In this document: piece after piece, positions 1 to 64,000 of the stretch
Numbering within the stretch: the stretch's first letter is position 1
Layout: each line of letters opens with the position of its first letter
From: an uncultured Pelagibacteraceae bacterium
GTDB lineage: Bacteria > Pseudomonadota > Alphaproteobacteria > Pelagibacterales > Pelagibacteraceae
Direction: 5' to 3'
DNA length: 64,000 nt
NCBI GenBank assembly: GCA_902527215.1
Contig: CABZOF010000002.1
Coordinates: forward strand, 124,001-188,000
Notes under the pieces: model-generated
Seen by the model: the letters and a program-made list of their open reading frames with translations, nothing else
Database searches by the model: none
Told to the model about the DNA's origin: nothing
Position numbers and translations under genes: made by a program

Positions 1-332
1 TTTTATTCACTATTGGTGATATTGGCTCAATTAAAACTGAAATAAAATATAGTGAGGAAAATGGTGATACAATATTTCGTTCATCAAATTCTTTATTAAT
101 AAAAAATAAAAATAGGTTTGCCAAAAAATTCCAGGTAAAATTGGATAAATTGGAGAATATTAATGTAATCAATTTTAAAATTGAAAAAAATGTTAACTCT
201 GGCTTAATATCAATATTTGATATAAAAATTAATCAAGATACAAATCATCGCAAAAAAAATGATAAATCTAGATATAACATTAAAAATTCTCAAGAGCTTA
301 AATCTTTAGTTAAAAATATTATAAATAGCTAG
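1..332 (+). CDS. C-terminal end of an unrecognised protein (cut by window start)
   Basis: The reading frame that starts at base 3 is open from the window edge to the TAG at 330-332, giving about 109 C-terminal residues, so the TTG at 141 is not the true start. The visible part is rich in Lys, Asn and Ile with alternating hydrophobic residues, as in beta-rich proteins, and ends in a polar tail. I see no catalytic motif and do not recognise the family; an AsmA/TamB-like envelope protein is possible but unproven. Its stop overlaps the stop of the convergent fumC by 3-4 bases. Confidence 0.6.
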
Positions 333-1717
333 TCTGGTTTTGTCATTTTATTAGGATCAACAATTGTATTATAATCTCTCTCATTTATTAATCCTGATTT
401 CAGTGCTTCAACTTTTAAGGTTGTTTTATTTTTTAATGCATTCTTAGCAATCTTTGCAGCATTATCGTAGCCAATCTTTGGAGATAAGGCTGTTACCAGC
501 ATTAAAGAGTTATCCACTAAGTGCTTAATTCTGTTTTTGTCAGCTTTTAGTCCAGAGATACAATATTTTGCAAAACTTTTTGTGCTATCTGAAAGAATTT
601 GGATAGATTGCAGTACATTATGAATTATTAAAGGTTTAAAAACATTAAGCTCAAAATGACCATGTGAACCAGCCATTGTAATTCCATTGTGATTACCAAT
701 TACTTTCACACATACCATTGTTACAGCTTCACATTGAGTTGGATTTACTTTACCAGGCATAATTGATGACCCAGGTTCATTCTCTGGTAATATCAATTCA
801 CCATATCCAGCTCTCGGTCCTGAACCTAAAAATCTAATATCATTTGCTATTTTCATTAAGCATACAGCAGTTGTATTTAATGTACCTGAATAATTTACTA
901 TTGCATCGTGAGCGGCAAGTGCAGCAAACTTATTTTTAGCTGGCTTAAAAGGCAATTTAGTTATTCTTTTTATTTCATTTACTATTTTCTTATCAAAATT
1001 TTTTTTAGTATTAATACCAGTACCTACCGCGGTACCACCTTGTGCTAAATAATAAATTTCATTTAGTGAAACTTTTATTCTTTTAATGCATTCTTCTAGT
1101 TGAGATTGGTAGCCAGAAAATTCTTGACCTAATGATAAAGGAGTAGCATCCTGAAGATGTGTTCTACCTATTTTGATAATTTTATTAAAGTCAATTACTT
1201 TTTTTTTTAATTCTTTATTTAATAATACTAAACTTGGTAATAGTTTTTCTCTAGTTTCCATTGCTATTGCGATATGCATTGCAGTTGGAAATACATCATT
1301 AGTAGATTGAGATTTATTAACATGATCGTTGGGATGTACAGGTTTTTTTGTACCCTTTTTACCTTTTAGTATTTCAATTGCTCTATTAGAAATAACTTCA
1401 TTCACGTTCATATTTGTTTGTGTGCCAGAACCAGTTTGCCAAACTTTAAGAGGAAAATGATCATCCAATTTCCCTGTAATAACTTCATTAGAAGCGCGTA
1501 AAATAGATTTATAAATTGTTTTACTAATATCTTTATTTTTAAAATTTGTAACAGCTGCTGCCTTTTTTATAATAGCTATGGATTTTATTAACTTTGGTCT
1601 GACTAGTGCATCTCCAATATCAAAGTATTTTTTTGATCTTTGTGTTGATGCACCCCAATACTTATCCACAGGCACATTTATAGAGCCAATGCTGTCATAT
1701 TCTTTTCTGAATTTCAT
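329..1717 (-). CDS. fumC: Class II fumarate hydratase
   Basis: FumC interconverts fumarate and malate in the TCA cycle in the cytoplasm. The 462-residue length fits iron-independent class II fumarases. The superfamily signature [11 protein letters not shown] is at about residues 316-326 and forms the flexible active-site loop; [10 protein letters not shown] (about 184-193) carries the conserved His region, and [15 protein letters not shown] near 95-109 is the first conserved block. It is divergent from the MazG-like gene at 1785, with 67 bases between starts. It converges on the truncated gene at the window start with overlapping stop codons and no visible terminator. The identity is secure. 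Confidence 0.96.
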
Positions 1718-1784
1718 ATTTTAGTTTTGAGAGTATATTTAAACACTTATATATTAAATAATAATAGAATCATATAGGAGTATA

Positions 1785-2156
1785 ATGACAAATTTCGAAA
1801 AAGTTGGTGTCTTCATGAAAACCTTTAATCAGGATATTAAAAATTCTTCAAGTTTAAGCACAGATAAAATAAATTCATTAAGAATTTCATTGATTAATGA
1901 GGAGTTAGAAGAGCTTAAGCAGGCAATATCAGAAAAAAATTTAACTGAAGTTGCAGATGCATTAACAGATATTTTATATGTTACCTATGGTGCAGGCCAT
2001 GCTTTTGGTATTGATTTAGACAAATGTTTTGAGGAAGTTCAAAGGTCTAATATGAGCAAATTAGGAAAAGATGGAAAACCAATATATAACGAATTTGGCA
2101 AAGTTATGAAAGGACCAGAATATTTCAAACCAGATTTATCAAAATTTGTTAAATAA
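1785..2156 (+). CDS. MazG-like nucleotide pyrophosphohydrolase
   Basis: This 123-residue all-alpha protein belongs to the MazG / phosphoribosyl-ATP pyrophosphohydrolase-like superfamily, whose members hydrolyse NTPs or dNTPs to monophosphates using Mg2+. The metal-binding helix has EELEELKQA (about residues 45-53), and the second acidic helix has EVADALTDILYV (about 65-76). The C-terminal region (SKLGKDGKPIYNEFGKVMKGP) matches the short single-domain phage/bacterial subgroup. An AGGAG sits a few bases before the ATG at 1785. The substrate is unknown; house-cleaning of damaged nucleotides is an inference from the family. It converges on ygfZ with one base between the genes. Confidence 0.8.
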   Translation: MTNFEKVGVFMKTFNQDIKNSSSLSTDKINSLRISLINEELEELKQAISEKNLTEVADALTDILYVTYGAGHAFGIDLDKCFEEVQRSNMSKLGKDGKPIYNEFGKVMKGPEYFKPDLSKFVK

Positions 2157-2157
2157 T

Positions 2158-3039
2158 CTAAAGCCAATTTGGTTTTAACGCCTTTATTTTTGCATCTCCA
2201 CATTTAAGATCTTTATCAAAATTAAAGCTTTTATCCTCTAGTTTTAGTAATGCAAATGGATTTTTATTATTGATCAATAACTTTCCAATATTTTTATTTT
2301 CAGATGTAATTTCGTCACTATTGATGTCACCTTCTAAAACTTTAATTGCGAATAGTCTTTTATTAAGTTTATCTTTAAGTTTAATTCTTGCTGTATTTTC
2401 TTGTCCTACATAACATCCTTTTTTAAAGTCAATTGCATTGAGCTCTTCAAAATTGCATTCAATTCCAAATATTTTATCCTGAAGTTTATTGGTATCAATT
2501 TGAGCAATTCCTAATTCATGACTATAATTATAATATTCATCAACGTCAGAGACTTCTAATCCCAATTTTTTAATAGAAAGATATAATTTTTCTAAATTAA
2601 TAACTAGTCGGGCTCCTAATTTATCAGATCTTGGATCTAAGAGAATAGGATCTTCTCTAAAATTTATTGTAAAACCCACTTCATCTTTTGAATTTTCTAA
2701 TTCTAAAAATTTTTCCTTTGTTAAATTAGCAACAACAAACTCGTTGCTCAGATTTATAATCTCTACTTTAGATCTTAACTTATATAAATTTAACTGTTTA
2801 TATAAATTTTCTATAATCTTTTTTTCACAATCTAAAAAGTAACCGGATTTGTGTTTAATAATGATAAAATCGTAAAGATATTTGCCTTGAGGAGTTAAAA
2901 GAGCTGCAAAACAACTTCTATCTTCTGATACACTTTCAATATTGTTTGTAATTATATTTTGTAAAAATTCTTTACCATCATCTCCATTTATATAAAGGAG
3001 ACCTCTATTCTCTAGAATGTAAATACTATTTCTATTCAT
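2158..3039 (-). CDS. ygfZ: Folate-binding YgfZ/GcvT-like protein
   Basis: The YgfZ family is related to the aminomethyltransferase GcvT, binds tetrahydrofolate and supports maturation or repair of certain Fe-S enzymes such as MiaB. The diagnostic motif KGCYVGQE is at about residues 207-214 with the conserved Cys, followed by the usual small C-terminal beta barrel. The N-terminal block (GDDGKEFLQNIITNNI, about 19-34) also fits. Length 293 is normal or slightly short. It is divergent from the dihydroorotase-like gene (42 bases between starts). The family is sure, the exact cellular target is not. Confidence 0.88.
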   Translation of the reverse strand: MNRNSIYILENRGLLYINGDDGKEFLQNIITNNIESVSEDRSCFAALLTPQGKYLYDFIIIKHKSGYFLDCEKKIIENLYKQLNLYKLRSKVEIINLSNEFVVANLTKEKFLELENSKDEVGFTINFREDPILLDPRSDKLGARLVINLEKLYLSIKKLGLEVSDVDEYYNYSHELGIAQIDTNKLQDKIFGIECNFEELNAIDFKKGCYVGQENTARIKLKDKLNKRLFAIKVLEGDINSDEITSENKNIGKLLINNKNPFALLKLEDKSFNFDKDLKCGDAKIKALKPNWL

Positions 3040-3081
3040 ATTGTAATACTATAACAAATGATATAAGTACTTTTTAAATAA

Positions 3082-4392
3082 ATGTTAGACCTAATAATCA
3101 AAAATGGTAAATGCTATATTGATAAAGATCTTAAAGATGTTGATATAGGCATTCAAAATAGCAAAATTGTAAAAATTGGTAAATTAGAAGAAGAAGCAAG
3201 TCAATCAATAGATGCAAGTGGACTTACTGTTCTTCCTGGTTGTATTGATACTCAAACACATTTTAGGGAACCAGGCTCAACTGATACAGAGGATTTAGCT
3301 TCAGGAAGTAGAGCTGCAATTATTGGAGGTATAACCTCAGTGTTTGAAATGCCAAACACTAATCCTGCAACTACAAACAAAGCAGAATTTCAAAGAAAAA
3401 TAGATTTAGCAAAAAATAGAATGTTTTGTAATCATGCATTTTATTTTGGTGCAACTCCTACTAATCAGGGCGAATTAGCTGATCTTAAGGGTTTAGATGG
3501 ATGTTGTGGAGTAAAACTATTTGCAGGTTCTTCCACTGGAACTTTATTAGTTCATAAAGAAGAAGATATTGAAAAAGTATTTGAAAGTACTTCTAAAATT
3601 GTAGCAGTACACTCAGAAGATGAGGATATTTTAAATCTTAGAAAAAAGTTTAGAGAAAAAGGAAATGTTCATTCTCATCCAATATGGAGGGATGAAGAAT
3701 GTGCAATTTCTTCTACAAGGAAGATTGTTAAAATAGCAAAAAGATTAGGTAAAAAAGCCCATATACTTCATATTACAACAAAACAGGAGATTGATTTTTT
3801 ATCTCAGAATAAGGGGGACATAACTTTTGAAATAACTCCACAGCATTTAACAATGTATGCACCAGATTGTTACGACAAACTTGGAACTTATGCTCAGATG
3901 AATCCACCAATCAGAGAAAAAAGTCATTATGATAGACTTTGGTATGCGGTAAGAAATAATTATAATGATACTATTGGTTCAGATCATGCTCCTCATCTAA
4001 AAGTTAATAAAGATAAAGAATATCCAGATACTCCCTCCGGAATGCCTGGGGTTCAGACCTTATTACCTGTGATGTTGAACCATGTAAATGAGGGAAAACT
4101 AACTTTAGTTCAGCTTATGAATCTTGTTTGTGAAAACCCAGTGAAAATTTTTGGTATTATAGGTAAGGGATATATAAAGGAAGATTATGATGCAGACTTT
4201 ACAATTGTGGATATGAACAAAATTATCGAAATAAAAAATGAAAAAATAGAGAGTAAGTGTGGCTGGTCACCTTTCGATGGACACAAGTTTAAGGGAACTC
4301 CAGTTTATACAATCATAAATGGAAATATTAAAATGAAAGATGGAGAAATCCTAGGAGAAGCATCAGGTAAGCCCATTAAGTTCGATAATTAA
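3082..4392 (+). CDS. pyrC: Dihydroorotase-type amidohydrolase
   Basis: This cyclic amidohydrolase of 436 residues would close carbamoyl-aspartate to dihydroorotate in pyrimidine synthesis. It starts with a small composite beta domain, then the barrel begins at LPGCIDTQTHFREPGS (about 51-66). The usual metal motif is D-x-H-x-H; here it reads D56-T-Q58-T-H60, so the first His is Gln. The likely carboxylated Lys (GVKLFAG), the later His sites (AVHSED, HILHIT) and the catalytic Asp (IGSDHAPH) are present. The HFREPG block is typical of class I dihydroorotases. I infer dihydroorotase, but hydantoinase or allantoinase activity cannot be excluded. It converges on prpE. Confidence 0.82.
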   Translation: MLDLIIKNGKCYIDKDLKDVDIGIQNSKIVKIGKLEEEASQSIDASGLTVLPGCIDTQTHFREPGSTDTEDLASGSRAAIIGGITSVFEMPNTNPATTNKAEFQRKIDLAKNRMFCNHAFYFGATPTNQGELADLKGLDGCCGVKLFAGSSTGTLLVHKEEDIEKVFESTSKIVAVHSEDEDILNLRKKFREKGNVHSHPIWRDEECAISSTRKIVKIAKRLGKKAHILHITTKQEIDFLSQNKGDITFEITPQHLTMYAPDCYDKLGTYAQMNPPIREKSHYDRLWYAVRNNYNDTIGSDHAPHLKVNKDKEYPDTPSGMPGVQTLLPVMLNHVNEGKLTLVQLMNLVCENPVKIFGIIGKGYIKEDYDADFTIVDMNKIIEIKNEKIESKCGWSPFDGHKFKGTPVYTIINGNIKMKDGEILGEASGKPIKFDN

Positions 4393-4398
4393 TTTAAT

Positions 4399-6297
4399 TT
4401 ATTTGGTAAGAATTTTATTTTCTATTAAACTTTGAGTAATCTCATCTAAAATTGCCGGATCGTCGATTGTTGCTGGCATTTTATAATCTTCCTTGTCAGC
4501 AATTTTACGAATAGTTCCTCTTAATATTTTTCCTGATCTTGTTTTTGGTAATCTTTTTATAACTATTACAACTTTAAATGCAGCAACTGGTCCAATTTTA
4601 TCTCTAACCATTTGAATGCATTCTTTTGAAATAGTTTCGTTATCTTTTTCAACACCAGATTTTATAACAACTAAACCAATTGGTAATTGTCCTTTTAATT
4701 TATCAGCAATCCCAAGAACAGCACATTCTGCAACTGATTGGTGTTCAGATAATACTTCTTCAATTGCTCCTGTCGATAATCTATGACCAGCAACATTAAT
4801 TATGTCATCGGTTCGTGACATAATCCATATGTATCCATCTTCATCAATGTGTCCAGCATCATAAGTTTGATAGTAACCATTATAATTAGTCATATAATTT
4901 TCTTCATATCTCTTGTCAGCATTCCATAGTGTAGGAAATGTACCTGGAGGCAAAGGCAATTTAACAACTATGTCACCCATTTCATTAGGTTTTGCGATTG
5001 AATGATCTGGTTTAATTATTTTTACATTATAACCCGGGACCGCTTTACATGCAGAACCATATTTAGTTTTTTGCATTTCTATGCCAGTACAATTTGAACT
5101 TATCGCCCAACTTGTTTCCGTTTGCCACCAATGATCTATCACCGGTACGTTTAAAAGATTTTCAGCCCATTTTATTGTGTCAGGATCAGCTCTTTCTCCA
5201 GCTAAAAATAAACTCTCAAAAGAACTTAAATCATATTTTGAAAAAAATTTTCCATCTGGATCTTCTTTCTTAATTGCTCTAAAAGCTGTGGGTGCAGTGA
5301 ATAAAGATTTAATTTTATACTCTGAAATTATTCTCCAAAACACTCCTGCATCAGGAGTACCAACTGGTTTTCCCTCAAATAAAACTGTAGTACATCCTTT
5401 GAATAGTGGAGCGTAAACAATATACGAATGACCTACTATCCAACCTATGTCACTAGCTGACCACCAAACATCATTCTCATCAATATTATAAATATTTTTC
5501 ATTGTCCATTTAAGAGCAACGATATGACCACCAACATCTCTAACAATTCCTTTTGGTATTCCAGTTGTTCCTGATGTATATAAAATGTAAGCAAATTCAT
5601 TTGCTCCAATCTCAACGCAATCTTTATTTTTGGCATTAACAAGTACTTCGTCCCAACTTATTTCAAGTGGAGAGTTTAGATTTACCTCGTGATCTTTTCT
5701 TTGAAAGAAAATTACTTTTTCGACTTTATGTTTTGCAAGTTTTAATGCTCCATCTACTAATGGTCTGTACTCAACTGTTCTTCCTGGTTCAAATCCACAA
5801 GAAGCTGTAATTAAAATTTTTGCATTACTATCATCAATTCTGCTTGCTAACTCATTTGAAGCAAATCCTCCGAAAACAACTGAATGTATTGCACCAATTC
5901 TTCCACAAGCAAGCATTGCTATGACTGCCTCAGGTATCATTGGCATATAAATAATGACTCTATCACCCTTCTTGACACCTTGGTTGTCTAACGCCCAGGC
6001 AAATTTTGAGATTTTTTCTCTTAATTCACTGTATGTAAACTTTGCTCTACTGTCAGTTATTGGACTGTCATAAATCAAAGCAGTCTTATCGCCGTTACCA
6101 TTGTCAATATGAACATCAATAGCGTTGTAGCATGTGTTTGTAACACCATCTTCAAACCATTTATAAAATGGTGGCTTAGATTTGTTTAAAATCTTTGTAG
6201 GTTTTTTAAACCAGAAGACATCTTCTGATACATTTTTCCAAAATTCCTCTGGATTTCGAATAGATTCCTCATAAATTTTATCAAAACTATTTGTCAT
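4399..6297 (-). CDS. prpE: Propionyl-CoA synthetase
   Basis: This acyl-adenylate-forming enzyme (632 residues) activates propionate, possibly also acetate or acrylate, to its CoA thioester using ATP. The AMP-binding P-loop motif TSGTTGIPKG is at 241-250, and the C-terminal catalytic Lys lies in PKTRSGKILRG (about Lys590). The N-terminal extension ACAS domain and the run GHIVALKWTMKNIY after the P-loop match PrpE rather than Acs. It is transcribed away from the proteorhodopsin gene, sharing a 214-base divergent region. In marine bacteria a role in using propionate or DMSP-derived C3 acids is plausible but inferred. Confidence 0.9.
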   Translation of the reverse strand: MTNSFDKIYEESIRNPEEFWKNVSEDVFWFKKPTKILNKSKPPFYKWFEDGVTNTCYNAIDVHIDNGNGDKTALIYDSPITDSRAKFTYSELREKISKFAWALDNQGVKKGDRVIIYMPMIPEAVIAMLACGRIGAIHSVVFGGFASNELASRIDDSNAKILITASCGFEPGRTVEYRPLVDGALKLAKHKVEKVIFFQRKDHEVNLNSPLEISWDEVLVNAKNKDCVEIGANEFAYILYTSGTTGIPKGIVRDVGGHIVALKWTMKNIYNIDENDVWWSASDIGWIVGHSYIVYAPLFKGCTTVLFEGKPVGTPDAGVFWRIISEYKIKSLFTAPTAFRAIKKEDPDGKFFSKYDLSSFESLFLAGERADPDTIKWAENLLNVPVIDHWWQTETSWAISSNCTGIEMQKTKYGSACKAVPGYNVKIIKPDHSIAKPNEMGDIVVKLPLPPGTFPTLWNADKRYEENYMTNYNGYYQTYDAGHIDEDGYIWIMSRTDDIINVAGHRLSTGAIEEVLSEHQSVAECAVLGIADKLKGQLPIGLVVIKSGVEKDNETISKECIQMVRDKIGPVAAFKVVIVIKRLPKTRSGKILRGTIRKIADKEDYKMPATIDDPAILDEITQSLIENKILTK

Positions 6298-6400
6298 AGT
6301 GATTTGTTTTTTGACTCACTTTTATAATGATTTTATGTAACAGGTTGTATTTAATTTTATAAAGTAAGTAAAATCAATACTTTTTAGATGTCAAAAACTC

Positions 6401-6480
6401 TTCAATTAACTAAATTAATTTGCTATCTAACCCTAACTTTAGACTAATCATTAGATTAGTCTGTAGTTTAAATTTAAACT
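6401..6480 (+). promoter_or_regulatory. Proteorhodopsin promoter candidate with two perfect dyads
   Basis: A sigma-70-like pair is seen: TTCAAT (6401-6406), 17 bases, TATCTA (6424-6429). Just downstream are two perfect inverted repeats: AGACTAATC / GATTAGTCT (6441-6449 and 6454-6462, 4-base loop) and the 16-base palindrome AGTTTAAATTTAAACT (6465-6480). An alternative promoter is TTGTAT (6345-6350), 18 bases, TAAAAT (6369-6374). The dyads would lie in the 5' UTR or act as operators. Promoter calls are tentative; the dyads are directly visible. Confidence 0.45.
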
Positions 6481-6498
6481 AATAAAAAAACTAACTAT

Positions 6499-6505
6499 GA
6501 GGGAG
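6499..6505 (+). promoter_or_regulatory. Ribosome binding site deciding the proteorhodopsin start
   Basis: GAGGGAG at 6499-6505 lies six bases before the ATG at 6512. It overlaps an in-frame upstream ATG (6497) that has no Shine-Dalgarno of its own, so translation should start at 6512, which also places the signal sequence correctly. Confidence 0.75.
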
Positions 6506-6511
6506 TTTTTT

Positions 6512-7276
6512 ATGAAGACAATGAAAATGTTAGCATTAGCAGCAGTGCTTTTCGGAGCAACTACGGCAGCTAACGCGGCAACAGCCTTTTTAGCTACAGA
6601 CGATTTCGTAGGTATTTCGTTTTGGTTAATATCAATGGGTATGTTAGCAGCTACAGCGTTTTTCTTTATGGAACAGGCTAACGTCAGTTCACAATGGAGA
6701 AAATCAGTAAACGTAGCTGGATTAGTAACAGGTATAGCATTTATTCACTACATGTATATGAGAGCAGTATGGATCGAAACAGGTGATACTCCAACTGTTT
6801 ACAGATACATTGACTGGTTAATTACTGTACCACTACAGCTAGTAGAATTTTACTTAATTCTTTCAGCAGTACGAAAAGTTGACACAAACATATTCTGGAG
6901 AATCTTAATTGGTTCACTAGTTATGTTAATAGGTGGATATCTTGGAGAAGCTGGATTCATTAACGCTACACTAGGTTTCATAATCGGTATGGCTGGATGG
7001 ATTTACATTCTTTATGAAATCTTTTCAGGAGAAGCAGGAAAAGTTGCTGCTAAATCTGGAAATAAATCTTTAGTAACTGCATTTGGAGCTTTAAGAATGA
7101 TTGTTACTGTAGGTTGGGCTATTTACCCATTAGGTTATATTTTTGGTTACCTAACAGGTGGAATAGATGGTAATGCATTAAACGTTATCTATAACTTAGC
7201 AGACTTTGTTAATAAAATCGCATTTGGTTTAATTATCTGGTCTTGTGCAGTTTCTAACTCTACAAGAAGAGCATAG
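6512..7276 (+). CDS. Proteorhodopsin, blue-absorbing type
   Basis: This is a retinal-binding, light-driven proton pump of seven transmembrane helices (254 residues), with a cleavable N-terminal signal ending near ATTAANAA. Key residues, with green-proteorhodopsin numbering in brackets: His79 [75], proton acceptor Asp101 [97] in RYIDWLIT, proton donor Glu112 [108], Schiff-base Lys235 [231] in DFVNKIAFG. The tuning position [105] is Gln109, the residue of blue-absorbing pumps. The start at 6512 is set by the GAGGGAG ribosome site. It is followed by a terminator and then by ferredoxin and reductase genes, an order known in SAR11. No retinal synthesis genes are in the window. Confidence 0.97.
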   Translation: MKTMKMLALAAVLFGATTAANAATAFLATDDFVGISFWLISMGMLAATAFFFMEQANVSSQWRKSVNVAGLVTGIAFIHYMYMRAVWIETGDTPTVYRYIDWLITVPLQLVEFYLILSAVRKVDTNIFWRILIGSLVMLIGGYLGEAGFINATLGFIIGMAGWIYILYEIFSGEAGKVAAKSGNKSLVTAFGALRMIVTVGWAIYPLGYIFGYLTGGIDGNALNVIYNLADFVNKIAFGLIIWSCAVSNSTRRA

Positions 7277-7298
7277 TAACAATTAGTTACGAAATATA

Positions 7299-7673
<375 letters not shown>

Positions 7674-7674
<1 letters not shown>

Positions 7675-8687
7675 TGATTAAAACTGATGTTGTAATAATT
7701 GGTGCAGGTCCAACAGGATTATTTTGTGCACATCAACTTGGTATTATTGGATTAAAGTGTGAAATAGTAGATAACCTAGATAAAATTGGTGGTCAATGTA
7801 TTGAACTTTATCCAGATAAACCGATTTACGATATTCCTGCAGTTCCAGAGTGTACTGGAGAAGAACTTACAAATAATCTCATTGAGCAAATTAAACCTTT
7901 TAATTTTAATTTTCATTTAAATGATAGAGTTCAAGAACTTTCAAATAAAAATGATGATTGGATTGTTAAAACAATAAGTGGGAAAAAATTCCAAACTCCA
8001 AATGTTGTAATTGCTGGAGGCGTTGGATCATTTGAACCAAGAAAATTTTCAACAAAAAGTGCAGAAAAGTTTGATGGGACTTCAGTTTTGTATTCGATAA
8101 AAGACAAAACTATTTTTAAAGATAAATCTGTAGCTATCTTTGGGGGAGGAGATAGCGCACTGGACTGGGCAATAGAATTATCTAATAACTCTAAAGTCTC
8201 ACTAATTCATAGAAGAGATGAGTTTAGAGGAGCTCCTGCAAGTGTTCAAAAAATTAAAGAGCTTAGCAAGAAAAATGTTATAAACTTATTTACTAAGTAC
8301 TCAATCAAAGATGTCAAAGGAAACGGGTCTTTAGAGGAAGTAGAGATTAAAAGTGAAGAAGGTAAAAGTAAAATAATAAAAGCTGATTATGTTTTGGGTT
8401 TCTTCGGTTTGATAATGAAACTTGGTCCAATAGTTGAGTGGGGCCTTAATTTAGATAAAAAAACAATTCCAGTTAATACTGAAAACTTTGAAACTAATAA
8501 GAAAGGTATATTTGCAATCGGTGACATCTGTACCTATCCAGGAAAGCTTAAACTAATACTTTCTGGTTTTCATGAGGGGGCTTTAGCAGCAAGAGGATGT
8601 TTTAAATATGCACGACCTAATGAAAAATACAGATTTGAATTTACAACAGCATCCAGCACTATTAAAGATAGATTGGGTGTAAAATAG
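7674..8687 (+). CDS. Ferredoxin-NADP reductase, thioredoxin reductase-like type
   Basis: A 337-residue two-nucleotide-domain flavoprotein. The FAD site is GAGPTG (10-15) and the NADPH site is GGGDSA (157-162), with a final FAD block GIFAIGDICTYPGK. There is no CxxC redox disulfide, so it is not a true thioredoxin reductase but matches the TrxR-like ferredoxin/flavodoxin-NADP reductases, often annotated as TrxB. Direct coupling to the ferredoxin gene (stop and start overlap by one base) supports electron exchange between NADPH and that ferredoxin. The link to proteorhodopsin is by position only. Confidence 0.88.
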
Positions 8688-9313
8688 TGATTGAATTATT
8701 CACTGCTGATACTCCTAATGGTTGGAAAATTAGCATTATGTTGGAGGAGATAAAATTTGATTATAAAATAACAAAAATTAACCTTAGCGAAGATGAGCAA
8801 CATAAACCAGAATTCAAAAAAATAAGTCCTTTTAACAAAATACCAGTTATTAAAGATCACGAAAACAATAAGTCAATTTTCGAGTCTGGAGCGATACTGA
8901 TGTATCTTGGTGAAAAGAGTAAAATGTTTTATCCTGAAGAGAACAAACTAGAGATAAATCAATGGTTAATGGCCCAAATGGGTTTGATTGGCCCTATGAT
9001 AGGACAACATCATCAGTTCCATTATTATCATCAAGGTAAAAGTGACTGGGGAGAAGAAAGATATTTTAAGATTACAAGAAAACTTTATGAAGATTTAGAT
9101 GTAAGACTCTCACAAAGTGAATATTTAGCTTGTAAAGAGTATTCTATTGCAGACATTGCTACATGGTCTTGGATTGCAAGACATAAAAGACATGATATTG
9201 GATTGGAAAATTTTAAAAGTTTATCAAGATGGTATGTTGATATAGCTAAAAGACCTGCAGTTATAAAAGGATTTAAAATATTAAATAAAGATGCTGAAAT
9301 AGATTACCCTTAG
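8687..9313 (+). CDS. Glutathione S-transferase family protein (YfcG/YghU-like)
   Basis: The 208 residues comprise an N-terminal thioredoxin-like domain (ELFTADTPNGWKISIMLEE) and an all-alpha C-terminal domain. The T-P-N-G-x-K-x-x-x-x-L-E-E start is typical of the YfcG/YghU (nu-class) branch, which has disulfide-bond reductase activity with glutathione; the glutathione-binding ESGAILMYLG block is present at about 66-75. The GTG start overlaps the reductase stop by one base, making it the last gene of the ferredoxin operon. A role in thiol redox balance is inferred. It ends tail to tail with dksA, sharing 4 bases. Confidence 0.85.
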   Translation: MIELFTADTPNGWKISIMLEEIKFDYKITKINLSEDEQHKPEFKKISPFNKIPVIKDHENNKSIFESGAILMYLGEKSKMFYPEENKLEINQWLMAQMGLIGPMIGQHHQFHYYHQGKSDWGEERYFKITRKLYEDLDVRLSQSEYLACKEYSIADIATWSWIARHKRHDIGLENFKSLSRWYVDIAKRPAVIKGFKILNKDAEIDYP

Positions 9314-9762
9314 ATATCTGCGTAAACTTTTTCCTCTTTTTCATGTTTTTCTTGTGCGGCTATACATAAAGTTGCAACTGGTCTTGCCATTAATCTTTTA
9401 AGACCAATTGGCTCAGCAGTTTCCTCACAGAAACCATATGTTCCATCTTGAATTTTTTTTAAAGCTCCATCAATTTTAGAAATTAATTTTATCTGTCTAT
9501 TAATTGCTCTCATCTCAACATTTTTTTCTGTGTAAGAGCTAGCTTGGTCAACAATATCTGCCGACGCGCTATTATCATCCATTGATGCATTAAATATTGC
9601 TTCATTGTTAGTTCTCTTTAATTCTTTTTTCCAATCCACTAATTTTTGCTTAAAGTATGCAAGATGTTTTGCACACATGTATTTTTCAGTTTCTTTTGGA
9701 ATGTATTTTTTAGAGATCTTAACCATGTCTAAATTTATGAATTTGGTGAATATATTCATCAT
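9310..9762 (-). CDS. dksA: DksA/TraR-family transcription regulator with two-Cys finger
   Basis: DksA proteins bind the RNA polymerase secondary channel and, with ppGpp, adjust rRNA and biosynthetic promoters. The coiled-coil arm (about 30-105) carries ASMDDNSASADIVDQAS with the tip Asp residues, and the C-terminal globular region reads YGFCEETAEPIG ... RLMARPVATLC. Only the first Cys of each CxxC pair remains, so a classic four-Cys zinc site is absent; this variant is common in alphaproteobacteria. The first 12 residues are poorly supported and translation may begin at the ATG ending at 9726. It is divergent from the glycosyltransferase operon. Confidence 0.88.
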   Translation of the reverse strand: MMNIFTKFINLDMVKISKKYIPKETEKYMCAKHLAYFKQKLVDWKKELKRTNNEAIFNASMDDNSASADIVDQASSYTEKNVEMRAINRQIKLISKIDGALKKIQDGTYGFCEETAEPIGLKRLMARPVATLCIAAQEKHEKEEKVYADI

Positions 9763-9805
9763 TTATTGAGTGTCAAGAATGGATTAATTGTATAAATTAT
9801 TAAAA

Positions 9806-11101
9806 ATGGCTATTTATAAAAAGAATATAAGTATTTTATTTTATATTTTTGTTACAGCTCACTTATTCATCTGGACATTGGTTCCAAGTTTAACAAATAA
9901 TAATTTACCGCTTGATACTATAGAGGCCTTAGCATGGGGTAGTAACTTAGACTGGGGATTTAATAAGCACCCACCTATAAGTGCTTTTTTAACTGAAATA
10001 TTTTACCAAATCTTTGGACCTCAAGATTGGGCTTATTATTTATTAAGTCAAATTTGCATCGTAGTCCCACTCCTTGTAGTTTTTAAACTTGCTGAAGATT
10101 TTTTTGATTACAAAATTTATTGTTTACTATCTGTTTTGTTATTGGAAGGAATATACTTTTATAACTTCACTTCACCTGAATTTAATGTAAATGTCTGTTT
10201 AATTCCTTTTTGGTCTCTTTCAATTTATTATTTATGGAGAGGAATTAAGAATAATAAAATATTAGATTGGTTTCTACTGGGTCTATTTGCTGGATTTGGG
10301 TTTCTATCTAAATATTTATTTATCTATTTAGGTTTAGCTATAGATGTACTTTTAATTTATATGATTTATACCAAAAGACTAAATTTAAAGTGTCTAGTTT
10401 CTTTCGTACCTTTTATAATAATTTTATTACCACACATTATTTGGTTAACTGAGAATGATTATGTAACCATTACTTATGGACTTCTCAGAACTGGATCAGA
10501 AGAAGCAACTATTTTAAACCATATTAAACATCCTGCGATATTTTTAGTTAAGCAAATTGGTATATTATTACCGTTTTTACTAATGATTTTTGTTTTAGTT
10601 AAAAAATTTAAAATAAATATTAATTTAAATGACGAAAAACTTTTGTTTTTATTATCAATTAATTTAATTCCAATTTTATTTATTTTTCTAACATCATTTA
10701 CTATGGGCGTAAAAATAAGAACTATGTGGATGACGCCATTTTACGTAAACTTTGGCTTGTTATTTGTTTATGTTTTGAAATCACAAATTAATTTTGAAAA
10801 AATGAGAACTTTTACCCTTGTCTTTTTAGCATTATTCTTATTATCTCCAATTTTGTATTCTTATATTTCAATTACTCAAACTGATAAAAGAACCGATTTT
10901 GATGGTAAAAAGTTAGCTCAACAGGCGAAACTTTTTTATGAAACTGAGGCTAAGGATCTTGGAAAAATGGAATATATTAAAGGTAATGAATGGATTGCAG
11001 GAAATATATCTTACCATCTTTCAGAAAGACCAAAATGGATTTATAGTTCAACCGAAGTTCAATTGTGCAACAAAGATATGAAATGTTTAACATATAAATG
11101 A
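9806..11101 (+). CDS. Family 39/83-type membrane glycosyltransferase (ArnT/PMT fold)
   Basis: A polytopic membrane protein (431 residues, about 10-12 hydrophobic segments) with the PMT_2 / ArnT arrangement: the first periplasmic loop holds LPLDTIEALAWG with the conserved acidic pair (Asp37, Glu40) and then NKHPP (about 53-57). Such enzymes transfer a sugar from a polyprenyl-phosphate carrier to lipid A, protein or another glycan on the periplasmic side. I chose the ATG at 9806 over an in-frame TTG at 9788. Its stop overlaps the start of a 41-codon membrane ORF (ATGA), followed by a GT2 of the polyprenyl-phosphate sugar synthase type, a functional pairing seen in many envelope systems. Confidence 0.8.
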   Translation: MAIYKKNISILFYIFVTAHLFIWTLVPSLTNNNLPLDTIEALAWGSNLDWGFNKHPPISAFLTEIFYQIFGPQDWAYYLLSQICIVVPLLVVFKLAEDFFDYKIYCLLSVLLLEGIYFYNFTSPEFNVNVCLIPFWSLSIYYLWRGIKNNKILDWFLLGLFAGFGFLSKYLFIYLGLAIDVLLIYMIYTKRLNLKCLVSFVPFIIILLPHIIWLTENDYVTITYGLLRTGSEEATILNHIKHPAIFLVKQIGILLPFLLMIFVLVKKFKININLNDEKLLFLLSINLIPILFIFLTSFTMGVKIRTMWMTPFYVNFGLLFVYVLKSQINFEKMRTFTLVFLALFLLSPILYSYISITQTDKRTDFDGKKLAQQAKLFYETEAKDLGKMEYIKGNEWIAGNISYHLSERPKWIYSSTEVQLCNKDMKCLTYK

Positions 11102-11223
11102 AATTTCAATTAAACCAAAAAAACAAGAGACTTTTATTCATTATCGGAATTGTTGTTTTAATTGAACTCTCAGGATATGGTTTTTTTGCTTCTCTATTTA
11201 GACTGATAGGCTCAGTAAGTTAA
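11098..11223 (+). CDS. 41-residue single-span membrane protein
   Basis: This short ORF lies exactly between the two glycosyltransferases. It starts with the ATG of an ATGA overlap with the upstream stop (11098-11101) and stops in a TAATG overlap with the downstream start (11221-11225), so all three are in one coupled chain. It has a basic N-terminus (KFQLNQKNKR), one hydrophobic helix (LLFIIGIVVLIELSGYGFFA) and a short tail. I know no family for it. The position suggests an accessory subunit of the glycosyltransferase pair; it is too small to be a GtrA-type flippase. Confidence 0.65.
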   Translation: MKFQLNQKNKRLLFIIGIVVLIELSGYGFFASLFRLIGSVS

Positions 11224-12092
11224 TGAAAATAGTAATTCTAATTCCAGTCTTTAATGACTTTAAATCTGCATCAAAACTAATTGAAGAAATTGATATTAAT
11301 ATTTCTGAACTTAAAGCAACATTTTCAATAATAGTAGTGAATGATGCTTCAACAGACGAAAAAATTTTAGAAACAAAAAATCTAAATAATATTAAATCAC
11401 TGAAATTAATAAATATGAGAAATAATAGAGGTCACGCAAGATGTATTGCAGCAGGACTAAAACACATCTCAGAAAATGAGGAATTTGATTATGTTATTCC
11501 CATGGATGGTGATGGAGAGGATAGACCTGAAGAAATAAAAAATTATGTAGAAAAAATTGAAAACTATCCCAATAGAACGATCGTTGGCGAAAGAGTTAAA
11601 AGATCAGAAAGTTTTATTTTTAAAATCTGTTATTTTTTACACAAATTAATTACTTACACTTTTACTGGTAAATTTATAAAGTTTGGAAATTTTACTTGTC
11701 TCACAAAACAAACTGTTAAAAAATTAATTGAAGAAAAAGCAACTTGGAGTAGCTTTTCAGGTTCTCTTGCAAAAACAGAGAGTAATTTAATTAAATCTCC
11801 ATCAATAAGAGGTTTAAGATATTTCGGTCCTTCGAAGATGAGTTTTGTTAATTTGATAAAGCATTCTTTAGCCATTATTGCTGTCTTTAAAACAGGTGTA
11901 ATTTTTAGATCAATAGCTTTTTATGCAATATACTTAATAATAATTGCTGATTATATAAGTATAATTACAGCAATACCTCTTGCTTTAATTATTATATTTG
12001 GTTTAGTTATTTTAAAAATATCAGGAAGAGAAAATATGACTGAGTTTAATAATTCTTTAACAAATATTTCAGATATTGACATTTTAAAGTAG
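11223..12092 (+). CDS. GT2 glycosyltransferase, polyprenyl-phosphate sugar synthase type
   Basis: The cytoplasmic GT-A domain (about 1-200) starts with KIVILIPVFNDF, has VVNDASTD (38-45) for nucleotide binding and the metal-binding PMDGDGED with Asp95/Asp97. Two hydrophobic segments follow (about 225-265), as in GtrB/DPM1-like enzymes that load a sugar onto undecaprenyl phosphate. Paired with the ArnT-like transferase upstream, it probably makes the lipid-linked donor that the transferase uses. Sugar identity is unknown. A 36-base gap separates it from the following exported-protein genes, with no terminator seen. Confidence 0.82.
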   Translation: MKIVILIPVFNDFKSASKLIEEIDINISELKATFSIIVVNDASTDEKILETKNLNNIKSLKLINMRNNRGHARCIAAGLKHISENEEFDYVIPMDGDGEDRPEEIKNYVEKIENYPNRTIVGERVKRSESFIFKICYFLHKLITYTFTGKFIKFGNFTCLTKQTVKKLIEEKATWSSFSGSLAKTESNLIKSPSIRGLRYFGPSKMSFVNLIKHSLAIIAVFKTGVIFRSIAFYAIYLIIIADYISIITAIPLALIIIFGLVILKISGRENMTEFNNSLTNISDIDILK

Positions 12093-12128
12093 GCTATTTT
12101 ATAATTAATTTGAAATTTATTTGATTTA

Positions 12129-13196
12129 ATGAAAGCAGTATATTCGTTTTTTTTAATTATCTTTTTTTGTTTATCTCAATTTAACAAATCCCAGGCAATA
12201 AATTTAAGTGATTATTCTAAAGAAGAGCAAAAGCAATATAAAGAAATTAAACAAATGAAAAAGGATGGAGTTAGCGGTAAAGATTGGATTGATAAAAAAT
12301 ATTGGATCAAAGACAAGAAAAATTTTTATCACAATATAGCTGCATTCCATACTGGCATTGAGGGTTTAAAAATAAAAAAAAAACAAATGCCAATTCTTGG
12401 AATTAAAGTAGGTGGAAATTGGAATTGGAAAAGTGGTAAGAAAAAACTTAACCAGGCTGCCTTTTCTGTAATTGGAGGAGATATTATAGAGAATGGTGAA
12501 ATGGGATTGATAAAATCAAAAAATCATGCGTGGCATGGAGAAGAATTTTATCAAATTACAGGTTCATATGAAAATTGTAATCCACAATACTGGGAATTTA
12601 AAGAGTGTGATCATCATATGGGTTCAATACATAATGAATCTAGAGATAAACGAAAATGGACTAAGTTTTTATCAAAAGAAGGTGGAGAAGCTTGGATACA
12701 TTTAGCAACTAAACCAGTAAGAAATATTTTATTCCCATTCAACAAATCAAGAAATTTCCATATAATGCAATGTCATCCCAAAGGTGACACTATAACTTTT
12801 ATGATTACCTATAAAAAAGGTCAACTAAAAGCAAATTTACAATTTTCAGAACCATATGAAAAACATTGGTTACTAAAAAGATTTAAAGTTAATGAATACA
12901 ACGGTGCAGATGAATGGACAAGTGTCACAATACATTTCATAAACTCTACAAAAAGTGAAAAAGGAAGATTTAGAGTTTGGATTGACGGTAATGAGAAACC
13001 AATAGTTGATTATACAGGGCGAACAGCTACAAAAAAAAGGTTAAATTGTTTTATTGCCTCTGGACTTTATATCAATGGTGCTCAAACGGCGATTGATAAA
13101 AATACTTCCCAAGACTCAACAGTTTGGGCTGATGCAGTTGCTATTGCAAAAACAAAAGAAAAACTTTTAAAATTGATAGAAAAAAAAGACAAATAA
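12129..13196 (+). CDS. Exported heparin lyase I-like jelly-roll protein (A)
   Basis: A secreted protein of 355 residues with a signal peptide (cut likely after SQA, residue 23). A Lys-rich linker leads into a beta-sandwich region. The C-terminal part has the pattern of heparin lyase I-like / concanavalin-type folds: DEWTSVTIHFINS followed by GRFRVWIDGNEKPIVDY, then a small-residue strand CFIASGLYINGAQ and WADAVAIA. FHIMQCHPKGD resembles the conserved central strand with a His. This is the most divergent of three such proteins in the operon. Substrate and even lyase activity are unknown. The stop overlaps the DUF1800 start by one base. Confidence 0.55.
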   Translation: MKAVYSFFLIIFFCLSQFNKSQAINLSDYSKEEQKQYKEIKQMKKDGVSGKDWIDKKYWIKDKKNFYHNIAAFHTGIEGLKIKKKQMPILGIKVGGNWNWKSGKKKLNQAAFSVIGGDIIENGEMGLIKSKNHAWHGEEFYQITGSYENCNPQYWEFKECDHHMGSIHNESRDKRKWTKFLSKEGGEAWIHLATKPVRNILFPFNKSRNFHIMQCHPKGDTITFMITYKKGQLKANLQFSEPYEKHWLLKRFKVNEYNGADEWTSVTIHFINSTKSEKGRFRVWIDGNEKPIVDYTGRTATKKRLNCFIASGLYINGAQTAIDKNTSQDSTVWADAVAIAKTKEKLLKLIEKKDK

Positions 13197-14623
13197 TGAA
13201 AAATTTTTATCGTAAAGTTGCTTTTGGTTTAGGACCTGATGAAAAAGTACCCTCTGACCCATTAGAATGGGCCAAGAACCAATTGAACGATATTCCGGAA
13301 TTTTCTTGGAAGGGAAAAATTTTACCAGAGAAAGAACTCAGAAATTATTATAGAGATTACGTTTATGGAGATAGAAAAGTTTTAAGAAAAAAATTTAAAA
13401 ATGACAAAGAGGGTTATAAAAGAGAAAAAAATAAGCTGCGACATGCAACAGGTCAAAAATTTTGGTGGAACCTTGAACTTTGCATAAGGTATTCAGAGGC
13501 ATTAAAAAGTGAGACACCTGTTTTAGCTAAACTATGGTATTTTTGGGGAAACCATTTTGCAATAAGTGAAAAAGATTTTTTAGCTCAATACACAACTGGT
13601 GCGTATCAAAGAGAGATTATTAGAGCAAATATGGATCAAAACTTTGAAAAAATGGCTCAAGAGGCAACCATTGGTTGGTCAATGATTCATCATCTGGATA
13701 ATGACCAGAACGTAGGACCCAAGAGTCAAGAAGCTCAATGGGCAAGAGAAAAGGGAAAGACAAAAGGTGTAAATGAAAATCATGCAAGGGAACTTCTAGA
13801 ACTTCACACTGTGTCTCCAGATTGTGGGTACACACAAGAAGATATAATTCAAATGGCCTACGTTATGAGTGGATGGAGACCTAAGTGGGGAAAGAAAAGT
13901 TTAGAGACAGGTGATGTCCATTTCAACTCTGATGCGCATGAACCTGGTACTAAAATAGTTTTAGGAAAAAAATATAAAAGAGGGAGAAAAAGTTTATCTG
14001 TTGCAATTACAGATCTTGTTAATCACCCTTCGTGTAGAAAATTTATTGCAATGAAACTCTGTAGATATTTAATCACAGATAACCCAACTAAAGAAATGAT
14101 GGAACCAATCATAAAAGCTTGGGAAAAATCAGACGGTTTTTTGCCAGAGGTTCACAAAGCTGCAATAGAAGTTGCTTTCAATTACTCTGATAAATACAAT
14201 AAATTCCAGAATCCAGAAAACTGGCTATTGCAAATGAGTAAAATGGCTGATGTTGATTTAATCCCATCTCCTTCATTTATGGATCTTTATAAACTTGGAA
14301 ATAAACCGATAAGAGATCAAAGAGCTTTAGAATATTTAATGGATGAGCTTGGACAACATCCTTATTTAGCAAAACAACCAAATGGATGGTCAGATATTTC
14401 AGAGGATTGGATGTCGCCAGAATTACTAATTAGAAGATTGGTTTATGCGAGAGAGGCTTATTATAAAAAGTCAGGCAAGTCACAAACAACAGAATTTTAT
14501 GAAGAAATGATTGAAAAAAATTATGATAATTCAGGTGAAATTTTAAAAATTATAGATCAGCATAGGGAGCTTGTTCATAAACATGTTATTTTATTCAATT
14601 TACCGGAGACACTTAAATCATGA
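13196..14623 (+). CDS. DUF1800 family protein
   Basis: A 475-residue alpha-helical protein with the hallmark NENHARELLELHT at 193-205, an early KVAFGLGP block, and the WYFWGNHF segment (about 114-121), all typical of DUF1800. No biochemical function is established for this family, but it is very often encoded next to DUF1501, as here (4-base overlap). It has no signal peptide while its neighbours do; it might be carried across the membrane with its Tat-exported partner, which is my inference. Position inside a polysaccharide-active gene run suggests a part in surface polymer metabolism. Confidence 0.85.
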   Translation: MKNFYRKVAFGLGPDEKVPSDPLEWAKNQLNDIPEFSWKGKILPEKELRNYYRDYVYGDRKVLRKKFKNDKEGYKREKNKLRHATGQKFWWNLELCIRYSEALKSETPVLAKLWYFWGNHFAISEKDFLAQYTTGAYQREIIRANMDQNFEKMAQEATIGWSMIHHLDNDQNVGPKSQEAQWAREKGKTKGVNENHARELLELHTVSPDCGYTQEDIIQMAYVMSGWRPKWGKKSLETGDVHFNSDAHEPGTKIVLGKKYKRGRKSLSVAITDLVNHPSCRKFIAMKLCRYLITDNPTKEMMEPIIKAWEKSDGFLPEVHKAAIEVAFNYSDKYNKFQNPENWLLQMSKMADVDLIPSPSFMDLYKLGNKPIRDQRALEYLMDELGQHPYLAKQPNGWSDISEDWMSPELLIRRLVYAREAYYKKSGKSQTTEFYEEMIEKNYDNSGEILKIIDQHRELVHKHVILFNLPETLKS

Positions 14624-15777
14624 AGATATCAAGAAGAAATTTTTTAAAAGGTTCAGCCACTACATTATTTTTAGCTGGTTTTAATTTTCCAGTTTTAGCA
14701 AATACAGACAAGAAAAAAAATCTTGTTGTTATAATGTTAAGAGGTGGAATGGATGGTTTATGTGCTGTTCCAATAATTGGTGACAAGAATTTCGAAAAGA
14801 AAAGAAAAGATTTGATTTTAGATGAAACAATAAAGTTAAATTCTGATTTTGCACTTCATCCCAAATTAAAGAATTTTTATAATCTGTGGCAAAATAATCT
14901 AGGAGCAATAGTTCATGCAACAAATATTCCATATACTAAAAGATCCCACTTTGATGGACAAAACTTAATGGAAACAGGAGGTCATATACCTTACTCCATA
15001 AAAACTGGTTGGTTAGGAAGAGGAATGAAATTAGCAGAATTAAAAGGTGAGGGTCTTGCATTAGCTTTACCGATGCCTTTACTTCTTAGAGGAATTCCTA
15101 GTAATGATAATTTTTATCCTTCAAAAAAAAGACTTCCAAGAACAGAACTTTTGCAACTTTTAAAATCAGTTTATGCAGATAAATCTGAACATGACTTAGC
15201 TAATATGATGGAGATAATTGCTAACAGATCTATGATGAATAATGGAGCCGCCTCTATGTCTAGAAAGAATTCATCTTTAGCTTATAAAGCAGGTTTAGAA
15301 TTAAAAAAAATAAATGGTCCAAGGATTGCAGTATTTGAAGTTGATGGTTTTGATACGCATGCTGCACAGGGTGGAGTGAATGGTTCCCATTCAGATAGTT
15401 TGATTGAAATGGACTCAATTTTTAAAAGTCTAGAGAAAGGTCTAGGATCAGAGATAGAAAATACTCTGGTTTTAACCTTAACAGAATTTGGAAGAACAAT
15501 TAAACAAAATGGAGGTCGTGGAACAGAGCATGGCTATGGATCTGCAATATTTATGGCAGGTGGCCTTTTAAAAAAATCCCAAGTGTATACGGACTGGCCA
15601 GGACTTAAACGAAAAGAATTATTTGAAGGAAGAGATTTAAATTCAACAATTGATGCTAGATCTGTATACGCTTCAGCAATGTCTACCGTTTTTGATATAG
15701 ATTTTAAAAGAGTTCAAAAAGAAGTTTTCTGGGGAGATAAACTCCAAGATTTATCTGACAAATTATTTAAAATTTAA
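14620..15777 (+). CDS. DUF1501 family protein with Tat signal
   Basis: A 385-residue protein with a twin-arginine signal (SRRNFLKGSATTLFLAGF, residues 4-21) and the DUF1501 core: NLVVIMLRGGMDGL (about 35-47), FEVDGFDTHAAQGG, and TEFGRTIKQNGGRGTEHGYG near the end. The fold is related to alkaline phosphatase/sulfatases, and the conserved Asp/His positions could bind metal. Enzyme activity is not known for the family. It is overlapped by DUF1800 upstream and by one base with the amidohydrolase downstream, so it is embedded in the operon. Tat export implies folding, perhaps with cofactor or partner, before transport. Confidence 0.87.
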   Translation: MKISRRNFLKGSATTLFLAGFNFPVLANTDKKKNLVVIMLRGGMDGLCAVPIIGDKNFEKKRKDLILDETIKLNSDFALHPKLKNFYNLWQNNLGAIVHATNIPYTKRSHFDGQNLMETGGHIPYSIKTGWLGRGMKLAELKGEGLALALPMPLLLRGIPSNDNFYPSKKRLPRTELLQLLKSVYADKSEHDLANMMEIIANRSMMNNGAASMSRKNSSLAYKAGLELKKINGPRIAVFEVDGFDTHAAQGGVNGSHSDSLIEMDSIFKSLEKGLGSEIENTLVLTLTEFGRTIKQNGGRGTEHGYGSAIFMAGGLLKKSQVYTDWPGLKRKELFEGRDLNSTIDARSVYASAMSTVFDIDFKRVQKEVFWGDKLQDLSDKLFKI

Positions 15778-16943
15778 TGAAAAAAATTTTGTTATTTATT
15801 TTTTTAATTTTACCAACGTTTGCCAACAGTTTTGACGAACACTATAGATTCGATCACTGGGCTTATGAAAGAATTATGTTTGGAAAAACTGAAAGTCGTG
15901 AAGAAGCAAAAAAACTTTTAGACAGTTATAAACTTAATAATCTTGAGGTAAGAGATACAAATAAACCTTATTTAGGAGCTATAATAGATGGTCATGCACA
16001 TCCTAGAAAATCCACCGGAAGAGCTTTAGATATAGGTACTGAGTATTTTATAGAAGATTTGCCAATGTTAACAAATAAGGCAAATGTTTTTATGTCTGTA
16101 ATTATGGGAACTCCAAATACTTACAAATCAGAAGATAATTGGAATTATTATTATGATTTTGCTGCAGAGCATCAGAATGTTTTAACTAATTGTCATTCCA
16201 ATTTTATTGGAATGTCAGCAAATAAAAAAAAATATAAGAACTCAGAAGTTAATAAAGAGTTTAAAGAAACTATTAAAAGATTTAAAAAAGGACAATGTTA
16301 TGGATTGGGAGAAGCTGGACTAGTTCACTATAATAAAAAGAAAAAAAATCCCCCTTATGGTGGGTATCAACCGCAATTAGATTTAGATCTTAAGCACCCA
16401 ATTATTGATAAGGCGTTCGAATTTGTCAATGAACACCGTATGCCGATTAATTTACACCTGGAGCCTTTTCATGAAATAGATGGGATAGATAGATTAACAG
16501 AGTTTAAAAATTTTTATAAAAAAAAATGTGAAAAATACCCCAACGCAAAAATTGTGATAGCTCATACAGGAATGATGCCAACAAAAGACCTTGAAGAAAT
16601 TTTTGATTATTGTCCTAATACATATACTGACTGGAAAATAGCATTTCATTGGTCTTCTCTTTGGGGCTTTGAGGATTTGCATATCCCAAATGATTATAGA
16701 TTTAAATTACATGAGGTTTGGGCAAAATCGATGGAAAAATATTCCGATAGATATTTTTTTGGTTCTGATCATAAATTAGGTAAAAGCCCAGCACATGATG
16801 TTTTTGTTGAACACTATATGAAGCATGTTCGTTTGATGATTGGATCTTTAAGCCCAGATGTACAAGAAAAGATTGCATATAAAAATGCAGCTAAACTTTT
16901 TAAAATTAATCTTAATCAACCTTTAATTGTTGGCAAACAATAA
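15777..16943 (+). CDS. Exported amidohydrolase-like metal-dependent hydrolase
   Basis: 388 residues with a signal peptide (about 18) and a TIM-barrel amidohydrolase-2 type core. Visible metal-site elements in order are DGHAHP (HxH after strand 1), GLGEAGL, INLHLEP, VIAHTGMMP and FFGSDHKLGK (catalytic-type Asp). Periplasmic or outer location is unusual for this superfamily, whose members are mostly cytoplasmic. Substrate could be a lactone, a deacetylation target or a phosphoester, but nothing in the sequence settles it. It is coupled by a one-base stop/start overlap to DUF1501 and is 3 bases from the lyase gene. Confidence 0.72.
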   Translation: MKKILLFIFLILPTFANSFDEHYRFDHWAYERIMFGKTESREEAKKLLDSYKLNNLEVRDTNKPYLGAIIDGHAHPRKSTGRALDIGTEYFIEDLPMLTNKANVFMSVIMGTPNTYKSEDNWNYYYDFAAEHQNVLTNCHSNFIGMSANKKKYKNSEVNKEFKETIKRFKKGQCYGLGEAGLVHYNKKKKNPPYGGYQPQLDLDLKHPIIDKAFEFVNEHRMPINLHLEPFHEIDGIDRLTEFKNFYKKKCEKYPNAKIVIAHTGMMPTKDLEEIFDYCPNTYTDWKIAFHWSSLWGFEDLHIPNDYRFKLHEVWAKSMEKYSDRYFFGSDHKLGKSPAHDVFVEHYMKHVRLMIGSLSPDVQEKIAYKNAAKLFKINLNQPLIVGKQ

Positions 16944-16946
16944 AAA

Positions 16947-18080
16947 ATGAAAAAAATTTTCTTAATTTTATTTAGTATATTTTTATGTTTATCTGCTGAA
17001 GCAAAAGTTAAATCTAAAGATATATCTTTTCCTAAACATTTTTATATAGATAAGATTAAATCATGCTCATATGTGGGTGGTGAGACTTTTAAATCTAAAT
17101 ATAAAAAAGCTAGAATTGAAAGCTTAATACGTTTAGATTGGATGAGTGAATGGGCGCTGGGTAATTCTAGAAGTGTAAATCACCTAAATCTAACTGGTCC
17201 AATGAGCTCGTATGCTGTTGCTACCCATAATGCAATTGGTAATAATGATAAAACTGACATTGATGCCGCTAAAGGAATATTGATTAAAATAGCTAAAGCA
17301 AATGTTTTACTAGATACAATCGGTAAAGAAGAGTTAAAAAAGAAACCAAAATGTTGGAAAGATGGAAATCCCGAGGCACCTTGCTGGTATCATGCATATG
17401 AATTTGCAAGGGATGCTTTTACAAATTATTTGCTGATAGCAATTTATCTTAAAGATTACTTAAGTGATAAAGAAATTAAAATTGTTAACAAGTATATTAA
17501 AAAAATGCATAAAAAATTTATTAAGCCTGAAGAATTTTTAGAGAAAGAAAAAGGATTTTATGCAATGGGAAACGGAGGAATTCCAAACTTAGCTTATGCT
17601 CATTGGACAAACAATAAAAAACTAGCAGCAAAAGAATTCAATTTTAGATTTAAAAATATAGAGGAAGTGTTTTATGATGACGGCTATATCAATAATAATT
17701 CTTTTAGAGGGTTTCGAGCCTTATGGTATCACTCTTATGGTTTAAATTCAGCTTTAGGTTACATCTATTTAGCTAAAAATTGGGGGGCTAAAGTTCCAGA
17801 CTTAGTTATGAATAGAATTACTAAAGCAGCAGAAGTATTAAATTTAGGGATCACTGATTATGAAAGTTTCTCCTCAAGAAAATACGATGGTAAGCAAAAA
17901 AATAATCAATATAAAAAACATAATGCTAGAAAGCACACACATCAAGAGGCTATAGCTATTGATACCTTAATGGAAATGGTAACTGGAATAAAACATGAAA
18001 AAGATATTACTTATTTAGCCAAAAGATCAAAGTATGGCATAGACAATCTAATTGGATTTAATGCTAATTGTATAAAATGA
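16947..18080 (+). CDS. Exported alginate lyase-like protein (AlgL/PL5-type fold)
   Basis: 377 residues with a signal peptide ending at AEA (19). The all-alpha region resembles AlgL-type alginate lyases: DGYINNNSFRGFRALWYH at 245-262 keeps the R-A-L-x-Y-H pattern (Arg257, Tyr261) that forms the catalytic site in that family, with a preceding Asn-rich strand-turn, and MGNGGIPNLAYAHW (207-220) as a second conserved part. AlgL-type lyases act on uronic-acid polymers in the periplasm and are often encoded with polymer synthesis genes. The polymer here is unknown. Its stop overlaps the next start (ATGA). Confidence 0.62.
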   Translation: MKKIFLILFSIFLCLSAEAKVKSKDISFPKHFYIDKIKSCSYVGGETFKSKYKKARIESLIRLDWMSEWALGNSRSVNHLNLTGPMSSYAVATHNAIGNNDKTDIDAAKGILIKIAKANVLLDTIGKEELKKKPKCWKDGNPEAPCWYHAYEFARDAFTNYLLIAIYLKDYLSDKEIKIVNKYIKKMHKKFIKPEEFLEKEKGFYAMGNGGIPNLAYAHWTNNKKLAAKEFNFRFKNIEEVFYDDGYINNNSFRGFRALWYHSYGLNSALGYIYLAKNWGAKVPDLVMNRITKAAEVLNLGITDYESFSSRKYDGKQKNNQYKKHNARKHTHQEAIAIDTLMEMVTGIKHEKDITYLAKRSKYGIDNLIGFNANCIK

Positions 18081-18988
18081 AAAAACTTTTAATTATCTTT
18101 TTTATTTTAATTTTATCATCTTTTGCTCAAGCAAAAGATCCGCCTAAAAAATATTTAGATGAAAATTATGTTTTTAAACACTCGAAATTTATAAAATGGC
18201 CAGAGAAAACAGGATCATGGGGTAAAATTGAAACACATGGACGTATCGCACCAAATCCTTGGAATTTAAGATATGAGACAAAAATTGTTAGAGATGGAAA
18301 ATATTCATTACGTTTTGAAATGAGAGATGGGGATTGCCATCGACGAGATTGTGATAGATCTAATAAAGCTGGACGGAGTGAAGTTATTTTTGAAGGAAAT
18401 TATCCATCTAGTGCAAAAGGGCATATAGGAAATGTTTGGTATGCATGGTCTATGTATATCCCCGAAGGTACAAATCATATTAGACCTGCCTATACAATCT
18501 TAGGACAATTTAAAATGCCAAGTGACTATACTAAGCAATTGAATAGAGTTAATTCTTCTGGTTTTGATGAAGATTGTCCCGAAATACCAATAGTGTTCAA
18601 ATTAGAAAGAGAAGGAGTTACAATTGAAAAAGATGGAGTGCTCCAATGCGAGGGGTATGGAAGAGAATTAATTATACCTACAAAGGCTTTGCACAACAAA
18701 TGGCATGATTTTTTAATGAACGTAAATTGGACTGATAAAGAGGATGGTTTCATTGATTTATGGATTAATGATAAATTAGTTTATCAATCAAAAGGCAAAA
18801 CATTTGGTAAGTTGCTCAAAAGAAAAAAAGATGGAAAAAAAATGGGACCTAGTTTTCGTTTTGGAATTTACAATGGAAAAAGAAAAATTCCTGTAAAAAC
18901 ACAAGTTGCTTATTATGATTCTTTTAGAAGTGGAAAAAAATGTAAGAAAACAGCCTTATTTCATGATTGTAATGATTTACCAAAATAA
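18077..18988 (+). CDS. Exported heparin lyase I-like polysaccharide lyase (B)
   Basis: 303 residues with a signal peptide ending at AQA (19). It matches the heparin lyase I / PL20-like jelly roll well: GRSEVIFEG, WYAWSMYIPEG, ILGQFKMP, KWHDFLMNVNWTDKEDGF, IDLWINDKLVYQ, FRFGIYNGKR and a final YYDSFR. These strands form the substrate groove in family members that cut uronic-acid-containing polysaccharides by beta-elimination. I chose ATG 18077, which overlaps the previous stop, over an upstream TTG. Two Cys pairs suggest disulfides. It is one of three related proteins in this operon. Confidence 0.68.
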   Translation: MKKLLIIFFILILSSFAQAKDPPKKYLDENYVFKHSKFIKWPEKTGSWGKIETHGRIAPNPWNLRYETKIVRDGKYSLRFEMRDGDCHRRDCDRSNKAGRSEVIFEGNYPSSAKGHIGNVWYAWSMYIPEGTNHIRPAYTILGQFKMPSDYTKQLNRVNSSGFDEDCPEIPIVFKLEREGVTIEKDGVLQCEGYGRELIIPTKALHNKWHDFLMNVNWTDKEDGFIDLWINDKLVYQSKGKTFGKLLKRKKDGKKMGPSFRFGIYNGKRKIPVKTQVAYYDSFRSGKKCKKTALFHDCNDLPK

Positions 18989-18991
18989 TTT

Positions 18992-19999
18992 ATGAAAAAA
19001 ATTTTAATCATTCTTCTATCTCTCTTGTTAATTCCATCATATTCGTACGCTGGTAAATGGCATACAAATATGAAAAAGCAAGAGAGGAAAGATTTTGCAA
19101 ATTATGTTCTTAGAAATCAATCTAAAAATAAAATGGTTTTTAATCTTAGAAATGTTCCAAATCGTCCAGGTCTAATAAAATTTTTTGATAAATTAGAAGA
19201 TAGAATGGGTGTTGCGGAAAAAGGAATTGAATTTAATTTAAGCTATTCAGATGTAGGGGATGAAATGGACTGGAGTAGGTGGGGAAGTCCAGGTTTTGCT
19301 CAGAGATTTCAAATTATGGAGCCATATAAGCAAACTACAAAAAAAGGAAAAACAAAGTGGTATAGAGTTGGTTATTTTATTCCAAATGAAGTAGATACCG
19401 AAAAACATAATATCTCATTATTTGATTTTAAAATGCTTTATGGAAAAGGTGAAAAAACAGTTGGCCCTTCTTATAACTTAAATAACAATAGTTTTGCTTG
19501 GTTGTTCAATGGGCCAAATTATAGAGTTTCAAAAAATGAAGTTGATGAACAATTTTTCTTTGATCATTATGTAGTTAATTTGGATCAAAAATTTTCTCCG
19601 TTGAAAGGTAAATGGGTAAATATTTTGATTAATGCTAAATGGTCTAAAGATGGATTTTTACATTTTTGGATAGATGGTAAGCTCAGATCTAGTTACTTCG
19701 GAGATGTTTTAGGTGGTGCTACTAGTGTGAGATTTAAATTTGGACCTTATAGAAATTATATGACATATGCTACTGATGCAGGTTTAACAATAAAAGACGC
19801 AATTATTCGTTATTCTAATGTGGGTAAAGCAAATTCCTGTGATGAACTATGGAGTGGATGTGATGAAATAACAGGCCAGCTTAAAAATCAATCCCAAGTA
19901 CATGGTGCTTCAGCAGTTGTACTTTGCAAACCAGCTGATGCAGATAACGATAGTACTTGTGAAAATCTTGGCTATCCAAATAATCCTAGACCTTTTTAA
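18992..19999 (+). CDS. Exported heparin lyase I-like jelly-roll protein (C)
   Basis: 335 residues with a signal peptide ending near SYSYA (20). Family-like elements in order are WYRVGYFIPNE, ISLFDFKMLYG, GKWVNILINAKWSKDG, FLHFWIDGKLRSSY and VRFKFGPYRNY, the same order as in protein B but strongly diverged. A Cys-rich tail (about 285-325: CDELWSGCDE, CKPADADNDSTCENLGYP) follows the jelly roll and is not seen in B. It is the last gene of the run and ends flush against the convergent umuC stop, with no terminator visible. Function beyond carbohydrate binding or cleavage is not supported. Confidence 0.6.
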   Translation: MKKILIILLSLLLIPSYSYAGKWHTNMKKQERKDFANYVLRNQSKNKMVFNLRNVPNRPGLIKFFDKLEDRMGVAEKGIEFNLSYSDVGDEMDWSRWGSPGFAQRFQIMEPYKQTTKKGKTKWYRVGYFIPNEVDTEKHNISLFDFKMLYGKGEKTVGPSYNLNNNSFAWLFNGPNYRVSKNEVDEQFFFDHYVVNLDQKFSPLKGKWVNILINAKWSKDGFLHFWIDGKLRSSYFGDVLGGATSVRFKFGPYRNYMTYATDAGLTIKDAIIRYSNVGKANSCDELWSGCDEITGQLKNQSQVHGASAVVLCKPADADNDSTCENLGYPNNPRPF

Positions 20000-21277
20000 T
20001 TAGGCTCTAATCGTTGGTAGTAAATAGAAATCAGCTGTATCTATTTTGGAAGAATGCTCTCTTCTCATGTTCCATCTTTTTTGAACACCAGCACTAGCAA
20101 GACTTAGAGTAGATCTTCCATATCGATAGTTCGTATTATCAATAGACTTCATTAAACCCTTTATTTTCTCATCTTTTTCAGAAGAAAATAGGTTCTTGCT
20201 GCGATCTTCATTGGATAAACCAGTCAGCATTACACCTGCTTTTTGGTAACGATAGCCATTTTTAAAGATAGAGTCTAAAGCAACTAAAGCAGTTTTAACT
20301 ATTTCAATACTATTATTTGTTGAAATTGCAAAATCTATGGTCTTTGAGTTTGAATAATATCCAAATCTACTTTGAAAAGGACTTGTTCTAACAAAAACTG
20401 TAATTGACTTTGCAATTAAAGACTCAGATCTTATTTTTTCAGATGCATTTAAACAATAGTTTGCAACTGCTTCTTTTAATTCTTGATATTTCTCAATTCT
20501 TTGACCAAAAGAACGAGATACAACGCAGCTTTTTCTTTTTGTTTGCGTTGTCTCTAAATCAATACAAGGAACTCCCCTTAACTCCATCGCAGTTCTTGAA
20601 CCCAAAACATTAGAATTTTTCTTTATCCATGTATTTGATTTATTCTTTAGTTGCTTTGCATTATAAATCCCATTTTTGTGATAAAACTTTGTTAATTGTC
20701 TTCCAACACCCCATACATCATTAATTTCAACTTTTTCTAATATGGGATCAATATTTTCAATTCCTATTAAACTTGTTACACCTGATTTTTTTTTCTTTGC
20801 AATATGATTTGCAACTTTACTTAAAGTTTTTGTTTTAGCAATACCAATACTAGTTGGAATACCTGTCCACTTTAAAACTGTTTCTCTAATTTCTCTTCCA
20901 ACCTTTTCAACCTCATCATCTGAAAAGTTTGATAAATCTAGAAATGCTTCATCGATAGAATATACTTCGATGGCAGAGTTAAATCTTTTTAATGTTCTCA
21001 TTACTCTTCTAGATAAATCTCCATATAAAGAATAATTAGAGGAAAAAACTTCAACTTTGTTTTTAATAATAATATCTTTTGCTTTGAAGTAAGGTTCTCC
21101 CATTTTAATACCTAAAGCTTTAGCTTCAGTTGATCTTGAAATTATACAACCATCATTATTAGATAAAACTACAACAGGTTTTTTTCTTATTTTAGGATTG
21201 AATAATCTTTCACAAGAAACATAAAAAGAATTACAATCAATAAGTGCTATTTTTTTAGTATACTGAATGGATGACAT
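20000..21277 (-). CDS. umuC: DNA polymerase V catalytic subunit (Y-family)
   Basis: UmuC carries out mutagenic translesion DNA synthesis in the SOS response together with processed UmuD. The palm motifs are [16 protein letters not shown] (11-26, metal Asp14) and [11 protein letters not shown] (106-116, Asp109/Glu110), followed by thumb and little-finger domains and the typical C-terminal region ending with WNMRREH. The length of 425 is full. Its start overlaps the end of umuD by 23 bases, so both are co-translated from the SOS-box promoter. It converges on the polysaccharide-active operon with no bases between the stops. Confidence 0.95.
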
Positions 21278-21650
21278 AAGTTACAACTCCCCAAATAAAT
21301 ATATCTTCATCTTCGTTAATTAAAATTCGATCTGTAAATTCTTTAGAGCCTGATGTTAAAAATTTTTTATCTCTTTCTTGAACTAAACTTTTAACAACTA
21401 GTTCATCATGAACATTTGCAATAACTGTTGAGAAATTTTTTGGTGTTAAACTCTTATCAACAACTAATAGATCGCCATCATTAATTCCCACATCCACCAT
21501 TGATTTTCCTTGAACTCTTATGATGAAAGTTGCTGGAACATTTTTGATTAAATGAATATTTAAATCGATGTCTTCCTCAATATAATCCGTAGCAGGGGAT
21601 GGAAAACCCGCGCCAGCTTTATGTAAGTAGTAAGGTATCGTTAGCTTCAT
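21255..21650 (-). CDS. umuD: UmuD-type S24 self-cleaving protease
   Basis: UmuD is cleaved in a RecA-stimulated autolysis to give the active Pol V subunit. In this 131-residue protein the cleavage site is Ala14-Gly15 in [15 protein letters not shown], the nucleophile is Ser50 in [10 protein letters not shown] and the general base is Lys87 in HDELVVKSL, matching the Ser/Lys dyad. No DNA-binding domain is present, so it is UmuD rather than LexA. A perfect alphaproteobacterial SOS box lies five bases before the start codon, and recA lies 3.4 kb away on the other strand. Confidence 0.94.
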
Positions 21651-21654
21651 AAAT

Positions 21655-21669
21655 GTTCTTATTTTGTTC
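21655..21669 (-). promoter_or_regulatory. LexA (SOS) box of umuDC
   Basis: Read on the coding strand the site is GAAC-N7-GAAC (GTTC at 21655-21658 and 21666-21669 on the + strand), an exact match to the alphaproteobacterial LexA operator. It ends five bases before the umuD start codon, so a bound repressor would block initiation at a start-proximal promoter. Confidence 0.82.
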
Positions 21670-21726
21670 TAATTAATATCTAAGTTATTCAATAGTGTCA
21701 ATCAGGTTGTATTTTGAGTCTGTAAC

Positions 21727-21786
21727 TGAATCAAAAGTGAATCAAAACGTGAACATCGAAACCACATGTTGTATACATGTGGATAA
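21727..21786. promoter_or_regulatory. Direct repeats, palindrome and DnaA box between umuD and GFA gene
   Basis: Two exact copies of TGAATCAAAA (21727-21736, 21738-21747; 11-base period) are followed by a partial third (TGAAC, 21750). Then comes a perfect inverted repeat CCACATGT-N5-ACATGTGG (21762-21769, 21775-21782) whose right arm runs into TGTGGATAA (21778-21786), an exact DnaA-box match on the minus strand. It may control the divergent umuD and GFA genes; a DnaA link is inference. Confidence 0.5.
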
Positions 21787-21816
21787 CTTTAACAATAAAT
21801 AGTTTGAATATAATAA

Positions 21817-22299
21817 ATGGAAAAAAAAGAGAGCTTAACAGGAAGATGTATTTGTGGTCAGGTTAAGTATAGAATTACCGAGAAGCCTCTATTCACCCAA
21901 GCTTGCCATTGCAAAGATTGTAAAATTATAACTGGGTCTTCTTATGTTATTAATACTAGCGTTCTAGACAATACATTAATTATAGAGGGTGATATTTCGT
22001 CAACTGAACTTAAAACAGGTAGTGGAGCTACCTCAAGAGCTTATTTTTGTAACAAATGTGGTACTTATATTTATACTGATTATGCTACGGCAGTTGGTCG
22101 ATCAACAGTTAGAACTAAAACTTTAGATAATTCCGAAAACTTTCCTCCTGAAGCGCATATATTTACAAAAGATAAAGATCCATGGTTGAAACTTACTGAT
22201 GATGCAAATTGTTTTGAAAAAATGTATGATTTAAAAAATACTTGGCCAAAAGAAAGTTACGAAAGATATAAAAATTATTTAAAAGATAATAAAAGATAA
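21817..22299 (+). CDS. GFA/CENP-V fold zinc protein 1
   Basis: 160 residues of the glutathione-dependent formaldehyde-activating enzyme-like family (DUF636). Zinc ligands follow the family order: GRCICGQVKY (Cys11, Cys13), QACHCKDCK (Cys30, Cys32, Cys35) and YFCNKCGTYIY (Cys-x2-Cys near 79-82). True formaldehyde-activating activity is shown for only a few members, so the enzyme role is open. A second, shorter GFA protein follows 19 bases later, so these form a pair. The upstream region holds repeats and a DnaA-like site. Confidence 0.85.
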   Translation: MEKKESLTGRCICGQVKYRITEKPLFTQACHCKDCKIITGSSYVINTSVLDNTLIIEGDISSTELKTGSGATSRAYFCNKCGTYIYTDYATAVGRSTVRTKTLDNSENFPPEAHIFTKDKDPWLKLTDDANCFEKMYDLKNTWPKESYERYKNYLKDNKR

Positions 22300-22318
22300 A
22301 TTTTTAGGAGATTAAAAT

Positions 22319-22687
22319 ATGAAAAAATTATCCTGTCATTGTGGTGCAATAGAAGCAGAAGTTAAGATTCCTTTGGGTGGTATTGAAAAAATCATGCGTT
22401 GCAATTGTTCAATTTGCAAAAAAAAAGGTTACATTATTGGAGTGCTTGGTCCTGATGATTTCAAACTTATAAAAGGAGAGGATAAGTTATCACTTTATCA
22501 GTTTTATACTAATACTGCTAAACATTACTTTTGTTCAATTTGTGGAATTCATACTCATAACAGACCTAGAAGTAATCCAAAAATATTCGGTGTAAATATT
22601 GCTTGTATAGAAGGTGTGGAGCCATTTGAAATTAAAGATGTGCCAGTGAACGATGGCAAAAATCATCCTTTAGATCAAAAACAATAA
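22319..22687 (+). CDS. GFA/CENP-V fold zinc protein 2
   Basis: 122 residues, the same zinc fold as its upstream neighbour but shorter: LSCHCGAIEAE (Cys6, Cys8), MRCNCSICKKKG (about Cys28, Cys30, Cys33) and YFCSICGIHTHN. A good AGGAG precedes the ATG. The two GFA proteins share only the metal pattern, so they are old paralogues and not a recent duplication. The substrate is unknown. Seven bases separate it from the glycerate kinase-like gene. Confidence 0.83.
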   Translation: MKKLSCHCGAIEAEVKIPLGGIEKIMRCNCSICKKKGYIIGVLGPDDFKLIKGEDKLSLYQFYTNTAKHYFCSICGIHTHNRPRSNPKIFGVNIACIEGVEPFEIKDVPVNDGKNHPLDQKQ

Positions 22688-22694
22688 ATTTTTT

Positions 22695-23618
22695 ATGCAA
22701 TCAATTACTGAGTGTTATAAAAAAGTTAGTAGAGACTGTTTTAAGTTTATAAGATCTCAAGAAACAACAAAGGAAAAATTTAAAAATAAAGAAAAGATGA
22801 TTAAATCTTTTCTAATTCCAATTAGTTTCTGGATCAATAATAGAACAAATAAATCTAAACCTTACTTAGTAGGCTTAGCAGGAGGTCAAGGAACTGGCAA
22901 AACAACAATTAGTTCTATTCTAAGAATTATTTTAACGAAATATTTTAAGTTAAATGTTTTTAAAATATCAATTGATGATTTGTATAAAACCCAAAAAGAT
23001 AGAATAAAATTATCTAAAAAAATTCATCCCTTATTAATGACCAGAGGTGTTCCAGGTACTCACGATGTAAACTTTATTTTTGATCTTCTTAAAAAAACAA
23101 AGGAAAAGCGATTTAATCAACAGAGACTTCCTAAATTTAATAAGGCAATAGATGATAGATTAAAAAGAAAGTCTTGGTATCTAGTTAAGAAGGTACCAGA
23201 TGTTATAATCTTTGAAGGATGGTGTGTAGGAGCTAGAGCAGAAAAAAATACAACCTTAAAAAAATCGATTAATTCTCTTGAAAGAACAGCAGATAAAAAT
23301 TTAAAATGGAGAAAATATGTAAATGGTCAACTACAAACAAAATATAAAAAATTATTTTCTAAATTAGACTGTTTGTTATTTTTAAAAGCTGGTAATTTCA
23401 AACTATTACAAAGTTGGAGGCTTAAACAGGAGGCATTACTTAAATTAAACTCAAAAAACAAAGCAAATAGCAAAGTTATGAGCAAAAACGAGGTATTAAC
23501 TTTTATGCAAACTTACCAAAGGGTCACACAAAACATGTTTAAATTTGCTCCAAAATATTCATCAATTGTATTAAATTTAAATAGAAATCATCAAATTAAA
23601 TCAATAAAATATAATTAA
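22695..23618 (+). CDS. D-glycerate 3-kinase-like P-loop kinase
   Basis: 307 residues with a Walker A motif GGQGTGKT at 63-70, a KISIDDLYKTQKDR block (about residues 93-106) and IIFEGWCVGARA, the pattern of the plant GLYK / yeast Tda10 family. Plant GLYK phosphorylates D-glycerate to 3-phosphoglycerate, the last step of glycolate/glycerate salvage; for bacteria the role is inferred by homology. The stop overlaps the tolC start by one base. Related uridine kinase/pantothenate kinase folds are less likely because of the EGWCVG sequence. Confidence 0.78.
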   Translation: MQSITECYKKVSRDCFKFIRSQETTKEKFKNKEKMIKSFLIPISFWINNRTNKSKPYLVGLAGGQGTGKTTISSILRIILTKYFKLNVFKISIDDLYKTQKDRIKLSKKIHPLLMTRGVPGTHDVNFIFDLLKKTKEKRFNQQRLPKFNKAIDDRLKRKSWYLVKKVPDVIIFEGWCVGARAEKNTTLKKSINSLERTADKNLKWRKYVNGQLQTKYKKLFSKLDCLLFLKAGNFKLLQSWRLKQEALLKLNSKNKANSKVMSKNEVLTFMQTYQRVTQNMFKFAPKYSSIVLNLNRNHQIKSIKYN

Positions 23619-24916
23619 TGAAAAAAATCTCTTTAGTCACTTTTTGCTTAATAGCTTTAATACTACCAGTAAATGCAGCAACTTTGAGTGATGCATTAAG
23701 ACAGACCTATCAGAACAATTTAGAGCTTAAAGCCGAGAGAAAAAATTTAGAAGTTCAAAAGGAAGTCTTAAATATTTCTAAAAGTGATTTTTTTCCAACT
23801 TTAACTCTTACGGGAACCAAAAGTATTGAAGATACCAATAAACTTACAAATCAAAATGGTACTGATGCTTCTATAGCTAATACAAATCCAATGACATCTT
23901 CAATAAAGTTAGAACAAACACTTTTAGATGGTAGTGAACGTGGTACAAAATATGAAAAAAGTAAATTAGGACTAAACTTATCTGAAGCACAACTTATAAA
24001 AAAAGAACAAGATGTTTTTATGAAAGCAATTGAGGCTTATACAGGTTTAATTCTTGCTTATGAAAAACTAAATATTAATGAGGAAAATGTTAACCTACTT
24101 CAAAGACAATTCGAGATAGATAATGGAAGATTATCTAGAGCTCAAATAACTGCAACTGACTTAGCACAGTCCCAATCTTCTTTATCAGGAGCACAAGCAG
24201 GTTACATTGGAGCACAAAATAGTATTATCACGAGTAAACTAGCTTATGAAAACATAATTGGACCAATCAACAGCAATGAAAAATTAAAAAAAATTTATAA
24301 TTCTGAGGTTCCATTACCTCCAAGTTTAGTTGATGCAAAAAAGATATCTGAGCAAAAAAGTCCAGATCTTATTATTGCTGAAATAGAATATGGACAGTCC
24401 GAATTAGATGTAAAAATTGCAAGATCAGATTTATCTCCGACAGCAAAACTTTCACTCGAAAGATCTTATACTGATGATCTAAGCGCAACTTATGATGAGA
24501 GGGAAAAAGATGTAATACAAGCAACAGTAAGTTGGCCATTTCAATTTGGAGGAAAGAACAAATCTAATATAAATAAAAATCTTCAAGTTAAAGGAATGAA
24601 AAAATTATTACTTGAGAATGCTTTTAGAAATAATACACAAGGAGTTACCACAGCTTGGTCGACATTAGAGTCATCAAAGAGTTTTTTAAGAGCTGTGCAA
24701 TCTCAAGTTAAAGCCGCTGAAATTGCAAACGAAGGAATTAGTTTTGAATATGAGAGTGGATTAAACAGATCTACATTTGATGTTCTTCAATCAAGGTCAA
24801 ATCTAATAAATGCTAAAATAAATCTTGCTGAAGCTGAGAGAAACTATCTTTTAGCTCAATACAGATTATTAAAGTCAGTTGGCCTACTTAATAGCGAGTA
24901 CTTAAAACTTAGATAA
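23618..24916 (+). CDS. tolC: TolC-family outer membrane efflux protein
   Basis: 432 residues with a signal peptide ending at VNA (about 20), then the duplicated outer-membrane-efflux domain of long coiled-coil helices and short beta strands. SDALRQTYQNNLELKAERKN near the N-terminus and AEAERNYLLAQYRLLKSVG near the C-terminus are the two characteristic repeats; TATDLAQSQSSL is the conserved motif of the TolC alpha-helical barrel. It forms the outer membrane duct of type I secretion or tripartite efflux systems. No inner-membrane partner lies next to it, so it may serve several pumps. Confidence 0.9.
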   Translation: MKKISLVTFCLIALILPVNAATLSDALRQTYQNNLELKAERKNLEVQKEVLNISKSDFFPTLTLTGTKSIEDTNKLTNQNGTDASIANTNPMTSSIKLEQTLLDGSERGTKYEKSKLGLNLSEAQLIKKEQDVFMKAIEAYTGLILAYEKLNINEENVNLLQRQFEIDNGRLSRAQITATDLAQSQSSLSGAQAGYIGAQNSIITSKLAYENIIGPINSNEKLKKIYNSEVPLPPSLVDAKKISEQKSPDLIIAEIEYGQSELDVKIARSDLSPTAKLSLERSYTDDLSATYDEREKDVIQATVSWPFQFGGKNKSNINKNLQVKGMKKLLLENAFRNNTQGVTTAWSTLESSKSFLRAVQSQVKAAEIANEGISFEYESGLNRSTFDVLQSRSNLINAKINLAEAERNYLLAQYRLLKSVGLLNSEYLKLR

Positions 24917-24959
24917 ATTGCGACTTCTAGCCTTAATTTTATAAAAATATTGCCAATGA

Positions 24960-24978
24960 GAACAAAATGTGTACATTT
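24960..24978 (+). promoter_or_regulatory. Possible degenerate SOS operator upstream of recA
   Basis: GAAC (24960-24963), 7 bases, GTAC (24971-24974) differs at one base from the GAAC-N7-GAAC operator seen at umuD. It overlaps a small dyad AAATGT-GT-ACATTT (24965-24978). It lies 47 bases before the recA ATG. Weak evidence. Confidence 0.3.
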
Positions 24979-25024
24979 ATTTTTATGATTCGAATGTTAA
25001 TAAATGAAAAAAACGAGGTAAAAA

Positions 25025-26149
25025 ATGACTAAAAATAACCTAAAAGTGGTGAAAACTGCAAAAGATAAAGAATTGGAAGATAAAGAAAAAAATAAAGCAC
25101 TAGATGCAGCAATCAGCCAGATAACAGATAGCTTTGGAAAAGGTTCTGTGATGAAGCTTGGAGAACAAAAGGCAATGGATGTAGAATCCATTTCTACTGG
25201 ATCTTTAAGTTTAGACTTGGCACTTGGAATAGGTGGATTGCCAAAAGGAAGGATTGTTGAAATTTACGGACCAGAGTCATCTGGTAAAACTACATTAGCA
25301 TTACAAGTTGTTGCTGAAGCTCAAAAAGCAGGTGGAATTTGTGGATTTGTTGATGCGGAACATGCATTAGATCCAGTTTATGCTAAGAAATTAGGTGTTA
25401 ATACTGAAGAGTTACTTATTTCACAACCTGATACTGGTGAACAGGCATTAGAAATAACCGATACTTTAATCAAATCTGGCTCAATGTCAGTTTTAGTAGT
25501 GGACTCAGTTGCAGCATTAACTCCAAGAGCAGAAATTGAGGGAGATATGGGAGATCACCATGTTGGTCTTCAAGCAAGACTGATGTCCCAAGCTCTTAGA
25601 AAATTAACAGGATCAATTTCAAGAACTAATACAATGGTTATATTTATCAACCAAATTAGAATGAAAATTGGTGTAATGTTTGGAAGTCCAGAAACAACAT
25701 CTGGAGGTAATTCATTAAAATTCTATTCTTCTGTAAGAATGGATATTAGAAGAATTGGAGCAATAAAAGACAAAGAGCAAATTGTTGGAAATACAACAAG
25801 AGTAAAAGTTGTTAAAAACAAAGTTGCACCACCATTTAAAGTTGTTGAGTTCGACTTAATGTATGGAAAAGGAATTAGTAAAGTAGGGGAACTAATCGAC
25901 CTTGGTGCTAAAGCTGAGATTGTTGAAAAATCTGGAGCTTGGTACGCTTACAAAGGTGAAAAAATTGGTCAAGGTAGAGAAAATGCTAAACTTTACCTTG
26001 AGCAAAATCCAAAAGCTGCTGCTGAAATTGAAATGGCTATCAGAGAAAAAGCTGGTGTTATTTCAAAGAAGATTGAGGGCAATCCTTTAAGCGAAGAAAA
26101 GCTTGAAGCGCAGAAGAAAGAGGAAGAAGTTCCTATTAAAAAGAATTAG
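25025..26149 (+). CDS. recA: RecA recombinase
   Basis: RecA forms filaments on single-stranded DNA for homologous recombination and triggers LexA/UmuD self-cleavage. The Walker A motif GPESSGKT is at 82-89, followed by the conserved VDAEHALDP and the L2 loop region [20 protein letters not shown]. The 374 residues include an extended Lys/Glu-rich N-terminus of about 25 residues and an acidic C-terminal tail. CGAGG lies before the ATG. A terminator follows immediately, so recA is probably a single-gene transcript. Confidence 0.98.
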
Positions 26150-26169
26150 CAGATAACTTTTAGTTATTA

Positions 26170-26199
26170 AAAAAAGGCGCTCTATTGGGCGCCTTTTTT
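26170..26199 (+). terminator. recA rho-independent terminator
   Basis: An 11-base stem (26170-26180 with 26189-26199) with GGCGC/GCGCC core, an 8-base loop and a run of six T. It separates recA from alaS. Confidence 0.92.
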
Positions 26200-26248
26200 C
26201 CCTTCAGAAGTGTAGACATCATATAAAAATGCTGTATTTTGGTTAAAT

Positions 26249-28912
26249 ATGGCTAAAACATTAAATGAAATCAGGTCAGCATTTTTGGATTATTTTGAAA
26301 AAAATGATCATAAAATAGTTGAATCTAGCAATTTAGTCCCAAATAATGACCCAACATTGATGTTTGCCAATTCAGGAATGGTACAATTTAAAAATGTTTT
26401 TACCGGACTGGAAAAGAGAGACTACCAAAGAGCTACAACATCTCAAAAATGTGTAAGAGCAGGTGGTAAGCATAATGATCTTGAAAATGTTGGCTATACT
26501 CCAAGACACCATACGTTTTTTGAAATGTTGGGAAACTTTTCTTTTGGCGATTATTTTAAAGAAAGAGCTATTCAACTTGCGTGGAATTTAATAACTAAAG
26601 AATTTGGTTTAGACAAAAATAGGCTTTATGTAACTGTCTACCATGACGATGATGAAGCTTTTAATTACTGGAAAAAAATTGCTGGGTTAAGTGAAGATAA
26701 AATTATAAGGATAGCAACATCTGATAATTTTTGGTCTATGGGTGAAACAGGACCTTGTGGTCCATGCTCAGAAATATTTTATGATCATGGAGAGCACTTA
26801 GAAGGTGGATTACCAGGATCAAAAAATGAGGATGGGGATAGATTTATAGAAATTTGGAATTTAGTCTTTATGCAGTATGAGCAAATTTCAAAAGATAAGA
26901 GAATTAATCTACCAAAACCATCAGTTGATACTGGAATGGGTTTAGAGAGAATTGCTGCATTGCTTCAAGGAACTCACGACAACTATGAAACAGATCATTT
27001 TAAAAAAATAATAAACTCTGCAGCAGAAATTTTAAAAGTCGAGCCTAATAATGATAATTTAGCAAGTTTTAGAGTAATAGCAGATCACTTACGAGCAAGT
27101 TCATTTTTAATTGCTGAGGGAGTTTTGCCATCAAATGAAGGAAGAGGTTATGTACTAAGAAGAATTATGAGAAGGGGAATGAGGCATTCCCACCTGCTTG
27201 GTTCTAAAGAACCAATTTTTTATAATATTTTTAAAACTTTAAAAGATGAGATGAGAGTTAATTACTCAGAAATAGAAAGAGCAGAGTCATTAATAAAAGA
27301 AACATTAAGAATGGAAGAAGAAAAATTTTTAATTCTTTTAGACAGAGGTATTAAAATATTAAATGAGGAAATAAGTAAAATAGACAAGATATTACCTGGA
27401 GAAGTAGCTTTTAAACTCTATGATACATATGGTTTTCCATTGGATCTTACGCAAGACATTTTAAAGAATAAATCTTTGACAATTGATAATGAAAAATTTC
27501 AAAGTTTAATGAAAGAAAGTAAAGAACTTGCTAAGAAAAATTGGAAAGGCTCAGGTGATAGTGCAGTAGATGATATTTGGTTCTCGATAAAAGATAGATT
27601 AGGTCCTTCAGAATTCCTAGGATATGAGACTGATCATGCAGAAGGTATTATTTTATCATTATTAAAAGACAACAAAGAAGTAAATGAATTAAATGAAAAT
27701 GATGAAGGAATTATTATTTTAAATCAAACTCCTTTTTACGGAGAGTCAGGTGGGCAGGTAGGAGATACTGGTGAAATATTATCTGGAAACTTTAAGTTCG
27801 AGATAACAGATGTCCAAAAAAAATTAGGTGATCTATTTGTACATTATGGCAAAGTTAAATCAGGAAATATAAAAATCAAAGACAATGTTGAGATGAAAAT
27901 TGATATTGATAGACGTAATAATATAAGAGCTTATCACTCCGCAACACACCTTTTGCATGAATCGTTAAGAAGAGTATTAGGCACTCATGTTACACAAAAA
28001 GGATCATTAGTAGCACCAGATAGATTAAGATTTGATTTTAGCCACATGAAACCAATTTCAGACCAGGAAATAGAAGAAATAGAAAATCACGTTAATTCAA
28101 TGGTACAAAAAAAATCGGAAGTTAAAACAAGGATCATGACTCCTAAAGAAGCAGTAAATAATGGGGCTCTGGCACTCTTTGGAGAAAAATATGGAGAAGA
28201 GGTTAGAGTATTATCCATGGGAGATGAGAAAGAAAAATATTTTTCAACTGAATTATGTGGAGGTACGCATGTAAGAAACACTGGCGATATTGGGAAATTC
28301 AAAATTATTAGTCAGTCATCAATTGCAGCAGGTGTGAGAAGAGTAGAAGCACTTAGAGAAAATCAACTAAATAGTTTTTTACAAAATAAAGAGAAATTAT
28401 CTGACTTATCTGCTCAAAAAGATGAAGAAATGATTAATGACTTATCAAAACAGATAATTAAATTAGGAGGCAAACCAAATCTAAAAAATCAAGACAATAA
28501 AATTTTAATTAAAGAATTATCAAAACAACTAGAGCGATTAAAATTTAGTTCAATTTTAGAAAATAATTCCAAAAATATAATTCAAGATCTTAAAATTAAT
28601 AATATAACTGTAAGATTTCAAAAAGTTGATGATCTTCCACCTAAAGAGCTAAGAAAATTAGTTGATGCTGGAAAAAAAGAGCTAAAAACAGGAATTGTGA
28701 TAGTTTTTGCTAGTTTAGAAGACAAAGTAGGTCTTGCAGTTGGGATAACAGACGAACTTATTGATAAGTATGATGCAGTCACATTTGCTAAAACAGGATC
28801 TGAAATTATTGGTGGAAAAGGTGGTGGTGGAAGAAAAGATTTTGCACAAGCAGGAGGCCAATTTAAAGATAAAATTGATGAGGCTTTTGAAAAAATTAAA
28901 ACTTTAATTTAG
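26249..28912 (+). CDS. alaS: Alanyl-tRNA synthetase
   Basis: Charges tRNA-Ala. Full length (887 residues). The class II catalytic core lies in the first 450 residues, with [16 protein letters not shown] near 297-312. The editing domain holds the zinc ligands His563 and His567 (HSATH) and Cys670/His674 (CGGTH), and the C-terminal DHHA1 domain ends with [16 protein letters not shown]. Both zinc-binding editing motifs are intact, so mischarged Ser/Gly should be hydrolysed. Its last 9 bases overlap the convergent icd gene. Confidence 0.98.
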
Positions 28913-30118
28913 TTTTTGTCTTAGCTTACCATCTAAAGTATCTAAAAATTGATTAGTTGTTAAATACTTTGTTGAAGGTCCTATCAAAATAGCTAAGTCT
29001 TTAGTCATTGAGCCTTCTTCAACACAATCAACACATACTTTTTCAAGCGTTTCAGCAAACTTTATTAATTCCTCATTTCCATCTAATTTTCCTCTATGAG
29101 CCAACCCTCTTGTCCATGCAAAAATAGATGCAATAGGATTTGTTGATGTTTCTTTACCTTGTTGATGCATTCTAAAGTGTCTAGTTACTGTTCCATGAGC
29201 GGCTTCAGCTTCCATTGTTTTACCATCTGGAGCAAGCAATACACTTGTCATTAAACCTAAAGATCCATATCCTTGAGCAACAGTATCTGATTGTACGTCT
29301 CCATCATAATTTTTACACGCCCAAATATATTTGCCATGCCATTTCATTGCGCATGCCACCATATCATCTATCAATCTATGTTCATATGTAATTTTATTTT
29401 GATCAAATCTATCTTTAAATTCCTTTTCAAAAACTTCTTCAAAAATATCTTTAAATCTTCCATCGTATCTTTTTAAAATTGTATTTTTAGTAGAAAGATA
29501 AACTGGCCATTTTTTAATTAATCCATAGTTAAAACAAGATCTTGCAAAGTCTTTTATTGATTTATCCAAATTATACATTGATAATGCGATTCCAGGGCCT
29601 GGGAAATTGAAGACTTCATATTTTCTCTCATCAGAACCATCTTCAGCAGTCCATTTGATTTCCAGCTTACCTTTGCCAGGCACTGTAAAGTCTGTTGCTC
29701 TGTATTGATCACCAAATGCATGTCTACCTATGATCAATGGATCAGTCCACGAGGGTACAAGTTTTGGAATATTTTTACAAATTATAGGTTCTCTAAAAAC
29801 AGTTCCTCCTATAATATTTCTTATAGTACCATTTGGAGATCTCCACATTTTTTTAAGATTAAATTCTCTTACTCTCGCTTCATCTGGTGTGATGGTTGCA
29901 CATTTAATACCAACACCATTTCTTTTAATTGCATTAGCACATTCAATTGTTATTTTATCTTCTGTTTTATCTCTACTTTCCATTCCTAAATCGTAGTATT
30001 CAATTTTGAGATCAAGGTAAGTTAAAATGAGCTTATTTTTAATGAAGTCCCATATAACTCTGGTCATTTCATCGCCATCTAACTCTACAATGGGGTTTTT
30101 AACCTTAATTTTACTCAT
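28904..30118 (-). CDS. icd: NADP-dependent isocitrate dehydrogenase (eukaryote-like subfamily)
   Basis: Oxidises isocitrate to 2-oxoglutarate with NADP+, in the TCA cycle. 404 residues, typical of the homodimeric subfamily shared with eukaryotes and alphaproteobacteria: [16 protein letters not shown] near the start, the substrate block TITPDEARV and SPNGTIRNI, and the metal-binding [18 protein letters not shown]. The cofactor region HGTVTRHFR with its His/Arg fits NADP use. A well-spaced promoter lies about 40 bases upstream. Its end overlaps the end of alaS by 9 bases. Confidence 0.96.
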
Positions 30119-30139
30119 TTTTTCGATATATCTTAATAG

Positions 30140-30183
30140 TTGAATTTATTCTTTTTGTATACATATTAATCCAAATTTATCAA
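30140..30183. promoter_or_regulatory. Overlapping divergent promoters of icd and psd
   Basis: Minus strand toward icd: TTGATA (30183-30178), 16 bases, TATACA (30161-30156) preceded by TG. Plus strand toward psd: TTGAAT (30140-30145), 18 bases, TATTAA (30164-30169). The two overlap, so polymerase binding may be exclusive. Sequence-based guess only. Confidence 0.4.
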
Positions 30184-30196
30184 TTATAGGATTGTC

Positions 30197-30841
30197 ATGA
30201 GTAAAATATTTCCAAAAATACACAATGAAGGGTACAAATTTATAATTATTTTTGCAATTGCAACAATATTTCTCTATTTCCTAAATGGATTTCTTGGTTT
30301 TATAGGGTTGGTATTAACCATTTGGTGCTATTATTTTTTTAGAGACCCTGAAAGAACTTCAATAGGTGATGACAACTATCTTACAAGTCCAGCTGATGGA
30401 GTTGTTTTACAAGTAATGGATACTAATGGACCAAAAGAATTAGGTTTAGAAAATAAGCAAATGAAAAAAATAAGTATTTTTATGGATGTGTTCGATTGCC
30501 ATGTAAATAGGTCTCCATGTTCTGGAGCAATATCTGAGATACTTTATAAACCAGGAAAGTTTTTTAATGCATCTTTAGATAAGGCAAGTGAAGATAATGA
30601 AAGAAATTATTATAAAATAAAAAATTCTGATGGAAAGGATATAGTTATTGTCCAAATCGCAGGACTTGTAGCAAGAAGAATTGTAACAGAGGTTTCAAAA
30701 GATCAGCTCGTGGAACAAGGTTCAAGAATAGGAATAATTAGATTTGGAAGTAGAGCTGATATGTATTTTGAAAATTATACACCTTTAGTTAAAGTTGATC
30801 AAAAAACTATAGCTGGTGAAACTTTAATTGCAAAAAAATAA
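30197..30841 (+). CDS. psd: Phosphatidylserine decarboxylase proenzyme
   Basis: Converts phosphatidylserine to phosphatidylethanolamine. 214 residues, the short archaeal-type bacterial form with one or two N-terminal membrane segments (about 12-45). Self-cleavage to form the pyruvoyl group is expected between Gly184 and Ser185 in IIRFGSRADMYF, and the conserved FMDVFDCHVNRSP block is present near 97-109. The next gene, 4 bases on, is pssA, which makes its substrate. Confidence 0.95.
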   Translation: MSKIFPKIHNEGYKFIIIFAIATIFLYFLNGFLGFIGLVLTIWCYYFFRDPERTSIGDDNYLTSPADGVVLQVMDTNGPKELGLENKQMKKISIFMDVFDCHVNRSPCSGAISEILYKPGKFFNASLDKASEDNERNYYKIKNSDGKDIVIVQIAGLVARRIVTEVSKDQLVEQGSRIGIIRFGSRADMYFENYTPLVKVDQKTIAGETLIAKK

Positions 30842-30845
30842 TTAA

Positions 30846-31643
30846 ATGGAGCGTCAAAATAAAAATATTAAGTTAGTTTCAAATAAAAAAACAAGAGTTA
30901 TTCTACCAAATATTTTGACACTTGTTGGAGTATGTATTGGGTTGACTTCAATAAAGTTTGCATTTGATGGTAAATTTGAATTATCTATAATAGCAGTTAT
31001 AATTGCTGCTATTATTGATGGATTAGATGGCAGAATTGCAAGATTAATAAAAGGAACTTCAAAAGTTGGAAAAGAACTAGACTCTCTTACTGATGTTATA
31101 AGTTTTGGTGTTGCACCAGCTTTTATAATGTATTTTTGGGCGTTGTCTGAAACTGGAAGATTAGGTTGGTTAATTTCGTTAATTTATGTTGTTTGTGTAG
31201 CACTTAGACTTGCAAGATTTAATGTTTCATCAAATGAAGAGAGTTCTTGGAAAGATAATTTTTTTGAAGGTATTCCTTCTCCAGCAGGTGGAGTTCTTGT
31301 TTTAATGCCTTTGATATTAAGTATAAGTGAATTTCAGTTTTTAAACTTAAATTATCAAATTATCGTACCAGTTATGTTTATAATTGTTTCAATATTGTTA
31401 ATAAGCAAAATACCAACTTATTCTTTCAAAAGGATTGCTGTCCCAAGAAGTACGTCAATATTTTTGTTATTTGGAATAATCTTATATTTTGGCTTAATTC
31501 TTGTTTATACATTTAATGCCATTATTATTTCAGGTATAATTTATTTGTTAATGGTACCAATAAGTTCAATGCATTTTCTAATGATTAAAAAGAATGTGAA
31601 AGCCATCGCAGATGACACTGATCATCATGAAGATGTGTTATAA
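30846..31643 (+). CDS. pssA: CDP-diacylglycerol-serine O-phosphatidyltransferase
   Basis: Makes phosphatidylserine from CDP-diacylglycerol and serine in the inner membrane. The CDP-alcohol phosphotransferase signature D-G-x2-A-R-x8-G-x3-D-x3-D is complete: Asp61, Gly62, Ala65, Arg66, Gly75, Asp79, Asp83. About eight hydrophobic segments surround it in 265 residues. It forms an operon with psd, giving the two-step path to phosphatidylethanolamine. The glycosyltransferase-like gene starts directly after its stop. Confidence 0.95.
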   Translation: MERQNKNIKLVSNKKTRVILPNILTLVGVCIGLTSIKFAFDGKFELSIIAVIIAAIIDGLDGRIARLIKGTSKVGKELDSLTDVISFGVAPAFIMYFWALSETGRLGWLISLIYVVCVALRLARFNVSSNEESSWKDNFFEGIPSPAGGVLVLMPLILSISEFQFLNLNYQIIVPVMFIIVSILLISKIPTYSFKRIAVPRSTSIFLLFGIILYFGLILVYTFNAIIISGIIYLLMVPISSMHFLMIKKNVKAIADDTDHHEDVL

Positions 31644-32543
31644 ATGAGGGAAAATACAATAATTTCGTTAGCAGATTCAAATTATTTCAATCTTCTTAAC
31701 GAATTAATAGACTCAATTAATAGATTTGAACAAAGCAAAACAGTAGATATTTGCATCATGGATGCAGGATTAACTGTTGAACAAATTAAAATATTAGAAA
31801 AAAAAGTATTTCAAATCAAAAAGGCTGAATGGGATATAGAAGTTCCAAATTTTAAGATAAAAGGAAGAGAGTGGTTGAAAAGTCAGGTATCTAGAGCATT
31901 CTTACCAGATTATTTTCCAGGATATAAAAAATATTTATGGATAGATGCTGATGCATGGGTAAACTCTTGGTATGCAATTGATCTTTATTTCAAAGGATGT
32001 GAGAATAAAAAATTAGCAATAGCAACATCAGCAGATAGATCTTATGGAAGAGTTTTAAGAGCAGATTGGGTATGGGGTAGCTTTGCAAGAATAAAATCAC
32101 AAAATTACAAACATGCGAAGTCATCTGGATTTTCAGAAAAAGTTTCAAGAGAAGTTGCACTCAAACCTCATTTAAATATTGGATTATTTTGTTTGGAAGA
32201 AAGTGCTCCTCATTGGGAAATTTGGCAAAAAAATTTAAAAAAAGCATTGTCCTCTGGAAAAATTTGGGGTTCAGAGCAAATAGCGATGAATGTTACAATA
32301 TATTCAGACAATTTAGATGTGGAAATTCTACCTGCTTACTGCAATTGGACTCTAATTGAAGCAATTAAATTTGACAAAAAACAAAATACTTTTGTTGAAC
32401 CATATTTACCAAACCATGAAATAGGAATTATTCATTTAGCAGGAAAAAATAATGACATTATAAGAAATAATAAAGATTATATATCCAAAATTAAAACATT
32501 AGATGGAGATATAATTGAAAAATCCTTAAGATTTGAGAACTAG
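31644..32543 (+). CDS. GT8-like glycosyltransferase
   Basis: 299 residues with a GT-A type fold. The metal-binding DxD is Asp101-Ala-Asp103 in YLWIDADAWV; the following LNIGLFCLEE and WGSEQIAMNV match the second half of GT8-type transferases, and GIIHLAGKN near the end the conserved His. N-terminal TIISLADSNYFNLLNELIDSI fits the first strand. No signal or membrane segment. It sits directly between pssA and rlmE with no gaps, so is co-transcribed, perhaps glycosylating a lipid or envelope component; acceptor and sugar are unknown. Confidence 0.68.
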   Translation: MRENTIISLADSNYFNLLNELIDSINRFEQSKTVDICIMDAGLTVEQIKILEKKVFQIKKAEWDIEVPNFKIKGREWLKSQVSRAFLPDYFPGYKKYLWIDADAWVNSWYAIDLYFKGCENKKLAIATSADRSYGRVLRADWVWGSFARIKSQNYKHAKSSGFSEKVSREVALKPHLNIGLFCLEESAPHWEIWQKNLKKALSSGKIWGSEQIAMNVTIYSDNLDVEILPAYCNWTLIEAIKFDKKQNTFVEPYLPNHEIGIIHLAGKNNDIIRNNKDYISKIKTLDGDIIEKSLRFEN

Positions 32544-33155
32544 TTGAAAAAGAATAAATTTTCTAAGAATTGGATCATTAAGCAAAAAAGAGACATTTAT
32601 GTCAAAAGATCAAAATTAGAGGGTTATAGGTCAAGAGCTGTATATAAATTGCAAGAAATAAACGATAAATTTAAAATAATAAAAAATAATATTTTAGTTA
32701 TAGATCTTGGTGCAGCCCCAGGCAGTTGGTCTCAGTATATATCAAGAAATTTTAGTAAATCTAAAATAATTTCAATTGATTTAAAGGATATTGAACCAAT
32801 TTCAAATTTAGTACATATAAAAGGGGATTTTACTGAGGAGGAGCAAAAAAAAAATATCAAAAATTATTTTGGCAAGAAAGTAGATCTTATAGTCTCTGAT
32901 ATGGCAGTAAACACTACAGGAAATAGAAGTGTAGACTCATTAGTTACAGGAGAATTATGTTTAGAGGCAATGAATTTTGCGATTGAATTTCTTAATAAAA
33001 AAGGAAATTTTATTTCTAAACTTTTTATGGGATCATCTTTTAACGAGATTGTCGCATTAGGTAAAAAATCTTTTAAAGATGTTGATATTTTTAAGCCACC
33101 TTCAAGCAGAAAAGACTCTAAAGAAAATTTTATAATTTGTAGAAATTTAAGATAG
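32544..33155 (+). CDS. rlmE: 23S rRNA (U2552) 2'-O-methyltransferase
   Basis: RlmE/FtsJ methylates the A-loop of 23S rRNA in a late step of large-subunit assembly. 203 residues with TTG start immediately after the upstream stop. The catalytic K-D-K-E set is seen in SRAVYKLQEIN (Lys35), VSDMAVNTTG (Asp119) and ISKLFMG; the SAM-binding loop is VIDLGAAPGSWSQY (53-66). The usual SDMAPN is SDMAVN here. Context in a lipid/glycosyltransferase run is likely positional only. Confidence 0.93.
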   Translation: MKKNKFSKNWIIKQKRDIYVKRSKLEGYRSRAVYKLQEINDKFKIIKNNILVIDLGAAPGSWSQYISRNFSKSKIISIDLKDIEPISNLVHIKGDFTEEEQKKNIKNYFGKKVDLIVSDMAVNTTGNRSVDSLVTGELCLEAMNFAIEFLNKKGNFISKLFMGSSFNEIVALGKKSFKDVDIFKPPSSRKDSKENFIICRNLR

Positions 33156-33194
33156 TTATCCTTTTATTTTTTCAAGAATCATTTATATAGGGAC

Positions 33195-34259
33195 ATGGAA
33201 ACTATTAAAGAAGCTTTAACATTCGATGATGTTACTCTAGCCCCAAATTACTCATCAATTCTACCTAGTGAGGTAAACACCTCTGTTAATTTAACAGAAA
33301 GTTTAAAGATAAAAATACCACTTTTGTCATCTGCAATGGATACTGTTACAGAGTCGTCAATGGGAATTTCAATGGGGAGAGCTGGGGGATTAGGAATAAT
33401 TCATAGAAACTTAAATATCCAAGAACAGATTAAAGAAATTAGAAAAGTAAAATCAAAAAAAATATTAATAGGTGCAGCAGTTGGTGCAAGCGAAAAAGAA
33501 TTAAATAGAGCTGAAAAAATATTAAAAGAAAACTTAGATATAATAGTAATCGATACAGCTCACGGACATACCAAAAAAGTAGGAGATATAATTAAAAAAA
33601 TAAAAAAAATACGTCCCAAAAAAACAGCAATTTGTGCTGGAAATATAGCTACAGCAGAAGCTGCAAAGTTTTTGGTTGGATTAGGTGTTGATATTATAAA
33701 AGTAGGAATAGGCCCAGGTTCTATTTGTACAACAAGACTTGTAGCTGGAATAGGAGTTCCACAACTAAGCGCTATATTAAATGTTAAAAAGGGAATTGGA
33801 AAAAGTAAAACAAGATTAATTGCTGATGGTGGAATAAAATTTTCTGGTGATATTGCTAAAGCATTAGCAGCTGGGGCAGATGCAGTTATGATTGGTTCAT
33901 TATTTGCAGGTACAGATGAAGCACCTGGAAAAAAAATAAAGAAAAATGGTAAATTATATAAATATTTTAGGGGCATGGGGTCAATAGGTGCAATGAATAA
34001 AGGTTCAGCAGACAGATATTTTCAAACGAAACAAAAAGATTCATCAAAATATGTAGCGGAAGGTGTAGAGGGATACATTAAATATAAAGGTAAAGTTGAT
34101 AAAATAATATACAACTTAGTTGGAGGTTTGAAATCTTCAATGGGTTACATGGGAGCTAAGAAAGTAATTGATCTGAGAAAAAAACCAAAATTTGTTAAAA
34201 TTACTAAAGCAGGTTTTTATGAAAGTATGGTACATAATATAGATGTTGTTAAAAAATAA
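33195..34259 (+). CDS. guaB: IMP dehydrogenase lacking the CBS domains
   Basis: Converts IMP to XMP, the first committed step to GMP. At 354 residues it is about 135 shorter than usual; the sequence goes from the first barrel strands (IHRNLNIQEQIKEIRKVKS) directly to KILIGAAVGA, with no CBS pair in between. Catalytic parts are intact: GPGSICTTR with Cys178, IADGGIKFSGD, GMGSIGAMNKGSADRYF (flap Arg-Tyr). So it should be active but lack ATP/GTP regulation through the Bateman module. guaA follows two genes later. Confidence 0.95.
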   Translation: METIKEALTFDDVTLAPNYSSILPSEVNTSVNLTESLKIKIPLLSSAMDTVTESSMGISMGRAGGLGIIHRNLNIQEQIKEIRKVKSKKILIGAAVGASEKELNRAEKILKENLDIIVIDTAHGHTKKVGDIIKKIKKIRPKKTAICAGNIATAEAAKFLVGLGVDIIKVGIGPGSICTTRLVAGIGVPQLSAILNVKKGIGKSKTRLIADGGIKFSGDIAKALAAGADAVMIGSLFAGTDEAPGKKIKKNGKLYKYFRGMGSIGAMNKGSADRYFQTKQKDSSKYVAEGVEGYIKYKGKVDKIIYNLVGGLKSSMGYMGAKKVIDLRKKPKFVKITKAGFYESMVHNIDVVKK

Positions 34260-34261
34260 AT

Positions 34262-34690
34262 ATGAAATACTTAATTTTAATTTTTACATTTATTTCATTT
34301 AGCCTTTTTGCTAAGGCGAATGAAAATAATTTTTTCAAGGAAGCCAAGGATTTATTTGACAAGGAAAAATATGAAGATTCAAAGTTTTTATTTCATAGAA
34401 ATATAGTCTATAACCCAAAAGACTCAGCATCTTACCTTTATTTAGCTAAAATTTTTAAAATTGAAGAAGATAAAAGACAAGAAGAAAAGAATATAAAAAC
34501 TACTTTACTTTTAGACCCTAAGAATGAAGAGGCAATGTTCCTTTTAATTGATATGGAATTAGAAAGATCAAATTTTTTAAAAGCAGATGAATTGAGTAAA
34601 GATTTTAAGAAAATTTGTGTAGATATGTGTGAAAAAATTGCATCAATTGAAAGTCGTTTAAAAGATTTTGAAAGAAAAGATGCGTCTTGA
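34262..34690 (+). CDS. Exported small TPR-type protein between guaB and guaA
   Basis: 142 residues with an N-terminal signal peptide (cut near AKA, residue 20) and a helix-rich body with TPR-like spacing ([48 protein letters not shown]). TPR proteins mediate protein contacts; no specific function can be given. It starts 2 bases after guaB and its end overlaps the guaA start by 11 bases, so it is in the gua operon although exported. A link to purine synthesis is not evident. Confidence 0.6.
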
Positions 34691-36242
34691 GGACAGTCTC
34701 AATAAAATACTAATTGTAGACTTTGGTTCCCAATTTACACAGTTAATTGCAAGAAAAATCAGAGAACTGGGTATCTATTGTGAGATAGTAAGTCACAAAA
34801 AAGTAGAAAAATTCACAAAGTTTGAAAAAAATATTAAAGGAATAGTTTTATCTGGTGGTCCTTTAAATGTCTATGAGAGTAAAAAAGTAAAATTTAATAA
34901 TAAAATTCTTAAACTAGGAGTACCTGTACTAGGCATATGTTTTGGTCATCAAATTATTTCAAAAGCAATGGGAGGAAGTGTAAGAAGTTCTAAACATAGA
35001 GAATTTGGGCTTGCCGAAGTAAAAGAAACTAGAAAAAGCAAGTTAACTAAAGATTTTTTTTCTAAGGGAAAAAATAATGTATGGATGAGCCATGCAGATC
35101 AAGTAACAAAATTACCAAAAAATTTTAAAATAATTGCACAAAGTATAAATTCTAAGATGTGTATTATTGAAAATGTAGAAAAAAAAATGTTTGGTATTCA
35201 ATTTCACCCAGAAGTAAGCCATACCATAAAAGGAAAGTTAATACTTAAAAATTTTATATTTTCTATATGTAAATTAACTAAAAATTGGTCCTCAAGAGAC
35301 CAGAAAAAAAAATTAATAAATGAAGTAAGAAATAGGGTAGGAAATTCAAAGGTTATTTGTGCACTATCTGGAGGTGTTGATAGCAGTGTAGTTGCTAAAT
35401 TACTGTCAAATGCCATAGGGAAAAAATTAACATGTATATTTGTTAATACTGGTTTACTTAGGAAAGATGAAGAAAAGCAGGTTGTAAACACATTTAAGAA
35501 GAGATTTAAAATTAATCTAATCTATGTAAATGCAGAAAATTTATTTTTATCTAAATTAAAAAATATTTCTGATCCAGAAAAAAAAAGAAAAATAATAGGA
35601 AATCTTTTTATTAAAATTTTTGAAAAATACTCAAATAAAATTAAAAATGTAAAATTCTTAGCCCAAGGAACTTTGTATCCTGATTTAATTGAAAGTAAAT
35701 CTGTTACAGGAAGCCAAACATCAAAAATTAAATCACATCATAATGTAGGTGGTTTGCCAAAAAAAATGAAACTTAAATTAGTTGAGCCATTGAAATATCT
35801 TTTTAAAGATGAGGTTAGAAAACTAGGACTAGAACTTGGATTAAGTCATGAGATTATATCTAGACATCCATTTCCAGGACCAGGTCTAGCAATAAGAATG
35901 CCTGGTATAATCTCTAAAGAAAAAATAAAAATTTTAAAAGAAGCAGATAATTACTTTATCAAATCTTTGAAAGATAATAATCTATATGATAAGATTTGGC
36001 AGGCGTATGCTGCATTACTTCCAGTTAAGACTGTTGGCGTAATGGGAGACAATAGAACTTATGAATATCTTTGTTTATTAAGGGCAATTACCTCAGAAGA
36101 TGGAATGACAGCAGATTTCTTTCAATTTAAAAAATCTTTCATGCAGTCAATATCTAATCAAATTGTAAATAATATAAGAGGTATTAATAGAGTTGTTTAT
36201 GATATTACTTCAAAGCCACCAAGCACTATTGAATTGGAGTAA
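34680..36242 (+). CDS. guaA: GMP synthase (glutamine-hydrolysing)
   Basis: Aminates XMP to GMP. 520 residues from the ATG at 34680; an in-frame TTG at 34668 is less likely. The class I amidotransferase domain has nucleophile Cys87 in GICFGHQ and the His/Glu in QFHPEVSHT; the ATP pyrophosphatase domain has the PP-loop SGGVDSS (230-236); the C-terminal dimerisation domain ends in STIELE. Together with guaB it completes GMP synthesis from IMP. Confidence 0.97.
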
Positions 36243-36264
36243 TAAGACTATATAAGTAAATCAT

Positions 36265-36684
36265 ATGAAATATTTACATACAATGATCAGAGTCTCAAAT
36301 ATTGAAGATTCACTAAAATTTTTTTGTGATGGCTTAGGATTAAAAGAAAAAAAAAGAATGGAAAATGAAAAAGGAAGATATACACTAGTTTTTCTTGCAG
36401 CTCCAAATGATGAAAATGCAGAAATAGAATTAACCTATAATTGGGATGGAGACAATTTAGGCGAAGGATCAAGAAATTTTGGACATTTAGCTTACAGAGT
36501 AGATAATATTTATGAGACTTGTCAGAGATTAAAAGATATGGGTTACACAATAAACAGACCTCCCAGAGATGGTCACATGGCTTTTGTTAGATCTCCAGAT
36601 AAGATATCAGTTGAAATTCTTCAAGAAGGTAACTTAGAACCTGTAGAACCTTGGAAATCTATGGAAAATACGGGTACTTGGTAA
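36265..36684 (+). CDS. gloA: Lactoylglutathione lyase (glyoxalase I)
   Basis: Removes methylglyoxal by converting its glutathione adduct to lactoylglutathione. 139 residues with two VOC beta-alpha-beta-beta-beta units. The metal ligands are visible as His5 (YLHTMIRV), Glu in AEIELTYNW, His in FGHLAYRV and Glu in VEILQEG. The length is that of the short Ni-type bacterial enzymes. It lies 22 bases after guaA and 10 before panB, in the same direction. Confidence 0.92.
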   Translation: MKYLHTMIRVSNIEDSLKFFCDGLGLKEKKRMENEKGRYTLVFLAAPNDENAEIELTYNWDGDNLGEGSRNFGHLAYRVDNIYETCQRLKDMGYTINRPPRDGHMAFVRSPDKISVEILQEGNLEPVEPWKSMENTGTW

Positions 36685-36694
36685 GCAGGTATTT

Positions 36695-37474
36695 ATGCTT
36701 ACAAAAATAAGTAGGCTTGTTCTTAAAAAAAAAAATAAGTCAAAAATTGTTTGTTTAACTGCTTATTCAAAAAATATAGCTGAAGAGATTGATAACTTCA
36801 CAGATTTAATACTTGTTGGGGACTCTTTGGGTTCAGTTTTATATAATTTTGACACCACAAGAAAAGTAAATTTATCGATGATGATTGAACACTCAAAGAG
36901 TGTAAGAAAAGGAGTTAAAAAAAGTTTATTGATTGTAGACATGCCTTTCAATACATACAAAAATAAATCTCAAGCACTTAAGAATTGTAAAAAAGTAATG
37001 AAAGAAACAAAATGTGATGGCATAAAATTAGAAGGAGGGGGAAAAATTATAGAAATTGTTAAACATTTAATAAAATATAAAATTCCTGTAATGGGACATA
37101 TAGGTATAACACCACAATCCGTAAGAGGAAAATTTAGATATAAAGGTAAAACAGATATAGAAAAAAAAAATTTATTAAAAGATTCAAAATCTTTAGAAGA
37201 TGCTGGAGTATTTGCAATTGTTTTAGAATGTATTGAAAAAAAAGTTTCAAAAAAAATTACGGAGTCAATTAACATTCCTACAATAGGAATAGGTTCATCA
37301 AATTTTTGTGATGGTCAGATTTTAGTTACAGATGATTTATTGGGACTAACAGACAATAAAATAAAATTTGTAAAAAAATATGCTGATTTGAAAAGTAATG
37401 TAAGGACAGCAGTTAAAAAATTTAAATTAGATGTTAAGAAAGGGTCATACCCATCAATTAAATATTCTTATTAA
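36695..37474 (+). CDS. panB: 3-methyl-2-oxobutanoate hydroxymethyltransferase
   Basis: Transfers a one-carbon unit from methylene-tetrahydrofolate to 2-oxoisovalerate to make ketopantoate for pantothenate and CoA. 259 residues, TIM barrel. Metal Asp residues are in LVGDSLGS (Asp43) and VDMPFNTY (Asp82); DGIKLEGG, GHIGITPQSV and IGIGSSNFCDGQ are conserved blocks. panC is not in this window, so whether a full pathway exists is unknown. It meets the TerC-family gene tail to tail with 4 shared bases. Confidence 0.94.
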   Translation: MLTKISRLVLKKKNKSKIVCLTAYSKNIAEEIDNFTDLILVGDSLGSVLYNFDTTRKVNLSMMIEHSKSVRKGVKKSLLIVDMPFNTYKNKSQALKNCKKVMKETKCDGIKLEGGGKIIEIVKHLIKYKIPVMGHIGITPQSVRGKFRYKGKTDIEKKNLLKDSKSLEDAGVFAIVLECIEKKVSKKITESINIPTIGIGSSNFCDGQILVTDDLLGLTDNKIKFVKKYADLKSNVRTAVKKFKLDVKKGSYPSIKYSY

Positions 37475-38085
37475 AAATATTTTTTAAAATCATCGTTTAT
37501 ATTTAAAATTTCTAAGTCTACAAGTCCTCCAATAATAAGCTGTATTGCTAGTATGAGAATAAATGCCATTCCAACATAGACGACCCATAAATGTTTCTGT
37601 ACGTAATTAGCTAGATAAGTGGCCATTGCACCTGTAAGTACTACAGATAAAATTAAACCAAAAATCATGAATCCAAAGTTACCCTTAGAAGCCCCAACAA
37701 CACCTATAACATTATCGAAACTGATTGTAATATCTGCAAAAAGTACTTTATACATACCCTTAGCAAATGATGGTTCTAAAGATTTTTTTGTAGGTGATTT
37801 AGTTTGCTTTTGTACTTGTAAAAGATCTTTTCTTAAATCGTTAACTATCCAAATTAACAACAAACCTCCTAGAATTTTTATAAAGTAAAATTTGAATAAA
37901 TATGTGGCAAATACTGCAAATAAAACTTTAAAGACTAAAGCCCCGACTACTCCCCAAAATATAATTTTTTTCCTATTTTTAGGGACAAAATTAGACGCGA
38001 TAAGGCCAATTATTATGGCATTATCAGCAGTTAAAATTATATTTATAAATATAATTTGTAGTAAAATAAGGGCTTCTTCGATCAA
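37471..38085 (-). CDS. TerC/YjbE-family membrane protein
   Basis: 204 residues with about six or seven transmembrane helices. The conserved acidic metal-binding parts of the TerC family are seen in ILTADNAIIIG (about 18-28) and LFADITISFDNVIGVVGAS (about 113-131), which together would form a membrane cation site. Family members export manganese or metallate secreted enzymes. The start is a TTG at 38083-38085. Substrate here is unknown; Mn2+ efflux is the best family-based guess. Confidence 0.82.
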   Translation of the reverse strand: MIEEALILLQIIFINIILTADNAIIIGLIASNFVPKNRKKIIFWGVVGALVFKVLFAVFATYLFKFYFIKILGGLLLIWIVNDLRKDLLQVQKQTKSPTKKSLEPSFAKGMYKVLFADITISFDNVIGVVGASKGNFGFMIFGLILSVVLTGAMATYLANYVQKHLWVVYVGMAFILILAIQLIIGGLVDLEILNINDDFKKYF

Positions 38086-38128
38086 GGTGACTGTATAATA
38101 GTAGTATTTTCATATTTTTCAATAAAAC

Positions 38129-38195
38129 ATAGAAAATTTTCTATTGATTTAACAAATAATACATAATCAGATGTATTTTTTTAAAAATAAGGAGG
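38129..38195 (+). promoter_or_regulatory. dctP control region: palindrome and strong ribosome site
   Basis: A perfect 16-base palindrome ATAGAAAATTTTCTAT (38129-38144) lies 56 bases before the dctP start and may be an operator. AAGGAGG at 38189-38195 is the strongest Shine-Dalgarno site I see in the window, spaced 4 bases from the ATG, as expected for an abundant binding protein. Confidence 0.5.
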
Positions 38196-38199
38196 ATTA

Positions 38200-39171
38200 A
38201 TGAAAAATTTAAAAACTTTAATTTCTATTTTATTTTCTGTTTTGTTAACCGCTAACGTAAATGCTGCTGAGAAGTGGGATATGGCTTTAGCTTACGGTGC
38301 AAGCAATTTTCATTCAGCTAACGCTACAGAATTTGCTAAAAATGTTTCAGAAAAAAGTGGAGGTAAATTAACTATTGTAACTCATCCTGGAGGGTCATTA
38401 TTTAAAGGTGGAGAAATCTTTAGAGCAGTTAGAACTGGTCAAGCTCAAATGGGAGAGAGATTTATGTCGGCACTTGGAAAAGTAGATCCTATTCTTGAGA
38501 TTGACTCACAACCATTCTTAGCAACATCATATGATGATGCTATGAAACTTTACCAAGCATCGAAACCAGCAATCATAGAAAGCTTGAGCCAAAAAGGATT
38601 GGTATTTTTGTATGCTGTACCATGGCCTGCACAAGGTTTGTATAGTAAAAACGAGATTAATAGTGTTTCAGATTTACAAGGTTTAAAATTTAGAGCTTAT
38701 AATTCAGCAACAATTAGAATTGCGGAACTTACTGGTATGGCTCCAACAAAAATTGAAGCTGCAGAAATAAGCCAAGCATTTTCAACTGGAGCTGTTGAGA
38801 GCATGATTACTTCACCGACTACTGGAAAAAATAGTAAAATTTGGGAGAACGGAGTAAAATATTTCTATGATATAGCTGCTTGGTTCCCAAAAAATATGGT
38901 AGTTGCTCATAGAGGATCTTGGAACAAACTAGATGCAGATACTCAAAATCTAATAATGAAAGAAGCAACTGCAGCAGAAGAAAAAGGTTGGATGCTTTCT
39001 AGAGTTGGAAATATTGAGGATAAAAAAGCTTTAGCTGCTGCGGGAATGACAGTAGGCAAAGTAAACGCTGATTTAGAAAAACATTTCCAAAAAGTTGGAA
39101 AAAAAATGGCAAAGGAATGGAAGAAAAAGGCTGGCAAAACAGGAGCTAGCGTACTTGCTGCTTACAAATAA
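38200..39171 (+). CDS. dctP: TRAP transporter substrate-binding protein
   Basis: A 323-residue periplasmic DctP-type protein with a signal peptide ending at VNA (about 22). Mature features: AYGASNFHSANATEFAKNV, GGEIFRAVRTGQAQMG and the conserved LQGLKFRAYNSATIR with the Arg that normally grips a carboxylate. It delivers a small organic acid to the DctQM permease. The strong ribosome site and the terminator placed right after it point to higher expression than the permease. The ligand is not readable; nearby 5-oxoprolinase genes suggest pyroglutamate as a candidate. Confidence 0.93.
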   Translation: MKNLKTLISILFSVLLTANVNAAEKWDMALAYGASNFHSANATEFAKNVSEKSGGKLTIVTHPGGSLFKGGEIFRAVRTGQAQMGERFMSALGKVDPILEIDSQPFLATSYDDAMKLYQASKPAIIESLSQKGLVFLYAVPWPAQGLYSKNEINSVSDLQGLKFRAYNSATIRIAELTGMAPTKIEAAEISQAFSTGAVESMITSPTTGKNSKIWENGVKYFYDIAAWFPKNMVVAHRGSWNKLDADTQNLIMKEATAAEEKGWMLSRVGNIEDKKALAAAGMTVGKVNADLEKHFQKVGKKMAKEWKKKAGKTGASVLAAYK

Positions 39172-39186
39172 AATTAATATAATGAG

Positions 39187-39216
39187 AAAGGCCGTTTTTA
39201 AAAAACGGCCTTTTTT
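39187..39216 (+). terminator. Intercistronic terminator between dctP and dctQ
   Basis: AAAGGCCGTTT... pairs with ...AAACGGCCTTT in a long stem (39187-39199 with 39201-39213 at most) and runs into six T ending at 39216. The dctQ ATG begins at the next base, 39217, so the terminator replaces any ribosome site. Confidence 0.9.
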
Positions 39217-39705
39217 ATGTTACAAAAAATTAATAAATCTTTAAAAAATCTATATAATTTCTCAGGATATATAGCTGCATTTTTTTTAATTTTGATAGCA
39301 GCTTTTATTTTAATTGGAATTGCCTCAAGAATGTTTGGTTTTTATATAAGAGGTTTAGCTGAATATTCTGGTTACTGTATGGCCGCTTCCTCATTTTTTG
39401 CACTTTCATACACTTTTGTAAATGGAGGTCATATAAGGATTACATTATTTTTAGAAAAAACCACTGATTTGAGAAAAAAGTTTCTAGAGATTTGGAGTTT
39501 AAGTATTGCATCTATTTTTTCAGGATATATGGCCTTTTATTTTCTTAAAATGTTAAAGATATCTTATGAATTTCAAGAAAGAAGTGAAGGAGCTGACGAA
39601 ATTTTAATTTGGATACCTCAATCAAGTGTTGCAATTGGTTCATTGTTATTTTTTATATGTGTGTTTCATCAATTAATTTTGAGAATAGTTAATAAGTATG
39701 ATTGA
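39217..39705 (+). CDS. dctQ: TRAP transporter small permease subunit
   Basis: 162 residues with four transmembrane helices; the conserved stretch FGFYIRGLAEYSGYCMAASSFFALSYTFVNGGHIR (about 45-79 in part) is typical of DctQ, which bridges the binding protein and the large permease. Its ATG follows directly on the T-run of the terminator and no Shine-Dalgarno site is visible. It overlaps dctM by 8 bases. Confidence 0.92.
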   Translation: MLQKINKSLKNLYNFSGYIAAFFLILIAAFILIGIASRMFGFYIRGLAEYSGYCMAASSFFALSYTFVNGGHIRITLFLEKTTDLRKKFLEIWSLSIASIFSGYMAFYFLKMLKISYEFQERSEGADEILIWIPQSSVAIGSLLFFICVFHQLILRIVNKYD

Positions 39706-41008
39706 AATTTTATTAGCATTTTTTTTTATTAGTGTTTTACTATTTTTTTTAGGATCAGGAATATGGGTTGCCATCAGTATGGTTGGGGTATCTTCAATAG
39801 GTATGATTTTGTTTACCTCTAGACCAGTGGGCGATGCGATGGCCACAACTATATGGGGAGCTTCGTCATCCTGGACACTAACAGCATTACCGTTATTTGT
39901 GTGGATGGGTGAAATTCTTTTTAGGACTAAATTGTCAGAAAATTTATTTGAAGGACTGGCACCTTGGCTTCAGAAGTTACCAGGAGGTTTGATACACGTT
40001 AATGTAGTTGGTTGCGCCTTGTTTGCCGCTATCTCAGGATCATCTGCTGCAACAGTTGCTACAGTTGGAAAAATGTCAATTCCTGAACTAAGAAAAAGAA
40101 AATATCCTGAAAAAATTTTGCTTGGAAGTTTGGCAGGTTCAGGAACATTAGGTCTTTTAATTCCACCCTCAATAATCTTAATTATTTATGGTGTAACTGT
40201 TCAAGAATCAATTGCGAAACTTTTCATAGCCGGAATAATTCCAGGCATAATGATTGCCCTAATCTTTATGGGCTATGTAATTTTTTGGTCTTTATTAAAT
40301 AAAAATAAAATGCCAACTAATTATGAAAATTTTTCATTTTTAAATAAACTAGGTAAATCTAAACAATTAATTCCAGTTATTTTATTAATACTTGGAGTAA
40401 TAGGTTCAATATATACTGGTATAGCAACAGCAACCGAGGCTGCATCTTTAGGTGTTGTAGGGGCTTTAATTCTCTCTTATTTTCAAAAAAGTTTAACCTT
40501 AAAAACATTTAAAAACTCATTGCTTGGAGCAACTAAAACTTCATGTATGATTGCATTTATTTTAGCTGGGGCAACTTTTTTGTCACTTGCTATGGGATTT
40601 ACAGGTTTGCCCAGAAATCTAGCATTGTGGATACAGAATATGGATTTATCACCGTATGTATTAATATTTGTATTAATGATTTTTTACATAATTCTTGGAA
40701 TGTTTCTTGATGGAATTTCTGCAGTTGTCCTTACAATGGCAATTATTGAGCCAATGATAAGGCAAGCAGGCTTCGATATGATTTGGTTTGGAATATTTTT
40801 AGTTATTGTTGTAGAAATGGCTCAAATTACACCACCTGTTGGTTTTAATCTGTTTGTTCTCCAAGGAATGGCAAACAAAGATATGGGATTTATAGCAAAA
40901 AGTGCCTTTCCATTATTCTTATTGATGATTTTTGCAGTTCTATTAATTGTACTGTTCCCGCAAATCGCTTTATGGATGCCCGAGCAAATGATTCAAAATA
41001 TCAATTAG
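39698..41008 (+). CDS. dctM: TRAP transporter large permease subunit
   Basis: 436 residues, about 12 transmembrane helices of the DctM ion-transporter family. SGSSAATVATVGKMSIPELRKRKY (about 109-132 in part) and GLLIPPSIILIIYG are the first conserved hairpin, and AQITPPVGFNLFVLQG the second. It uses a Na+ or H+ gradient to import the ligand delivered by DctP; proteorhodopsin could indirectly power it. Its end overlaps the convergent TPR gene by 4 bases. Confidence 0.95.
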   Translation: MIEILLAFFFISVLLFFLGSGIWVAISMVGVSSIGMILFTSRPVGDAMATTIWGASSSWTLTALPLFVWMGEILFRTKLSENLFEGLAPWLQKLPGGLIHVNVVGCALFAAISGSSAATVATVGKMSIPELRKRKYPEKILLGSLAGSGTLGLLIPPSIILIIYGVTVQESIAKLFIAGIIPGIMIALIFMGYVIFWSLLNKNKMPTNYENFSFLNKLGKSKQLIPVILLILGVIGSIYTGIATATEAASLGVVGALILSYFQKSLTLKTFKNSLLGATKTSCMIAFILAGATFLSLAMGFTGLPRNLALWIQNMDLSPYVLIFVLMIFYIILGMFLDGISAVVLTMAIIEPMIRQAGFDMIWFGIFLVIVVEMAQITPPVGFNLFVLQGMANKDMGFIAKSAFPLFLLMIFAVLLIVLFPQIALWMPEQMIQNIN

Positions 41009-41484
41009 TATTTTGATTTTTTTGTTCCTTCAATAATTTCTTTTAACTCTTGATACTCCTCACAATTACAGCTTTTCAAAATTTCCAATCTTTCTTTTGC
41101 TAAATCAATTCTGTTGGTTACTACATATAATTCACCTAAGTATTCATTTATACCAACATGTTTTGGATCGACTTGCAAACCTAATAAATAATATTTTTCT
41201 CCTGCTTCAAAGTCCCCAAGTTTTCTAGATGTAAAACCTAGGTAGTTTAGTGTGTCAGCTTGTAAGGGTTTTTCTTTGTCGAGTTTTAATAAAATTTTTT
41301 GAGCTTTTTCGTATCTTTTTAATGCTTTATCCATTTTATTTTTGGATTCATATTTCTTAGCAGCTTCAATTATTTTTACAGCATTTTTATAGCTAGGTTT
41401 TTTATCGGATGAACTTGTTCCAGCAGCAAAAGTTTCAACAGTAAAAAAAAAGAATATGAAAAGGATAAATAGTTTTTTAATCAT
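41005..41484 (-). CDS. Exported TPR-repeat protein
   Basis: 159 residues with a signal peptide ending about residue 20 (TFAAG) and three TPR-like units (NKMDKALKRYEKAQKIL, ADTLNYLGFTSRKLGDFEAGEKYY, VGINEYLGELYVVTNRIDLAKERL). A CNCEEY pair of Cys lies near the end. TPR proteins assist assembly of envelope or transport complexes. It is co-directional with pxpA (2 bases away) and lies between the TRAP and 5-oxoprolinase genes. Specific role unknown. Confidence 0.75.
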   Translation of the reverse strand: MIKKLFILFIFFFFTVETFAAGTSSSDKKPSYKNAVKIIEAAKKYESKNKMDKALKRYEKAQKILLKLDKEKPLQADTLNYLGFTSRKLGDFEAGEKYYLLGLQVDPKHVGINEYLGELYVVTNRIDLAKERLEILKSCNCEEYQELKEIIEGTKKSKY

Positions 41485-41486
41485 AA

Positions 41487-42260
41487 TTATATAAATTTTT
41501 TCATTTTATTTAGAGGCATTAATTCTAAATTATTTTTTATCAAGTTATCTCTCACATGTTTTGCAGTCAAAAGAGAACTTGCGTTATCTCCATGTATGCA
41601 AATTGAATCGATTTCACAAGGTATTTGTTTTCCACTGTGACAATTAAGAGTTTGGTTTTTTACCATATTAAATACATGTTCTTTAGCTCGCTCTGGGTCG
41701 GTTATTAGGGCATGATCCTTACTTCTTGATACAAGCGTTCCATCGTCTTCATAATTTCTATCTGCAAAAATTTCACATGCAATCTTCATATTTAATTTTT
41801 TAGCTGCAATTTCCATTTTTGAACCTGTTGGTACTAAATAAATTATATCTTTATCAATACTATAAATAGTTTTTGCCAAAATTGTCGCTAGTTCAAGGTC
41901 CTCACAAGCCATATTATTTAAGGCTCCATGTGGTTTAATATGAGAAACCTTTTCATCTAATTTAATGGCAATATTTTGCAAAATTTCATATTGATCTATT
42001 AAAAGCTTAGAAATCTCATCAGCACCAAGATTAATCCGTTTTCTTCCGAAGTTCTCTGGATCATTGAATGATGGATGTGCACCAATACTTACATTATTTT
42101 GCTTTGAAATCTCTACAACTTCTCTCATAGTTTCCTCATCTCCAGCGTGGTACCCACAAGCCACATTTGCAGAGTTCACTATTTTGAGTAAATCGGGATC
42201 ATTCTCATTTGAATGATGCTTTGATTTTTCACCTAAATCACAATTTAAATTAATTTCCAT
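41487..42260 (-). CDS. pxpA: 5-oxoprolinase subunit A (LamB/YcsF family)
   Basis: PxpA works with PxpB and PxpC to open 5-oxoproline (pyroglutamate) to glutamate using ATP. I start at the internal Met (MEINLNCDLGE, 42260), the universal N-terminus of the family; the frame extends 8 codons upstream. Family blocks: VNSANVACGYHAGD, VSIGAHPSFNDP, HIKPHGALNN and DSICIHGDNASS with metal/substrate His residues. 257 residues. It is divergent from pxpB (27 bases between starts), which differs from the usual co-directional order. Confidence 0.93.
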   Translation of the reverse strand: MEINLNCDLGEKSKHHSNENDPDLLKIVNSANVACGYHAGDEETMREVVEISKQNNVSIGAHPSFNDPENFGRKRINLGADEISKLLIDQYEILQNIAIKLDEKVSHIKPHGALNNMACEDLELATILAKTIYSIDKDIIYLVPTGSKMEIAAKKLNMKIACEIFADRNYEDDGTLVSRSKDHALITDPERAKEHVFNMVKNQTLNCHSGKQIPCEIDSICIHGDNASSLLTAKHVRDNLIKNNLELMPLNKMKKFI

Positions 42261-42287
42261 ACTATAAACCTTAAAGTATAACATGAC

Positions 42288-42962
42288 ATGATTAAAAATA
42301 TATCAAATCTTGGTGACGCAGCATTGTACTGTGACTTTGGTACTGAGGTAAATAAAGAAATTAACAGAAATGTTATAAATTATTTTAACAATTTAAGAGA
42401 TAGTAATTTTTTAGGTATTACAAATATTACACCTAGTTATAATAAACTAGTAATTAGTTTCGATTTAAAACTTACGAGTTTTGCTAAATTAAAAAAACAA
42501 GTTGAAAATCTAGAGTTAAAAAAAAATAATAATTCAAAAAATAATCTTATTAAAATCCCAGTTTGTTGTGTAGAGGAATTTGCACTAGATATAAAACGTT
42601 TACAAAAATTATTAAAGATAAATGAAGCAAAAATTTATGAAACATTCTTTTCAAAAAATTATTATTGTTATATGACAGGTTTTATTGCGGGAATGCCATT
42701 CTTAGGAGATATGGATAAATCTCTTTTTGCAAAGCGTTTAGAAACACCAAGAGTTAAGGTCCCAAAAAATTCCATAGGTATAACAGAGCAATTTTGTAAT
42801 ATTTATACTTTTGAAAGTCCAGGTGGTTGGAATATAATTGGCAAAACACCAGTTGATATTTTTGATAATAAAAAAAATAATGAACCAAATCTAATTAATC
42901 CAGGTGATACAATATCATTTTACCCAATTTCTAAACTTGAGTATGAAAAAAAATACGAATAA
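42288..42962 (+). CDS. pxpB: 5-oxoprolinase subunit B (KipI-like)
   Basis: 224 residues of the allophanate hydrolase subunit 1 / KipI family. GFIAGMPFLGDM, the middle PRVKVPKNSIGI and the C-terminal GGWNIIGKTPVDIFD are the family blocks. It forms a heterocomplex with PxpC to act on the phosphorylated intermediate of 5-oxoproline. The ATG at 42288 has no clear ribosome site. Its end overlaps pxpC by 20 bases. Confidence 0.93.
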   Translation: MIKNISNLGDAALYCDFGTEVNKEINRNVINYFNNLRDSNFLGITNITPSYNKLVISFDLKLTSFAKLKKQVENLELKKNNNSKNNLIKIPVCCVEEFALDIKRLQKLLKINEAKIYETFFSKNYYCYMTGFIAGMPFLGDMDKSLFAKRLETPRVKVPKNSIGITEQFCNIYTFESPGGWNIIGKTPVDIFDNKKNNEPNLINPGDTISFYPISKLEYEKKYE

Positions 42963-43902
42963 AAACTATTTTGAGGTATTAAGACCAGGTATCAATTCTA
43001 CTTTTCAAGATTATGGTAGAAATAATTTTTATCATATAGGCATACCTTTTAGTGGAGCAATGGATAATAGGAATTTTTTATTAGCAAATACTATTTCAAA
43101 CAATGAAATAAATAATCCGGTCTTAGAATTTGCATATCAAGGTCCAAAATTGAAATATATAGGAGAAAATATCTCCATCAATGTAACTGGAGATGTTAAT
43201 TTTAAAATTATAAGAAAAAACAAAAATTTAGAATTTAGTTGTTACGAAAATATTATTTTAGAAAATAATGATTGCTTAGATATACTGTCTACCAATCGAT
43301 CAGTATATGGTTATTTATCTATTGGAGGTAAATTTGAGGTAGATTATTATTTAAATAGTTGTTCTACAAATACTAAGGCTAAAATTGGCGCGAATAATGG
43401 GGAAAAACTTGAGAAAGGACAAATAATTCATTTAAAAAATATAAAAAAAATCCTGCCAAAAAATAAAATAGAATACCTAAATTCTAAAATTGAAAATATT
43501 AGAATAATTAAAGGACCCCATTTTGATCATTTTTCAAAGGATGCGATAGATTCATTTTTTAGTGATGAATTTAATGTAACGAAATTAAGTGACCGTATGG
43601 GAATAAGACTTAAAGGACCTAAGATTAGTAATATTAAAAATACAAATATAAAGTCAGAAGGATTAGTGAAGGGTGTTATTCAAATCACAGCAGATGGGGA
43701 TCCAATAATTATGCTTTCTGATCATGGAACCATAGGAGGTTACCCTAAGATTGGAGTTGTAATAAGTGCTGATTATGACAAACTAGTACAAATACCTCCA
43801 GGATCAAAAATTAAATTTAAGGAAATTAATTTAAAAGATGCAGAAACTATTTTTAAGTTGTATCAGATGGAAACTCAAACTTTGATTTCTCATATTAAAT
43901 GA
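42943..43902 (+). CDS. pxpC: 5-oxoprolinase subunit C (KipA-like)
   Basis: 319 residues of the biotin-dependent carboxylase-like / allophanate hydrolase subunit 2 family. EVLRPGINSTFQDYGR at the N-terminus, HIGIPFSGAMDNRNF, and TADGDPIIMLSDHGTIGGYPKIG near the C-terminus are conserved. Start is the ATG at 42943 rather than an upstream GTG, since the domain begins right after it. With pxpA/pxpB this completes prokaryotic 5-oxoprolinase, which disposes of spontaneously formed or imported pyroglutamate. Confidence 0.93.
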   Translation: MKKNTNKNYFEVLRPGINSTFQDYGRNNFYHIGIPFSGAMDNRNFLLANTISNNEINNPVLEFAYQGPKLKYIGENISINVTGDVNFKIIRKNKNLEFSCYENIILENNDCLDILSTNRSVYGYLSIGGKFEVDYYLNSCSTNTKAKIGANNGEKLEKGQIIHLKNIKKILPKNKIEYLNSKIENIRIIKGPHFDHFSKDAIDSFFSDEFNVTKLSDRMGIRLKGPKISNIKNTNIKSEGLVKGVIQITADGDPIIMLSDHGTIGGYPKIGVVISADYDKLVQIPPGSKIKFKEINLKDAETIFKLYQMETQTLISHIK

Positions 43903-44777
43903 ATTTTATTTCAAAGATACCAGGTCCATTATTAATCTTTTTTGGTGCATTTTGTCTTAGTTTTGGTGGGTTGATTGTAAAATCATTTGAAGGATCAACT
44001 TTATGGCAAATTTTATTTTGGAGACAGGTTTTTTTTATAATTGTTGTAACTATTTTTTTAATTGTAACCTACAAAAGTGAGGTATTTAAAAAAATTTATG
44101 TATCGGGAATTCCTGGCTTAATTGGTGGAATTATATTGGGTATTGGATTTAGCAGTTATGTTTTTGCTATGTACAATACTACTGTTGCAAATACAAATTT
44201 CATTATACAAACACAAACAATTTTCTTAGCGATATTTGGATATTTTTTTTTAAAAGAAAAAATTTCAAAAATTACTTTAGCTTCTATTATTTTAGCAATT
44301 TCTGGATTAATTTTAATGCTAGGAAATACTCTATCAAGTGGACAAATGTCAGGAAATATTGTTGCCTTTGTTATGCCAATTACCTTTGCAACTCTAATTT
44401 TAATTGTGAGAAGATATCCTCATGTGGATATGGTACCTTTACAATTAGTTGCAGGAATAGTTGCAATGATAATAGGATTTTTAGCTTCAACAAAAATTTC
44501 TATATCTTTAAATGATATGTTTTTGGCATTTTTGTCTGGGACATTTCAAATAGGACTTGGCTTTATCTTAATAACAATTGGTGCGAGAAAAACTCTATCA
44601 GCTATGGTCGGCATAATAATGCTTACAGAGGCAATACTTGGTCCTCTTTGGGCTTGGCTATTCGTAAATGAAAACCCTTCATTCTACGTATTAATAGGAG
44701 GTAGCATTATAATTTTTGCAGTTTTTCTACAATTTGTCTCATCCTTTACAAAAGAAAATAAATATAATCCTCAATAA
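43899..44777 (+). CDS. DMT-superfamily (EamA) transporter
   Basis: 292 residues with ten transmembrane helices in two EamA repeats; ALYNTT-like motif AMYNTTVANTNFI and FLKEKISKITLASIILAISGL are typical, with TEAILGPLWAWLFVNENP in the second repeat. Family members mostly export amino acids or metabolites. It overlaps pxpC by 4 bases, so an amino-acid-related function, perhaps glutamate-family compounds, is possible. Its stop overlaps the amine oxidase start by one base, which joins the pxp genes and the next module in one transcript. Confidence 0.85.
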   Translation: MNFISKIPGPLLIFFGAFCLSFGGLIVKSFEGSTLWQILFWRQVFFIIVVTIFLIVTYKSEVFKKIYVSGIPGLIGGIILGIGFSSYVFAMYNTTVANTNFIIQTQTIFLAIFGYFFLKEKISKITLASIILAISGLILMLGNTLSSGQMSGNIVAFVMPITFATLILIVRRYPHVDMVPLQLVAGIVAMIIGFLASTKISISLNDMFLAFLSGTFQIGLGFILITIGARKTLSAMVGIIMLTEAILGPLWAWLFVNENPSFYVLIGGSIIIFAVFLQFVSSFTKENKYNPQ

Positions 44778-46015
44778 TGAAATTAGCTATTATAGGCTCT
44801 GGTATATCAGGTCTAAGTGCAGCGTATAGTTTATCTAAAAAATATAAAGTAGATCTATTTGAGAAAGAAGACCATTTTGGAGGTCATTCTCATACTATTG
44901 ATGTTAATGTTGGAGATAATATAGTCCCTGTTGATATAGGCTTTATTGTATTTAATAAAAAAACCTATCCAAATTTAATAAATTTTTTTCAAGAAAATGA
45001 TATTGCTATAGAAGAAAGCAATATGTCATTCTCAGTATCTGTTAGAGACTCAAATATAGAATATTGTGGAAAAGGTCTTTCTGGAATTTTTAGCAATAAA
45101 TCAAACTTGTTAAATATAAAATTTTTGAAGATGTTTTTTACTATAATTAGTTTTTATAAACAAAGTGAAAACCAAGATTCAATTAACGAAAATATTACTT
45201 TAGGCAGCTATTTAGACAATTTAAAACTGTCAGAGTATTTTATCAAATTCCATATTATTCCTATGGTATCAGCTATATGGTCAATGCCCCCTTACGAGGC
45301 AAAACAAATGCCATTGAAATTTTTTTTTAAATTTTTTCAAAATCATGGATTATTCAAATTAAAAGATCGACCGCAATGGTTCACAGTTTCCAAAAGAAGT
45401 AGAACATATGTAGATAAAATTCTAAGCAAAATCAGTGGCGAATATTATAAAAATTACAATATTAATAAAATTAAAAGAATTGGATCAGGAGTTCAGGTTT
45501 ATTATGGGAATAAAAATGAATATTTTACTTACGATAAAGTTGTATTGGCTACTCATGCTAATCAAGCTCTTTCTTTAATTGAAAATCCTGAAGAAATAGA
45601 AAATAAGATCTTAAGTAATTTTAAATATAGAACAAATGAGGCTATAGTCCATGAAGATATAAGTTATATGCCTAATAATAAAAGTGCTTGGTGTTCATGG
45701 AATTCCTCTATCGAATCTGAGAATAGTGAAAAAAATTCAATTACTTATTGGTTAAACCTATTACAAAATTTAAATATAAGAAAAAATATTTTTTTAACAT
45801 TAAATCCTTATTTAGAGATACCCAAAGAAAAAATAATCCGAAAAGTTATATTTACACACCCTTACTTTGATCAAAATGCAATCAGTAGCCAGAAAGATCT
45901 TCACCTAATTCAAAATAAAAATAATATTTTATTTTGTGGTAGTTATTTTGGATACGGATTCCATGAAGATGGTATAAAATCATCAATAGATATGATTAAG
46001 TATATAAATGCTTAA
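44777..46015 (+). CDS. FAD-dependent amine-oxidase-like protein
   Basis: 412 residues of the NAD(P)/FAD-binding amine oxidoreductase family (COG2907). FAD site GSGISG (7-12) with ELFEKE-type second strand (VDLFEKEDHFGGHSH), and the C-terminal FAD block FCGSYFGYGFHEDGIKSS. It is the first gene of a set (with DUF1365, Cfa-like, DUF3833) that in other proteobacteria belongs to ChrR/LitR-type light or singlet-oxygen regulons and is associated with unusual, including furan, fatty acids. The direct substrate is unproven. Confidence 0.85.
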   Translation: MKLAIIGSGISGLSAAYSLSKKYKVDLFEKEDHFGGHSHTIDVNVGDNIVPVDIGFIVFNKKTYPNLINFFQENDIAIEESNMSFSVSVRDSNIEYCGKGLSGIFSNKSNLLNIKFLKMFFTIISFYKQSENQDSINENITLGSYLDNLKLSEYFIKFHIIPMVSAIWSMPPYEAKQMPLKFFFKFFQNHGLFKLKDRPQWFTVSKRSRTYVDKILSKISGEYYKNYNINKIKRIGSGVQVYYGNKNEYFTYDKVVLATHANQALSLIENPEEIENKILSNFKYRTNEAIVHEDISYMPNNKSAWCSWNSSIESENSEKNSITYWLNLLQNLNIRKNIFLTLNPYLEIPKEKIIRKVIFTHPYFDQNAISSQKDLHLIQNKNNILFCGSYFGYGFHEDGIKSSIDMIKYINA

Positions 46016-46784
46016 AAGCTCTAAGATATACGTAGGAAAAGTAATACACAGACGATTTAAACCTAAAAATCATTATTTTGAATATAGGGTTTTTTCATTA
46101 CTGATAGACTTAGATGATCTAAATGAAATTGATAATAAAATTAAGTTATTTTCATACAATAAATTCAATATCATTAGTTTTTTTGACAAAGACCATGGAG
46201 ATAGAGATGGCACCTCGTTAAAAAACTGGGTAAAAAAAAAACTAGAAAATATTGGTATCGACAATAGAGAGGTTAAAATCAAATTATTCTGCTATCCAAG
46301 AATATTAGGTTACGTATTTAATCCTCTAAGTGTTTTTTTTATATATGATAGGTACGATAAAATAATCTCTATATTTTATGAGGTTAAAAATACTTTTGGT
46401 GAACAACACACATATATTTTCAAAGCTGAAGATAGTGAAACTTTAAGAAATAGTTGTGTTAAAAAATTTCATGTATCGCCCTTCATAGATATGGAGTGTA
46501 ATTATAAATTTAGAGTAAATAAGCCCTCAGACAAAATATCAGTTATAATTGACCAATCTGATAATGATGGTAAACTTTTATTCGCATCCCAGGACGGTAT
46601 TGCAAAAGAATTTAGTAATAAAAATCTATTCGTTTCCTATATTTTTCACCCCTTGATGACATTTAAAGTTATTGTCGCAATCCACTATGAGGCATTTAAA
46701 TTATGGTTAAAAGGAATAAAATTTATTAAAAAAAAAATAAATATTAAAAATAATAGTTCGGTAGAAAAAAGTGAATTTGAATAA
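46008..46784 (+). CDS. DUF1365 family protein
   Basis: 258 residues. Conserved parts are YVGKVIHRRFKPKNHYFEYRVFSLLIDLD at the N-terminus (about 5-33 in part), PRILGYVFNPLSVFFIYD and FHVSPFIDMECNYKFR. The family has no assigned enzyme activity but is nearly always found with the COG2907 amine oxidase and a Cfa-like methyltransferase, as here (8-base overlap upstream, 14-base overlap downstream). I infer participation in the same lipid modification. Confidence 0.88.
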   Translation: MLKSSKIYVGKVIHRRFKPKNHYFEYRVFSLLIDLDDLNEIDNKIKLFSYNKFNIISFFDKDHGDRDGTSLKNWVKKKLENIGIDNREVKIKLFCYPRILGYVFNPLSVFFIYDRYDKIISIFYEVKNTFGEQHTYIFKAEDSETLRNSCVKKFHVSPFIDMECNYKFRVNKPSDKISVIIDQSDNDGKLLFASQDGIAKEFSNKNLFVSYIFHPLMTFKVIVAIHYEAFKLWLKGIKFIKKKINIKNNSSVEKSEFE

Positions 46785-47943
46785 ACTTTCAGACAAAATT
46801 GTCTTTAACTCACTAAAATTTATTAAACATGGATATTTAAAAATAACAAACCATGACGGAAAAGAATATACTTTTGGAAATAGTAATGAAAGATTAAATG
46901 CTGATCTAAAAATAAATAAACCAGGATTAACTTTTAAAATCATCAAAAATGGAAGTGTAGGTCTGGCAGAAGCATATATGGATAATTATTTTGAGACAAA
47001 TAATTTAACTAATCTTATAGAGCTAGCGGCAAAAAATATAAAAATAGTTCATAAATTTTCTGGCTCTTTCGATCTTTCAATATTTAATAAAATTAAAGGT
47101 TTGTTTATTAAAAATAATAAATCTAGGAGTAAAGAAAACATTAGAAAGCATTACGATTTAGGGAATGAATTTTTCTCATTATGGCTTGATAAAACCCTAA
47201 CTTATTCAAGTGCAATTTTTGATGATAGTAATGATTTGGAAAAAGCTCAGTTAAATAAATATAAAAAACTCTCTAGTCTTGTTAAGCCTAAATCAGGCGA
47301 TAAGATGCTTGAAATTGGTTGTGGGTGGGGAGGATTTGCAGAATATATTGGAAAAAATTATGACGTAAAGTTAGATTGTATAACAATCTCCAAAAAACAA
47401 TACGAATATTCAAAAGAAAGAATTCACAATGAAGGTTTGAATGAAAAAATAAATATACAAATGTTAGATTTTAGAGATGTTAACAATAATTATAATTCAA
47501 TAGCTTCTATAGAAATGATAGAAGCGGTAGGACAGAGTTATTTAAAAAATTATTTTAATACTATTAAAGAAAACTTAGTTGATGGAGGAAGAGCAGCTAT
47601 ACAATCAATTACAATAGATGACTCCATCTATGATAGATATAAAAGTAAAACTGATTTTATCCAAAAATATATTTTTCCTGGTGGTTTTTTACCTAGTAAA
47701 AATGAGTTAGTAAATCTAGCAAATCAATCTGGACTTAAGTTTGAAAATTGCAATTCTTATGGTGATCATTACTCAAATACACTAAATATTTGGAGAGAAG
47801 AGTTCTTAGAAAAATGGGAACAAATTTCATCTCAAGGCTTTGACAATACTTTTAAAAGAATGTGGAATTTTTATTTATCTTATTGTGAAGCAGGTTTTAA
47901 ATCAAAAAATATAGACTTAATCCAATTTGCTCTTCAAAAATAA
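46771..47943 (+). CDS. Cyclopropane-fatty-acid synthase-like SAM methyltransferase
   Basis: 390 residues, GTG start. Mycolic/cyclopropane fatty acid synthase family: SAM-binding motif EIGCGWGGFA (181-190), ENIRKHYDLGNEFFSLWLD (about 122-140), SIEMIEAVGQSYLKNYF and QKYIFPGGFLPS. Enzymes of this class methylate double bonds of membrane phospholipid acyl chains in situ. In this neighbourhood a methyl-branched or furan fatty acid product is as likely as cyclopropane. Membership in the gene set is strong, exact product is open. Confidence 0.88.
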   Translation: MNLNKLSDKIVFNSLKFIKHGYLKITNHDGKEYTFGNSNERLNADLKINKPGLTFKIIKNGSVGLAEAYMDNYFETNNLTNLIELAAKNIKIVHKFSGSFDLSIFNKIKGLFIKNNKSRSKENIRKHYDLGNEFFSLWLDKTLTYSSAIFDDSNDLEKAQLNKYKKLSSLVKPKSGDKMLEIGCGWGGFAEYIGKNYDVKLDCITISKKQYEYSKERIHNEGLNEKINIQMLDFRDVNNNYNSIASIEMIEAVGQSYLKNYFNTIKENLVDGGRAAIQSITIDDSIYDRYKSKTDFIQKYIFPGGFLPSKNELVNLANQSGLKFENCNSYGDHYSNTLNIWREEFLEKWEQISSQGFDNTFKRMWNFYLSYCEAGFKSKNIDLIQFALQK

Positions 47944-47951
47944 ATAATACT

Positions 47952-48488
47952 ATGAAAATAAAATATTTATTATTGATAATAATCTCAGTATTGATTACAA
48001 GTTGTTCATTAAACCAAGCAATGAAACCAGAAGATTTCAAAAACCAAAAACCTAGATTAATAATAGAAGAGTATTTATCTGGAAATGTAAAAGCATGGGG
48101 AATTTTACAAAATAGATCGGGTAAAGTGACAAGACAATTTTCTGCAGACCTAGATGGAAAGTGGGATGGAAAACAATTAATACTTGACGAAAAATTTTTT
48201 TGGAACGATGGAGAAATTCAAAATAGGCAATGGACAATAAATAAAATCGACGAACATAACTATGAAGGCACTGCTGGAGATGTAGTTGGAACTGCAAAGG
48301 GTTTTTCTTATGGTCCTGCATTTAAGTTTGAATATGTACTGTTAGTTCCTGTAAAAGGAAGAGAAATGAAAATAACTTTTGATGATTGGATCTTTATGCA
48401 AGATGAAAGAGTAGCAATCAATAGAGCAAAAATGACAAAGTTTGGTATTAAAGTTGCAGAATTAACTGTGATGTTTATAAAAGATTAA
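47952..48488 (+). CDS. DUF3833 lipoprotein
   Basis: 178 residues with a lipoprotein signal, lipobox LITSC (Cys18), then a lipocalin-like beta barrel domain of DUF3833: EYLSGNVKAWGILQNRSGKV, DGEIQNRQWTIN and DGKWDGKQLILDEKFFW. The family is recurrently linked to Cfa/DUF1365/amine oxidase genes, consistent with a carrier or binding role for modified lipids in the envelope, which is an inference. It lies 8 bases after the methyltransferase. Confidence 0.85.
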   Translation: MKIKYLLLIIISVLITSCSLNQAMKPEDFKNQKPRLIIEEYLSGNVKAWGILQNRSGKVTRQFSADLDGKWDGKQLILDEKFFWNDGEIQNRQWTINKIDEHNYEGTAGDVVGTAKGFSYGPAFKFEYVLLVPVKGREMKITFDDWIFMQDERVAINRAKMTKFGIKVAELTVMFIKD

Positions 48489-48490
48489 AT

Positions 48491-49246
48491 TTATTTTTTT
48501 TGAAGTTTCGTCATTTTTCTTATCAAATATAAGTAGATCCCATTTGGCAAAATCTTAAAAAATTTTAAAATTAAAAATAAACTTCTAGGAAAAGCTATTT
48601 CAAATGAATTTTTATTTATTAAACCATTATAAATCTGTTCAGCCGCATATTGTGTGGTTTTTAAAAATGGCATTTTAAATGTGTTTTTATCCGTAAGTCT
48701 TGTTTTGATAAATCCAGGGCTGACTAGACATACGCGAACATCATATCTTTGAAAATCAAGATATAAACTTTCTGCTAAATTAATAAGAGCTGCTTTTGCA
48801 GGCCCATAGGCAGTTGAATTTGGCAATCCTCTGTATCCTGCAGTAGAAGATACAATAGATATAACTCCTTGCCTTTTTTCTTTGTAATATTTTTCAACAG
48901 CTTTAATACAATTTATGGTTCCAATATAATTCACATTTGTAACATCAATTATATTCTGAAGATCAAAATCCTTCTCTTTTTCAGGCTCATAAATTGCAGT
49001 AGAAAAAAAACAAATATCAACCTTATTGTATTTCTCCACGATTGTTTTAAAAACTGAATTACATGCTTCATAATCAACAATATCTAATTTCAAATAATCA
49101 ATATTTTCATTTTTATCTGAAATATCTTTTAAGACTTCCTCACGTCTTGATGATATAATTACCTGCCATCCTTTATTTGCAAACTTTAATGCAACTGCTT
49201 TTCCTATTCCACTGCTACCGCCAGTTATCCAAATTACTTTTTTCAT
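48491..49246 (-). CDS. Short-chain dehydrogenase/reductase of the Cfa/photolyase cluster
   Basis: 251 residues, Rossmann fold with GGSSGIG (9-15) and the full catalytic set Ser133, Tyr147, Lys151 (STAYGPAKAAL). A C-terminal hydrophobic/basic tail (RSLFLILKFFKILP, YLYLIRKMTKLQKK) suggests membrane association, fitting a lipid-like substrate. It is convergent with the DUF3833 gene (2 bases) and divergent from a small membrane protein gene (38 bases). Confidence 0.85.
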   Translation of the reverse strand: MKKVIWITGGSSGIGKAVALKFANKGWQVIISSRREEVLKDISDKNENIDYLKLDIVDYEACNSVFKTIVEKYNKVDICFFSTAIYEPEKEKDFDLQNIIDVTNVNYIGTINCIKAVEKYYKEKRQGVISIVSSTAGYRGLPNSTAYGPAKAALINLAESLYLDFQRYDVRVCLVSPGFIKTRLTDKNTFKMPFLKTTQYAAEQIYNGLINKNSFEIAFPRSLFLILKFFKILPNGIYLYLIRKMTKLQKK

Positions 49247-49284
49247 CTATTTTTCTTTATTTTATCTCATAAATTTTTATCGAC

Positions 49285-49578
49285 ATGCGACAAGAATTGA
49301 ATAGTATTAATTATATTGAGAACTATATCAACCATATGTTCAAAATTATAATCATATATGAGTTAATTTTCGTCGCGTTTTGGAATATTCTTTATTATTC
49401 TAACTCTGGAGTAGAGAACTGGTTCCAAGAAAAAATTTTGACAGCCATCTTTGTGTTTCTATCTACCATGGCTTTAGGACTAACTTTAATTTATGTGATT
49501 TATTATAGTTTAAAAATTACGGGGCTATCAAAAATTTTAAAATCACTTAAAGATCCTCGAAAAAGCAATACACAATAA
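49285..49578 (+). CDS. Small membrane protein, unrecognised
   Basis: 97 residues with two hydrophobic helices (about 19-38 and 52-75) and a basic tail (KILKSLKDPRKSN). No family is recognised. It lies inside the light-stress type cluster, with its stop directly adjacent to the stop of the DUF2256 mini-gene on the other strand. It may be an accessory membrane component. Confidence 0.6.
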   Translation: MRQELNSINYIENYINHMFKIIIIYELIFVAFWNILYYSNSGVENWFQEKILTAIFVFLSTMALGLTLIYVIYYSLKITGLSKILKSLKDPRKSNTQ

Positions 49579-49707
49579 TTAATTACTAGAGGCGCATCTC
49601 TTAGAGCAATACTTAACTTTTTCCCAATTAAGTTTCCATTTTTTTCTCCAAGAAAAAGGCTTGTTACAAACTTTGCATACTTTAGTTGGTAGGTTTTGTT
49701 TTTTCAT
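49579..49707 (-). CDS. DUF2256 zinc-ribbon mini-protein
   Basis: A 42-residue ORF with Cys11, Cys14, Cys34 and Cys38: [16 protein letters not shown] then KVKYCSKRC. This is the DUF2256 signature, a tiny putative zinc-binding protein repeatedly found beside photolyase-like and Cfa-cluster genes. Its ATG lies inside the 3' end of the DCC-family gene in another frame, overlapping it by 26 bases, so it is translated from the same message. Function unknown. Confidence 0.88.
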
Positions 49708-50053
49708 TTAATTGTTTTCTGTTTTTTAAAAATAAGAAAAATGCAGCAATTTCGTATATATAATGAAAAATAATAAATAAGGGTTTTATTGAAAAAATTT
49801 TAGATAGGATTTTATACTTTGGTATTTTTGACCAAATTATAACAAATGCTTTAGCACCTCCAATAACTTCACCATCATTTATTACATGCAACCTTCTGAG
49901 CAACTCTTTTTGCGACTTAGATGTTATTTTAATAGCCTCATCATTATTTGTAATATCTATCCACTCCAAATCACTGTTTGCAATTTTTTTATAATGATTT
50001 ATTTCCATTCTACAAATATTGCAAGAATCGTTAAAATAAACTTTAATTCCCAT
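49682..50053 (-). CDS. DCC-family thiol-disulfide oxidoreductase (DUF393)
   Basis: 123 residues, thioredoxin-like. The family motif appears as [11 protein letters not shown] (CxxC at Cys12/Cys15) and the conserved [14 protein letters not shown] in the middle. Typical DCC proteins have the D-G-x-C-x-x-C start; here Asp is kept and Gly is Ser. It overlaps the photolyase-like gene by 11 bases upstream and the DUF2256 ORF by 26 bases downstream, making a three-gene coupled unit. Redox partner unknown. Confidence 0.85.
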
Positions 50054-51539
50054 AAGTATTATCTTTAATGAATTTGTTTGCTTCTGATAATATTAATTTT
50101 TTTCTATCTTCTTTCATTTTATCAAAAATTCTTACCATCATAGACAACCTTGGATTTTTCAAAAAAAATTTTCTATTTCTATCTATGAAACGCCAATAAA
50201 GACCATCCATAACATTACACCATTTGCCCCTTTTAAAATCCATCATTTTCATAAAATAACTTGATCCACAGATATAAGGCTTAGTTGCGAAAATTCCACC
50301 ATCACTAAACAAACCCATTCCATAAACATTTGGAACCATAACCCAATCAGATGAGTCCACAAACATTTCCATGAACCATTTATAAACTGATTTTGGCTCA
50401 ACTTCGCATAAATTCATAATATTTGATAATATCATTAATCTTTCAATGTGGTGCGACCAACCAAATTTGTCAGCATTTTTTATTGCATGATCTAAAGGAT
50501 CCAAACCAGTGCTGCCATCATAGAATGTATCTTTCATTTTTCTATTATGTTTAAAGAAATTTCCACTTTCCATTTCTTTACTATAATTTTGATATATTCC
50601 TCTCATAAACTCTCTCCAACCAATTATTTGTCTTATATAACCTTCTAAAGAATTTAGTCTCACACTCTTACTATGGTGATAAGTCATTATTTTTTGAATG
50701 ATAATGTCTGGAGTTATTAAACCTAGATTTAAATACGGACTAAGAGCACTGTGAAATAAAATATTATTTTTTTGATCGACAGCATCTTCGTAATCACCAA
50801 ATAGGTTTAACTTATCTTTAATAAAAAAATCTAATAATTTTGAGATATCTTTAGATTCAGTTGCAAACCAAAATTTTTTGGTATCACCTGGATGTTTACT
50901 AAATAGTTTTTCAATAATTGGTTTTAAACTTTTTGTATGTTTAGTTTCTTTAATTTCTGGAAATTTTGGTATTAAGATATTTTTTGGCAGTTTTTTTCTA
51001 TTATCCTCATCAAAACTCCATTTTCCTCCCTCTGGTGTACCATCTTTGTTTAACAAAATATTTAATCTTTCTCGCTTTTCTTTATAAAACTTTGCCATAA
51101 AGGGTTTTTTTGTTTTTGATAAATATTTTTTAAAATCTTCACGACTATCTAAAAACATTGGTGATCGAATTATATTCCATTGAATATTTTGTTTTTTTAA
51201 AAAATTATTTATTTTTGTTTCAAAAAATTTATCCTCTATTTCAAAACTAGTTACTTCTTTTATCTTATTTATCTTTAACAATTTTTCTAATTTCTTCGTA
51301 TAGTCCTTTTTAAAATCAGTAGAATCAATTTTTGAGTAATTAAGCTTAAATTTATTTTCCTTCAATTTATCCGCATAAGATCTCATTGAAGATAAAAATA
51401 GTAGAATTTTTAATTTATGATGTCTTTCATATGTACATAATTGGTAGTCTTCTGACATAAAAAATAGGTGGTCTTTTTTGAAGCGGTCGAGGTTTTTTAA
51501 TGGAAATAACTGATTTCCAAGTATAAAAAATAATTTCAT
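50043..51539 (-). CDS. Cryptochrome/photolyase-family flavoprotein (FeS-BCP-like)
   Basis: 498 residues of the photolyase-related family that includes PhrB/CryB (6-4 photolyases). N-terminal DUF2390-like domain LFFILGNQLFP; C-terminal FAD-binding part with IRQIIGWREFMRGIYQ, HHIERLMILSN, DSSDWVMVPNVYGMGLFSDGG and KPYICGSSYFMKMMDF. The Fe-S photolyases have four Cys with a CxxC; here only Cys378, Cys424 and Cys441 are present in this half and the CxxC segment is shortened. DNA repair of UV 6-4 lesions is the family role, but a signalling role is possible. Confidence 0.88.
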   Translation of the reverse strand: MKLFFILGNQLFPLKNLDRFKKDHLFFMSEDYQLCTYERHHKLKILLFLSSMRSYADKLKENKFKLNYSKIDSTDFKKDYTKKLEKLLKINKIKEVTSFEIEDKFFETKINNFLKKQNIQWNIIRSPMFLDSREDFKKYLSKTKKPFMAKFYKEKRERLNILLNKDGTPEGGKWSFDEDNRKKLPKNILIPKFPEIKETKHTKSLKPIIEKLFSKHPGDTKKFWFATESKDISKLLDFFIKDKLNLFGDYEDAVDQKNNILFHSALSPYLNLGLITPDIIIQKIMTYHHSKSVRLNSLEGYIRQIIGWREFMRGIYQNYSKEMESGNFFKHNRKMKDTFYDGSTGLDPLDHAIKNADKFGWSHHIERLMILSNIMNLCEVEPKSVYKWFMEMFVDSSDWVMVPNVYGMGLFSDGGIFATKPYICGSSYFMKMMDFKRGKWCNVMDGLYWRFIDRNRKFFLKNPRLSMMVRIFDKMKEDRKKLILSEANKFIKDNTYGN

Positions 51540-51549
51540 TAATTATTAT

Positions 51550-52260
51550 ATGTCAGAAAAATATCTAATTGTCGGTGCGACAGGTTCTATCGGATCCAAT
51601 TTAGCAGAGCAAATGTATTCTTCTGGTAAAGAAATTCATTTAGTTGGAAGAGATGAAAGTCAACTTAAAAATTTAGCTGAGAAATTGAACTCTTCTTATA
51701 CTGTGGCAGATGTATTACACGAGGGGTTCGTGGATACAATTAAATCAGACATATCAGAAATCAAAGGTGTAGCATATTGTGTTGGATCTATAGATTTGAA
51801 GCCTTTAAAGATGGCAACTGAGAATGATTTCAATAAATGTATGAAACTTAATTTTTATTCTGCGGTGGACTTAATCAAAGGATATCAAGATAATCTAAAA
51901 CAAAATAATGGTTCTATTGTTTTATTTTCAACAGTTGCAGCTCAAAGAGGTTTTACAAATCATTCAATAATAGCATCAACCAAAGCGGCTATTGAGGGAC
52001 TAACTGTATCATTAGCAGCTGAATTTGCTCCAAACATAAGAGTTAATAGTGTTGCTCTAAGTTTAACTAATTCTAAGATAGCTCAACCAATGTTAAAAAA
52101 TACAGCAATTGCTCAAGGAATAGCTAAAGCCCACCCACTTAAAAGACTAGGTGAGGGTAAAGATGGAGCAGCTTTAGCAAAATTTTTACTTACCGAGGAA
52201 AGTTCCTGGGTAACGGGTCAAATAATTGCAGTTGATGGTGGAAGATCAAAACTTTCATAA
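51550..52260 (+). CDS. SDR-fold protein without the catalytic Tyr
   Basis: 236 residues, Rossmann fold with GATGSIG (9-15) and the late GQIIAVDGGRS block. In the usual Y-x3-K motif the Lys is Lys145 but the Tyr position is Ile141 (SIIASTKAA), as in a subfamily of alphaproteobacterial SDR proteins. Ser of the triad is in FSTVAAQ. So it binds NAD(P) but may lack or have altered chemistry. Its ATG is just 10 bases from the divergent photolyase start. Confidence 0.8.
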   Translation: MSEKYLIVGATGSIGSNLAEQMYSSGKEIHLVGRDESQLKNLAEKLNSSYTVADVLHEGFVDTIKSDISEIKGVAYCVGSIDLKPLKMATENDFNKCMKLNFYSAVDLIKGYQDNLKQNNGSIVLFSTVAAQRGFTNHSIIASTKAAIEGLTVSLAAEFAPNIRVNSVALSLTNSKIAQPMLKNTAIAQGIAKAHPLKRLGEGKDGAALAKFLLTEESSWVTGQIIAVDGGRSKLS

Positions 52261-52261
52261 A

Positions 52262-53326
52262 GTGAAAAAAATAATATACGTTTTAATTCTTTTTTTCGTA
52301 TTTGCCTCAAAATCGTATTCACAAAACTTTAAATTAGAAAAATTAGTTAACCTTGATTCGCCTTGGGGATCCTCTTTTATTAATAGTAATGAAATAATAA
52401 TTACAGAAAAAAGTGGCAAAATAAAAATTGTAAATATTTTATCTAGAGAAGTTCAAGAAATTAGTCATCAACTTAACTTTGTTGTACATGGTCAAGGAGG
52501 CTTATTAGATATTATTCATAAAGACAATAATATTTGGATTTCATATACTGAAGATAGAGGTGGATATAAAACTAGCACTTCTATTGCAAAAGCAGAATTT
52601 AATAAGAAACAATTAAACTTTAAAAATATTTTTCAAGCAAATCCTCCAATAGACTCTGGTTATCATTTTGGATCAAGATTAGTTATCAAAGATAATTTTA
52701 TATTTGCTTCTGCGGGTGAGAGAGGACAAGGTATGATTGCACAAGACGCCTCAAAGCATCCAGGTAGTATTATAAGAATTCATTTAGATGGAAGTATACC
52801 AAAAGATAATCCTAAGTTTGAGGGTATGGTAGATTGGTTGCCAGAGATTTATCAAATTGGAATTAGAAATCCTCAAGGGATGGCACTGTCTGAATTTGAT
52901 GGAAAAGTTTACATGAGTAATCATGGGGCAAAAGGTGGAGATTGGTTCGGAGAAGTTAAAAAAGGTGAAAATTATGGATGGAAAATTTTAGGATGGGGAG
53001 GAACCAATTATTCTGGAATTCCAATTGGCCCAAAATGGAAACCTGGATTTACAAAAGCTATTCAATATTGGGTACCCTCAATAGCAACTAGCGCAATAAC
53101 TATTTATAAAGGTGACGAGTTTAATGAGTGGAATAGTCATGCTTTAATCACTTCTTTAAAAGATAAATCCTTAAGAAAACTGATATTTGATGACTTATCA
53201 AATGTAAAAGAAGAGGTTATTTTTAAAAATAAAATTGGAAGAATTAGAGACATTCAAGTGCATCCCTCTAACGGAAAAATTTATTTTTTATCTCAAGATG
53301 CTTTATGGTTAATGCAAAGAAAATAG
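52262..53326 (+). CDS. PQQ-dependent sugar dehydrogenase-like exported protein
   Basis: 354 residues from a GTG start one base after the SDR stop; the upstream extension of the frame is inside the SDR gene. Signal peptide to about SYS (20), then a six-bladed beta propeller of the soluble aldose/sorbosone dehydrogenase family: ITEKSGKIKIV, GQGGLLDIIHKD, GYHFGSRLVI, YQIGIRNPQGMAL and GENYGWKILGWG. Members oxidise aldoses with PQQ and Ca2+ in the periplasm; cofactor use here is inferred. No PQQ synthesis genes in the window. Confidence 0.85.
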   Translation: MKKIIYVLILFFVFASKSYSQNFKLEKLVNLDSPWGSSFINSNEIIITEKSGKIKIVNILSREVQEISHQLNFVVHGQGGLLDIIHKDNNIWISYTEDRGGYKTSTSIAKAEFNKKQLNFKNIFQANPPIDSGYHFGSRLVIKDNFIFASAGERGQGMIAQDASKHPGSIIRIHLDGSIPKDNPKFEGMVDWLPEIYQIGIRNPQGMALSEFDGKVYMSNHGAKGGDWFGEVKKGENYGWKILGWGGTNYSGIPIGPKWKPGFTKAIQYWVPSIATSAITIYKGDEFNEWNSHALITSLKDKSLRKLIFDDLSNVKEEVIFKNKIGRIRDIQVHPSNGKIYFLSQDALWLMQRK

Positions 53327-53341
53327 TATATATTAAAATTT

Positions 53342-54445
53342 ATGGATGATGTCGTCATAGTTGGTGGAGGTATAATAGGCGCTGCAACTGCATACTTTTT
53401 ATCAATGGAAGGAAGAAAAGTTAAGGTAATTGAGAGAGACCCTACATATAAGACTGCCTCATTTCCTTTATCTTTAGGTGGATTTAGAAGACAATTTTTT
53501 CAAAAAGAAAATATACTTTTAGGTAAATTTGCTAGAGAATTCATCTTTAAAATACCAGAATTATTAAAAACAAAAAAAAATCCAAACCCAACCGCAAGCA
53601 TGGTTCCTAATGGATACCTTTTAATGTTTGGACCAGAACATGCAGAGGAACAATATAAGGCTTTGGAAAATCATAGAGAATGCGATGCTGGCACAAAAAA
53701 TATTAAAGGTTCAGAATTAAATAAAATTTTTCCATATATAAATAACGAAGGTATAGAAACAGCTACATATACTGATAATAAAAGTGAAGGTTGGATTGAT
53801 CCTTTTATGTTTCATAGTGCTTTAAAAAGTAAAGCAATTGAGTTAGGCGCAGAGTTTCTTAAAGGTGAGGTTAAAAATTTGTCTGAGATAAATGCAAAAA
53901 CTATCATTTCAGCAGCAGGATGTTGGACTAAAGAATTGTTATCAGATATTCCAGTTGAACCACAAAAGCACACTGTATTCCGAGTTAAATGTCCAAAACA
54001 TTTTCCTGATATGCCACTAACTGGAGATTTAACAACAGGTGTATATTGGAGACCAGAGGGTAAAGAGTTCTTAGCAGGTTCACCTATATCTGTATTTGAT
54101 GCAAAAGATTTAGAACCAGCATGGAATGATTTTGAAGAATTAGTTTGGCCTGCTCTGGCAAAAAGAGTTCCAGCCTTTGAAGAACTAAAATTAACCGGTG
54201 GTTGGGCAGGATTTTATGATTGTAATAAACTTGATAACAACGCAGTTGTAGGCAAACATCCAAAATATGACAATGTTTATTTAGCCTCTGGTTTCACTGG
54301 AAGAGGTTTAATGCAGGCACCAGGTATTGGAAGGGCTCTGACTGAATTGATCACAACAGGTAGCTACCAATCAATAGATATAAGTGTTTTTGATGTAGAA
54401 AGAGTTTTAAAAAGTAATGCTAGACCAGAACCTTACGTTTTATAA
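53342..54445 (+). CDS. FAD-dependent oxidoreductase (DAO family)
   Basis: 367 residues. N-terminal FAD site VVIVGGGIIGAATAYFLS (5-22 region), YADKSEGWIDP-like stretch (TDNKSEGWIDPFMFHSAL), and the C-terminal block VYLASGFTGRGLMQAPGIG. This matches the sarcosine/dimethylglycine/glycine oxidase group that oxidises secondary or tertiary amines. Substrate is unknown; in marine alphaproteobacteria, methylated glycine compounds are likely candidates by analogy. Confidence 0.83.
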   Translation: MDDVVIVGGGIIGAATAYFLSMEGRKVKVIERDPTYKTASFPLSLGGFRRQFFQKENILLGKFAREFIFKIPELLKTKKNPNPTASMVPNGYLLMFGPEHAEEQYKALENHRECDAGTKNIKGSELNKIFPYINNEGIETATYTDNKSEGWIDPFMFHSALKSKAIELGAEFLKGEVKNLSEINAKTIISAAGCWTKELLSDIPVEPQKHTVFRVKCPKHFPDMPLTGDLTTGVYWRPEGKEFLAGSPISVFDAKDLEPAWNDFEELVWPALAKRVPAFEELKLTGGWAGFYDCNKLDNNAVVGKHPKYDNVYLASGFTGRGLMQAPGIGRALTELITTGSYQSIDISVFDVERVLKSNARPEPYVL

Positions 54446-54619
54446 TTTTTTAATATAAACTCCTAGTATTCCGTTAAATATAGATACAGCTAATATCAGT
54501 AATTGTCCTTTAAGCGAGTAAAATTCAAAGGATGGATAAAAACTTATCCCAATCGAAAAAAAAAGATAAGTTAACACAAAAGGCCGATAAAATTTTTTTA
54601 TAAAATTTAAAATTTTCAC
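54440..54619 (-). CDS. 59-residue two-helix membrane protein
   Basis: A GTG-start ORF that begins directly after the stop of the EamA exporter (54620) on the same strand. It has a basic N-terminus (KILNFIKKFYR) and two hydrophobic helices (about 13-27 and 38-56). The codon pattern and exact junction make it a likely gene coupled to the exporter. It overlaps the end of the DAO-family gene by 6 bases. No family recognised. Confidence 0.55.
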   Translation of the reverse strand: MKILNFIKKFYRPFVLTYLFFSIGISFYPSFEFYSLKGQLLILAVSIFNGILGVYIKKL

Positions 54620-55468
54620 TTACTTTCTAGTTGCAATATAAACGCCAATTGTTGCAAGTATAAAACCTGCTATATCAATATTAGATAACTTTTCTCCTAA
54701 AAATAAATAGGCCATCACAGCTGTTGTAGGTGGGACAAGAAAAAATAATGTTGAAGTTTTACTCACTGATCCTGCTTTTATTAAAAACATTAAAATTGTG
54801 AAGGCTCCAAATGACACTAGAATAATCTGATGTGTCATTCCTAATAAAAATCCTGTTGTAAAATTTATATAAGGAGTTTCAAATGTTGATATTAAAATTA
54901 AATTAAAAGCACAGCCGCCAAAAGCTTGAAATCCATTATTAACTGATAATGGAACATTACCACTTAATTTTTTTTGCCACAAAGTTCCTGTAGTGATTGC
55001 AGCAAGAGCAATAAAACAAGTTACTAGTCCATCCTTTGGGAACTCATCTCCAAAATCTACCCCAAGCACTAGTAAAGAGCCAATAAAACCAAATATAATA
55101 CCAACCCACTGTCTCCACCCTATTACTTCCTTATAAATTGGTCCTGATAATAAGTTAGTTAATATTGGCTGAAGAGTAACTATTAAAGCTACAACACTTG
55201 CAGGGACTCCTACATGAAATGCGTACCAACAACCACCAAGATATAATCCATGAAATAATACACCTGTAGTTATACTTTCTAATATATATCTCACTTTTGT
55301 AAAAATTATCTCTTTTTTAAGTAATGCGAATAAGAAGAAACCTAAAGTTACAATTCCAAATCTAAAGGCAAGTGCTGCAAAAGGTGATGCATTCTGAACT
55401 ATAATATCACCTGAGATGAATGCAGATGACCATAGCAATATAAATAGTAAAGGAAATGTTTTAATCAT
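54620..55468 (-). CDS. DMT-superfamily (EamA) exporter
   Basis: 282 residues with ten transmembrane helices in two EamA repeats. LRFG-type start WSSAFISGDIIVQNASPFAALAFRFG and the second-repeat end AYLFLGEKLSNIDIAGFILATIGVYIATRK are typical. Likely exporter of amino acids or metabolites; no substrate evidence. Followed immediately by the 59-residue membrane ORF. Starts 33 bases after the end of the MDR reductase gene on the same strand. Confidence 0.85.
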   Translation of the reverse strand: MIKTFPLLFILLWSSAFISGDIIVQNASPFAALAFRFGIVTLGFFLFALLKKEIIFTKVRYILESITTGVLFHGLYLGGCWYAFHVGVPASVVALIVTLQPILTNLLSGPIYKEVIGWRQWVGIIFGFIGSLLVLGVDFGDEFPKDGLVTCFIALAAITTGTLWQKKLSGNVPLSVNNGFQAFGGCAFNLILISTFETPYINFTTGFLLGMTHQIILVSFGAFTILMFLIKAGSVSKTSTLFFLVPPTTAVMAYLFLGEKLSNIDIAGFILATIGVYIATRK

Positions 55469-55501
55469 TTATTGAGGATTTAAAGTCACAAAATTTCCTA
55501 A

Positions 55502-56509
55502 CTAAATTTTGACAAGCATTTTGCCAATATTTTTACCATTCAATAAATCAATAAATGACTTTGGAGCATTCTCTATTCCTTCGTAGATAGTTTCTTTAAA
55601 TTTTATTTTACCATCCGCCAACCATTCTGACATTTCAGTCTCAAATGGCTCTCTCTCATTATCGTGATCAAAAATAAGAAATCCTTTAATTGTAAGTCTT
55701 TTTACTAAAACATAAGCCATATTTTTCAAACCAGATCCAGGATTTGTTGCATTCATCTGTGAAATTCTTCCACAAATCACAATACGACCATATGTTTTCA
55801 TTTGGAAAATAGCGGACTCTAAAAAGTCTCCACCAACATTATCAAAATAGAGATCAAAACCATCAGGACAAATTTCCTTGAAATGTAATACAAGGTTTTC
55901 TACTTTCTTATAATTAAAAGCATGATCAACTTTTAATTCATTTTTTAACCAATCAACTTTTTCATCAGACCCTGTGCTTGCAATAACTTTACAACCAAGA
56001 TTTTTTGCAATTTGGCAAACTGTAGATCCAACACTACCTCCAGCAGAAGAGACTAATATAGTTTGCCCAGATTTCAATTCTCCATGTTTGAAAAGTCCAA
56101 TGTAAGCTGTATGCCCTGTCATTCCAAGTGGACCCAAGTACGTCTGTATAGGCATATCAATTGGTTCTAGTTTCTTTAGTTCATCAGAACTACAAACAAA
56201 TTTATCTCTCATACCAAGACTGCTAAATACTAAATCTCCAACACTAAAATCTTTATCATTTGAGAGTTCTACTTTACCAATTGCATACCCTTCCATTTCC
56301 TCACCGATTTTAAATGGTGGTTTATAATTTTTTCTCTCAGTCATTCTTGCACGCATGTATGGATCAACTGATATCCATGAATTTGATACTAAAATATTTT
56401 TTTCATCATTAATTGAAATTTCTTTTGATTTTATTTCAAAATCTGTCTCTTTAGGTAAGCCAGTTGGAATATAATTTTTTAAAGATACGTATTTACTAAC
56501 TACAGACAT
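55502..56509 (-). CDS. Zinc-free NADP-dependent MDR oxidoreductase (CurA/LTB4DH-like)
   Basis: 335 residues of the medium-chain dehydrogenase/reductase superfamily, leukotriene B4 dehydrogenase / CurA branch. GDLVFSSLGM, the nucleotide-binding SSAGGSVGSTVCQIAKNLGC, FDLYFDNVGGDFLES and the end block GKNIGKMLVKI are characteristic; structural zinc Cys residues are absent. Members reduce activated double bonds of alpha,beta-unsaturated ketones or aldehydes, often for detoxification of oxidised lipids. Its start codon abuts the msrA stop. Confidence 0.87.
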   Translation of the reverse strand: MSVVSKYVSLKNYIPTGLPKETDFEIKSKEISINDEKNILVSNSWISVDPYMRARMTERKNYKPPFKIGEEMEGYAIGKVELSNDKDFSVGDLVFSSLGMRDKFVCSSDELKKLEPIDMPIQTYLGPLGMTGHTAYIGLFKHGELKSGQTILVSSAGGSVGSTVCQIAKNLGCKVIASTGSDEKVDWLKNELKVDHAFNYKKVENLVLHFKEICPDGFDLYFDNVGGDFLESAIFQMKTYGRIVICGRISQMNATNPGSGLKNMAYVLVKRLTIKGFLIFDHDNEREPFETEMSEWLADGKIKFKETIYEGIENAPKSFIDLLNGKNIGKMLVKI

Positions 56510-57088
56510 TTAAGATCCCCAAATACTATTTAATATTGCTTCGCGTCTACATCCTTTTTTATATCTTAAGTAATTAAGAAAATTTATTTGGTAATAATCT
56601 TGATGAATATCCTCTGCCATGTAAAATTTATCAAATTTTCTTACATAAGTTACTACTTTTTTTTTAAATTTTTTCTCTATTTCCTTAATACTATTTTCTA
56701 TTAAGTTTTTTTGCTTTTCATTTTGATAGAATGCCACTGATCTATAACTATATCCCTTGTCACAAAATTGTCCTACAGCATCAAATGGATCAATATTTAC
56801 CCAGAATTCTTCTAAGAGTTTTTCATAGCTAACTACTTCTGGAATATATATGACTTCAATAACTTCAAAATGACCTGTGTTTCCATATGTAACTTCTTTA
56901 TAAGTTGGATTTTCTGTAGTGCCACCTGAATAACCAGAGATAACTTTTGAAACACCAAGAATATTTTCAAAAGACTCTTCCATGCACCAAAAACACCCTC
57001 CAGCAAAATAAGCTCTTTCAAAATTTGGTGAATTTGCAAAGCTGTTTGCAGAAATAAGAAAGAAAATTATTGATAAAAATTTTTTCAT
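56510..57088 (-). CDS. msrA: Peptide-methionine (S)-S-oxide reductase, exported form
   Basis: 192 residues with a signal peptide (about 19, SANSFANS), so it acts in the periplasm. The catalytic Cys32 is in FAGGCFWCMEESF; YSGGTTENPTYKEV and the HIDPFDA-like INPFDAVGQFCDKGYSYRS segment follow the family. It repairs Met-S-oxide after oxidative or light stress. The ATG comes directly after a hairpin located between fdh and msrA. Confidence 0.93.
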   Translation of the reverse strand: MKKFLSIIFFLISANSFANSPNFERAYFAGGCFWCMEESFENILGVSKVISGYSGGTTENPTYKEVTYGNTGHFEVIEVIYIPEVVSYEKLLEEFWVNIDPFDAVGQFCDKGYSYRSVAFYQNEKQKNLIENSIKEIEKKFKKKVVTYVRKFDKFYMAEDIHQDYYQINFLNYLRYKKGCRREAILNSIWGS

Positions 57089-57089
57089 T

Positions 57090-57124
57090 AAAGGTAGCTA
57101 TCTAAATAATGATAGCTTACCTTT
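57090..57124 (-). terminator. Hairpin between fdh and msrA
   Basis: On the + strand AAAGGTAGCTATC (57090-57102) pairs with GATAGCTTACCTTT (57111-57124), 13 pairs with one bulged base and an 8-base loop. There is no T-run after it on the minus strand and the msrA ATG begins one base later (57088), so it is more likely an RNA-processing or translation-control structure than a classic terminator. Confidence 0.5.
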
Positions 57125-57144
57125 AATAATTTCTATTTAAAACT

Positions 57145-58344
57145 TTATTTTTTTTGATATTTTGCCGCTTCTTCTGAACCTCCGGTAGCGCTTCCTTTAC
57201 TATAAGAATGCGCACCCATTCCAGCTAATTGTCCATCTTTAACAATCAAGTATTGGTTACGTATTTCACTACCTTCAAAGAAACATTCTAAGATTTCTCT
57301 TACACCATCAGCATATCTAGCTTGAGCAGATAGTGATGTTCCAGAAGTATGAGGTGTCATTCCATGGTTTGGCATTGTTCTCCACACGTGATCGTTTGGA
57401 GCTGGTTGAGGAAACCATACATCTCCTGCATATCCACTTAATTGTCCGCTCTTCAAGGCTTTTGCAATTGCATCTCTATTACAAATTTTACCTCTTGCAG
57501 TATTTACAATGTATGCACCTTTTTTCATTTTACCTATCATTTCATCATCAAATAAGTTTTCTGTTTCAGGATGAAGAGGACAGTTGATTGTTACAACATC
57601 ACATACTTTAACCATAGACTCCACAGTTTCATGGAAAGTAAGATTTAACTCCTTCTCAACTGACTCAGGTAATCTATGCCTATCAAAATAGTGAAGATGA
57701 ACATCAAAAGGTTTCATTTTTCTGAGTGCATCTAAACCAATTCTTCCAGCTGCTACGGTTCCAATATGCATTCCCTCAACATCGTATGATCTTTGAACAG
57801 CATCTGCTATATTCCATCCACCTTCATTAACGATCCGATGTTGGTTGTGGTAATCTCTAACAAGTGAAACTATCATCATTACTATATGCTCAGCAACTGA
57901 TCTTGAGTTACAGAAAGTAACTTCTACTACATCAATTTTATGATCCATTGCTGCTTGTAAATCTACGTGATCTGAACCAATTCCTGCAGTTATTGCCATT
58001 TTCAAGTTTTTTGCTTTTTCAATCTTTTCTTTTGTTAAATAATAAGGAAAGAATGGTTGAGAAATAACTATATCTGCATCTACTATATGTTTATCAGCCT
58101 CGCATCCTTCTCCATCTTTACTATTCGTTACAACTAATTCATGACCATTGCTCTCTAAAAATTTTCTCAATCCTAATTCACCAGATACACATCCTAATAA
58201 TTCTCCAGGTGTGAAATCCCTACCTTTTGGATTAGGTAAAGTCATTCCATCAGGATATTTTTCTAATTTTGGAAGATCTGATAAAGGGTAAGCTTTAGGC
58301 ATACCACCTTTAGGATCATCATATAACACGCAAAGTACTTTCAT
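57145..58344 (-). CDS. fdh: NAD-dependent formate dehydrogenase
   Basis: Oxidises formate to CO2 with NADH formation; soluble, metal-free. 399 residues match the Pseudomonas-type enzyme. FNSRS-type part VTFCNSRSVAEH, NAD site GTVAAGRIG (about 194-202), NTARGKICNRD with the formate-binding Arg, and the catalytic WFPQPAPNDHVWR (Gln) and MTPHTSGTS (His) are in place. AGGAG (58354-58350) precedes the ATG. In this type of organism it fits energy-yielding oxidation of one-carbon units. Confidence 0.96.
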   Translation of the reverse strand: MKVLCVLYDDPKGGMPKAYPLSDLPKLEKYPDGMTLPNPKGRDFTPGELLGCVSGELGLRKFLESNGHELVVTNSKDGEGCEADKHIVDADIVISQPFFPYYLTKEKIEKAKNLKMAITAGIGSDHVDLQAAMDHKIDVVEVTFCNSRSVAEHIVMMIVSLVRDYHNQHRIVNEGGWNIADAVQRSYDVEGMHIGTVAAGRIGLDALRKMKPFDVHLHYFDRHRLPESVEKELNLTFHETVESMVKVCDVVTINCPLHPETENLFDDEMIGKMKKGAYIVNTARGKICNRDAIAKALKSGQLSGYAGDVWFPQPAPNDHVWRTMPNHGMTPHTSGTSLSAQARYADGVREILECFFEGSEIRNQYLIVKDGQLAGMGAHSYSKGSATGGSEEAAKYQKK

Positions 58345-58443
58345 TTTTTCTCCTAATATTTATGTTTTAAAATCTCTCTATAGATATTTTCTTATGAAAG
58401 TGTAGCATAAAATTAGAACATCAATCAAACGAATAGTATTTGA

Positions 58444-58905
58444 TTAGGGATATTTCTTTTTAGCAATAAATTTATTCAGAATAATTCCAAAGCCTATTAT
58501 AATCAAACATCCAGTTAATATTGGGGAGAACAAATAGTCAAACGATACTGAGCCCAATATGACTATAATAGGATTTCCTCCAGCTGGAGGGTGGGTTACA
58601 TCTAGTAAAATCATCAAACCAACACCAAGACCTACCGCTAAAGGTATTGATATATAAATTGGTAACGGAATAAAATTATAAAACAGAATTCCAACTGTTG
58701 AAGTTACTAGATGACCAAATAATATATTTTTAGGTTTAGCAAATGGACTTTCTGGGTAACCATATAAAAGAACCATTGAGGATCCAAATGATGCAATTAA
58801 AAAAAGTCCAAAATTGGTTTTATAAGTTAATAAAGTGAGAACACCAATTGTTAAAGTTGAAAAAATTAATGCAAAAAGAGATTTTAAAATTTTATCTTTA
58901 TTCAT
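58444..58905 (-). CDS. HPP-family membrane protein
   Basis: 153 residues with four or five transmembrane helices. The family tripeptide appears in LLDVTHPPAGGNPIIVILG (His-Pro-Pro), and PESPFAKPKNILFGHLVTS is the first conserved block. Some members in cyanobacteria and plants transport nitrite; that function is not assured here. It starts 3 bases after the IscU-like gene on the same strand, an unusual pairing. Confidence 0.82.
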   Translation of the reverse strand: MNKDKILKSLFALIFSTLTIGVLTLLTYKTNFGLFLIASFGSSMVLLYGYPESPFAKPKNILFGHLVTSTVGILFYNFIPLPIYISIPLAVGLGVGLMILLDVTHPPAGGNPIIVILGSVSFDYLFSPILTGCLIIIGFGIILNKFIAKKKYP

Positions 58906-58908
58906 TTA

Positions 58909-59301
58909 TTATATTACTTTCTTTAAAGCTTTTATTGGAAGTGTTAAACATTCTTTTCTTGAATAATTTTTTTTATCAAAGATTTTTTTAAACTCTTTCC
59001 ATTCACTTGGAAATGAAATATTTTCTTTATCATTAAAATTATCTAATAATTTTAAAAAATTTTTAATTTTATTTTTGCTTTTTTTCTTAAAATTTTTTGT
59101 AGCTAAATTTGCAGATGCATTGCAATATATGCAAGATTGAGACTGATAAGAGAAATCTTTTATAACATTGTCTTTAATAATTAAAAAAATTTCAATCTCA
59201 TCACCACAAATTTGACTTTTATATTTCATCGAATGAGTGCAGTTACTAATATGTTTATTGTTTTTGGTATCAGAAGCTATTTTTAAAATATTAATATCCA
59301 T
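58909..59301 (-). CDS. IscU/SufU-like iron-sulfur scaffold-family protein
   Basis: 130 residues. The three scaffold cysteines and the Asp are recognisable: SQICGDEI (Cys32, Asp34), SCIYCNASANLA (Cys57, Cys60) and SRKECLTLP (Cys118). The order and spacing match IscU/SufU, but the insert between the second and third Cys is Lys-rich and divergent, and no IscS/SufS partner lies nearby. It may have a scaffold or sulfur-acceptor role; diverged function cannot be ruled out. It forms a pair with the HPP gene. Confidence 0.72.
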   Translation of the reverse strand: MDINILKIASDTKNNKHISNCTHSMKYKSQICGDEIEIFLIIKDNVIKDFSYQSQSCIYCNASANLATKNFKKKSKNKIKNFLKLLDNFNDKENISFPSEWKEFKKIFDKKNYSRKECLTLPIKALKKVI

Positions 59302-59379
59302 TAATTTGAGTATTTATTTGATTGTTATTATACAAATTTATATTTATATTTTCATACTTCTTAAATAAAAAAATAGCAC

Positions 59380-60285
59380 ATGCTAAACTTAAAAAATCCT
59401 AAAGTAGCCATCCCAATCGTATTAATTGCTGGTATTTTTTGGTCATTTGGTCCATATGTTGTAAGACACATCGATCAGCCAGAGACAGTTCCTTGGCAAT
59501 ATTTATTTACAAGAGGAATAGTTATTTTTCTTTTGCTTAATATGTATTTGTTCCTTGAGGAAGGAAAAGAGTTTTATAAAAATTATTTTAAAGTGGGTAT
59601 ATCGGGTCTAATTGGAGGTATTGGTCTTGGGACCGCAATGATAACATTCATATGGTCAATTACTAATACAACAGCAGCCATCACTTTACTTTGTCTTGCA
59701 GCAATGCCATTTATAACAGCCTTATTAGGATTTTTATTTTTAAAAGAAAAAATTTCATTAACAGTATGGATTGCCATTGTAGTTGCAGCAGTAGGTATAT
59801 GTATAATGGCTTTTGACAATTCTGGTAAAAATACATTGCTAGGGCTTGTCTTTGGACTTATTTCTGCATTAGGTTTCTCAATTTTTTCTGTTTCACTGAG
59901 ATGGAGAAAAGAAACGCCAAAATTTACTACTGTAGCCTTTGCAGGGTTTTTCTGTTTCATATTTTCTGCTGTAATACTTATTTCAAACGATGCTAATTTT
60001 TTATCTACTGGAAAAAATGAAGCCTTATTTGCTACTCATGGAACTCTAGTATGTATGGGTTTAATATTATATTCAATTGGATCAAAAAACATTCCAGCAG
60101 CTGATCTAACTTTACTCTCACTGACTGAAGTAATAGGTGGAATATTCTGGGTGTGGTTACCATGGATGGGAATTAATGAAGTCCCATCTACTAATACTAT
60201 TATTGGTGGATTTTTTATCTTTATGTCAATTTTTTACTATAGCCTCATCATGCAATCTAATAGAAGATTTATAGGTTTAAACTAA
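59380..60285 (+). CDS. DMT-superfamily (EamA) transporter
   Basis: 301 residues, ten transmembrane helices. Typical end-of-repeat sequences are GFLFLKEKISLTVWIAIVVAAVGI and WLPWMGINEVPSTNTIIGGF. It is one base from the amidinotransferase gene that follows, so it may move the amidinotransferase's substrates or products, such as ornithine, arginine or guanidinoacetate. That is an inference from spacing. Confidence 0.85.
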   Translation: MLNLKNPKVAIPIVLIAGIFWSFGPYVVRHIDQPETVPWQYLFTRGIVIFLLLNMYLFLEEGKEFYKNYFKVGISGLIGGIGLGTAMITFIWSITNTTAAITLLCLAAMPFITALLGFLFLKEKISLTVWIAIVVAAVGICIMAFDNSGKNTLLGLVFGLISALGFSIFSVSLRWRKETPKFTTVAFAGFFCFIFSAVILISNDANFLSTGKNEALFATHGTLVCMGLILYSIGSKNIPAADLTLLSLTEVIGGIFWVWLPWMGINEVPSTNTIIGGFFIFMSIFYYSLIMQSNRRFIGLN

Positions 60286-60286
60286 A

Positions 60287-61402
60287 ATGAATAATGAAAA
60301 AATAATTGTTAATAGTTGGAACGAATGGGATCCATTGAAACATGTGATAGTAGGTAAAGCGGATGGTACTTGCATACCTGCCCCTGAGCCAGCACTAGAC
60401 GCCAAAGTTCCTGAAGACAGCGATATGAGAGGAAAATTTGGTCCAAGAACTAAGGATACAGTTGATAAAGCAAATCAGCTTTTAGATAATTTTTCAAATA
60501 TATTAAAAAAAAGAGGGATTAAAGTTGATAGACCAGATCCAATTGATTTTAATCAAAAAACATCTACACCAGATTGGCAGTCGGAGACAATGTTTGGTTG
60601 CATGCCACCGAGAGATGTTTTGTTAACTGTAGGTAATGAAATTTTAGAAGCTACAATGAGTTATCGTTGCCGATGGTTTGAATATCTATGTTACCGACCA
60701 CTTTTAAAAAAATATTATAATTCAGATCCAAATATGAGACACGAATCTGCTCCTAAACCTAGATTAACAGATGAGGATTATAGAGAAGATTACTTATCAG
60801 ATAAAATAGGAATTCAAAAAAGACTGGAATGGACAGAAAATAAATATTTTGTAACCACTGAAGAGGAGCCATTATTTGATGCTGCTGACGTTCTAAGATT
60901 CGGTAAAGATTTAGTAGTGCAACATGGTTTTACAACAAATCTAATAGGAATTGATTGGTTAAAAAGACATTATAAAGATCACAGGGTTCATGCTGTTAAT
61001 TTTCCAGGTGATCCATATCCAATTCATATAGATGCAACTTTTACACCTATCAAGGAGGGTTTAATAATTAATAATCCTCAAAGAAGACTTCCTAAAGATC
61101 AAAGAAAATTGTTTGAAAATAACGGTTGGGAAATTATTGATAGTGCTCAACCTGCACACAACGAACCTCCTCCTCTATGTTACTCTTCAACATGGCTGTC
61201 AATGAATGTTTTAGTTTTAGATCCTAAAACTGTATGTGTAGAAAAAAGTGAAGTATACCAAGCAGAACAACTAGATAAATTAGGAATGGAGGTTATTCCT
61301 GTTGAGCTAAGAGACGCTTATGCATTTGGAGGTGGATTACATTGTTGTACAGCAGATGTTTATAGAGAAGGTGAATTAAAAGATTATTTTCCAAAACAAT
61401 AA
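60287..61402 (+). CDS. Glycine amidinotransferase-like protein
   Basis: 371 residues of the amidinotransferase family. Key residues are Asp in FDAADVLRFG, His in HIDATFTPIKEG and the nucleophile Cys353 in GGGLHCCTADV. The N-terminal VNSWNEWDPLKHVIVG is typical of eukaryote-like AGAT (arginine:glycine amidinotransferase). It would move an amidino group from arginine to glycine or a similar amine. No partner methyltransferase for creatine is present, so the product's fate is unknown. A threonine aldolase-like gene follows after 2 bases. Confidence 0.88.
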   Translation: MNNEKIIVNSWNEWDPLKHVIVGKADGTCIPAPEPALDAKVPEDSDMRGKFGPRTKDTVDKANQLLDNFSNILKKRGIKVDRPDPIDFNQKTSTPDWQSETMFGCMPPRDVLLTVGNEILEATMSYRCRWFEYLCYRPLLKKYYNSDPNMRHESAPKPRLTDEDYREDYLSDKIGIQKRLEWTENKYFVTTEEEPLFDAADVLRFGKDLVVQHGFTTNLIGIDWLKRHYKDHRVHAVNFPGDPYPIHIDATFTPIKEGLIINNPQRRLPKDQRKLFENNGWEIIDSAQPAHNEPPPLCYSSTWLSMNVLVLDPKTVCVEKSEVYQAEQLDKLGMEVIPVELRDAYAFGGGLHCCTADVYREGELKDYFPKQ

Positions 61403-61404
61403 TT

Positions 61405-62451
61405 GTGACAAAGATAAAAACAAAAAGAGAAAGAGTAAAATTTGCATCAGATAACGTTACAGGAGCATGTCCAGAGGTCTTAAATGCACTTCTTAAAGAT
61501 AATGAAGAAGACAAAACTCCATATGGTAATGATGAGTTGTCGAAAAACTTACAAAATAAATTTTCAGAAATATTTGAGAAAGAAGTTATAGTTTTTCCAA
61601 CAGCCTCAGGAACAGCAGCTAATGCTTTAGCCTTATCAACTATGACTCCATCTTTTGGAAATATCTATTGCCATAGACTTTCCCACATAAATGTTGATGA
61701 ATGTGGAGCTCCCGAATTTTATACTGGAGGTGCAAAGTTAGTAAATCTGGACGGTAAAAATGGAAAAATAATAGCAGAGGAACTTAACAGAAACATCTCT
61801 GGAAAAGGCGTTGTACATCATACTCAACCTTCATCTGTAAGTATTACCCAATTATGTGAAACAGGTGTTGCTTATAATTTAGATGAAATAAAAAAAATAT
61901 CGGAGATTACTCATAAACACGATCTAAATATTCATATGGATGGTGCAAGATTTGCAAATGCATTAGTTTCATTAAACTGTACTCCAGCAGAAATGACATG
62001 GAAGTCTGGAATTGATGTACTGTCATTTGGAGCAACTAAAAATGGGTGCCTAGCAGCAGAAGCCATTATTTTTTTTAAACCAGAGTTAGTTGGAAATTTA
62101 GCTTTTTTAATGAAAAGAGCAGGCCATTTACTATCAAAGATGCGTTTTGTATCAGCTCAATTAGATGCTTATATCTCAAATGAGGTTTGGTTAAAAAATG
62201 CAAAGCATGCAAATGCAATGGGGAAAAAATTAAGCCAAGGTTTACTGAAACACAAAAATATTGAATTAGCTTACCCGACAGATGCAAATGAAGTTTTTGT
62301 CAAAATACCAAAAAATATAATTGATCAATTTAATTCGCATGGTTACAAAATTAACGATGATGAGTGGGAAGATAAAGCTGTTCGATTAGTTGCTGCCTGG
62401 AATACTCATCCAGATGATGTAGAATCGTTTTTAAATATAATTAAATCTTAA
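61405..62451 (+). CDS. ltaE: Low-specificity L-threonine aldolase-like enzyme
   Basis: 348 residues, GTG start. Fold-type I PLP enzyme: SDNVTGACPEVL near the N-terminus, TASGTAANALAL (66-77), HMDGARFANAL (177-187) and the PLP Lys212 in LSFGATKNGC. It would cleave L-threonine/beta-hydroxy amino acids to glycine and an aldehyde. Direct coupling with a glycine amidinotransferase suggests glycine supply. Other beta-eliminating lyase activities are possible. Confidence 0.88.
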   Translation: MTKIKTKRERVKFASDNVTGACPEVLNALLKDNEEDKTPYGNDELSKNLQNKFSEIFEKEVIVFPTASGTAANALALSTMTPSFGNIYCHRLSHINVDECGAPEFYTGGAKLVNLDGKNGKIIAEELNRNISGKGVVHHTQPSSVSITQLCETGVAYNLDEIKKISEITHKHDLNIHMDGARFANALVSLNCTPAEMTWKSGIDVLSFGATKNGCLAAEAIIFFKPELVGNLAFLMKRAGHLLSKMRFVSAQLDAYISNEVWLKNAKHANAMGKKLSQGLLKHKNIELAYPTDANEVFVKIPKNIIDQFNSHGYKINDDEWEDKAVRLVAAWNTHPDDVESFLNIIKS

Positions 62452-62452
62452 T

Positions 62453-62680
62453 TTAGCAAGGATTTTCTTTAAGGAAATTTATATAATTTACTATTGTATC
62501 AAATTTTTCATCCTCAATATCTTTATAACTTGCATTAAATTTATTCTTTACGCAAATTGCAACATGTGCATAAGGATTTCTACCTTTAGGATGATTAGGA
62601 TGATCTGGAAGTTGTCCTTCCAAATAATCGCCAGCTTCCTGAATAATTTTCCAGAGTTTCTCTGAGTTTTCTGGCGTCAT
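62453..62680 (-). CDS. Small conserved-looking hypothetical protein
   Basis: 75 residues, mostly helical and hydrophilic with a Pro/His-rich centre (GQLPDHPNHPKGRNPYAHV). A clear ATG begins it at 62680 and the stop lies one base from the convergent threonine aldolase stop. No family recognised. It ends a row of very small minus-strand ORFs (62453-62862). Confidence 0.6.
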   Translation of the reverse strand: MTPENSEKLWKIIQEAGDYLEGQLPDHPNHPKGRNPYAHVAICVKNKFNASYKDIEDEKFDTIVNYINFLKENPC

Positions 62681-62739
62681 AACTACTAAAACTTTGTTTT
62701 ATCTCGAAAGTCTCTAGCCTGGAAACTAGTTTTTTTCAT

Positions 62740-62862
62740 TTAAAATCCACCTCTCCAATTATTTTTAGATTTGAAATCTTTCTCTTCTTGTTTTGAGGTA
62801 GGTCTAAATAAATAAAAACCTACTACAAAAATAACGAATATAACTAAAATAATTTCAATCAT
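62740..62862 (-). CDS. 40-residue single-span membrane protein
   Basis: ATG-start ORF with one hydrophobic helix at the very N-terminus (IEIILVIFVIFVVGFYLF) and a charged cytoplasmic tail (RPTSKQEEKDFKSKNNWRGGF in two parts). The arrangement resembles small membrane proteins common in streamlined genomes. A 17-codon ORF follows on the same strand (62686-62739). Function unknown. Confidence 0.5.
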   Translation of the reverse strand: MIEIILVIFVIFVVGFYLFRPTSKQEEKDFKSKNNWRGGF

Positions 62863-62905
62863 GAAAATAGAAATTTATTGTAGAAAAAAGTTTTTTCATG
62901 TTCTC

Positions 62906-63382
62906 TTAAATCAAATTTTCTTCATTTAATTTATTAATCTTTGAAATTAATTTTGTACTTATATGAATTTCTTCTCTCTGAGGATTACCATAAACAATTG
63001 TATTCGGATTAGTTGATTTCGTGATTACAGAACCTGCTCTAACAAATGTATTTTTTCTTAAAATAACACCAGGCATAATTATTGATTTTGGCCCAACAAA
63101 TACACCTTCTTCTAATACAACTTTTTTTTTATATTTATTTATTGCATGATTTTTGATGCCTTTTGATGGGTCAAAATGGCAAAAAATAGTAACCCCAGAA
63201 CTTATGCATACATTATCTCTAATAGTAATATTTTCAGGAAAGTTATTGTCTAAATAACATTTGTTACCAATCCATACTTTAGAAAAATTAAAATTGACAC
63301 CTGAAAGTTTATAAAAAAAACAATTTATCTTTGGCGGCAAATAATTACCAACTAAACAAAAAAATTTCTTTAAAAAATACAT
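62906..63382 (-). CDS. Hexapeptide-repeat acyltransferase
   Basis: 158 residues forming a left-handed beta helix: ITIRDNVCISSGVTIFCH, VVLEEGVFVGPKSIIMPGVILRKNTFVRAGSVITKS show the hexapeptide pattern, and the loop HFDPSKG carries the conserved His of O-acetyltransferases. Such proteins acetylate sugars or antibiotics; a role in surface glycan modification is likely given the following methyltransferase. Acceptor unknown. Confidence 0.8.
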   Translation of the reverse strand: MYFLKKFFCLVGNYLPPKINCFFYKLSGVNFNFSKVWIGNKCYLDNNFPENITIRDNVCISSGVTIFCHFDPSKGIKNHAINKYKKKVVLEEGVFVGPKSIIMPGVILRKNTFVRAGSVITKSTNPNTIVYGNPQREEIHISTKLISKINKLNEENLI

Positions 63383-63541
63383 TTTATTTACTATTAATGG
63401 CTTATTGACCTTATTATAATTAATAATTAATAAAAATCACTAATATTACATAGTGTTTAAAATTAAATATTCTATCTTAATATTTGAGATATATTATTTT
63501 AATAAGAAATTAAATAAATTAGTTATAAATATATTTTTTAT

Positions 63542-64000
63542 CTAAACAGTTTTCTTCCATGATGCAGAAAAGAAAAGTTTTGGTATAAAGGGCAATTTAG
63601 AAAAAAATCTCTCAATGAAGAAAGATATTGGTGCAAGATATTTCTTATATTTTGTGGGAATTCGCAAGGCTAATGATTGACCAATAACAATATACGCAAC
63701 ATTTCCTCCAAAATTTAATGATTTCTCCTCAAATCCCACTGAAAGGAAAGGTTTTAATGTATTTTTGTAACTAATTGCCTCTTCATCTTCTGTAAATTTA
63801 TTATCTAATTTATACCAAAATTTACGGAGCAAATTAACCCATGTATCTTTATTTGGTTCCATAAAATAAAAAAAACCACCAGGTTTCAAAATGCGATGAA
63901 TTTCTAAAATTGTCTCATTTAATAATGGAAGAACATGATGTAACCCACCACAAATATAAATTGCATCAAAAGTATTATCTGAAAAATTTGTTTTGTGAAT
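63542..64000 (-). CDS. Class I SAM-dependent methyltransferase (cut by window end)
   Basis: The frame is open from the window edge; the visible C-terminal 152 residues begin within the methyltransferase core: NTFDAIYICGGLHHVLP (post-motif II) and EIHRILKPGGFFYFMEPN (motif III). A hydrophobic/basic tail (PISFFIERFFSKLPFIPKLFF) ends the protein. The SAM-binding loop lies beyond the window. It and the hexapeptide acyltransferase are divided by 159 bases of AT-rich sequence with no ORF; together they look like the edge of a surface-glycan region. Confidence 0.8.
   Translation of the reverse strand: MHKTNFSDNTFDAIYICGGLHHVLPLLNETILEIHRILKPGGFFYFMEPNKDTWVNLLRKFWYKLDNKFTEDEEAISYKNTLKPFLSVGFEEKSLNFGGNVAYIVIGQSLALRIPTKYKKYLAPISFFIERFFSKLPFIPKLFFSASWKKTV

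What the first reader, a model, noticed from the sequence alone, without database searches (positions are those of the whole stretch)
21727..21786. Iteron-like repeats, palindrome and exact DnaA box in one 60-base stretch
Two exact 10-mers at an 11-base period plus a partial third, an 8-bp-arm perfect palindrome, and TGTGGATAA sharing its arm. This combination is seen at replication or copy-control regions and at DnaA-regulated promoters. A SOS-associated regulator or even an origin-related role is possible.
Basis: partly seen in the sequence, partly recalled or inferred. Interest (0 to 1): 0.5.

Follow-up and report, generated by a model that had tools for sequence, protein, structure and literature searches.

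The report
Conserved SAR11 DnaA-box and GANTC-repeat element
A roughly 80-base stretch beside a DNA-damage gene in an abundant kind of ocean bacterium, listed in databases as a small RNA, looks more like a stretch of DNA read by the cell's replication-starting protein and its DNA-methylation system, and its core is kept nearly unchanged among relatives.

Summary
In detail: 10-mer repeat at 11 bp (21727/21738), perfect 8-bp-arm palindrome (21762-21782), exact DnaA box TGTGGATAA (21778-21786). It is part of a known object, Rfam RF01827 'SAR11_0636 sRNA' (21705-21794, +, 107.1 bits). It is not the origin: cumulative GC skew turns nearer dnaA in four sampled relatives.

Comparison across Pelagibacteraceae changes the reading. 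Conserved are five short blocks 11-12 bp apart (GGTTG, GAGTC, GAATC, GAATC, GAACAT), then TGTGGATAA after a 19-21-nt spacer whose sequence varies between genera. Three blocks are GANTC, the CcrM target; a CcrM-type RAMA domain and GcrA are in 19 of 19 genomes searched. The stems of the RNA model weaken outside the genus (P1 89 to 65%, P3 90 to 55%, P2 98 to 82% of cells paired). Copies also lie away from umuDC, by mraZ/rnpB or between convergent genes.

Best reading: a DnaA- and GANTC-methylation-addressed DNA element, probably tying a cell-cycle event to replication-fork passage. DNA rather than structured RNA is moderately supported; the mechanism is inferred and untested.

The parts
21705..21758 (+). 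54-nt core of the element: blocks GGTTG (21705-21709), GAGTC (21716-21720), GAATC (21728-21732), GAATC (21739-21743), GAACAT (21751-21756), starts 11, 12, 11 and 12 bp apart
   Evidence: 59 distinct cores; A1 uses 50 of the 59; strongest period 11.75 bp among the 30 cores from outside the genus, 0 of 5000 column shuffles and 48 of 5000 block shuffles reach it; coordinates
21716..21743 (.). three GANTC (CcrM target) sites; the only place in the 64-kb window with three GANTC starts within 40 bp
   Evidence: 78 GANTC in the window against 170-193 in 5 dinucleotide shuffles
21759..21777 (+). 19-nt spacer, near-fixed length (19-21 nt in 85 of 87 distinct elements), sequence not conserved between genera; here it holds the left palindrome arm
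21778..21786 (+). exact DnaA box TGTGGATAA (TTATCCACA on the minus strand)
   Evidence: exact in 72 of 87 distinct elements, at most one mismatch in 82 of 87
21762..21782 (.). palindrome CCACATGT-N5-ACATGTGG, containing the P3 hairpin of the Rfam model; weakens outside the genus
21705..21794 (+). Rfam RF01827 SAR11_0636 'sRNA' match, 107.1 bits (gathering score 67)
21655..21669 (.). GTTC-N7-GTTC beside the umuD start; alphaproteobacterial LexA box (motif identity recalled)
   Evidence: the same motif within 120 nt of the core in 68 of 87 distinct elements
21673..21701 (-). predicted umuD promoter: -35 TTGACA (21696-21701), 17-bp spacer, -10 TATTAA (21673-21678), read by eye
   Evidence: inference
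21255..21650 (-). umuD-like gene, Peptidase_S24 (PF00717)
20000..21277 (-). umuC-like Y-family polymerase gene (PF00817, PF11799, PF13438)
21817..22299 (+). right-hand neighbour, GFA family gene (PF04828); this side varies between relatives

Best explanation
The element is a double-stranded DNA regulatory site rather than a structured RNA. A phased array of short blocks on one face of the helix, three of them CcrM methylation sites (GANTC), lies at a fixed distance from one DnaA box. Most likely DnaA and a reader of GANTC methylation (GcrA is the obvious candidate) assemble on it; passage of the replication fork makes the sites hemimethylated and changes the complex, so that a cell-cycle or damage-linked event (firing of a flanking promoter such as umuDC or mraZ, or local binding/release of DnaA) follows fork passage. 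Shown here: sequence, phasing, conservation, GANTC content, DnaA box, presence of GcrA and CcrM-type genes, position away from the skew minimum, copies away from umuDC. Inferred: protein binding, methylation, and the output.
For: Invariant or near-invariant blocks with a period of 11.5-11.75 bp. In block 2 the N of GANTC is the only variable position of the five: A55/T2/G2, against 59 of 59 at the other four; other copies show GATTC, GAGTC and GACTC. TGTGGATAA exact in 72 of 87 and at offset 19-21 in 85 of 87, counting up to two mismatches. GANTC is 0.45x of the mononucleotide expectation in G012 and G082 and 0.72x in G240, and 78 against 170-193 in shuffles of the window. RAMA domain 19 of 19 and GcrA 19 of 19 genomes. 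Rfam stems weaken outside the genus: P1 65%, P3 55%, P2 82% of cells paired, and 0 of 29 outside rows keep all P2 pairs; RNAalifold -0.52 kcal/mol, covariation term 0. Found beside a GT2 gene with umuCD between (G226) and without (g2, g4).
Against: No binding, methylation or expression data. Over 47 rows the Rfam structure pairs slightly more than shuffles (80.9% against 79.8%, 1 of 500; covariation score 44 of 500; 5 pairs with changes on both sides in 12 cells, shuffles 4.0 and 8.6), clearly more than slid versions (31-45%), and four P2 pairs of one helix never vary, so RNA is not excluded. Blocks 1 and 3 are nearly invariant at N too, so a sequence-specific protein without methylation would fit. 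Exact DnaA boxes elsewhere are about as frequent as base composition predicts (2, 2 and 3 in 400 kb; 9 in 800 kb of G226, element copies included), so scarcity is no argument. RAMA is not by itself proof of CcrM, and the G240 match is partial with a stop; the GcrA search also rang in one archaeal control. In G205 and G240 copies lie between convergent gene ends with no promoter to regulate. mraZ-side copies are degenerate, several without a good DnaA box, and at varying distance from the gene.
Confidence: 0.5

Rival explanations
1. It is a small non-coding RNA, as Rfam and Meyer et al. 2009 propose, transcribed divergently from umuD and possibly SOS-controlled through the shared LexA box.
For: RF01827 match at 107.1 bits; within the genus the stems hold well (P1 89%, P2 98%, P3 90% of cells in 18 rows); slight excess of paired cells over shuffles; the element keeps its place while neighbours change, which Meyer et al. 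took as a sign of a separately transcribed RNA (section read); copies between convergent genes; CAACC/CAACT partners for GGTTG/AGTTG in the genus and in some g4 copies, by eye.
Against: No conserved terminator seen by eye; outside the genus no row keeps all P2 pairs and P1/P3 fall to 65% and 55%; Meyer et al. themselves report no covariation in P2; conservation follows the helical turn; the DnaA box is kept where its hairpin partner is not.
Confidence: 0.27
2. It is an upstream activating/operator site of the umuDC promoter alone, bound by an unknown regulator.
For: umuD is the nearest left-hand frame in all 90 genus loci examined, 60 of them fetched by the element and not by umuD; the core ends 3 bp from the predicted -35. 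umuD, umuC, recA and lexA rise in a SAR11 strain during infection by phage HTVC027P (PMC12753301, passages), so the promoter is regulated.
Against: Occurs without umuD or umuC in the roughly 3-kb loci of genera g2, g4 and g5 (tblastn, none; the rest of those genomes was not searched for umuDC), and as extra copies near mraZ or between convergent genes.
Confidence: 0.12
3. It is (part of) the chromosomal replication origin.
For: Iteron-like repeats with a methylation site plus a DnaA box in the order seen at some origins (recalled); no DnaA-box cluster in the fetched dnaA loci, so the true origin was not found.
Against: Cumulative GC-skew minimum lies within about 130 kb of dnaA in four genomes at coarse sampling, and the main copies are 0.17-0.39 of the genome away from dnaA; one box only; 1-3 copies per genome.
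Confidence: 0.03
4. It is a DnaA-titrating or DnaA-reactivating site (datA/DARS-like) gated by GANTC methylation and placed mid-replichore.
For: DnaA box at fixed geometry; each of eight single-contig genomes has some copy 0.24-0.291 of the genome from dnaA (band chosen after seeing the data; in G226 that copy is the mraZ one).
Against: One DnaA box, against several in datA and DARS (recalled); shared gene order could produce the positions, and with one genome per genus random placement gives this in 0.4% of trials before correcting for the chosen band.
Confidence: 0.15

Closest known systems
Rfam RF01827 SAR11_0636 (Meyer et al. 2009, PMC2704228: section 10 and passages seen)
   Same: Same sequence; 107.1 bits over all 90 model positions. 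G226 has 1,308,759 bases, the length I recall for HTCC1062, and its element at 622437-622526 falls in the published intergenic region 622388-622552.
   Different: Described as a three-stem RNA; here the stems weaken outside the genus and a phased GANTC/DnaA-box layout accounts for the conserved columns. Extra copies were found that the Rfam model missed.
CcrM/GcrA-controlled GANTC promoters of Caulobacter (PMC3667746: abstract start and passages; PMC3973325: abstract start and passages)
   Same: GANTC sites in an intergenic region; RAMA-domain (CcrM-type) and GcrA genes both encoded.
   Different: Three sites phased at 11-12 bp and a DnaA box at fixed distance; not tied to one promoter.
E. coli oriC left half, 13-mers with GATC followed by DnaA box R1 (recalled)
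   Same: Short repeats carrying a methylation site, then TGTGGATAA in the same orientation.
   Different: GANTC not GATC; one box; not at the skew minimum.
Vibrio cholerae chromosome II origin, RctB 11/12-mer iterons with GATC plus a DnaA box (recalled)
   Same: 11-12-bp phased methylatable repeats with one DnaA box.
   Different: No secondary chromosome or RctB was looked for; the element occurs in 1-3 copies on one chromosome.
E. coli datA / DARS (recalled)
   Same: Chromosomal DnaA-box sites outside the origin; a mid-replichore copy recalls DARS2.
   Different: Only one DnaA box in most copies; IHF/Fis sites not searched.

Membership tests
RF01827 SAR11_0636 RNA family | covariance-model score above gathering | tested here: met
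   107.1 against 67 bits
RF01827 SAR11_0636 RNA family | base-paired stems P1-P3 kept across relatives | tested here: inconclusive
   Kept within the genus (89, 98, 90% of cells, 18 rows) but weak outside (65, 82, 55%, 29 rows; 0 rows with all P2 pairs); RNAalifold finds 4 invariant pairs, no covariation; small excess over shuffles
RF01827 SAR11_0636 RNA family | transcribed as an independent RNA | not testable with these tools
   no expression data held
Chromosomal oriC | GC-skew inflection at the site | tested here: not met
   (coarse sampling: 400 kb of three genomes, 800 kb of a fourth)
Chromosomal oriC | cluster of DnaA boxes | tested here: not met
   one box downstream of the core; a second exact box upstream in 3 of 87 distinct elements, all g4
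CcrM/GcrA-controlled site | conserved GANTC in intergenic DNA of a genome with CcrM and GcrA | tested here: met
   CcrM judged by its RAMA domain only, supported by PMC3973325 for SAR11 (passage)
CcrM/GcrA-controlled site | methylation and GcrA binding in vivo | not testable with these tools
   needs a methylome or ChIP
CcrM/GcrA-controlled site | promoter output depends on methylation | not testable with these tools
   needs reporter assays
datA/DARS class | multiple DnaA boxes with IHF/Fis sites | tested here: inconclusive
   one DnaA box in most copies; IHF/Fis sites not searched

The most novel reading that the evidence does not exclude
RF01827 is not an RNA but a family-wide, replication-coupled epigenetic switch of SAR11: a phased CcrM-site array with one DnaA box, kept near mid-replichore, that reads fork passage through hemimethylation and sets DnaA activity or cell-cycle transcription in bacteria with very few regulators.
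Probability: 0.25. Interest if true: 0.8.

Novelty: new variant of a known kind. Interest (0 to 1): 0.55.

Why it matters
SAR11 is among the most abundant bacteria and has few transcription factors (recalled); how it times replication and division is poorly known. A DnaA-box plus GANTC element found with strong scores in 11 of the 12 genera would give a concrete, testable handle on that, and would correct a database entry that now labels the sequence an sRNA.

Tried and rejected
Origin: rejected on GC skew and box count; the curves of G082 and G240 are shallow and noisy. dnaA loci of 14 genomes: no box cluster; the true oriC was not located. Other exact DnaA boxes: of those printed (7, 2 of them element copies; 4) none but the element copies has the array beside it; four further G226 boxes (532615, 1090615, 1201285, 1250430) were not looked at. 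Other GANTC triples within 40 bp (4 printed) lack the core; their coding status was not checked. Viral carriage: 0 matches to the core+box pattern in viral contigs. Other Alphaproteobacteria: 15 of 385 class genomes, 5 of them Pelagibacteraceae, the other 10 at E 5.9e-5 to 0.0099, about what chance gives for most; the best (L463) has three phased GANTC after GTTGCATTTT and was only printed. Loosened pattern (one mismatch): one-mismatch hits are no more frequent than the reversed control, so only exact hits were used; one exact hit (G243:190158) has no R1 match and is probably chance. Literature: 'SAR11_0636' in one paper, 'RF01827' in none, 'SAR11'+'CcrM'+'DnaA' in two, neither about this element by title; a search for SAR11 cell-cycle work listed only unrelated papers. 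PMC5069720 (passages) has mapped SAR11 transcription starts, but its dataset could not be opened here. I make no claim that the DNA reading is unpublished beyond these searches.

Selection of rows: A1 used 50 of 59 distinct cores; A2 used 47 of 87 distinct elements, 18 of the genus and 29 outside. L112 (first GANTC shifted by one base, box in the other orientation) was left out of A2. One search uses all 87. Mended after a check against the calls: the coordinates of the third unit, LexA box and promoter; the stem claim (weakened, not lost, outside the genus); the membership row on stems from 'not met' to 'inconclusive'.

Full report
The observation. Against 8 dinucleotide shuffles of the window they are individually ordinary (4 tandem 10-mers against 0-2; 36 palindromes against 19-31; 2 exact DnaA boxes against 0-1), so the case rests on conservation.

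What it is called. Covariance search identifies window 21705-21794 (+) as Rfam RF01827, SAR11_0636 sRNA, 107.1 bits over all 90 positions. The source paper (PMC2704228; section 10 read and passages seen) lists it among less well-supported motifs, reports that no P2 base pair has covariation, and suggests a separately transcribed RNA because neither neighbour is strictly conserved. Its SAR11_0635, an S24-like peptidase, corresponds to the umuD-like gene here.

Surroundings. umuD (21255-21650, -; Peptidase_S24) and umuC (20000-21277, -; IMS family) read away to the left. By eye the umuD promoter is TTGACA-17-TATTAA on the minus strand (21696-21701 and 21673-21678), followed by GAAC-N7-GAAC (21655-21669) next to the start codon, the LexA box of Alphaproteobacteria (motif recalled). 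The core begins 3 bp upstream of that -35. SAR11 umuD, umuC, recA and lexA rise during infection by phage HTVC027P (PMC12753301, passages). To the right is a GFA-family gene. In 90 genus loci (some from the same genomes; 30 fetched by umuD, 60 by the element) the nearest left frame is umuD in all 90, while the right frames fall into 9 BLAST clusters.

Distribution. A pattern for two repeats with up to 2 mismatches occurs in 146 of 201 genus genomes (27 of 30 good ones), once each. RF01827 matches 245 of 297 family genomes at E<=0.001, and 99 of 297 reach the Rfam cut-off. A sequence-only model of the 54-nt core (R1) matches 26 of 26 chosen genomes at E<=0.05; 25 have E below 1e-9, and G207 (genus g7) only 0.0066. 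In the order it matches 274 of 347 genomes; the only two matches outside the family have E about 0.0097, and how many of the 347 lie outside the family is not shown. In the class 15 of 385 match, 5 of them in the family. Viral contigs: 0.

Anatomy. In 59 distinct cores the invariant parts are TTG of GGTTG, GA-TC of the second GANTC, GAATCAAA of the third and GAACA. Block starts are 11, 12, 11 and 12 bp apart, and the information profile of the 30 cores from outside the genus has its strongest period at 11.75 bp (0 of 5000 column shuffles, 48 of 5000 six-column block shuffles). The DnaA box, with up to two mismatches, follows the core after 19-21 nt in 85 of 87 distinct elements (exact 72, one mismatch 10, two mismatches 3). 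The spacer has near-fixed length but no conserved sequence across genera.

RNA or DNA. On 47 rows the Rfam structure has 80.9% paired cells against 79.8% in shuffles (1 of 500 reach it), a covariation score of 0.119 against 0.112 (44 of 500), and 12 cells with changes on both sides against 8.6 (48 of 500); slid versions pair 31-45%. So there is some signal for RNA. Split by relatedness, the 18 genus rows pair at 89% (P1), 98% (P2) and 90% (P3), the 29 outside rows at 65%, 82% and 55%, and none of the 29 keeps all P2 pairs. Column pairs 23-40, 11-55 and 29-34 are unpaired in 18, 25 and 11 of 47. RNAalifold finds four invariant pairs, -0.52 kcal/mol, covariation term 0. Those four pairs are the GA and TC letters of two consecutive GANTC units, which complement each other automatically. 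I weigh this as favouring DNA, not as proof against transcription.

CcrM and GcrA. GANTC is the CcrM target; PMC3973325 (passages) states that SAR11 has a CcrM homologue and that GANTC is on average at least two-fold under-represented in alphaproteobacterial orders except Rickettsiales. I find 0.45x in G012 and G082, 0.72x in G240 (mononucleotide expectation), and 78 against 170-193 in shuffles of the window. The RAMA domain typical of CcrM and GcrA are each in 19 of 19 genomes searched; among 14 controls RAMA rings in Caulobacter only and GcrA in Caulobacter and, oddly, Sulfolobus; the G240 RAMA match is partial with a stop. That GcrA binding depends on this methylation in Caulobacter is the title finding of PMC3667746 (abstract start and passages), which does not mention SAR11.

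Not the origin. At coarse sampling the cumulative GC skew is lowest within about 130 kb of dnaA in G012, G082, G240 and G226 and shows no turn at the element; the curves of G082 and G240 are shallow. The main copies lie 0.17-0.39 of the genome from dnaA in eight single-contig genomes. Each of the eight has some copy at 0.24-0.291; random placement gives this in 1 of 200,000 trials, or 0.4% with one genome per genus, but the band was chosen after seeing the numbers and gene order is shared. This is a lead only. Exact DnaA boxes elsewhere are about as frequent as base composition predicts.

Away from umuDC, and extra copies. In genera g2 and g4 the element follows a GT2 glycosyltransferase or a transporter, and tblastn finds no umuD or umuC in 20 roughly 3-4-kb loci (18 from g2, g4 and g5, plus L266 and L267); those genomes were not searched whole. 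A relative of that GT2 (46-50% identity) lies at G226:620001-620741, followed by umuC and umuD and then the element at 622437, and at window 11223-12092, further to the left. The site is therefore probably orthologous with and without umuCD. Weaker copies lie between rnpB and mraZ: RNase P RNA confirmed by Rfam in G012, G217, G226 and G208, inferred from matching flanks in G308, G155, G202 and G213; mraZ was read as a frame in L254 and L116. They face the gene start as at umuD but at varying distance. G205 and G240 carry copies between convergent gene ends. A purely umuD-regulatory role is therefore unlikely.

Conclusion. The most economical reading is a DnaA- and GANTC-methylation-addressed DNA element of Pelagibacteraceae, about 0.5 overall. 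That it acts as DNA rather than as a structured RNA I put at about 0.7; the specific output is inference.

Noticed in passing
L254, L256, L258, L269 (RNase P RNA by Rfam); L257, L261, L270, L271 (by flank): Diverged copies of the core between the RNase P RNA gene and mraZ, head of the division gene cluster, next to TGGGA repeats that look like MraZ boxes (recalled).
   Followed up: partly
L267 (G240:C1:1234092) and L266 (G205:C1:736537): Copies with an exact DnaA box between the 3' ends of convergent genes; the G240 copy was missed by RF01827.
   Followed up: partly
L463 around 1500-1560 (G812, another family of the class): GTTGCATTTT followed by three GANTC 11-12 bp apart, resembling the SAR11 core (E 5.9e-5).
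   Followed up: no
window 21655-21669: LexA-type GTTC-N7-GTTC box directly beside the umuD start codon; its spacing to the core differs between relatives.
   Followed up: partly
L096, L097, L102 (genus g4): A second exact DnaA box starts 19 nt upstream of the core, in the end of a transporter gene, so two boxes flank the array.
   Followed up: no
window 1662: The only other exact DnaA box in the window; no GANTC triple there.
   Followed up: no
right side of the element in genus loci: Gene content on the DnaA-box side is variable (9 clusters in 90 loci) while the umuD side is constant; possible gene-turnover boundary.
   Followed up: partly
L263, L265, L268: Short third copies without the exact DnaA box beside an unidentified sequence containing ttttctttcgtg; no Rfam match in the two searched (L263, L268).
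   Followed up: no
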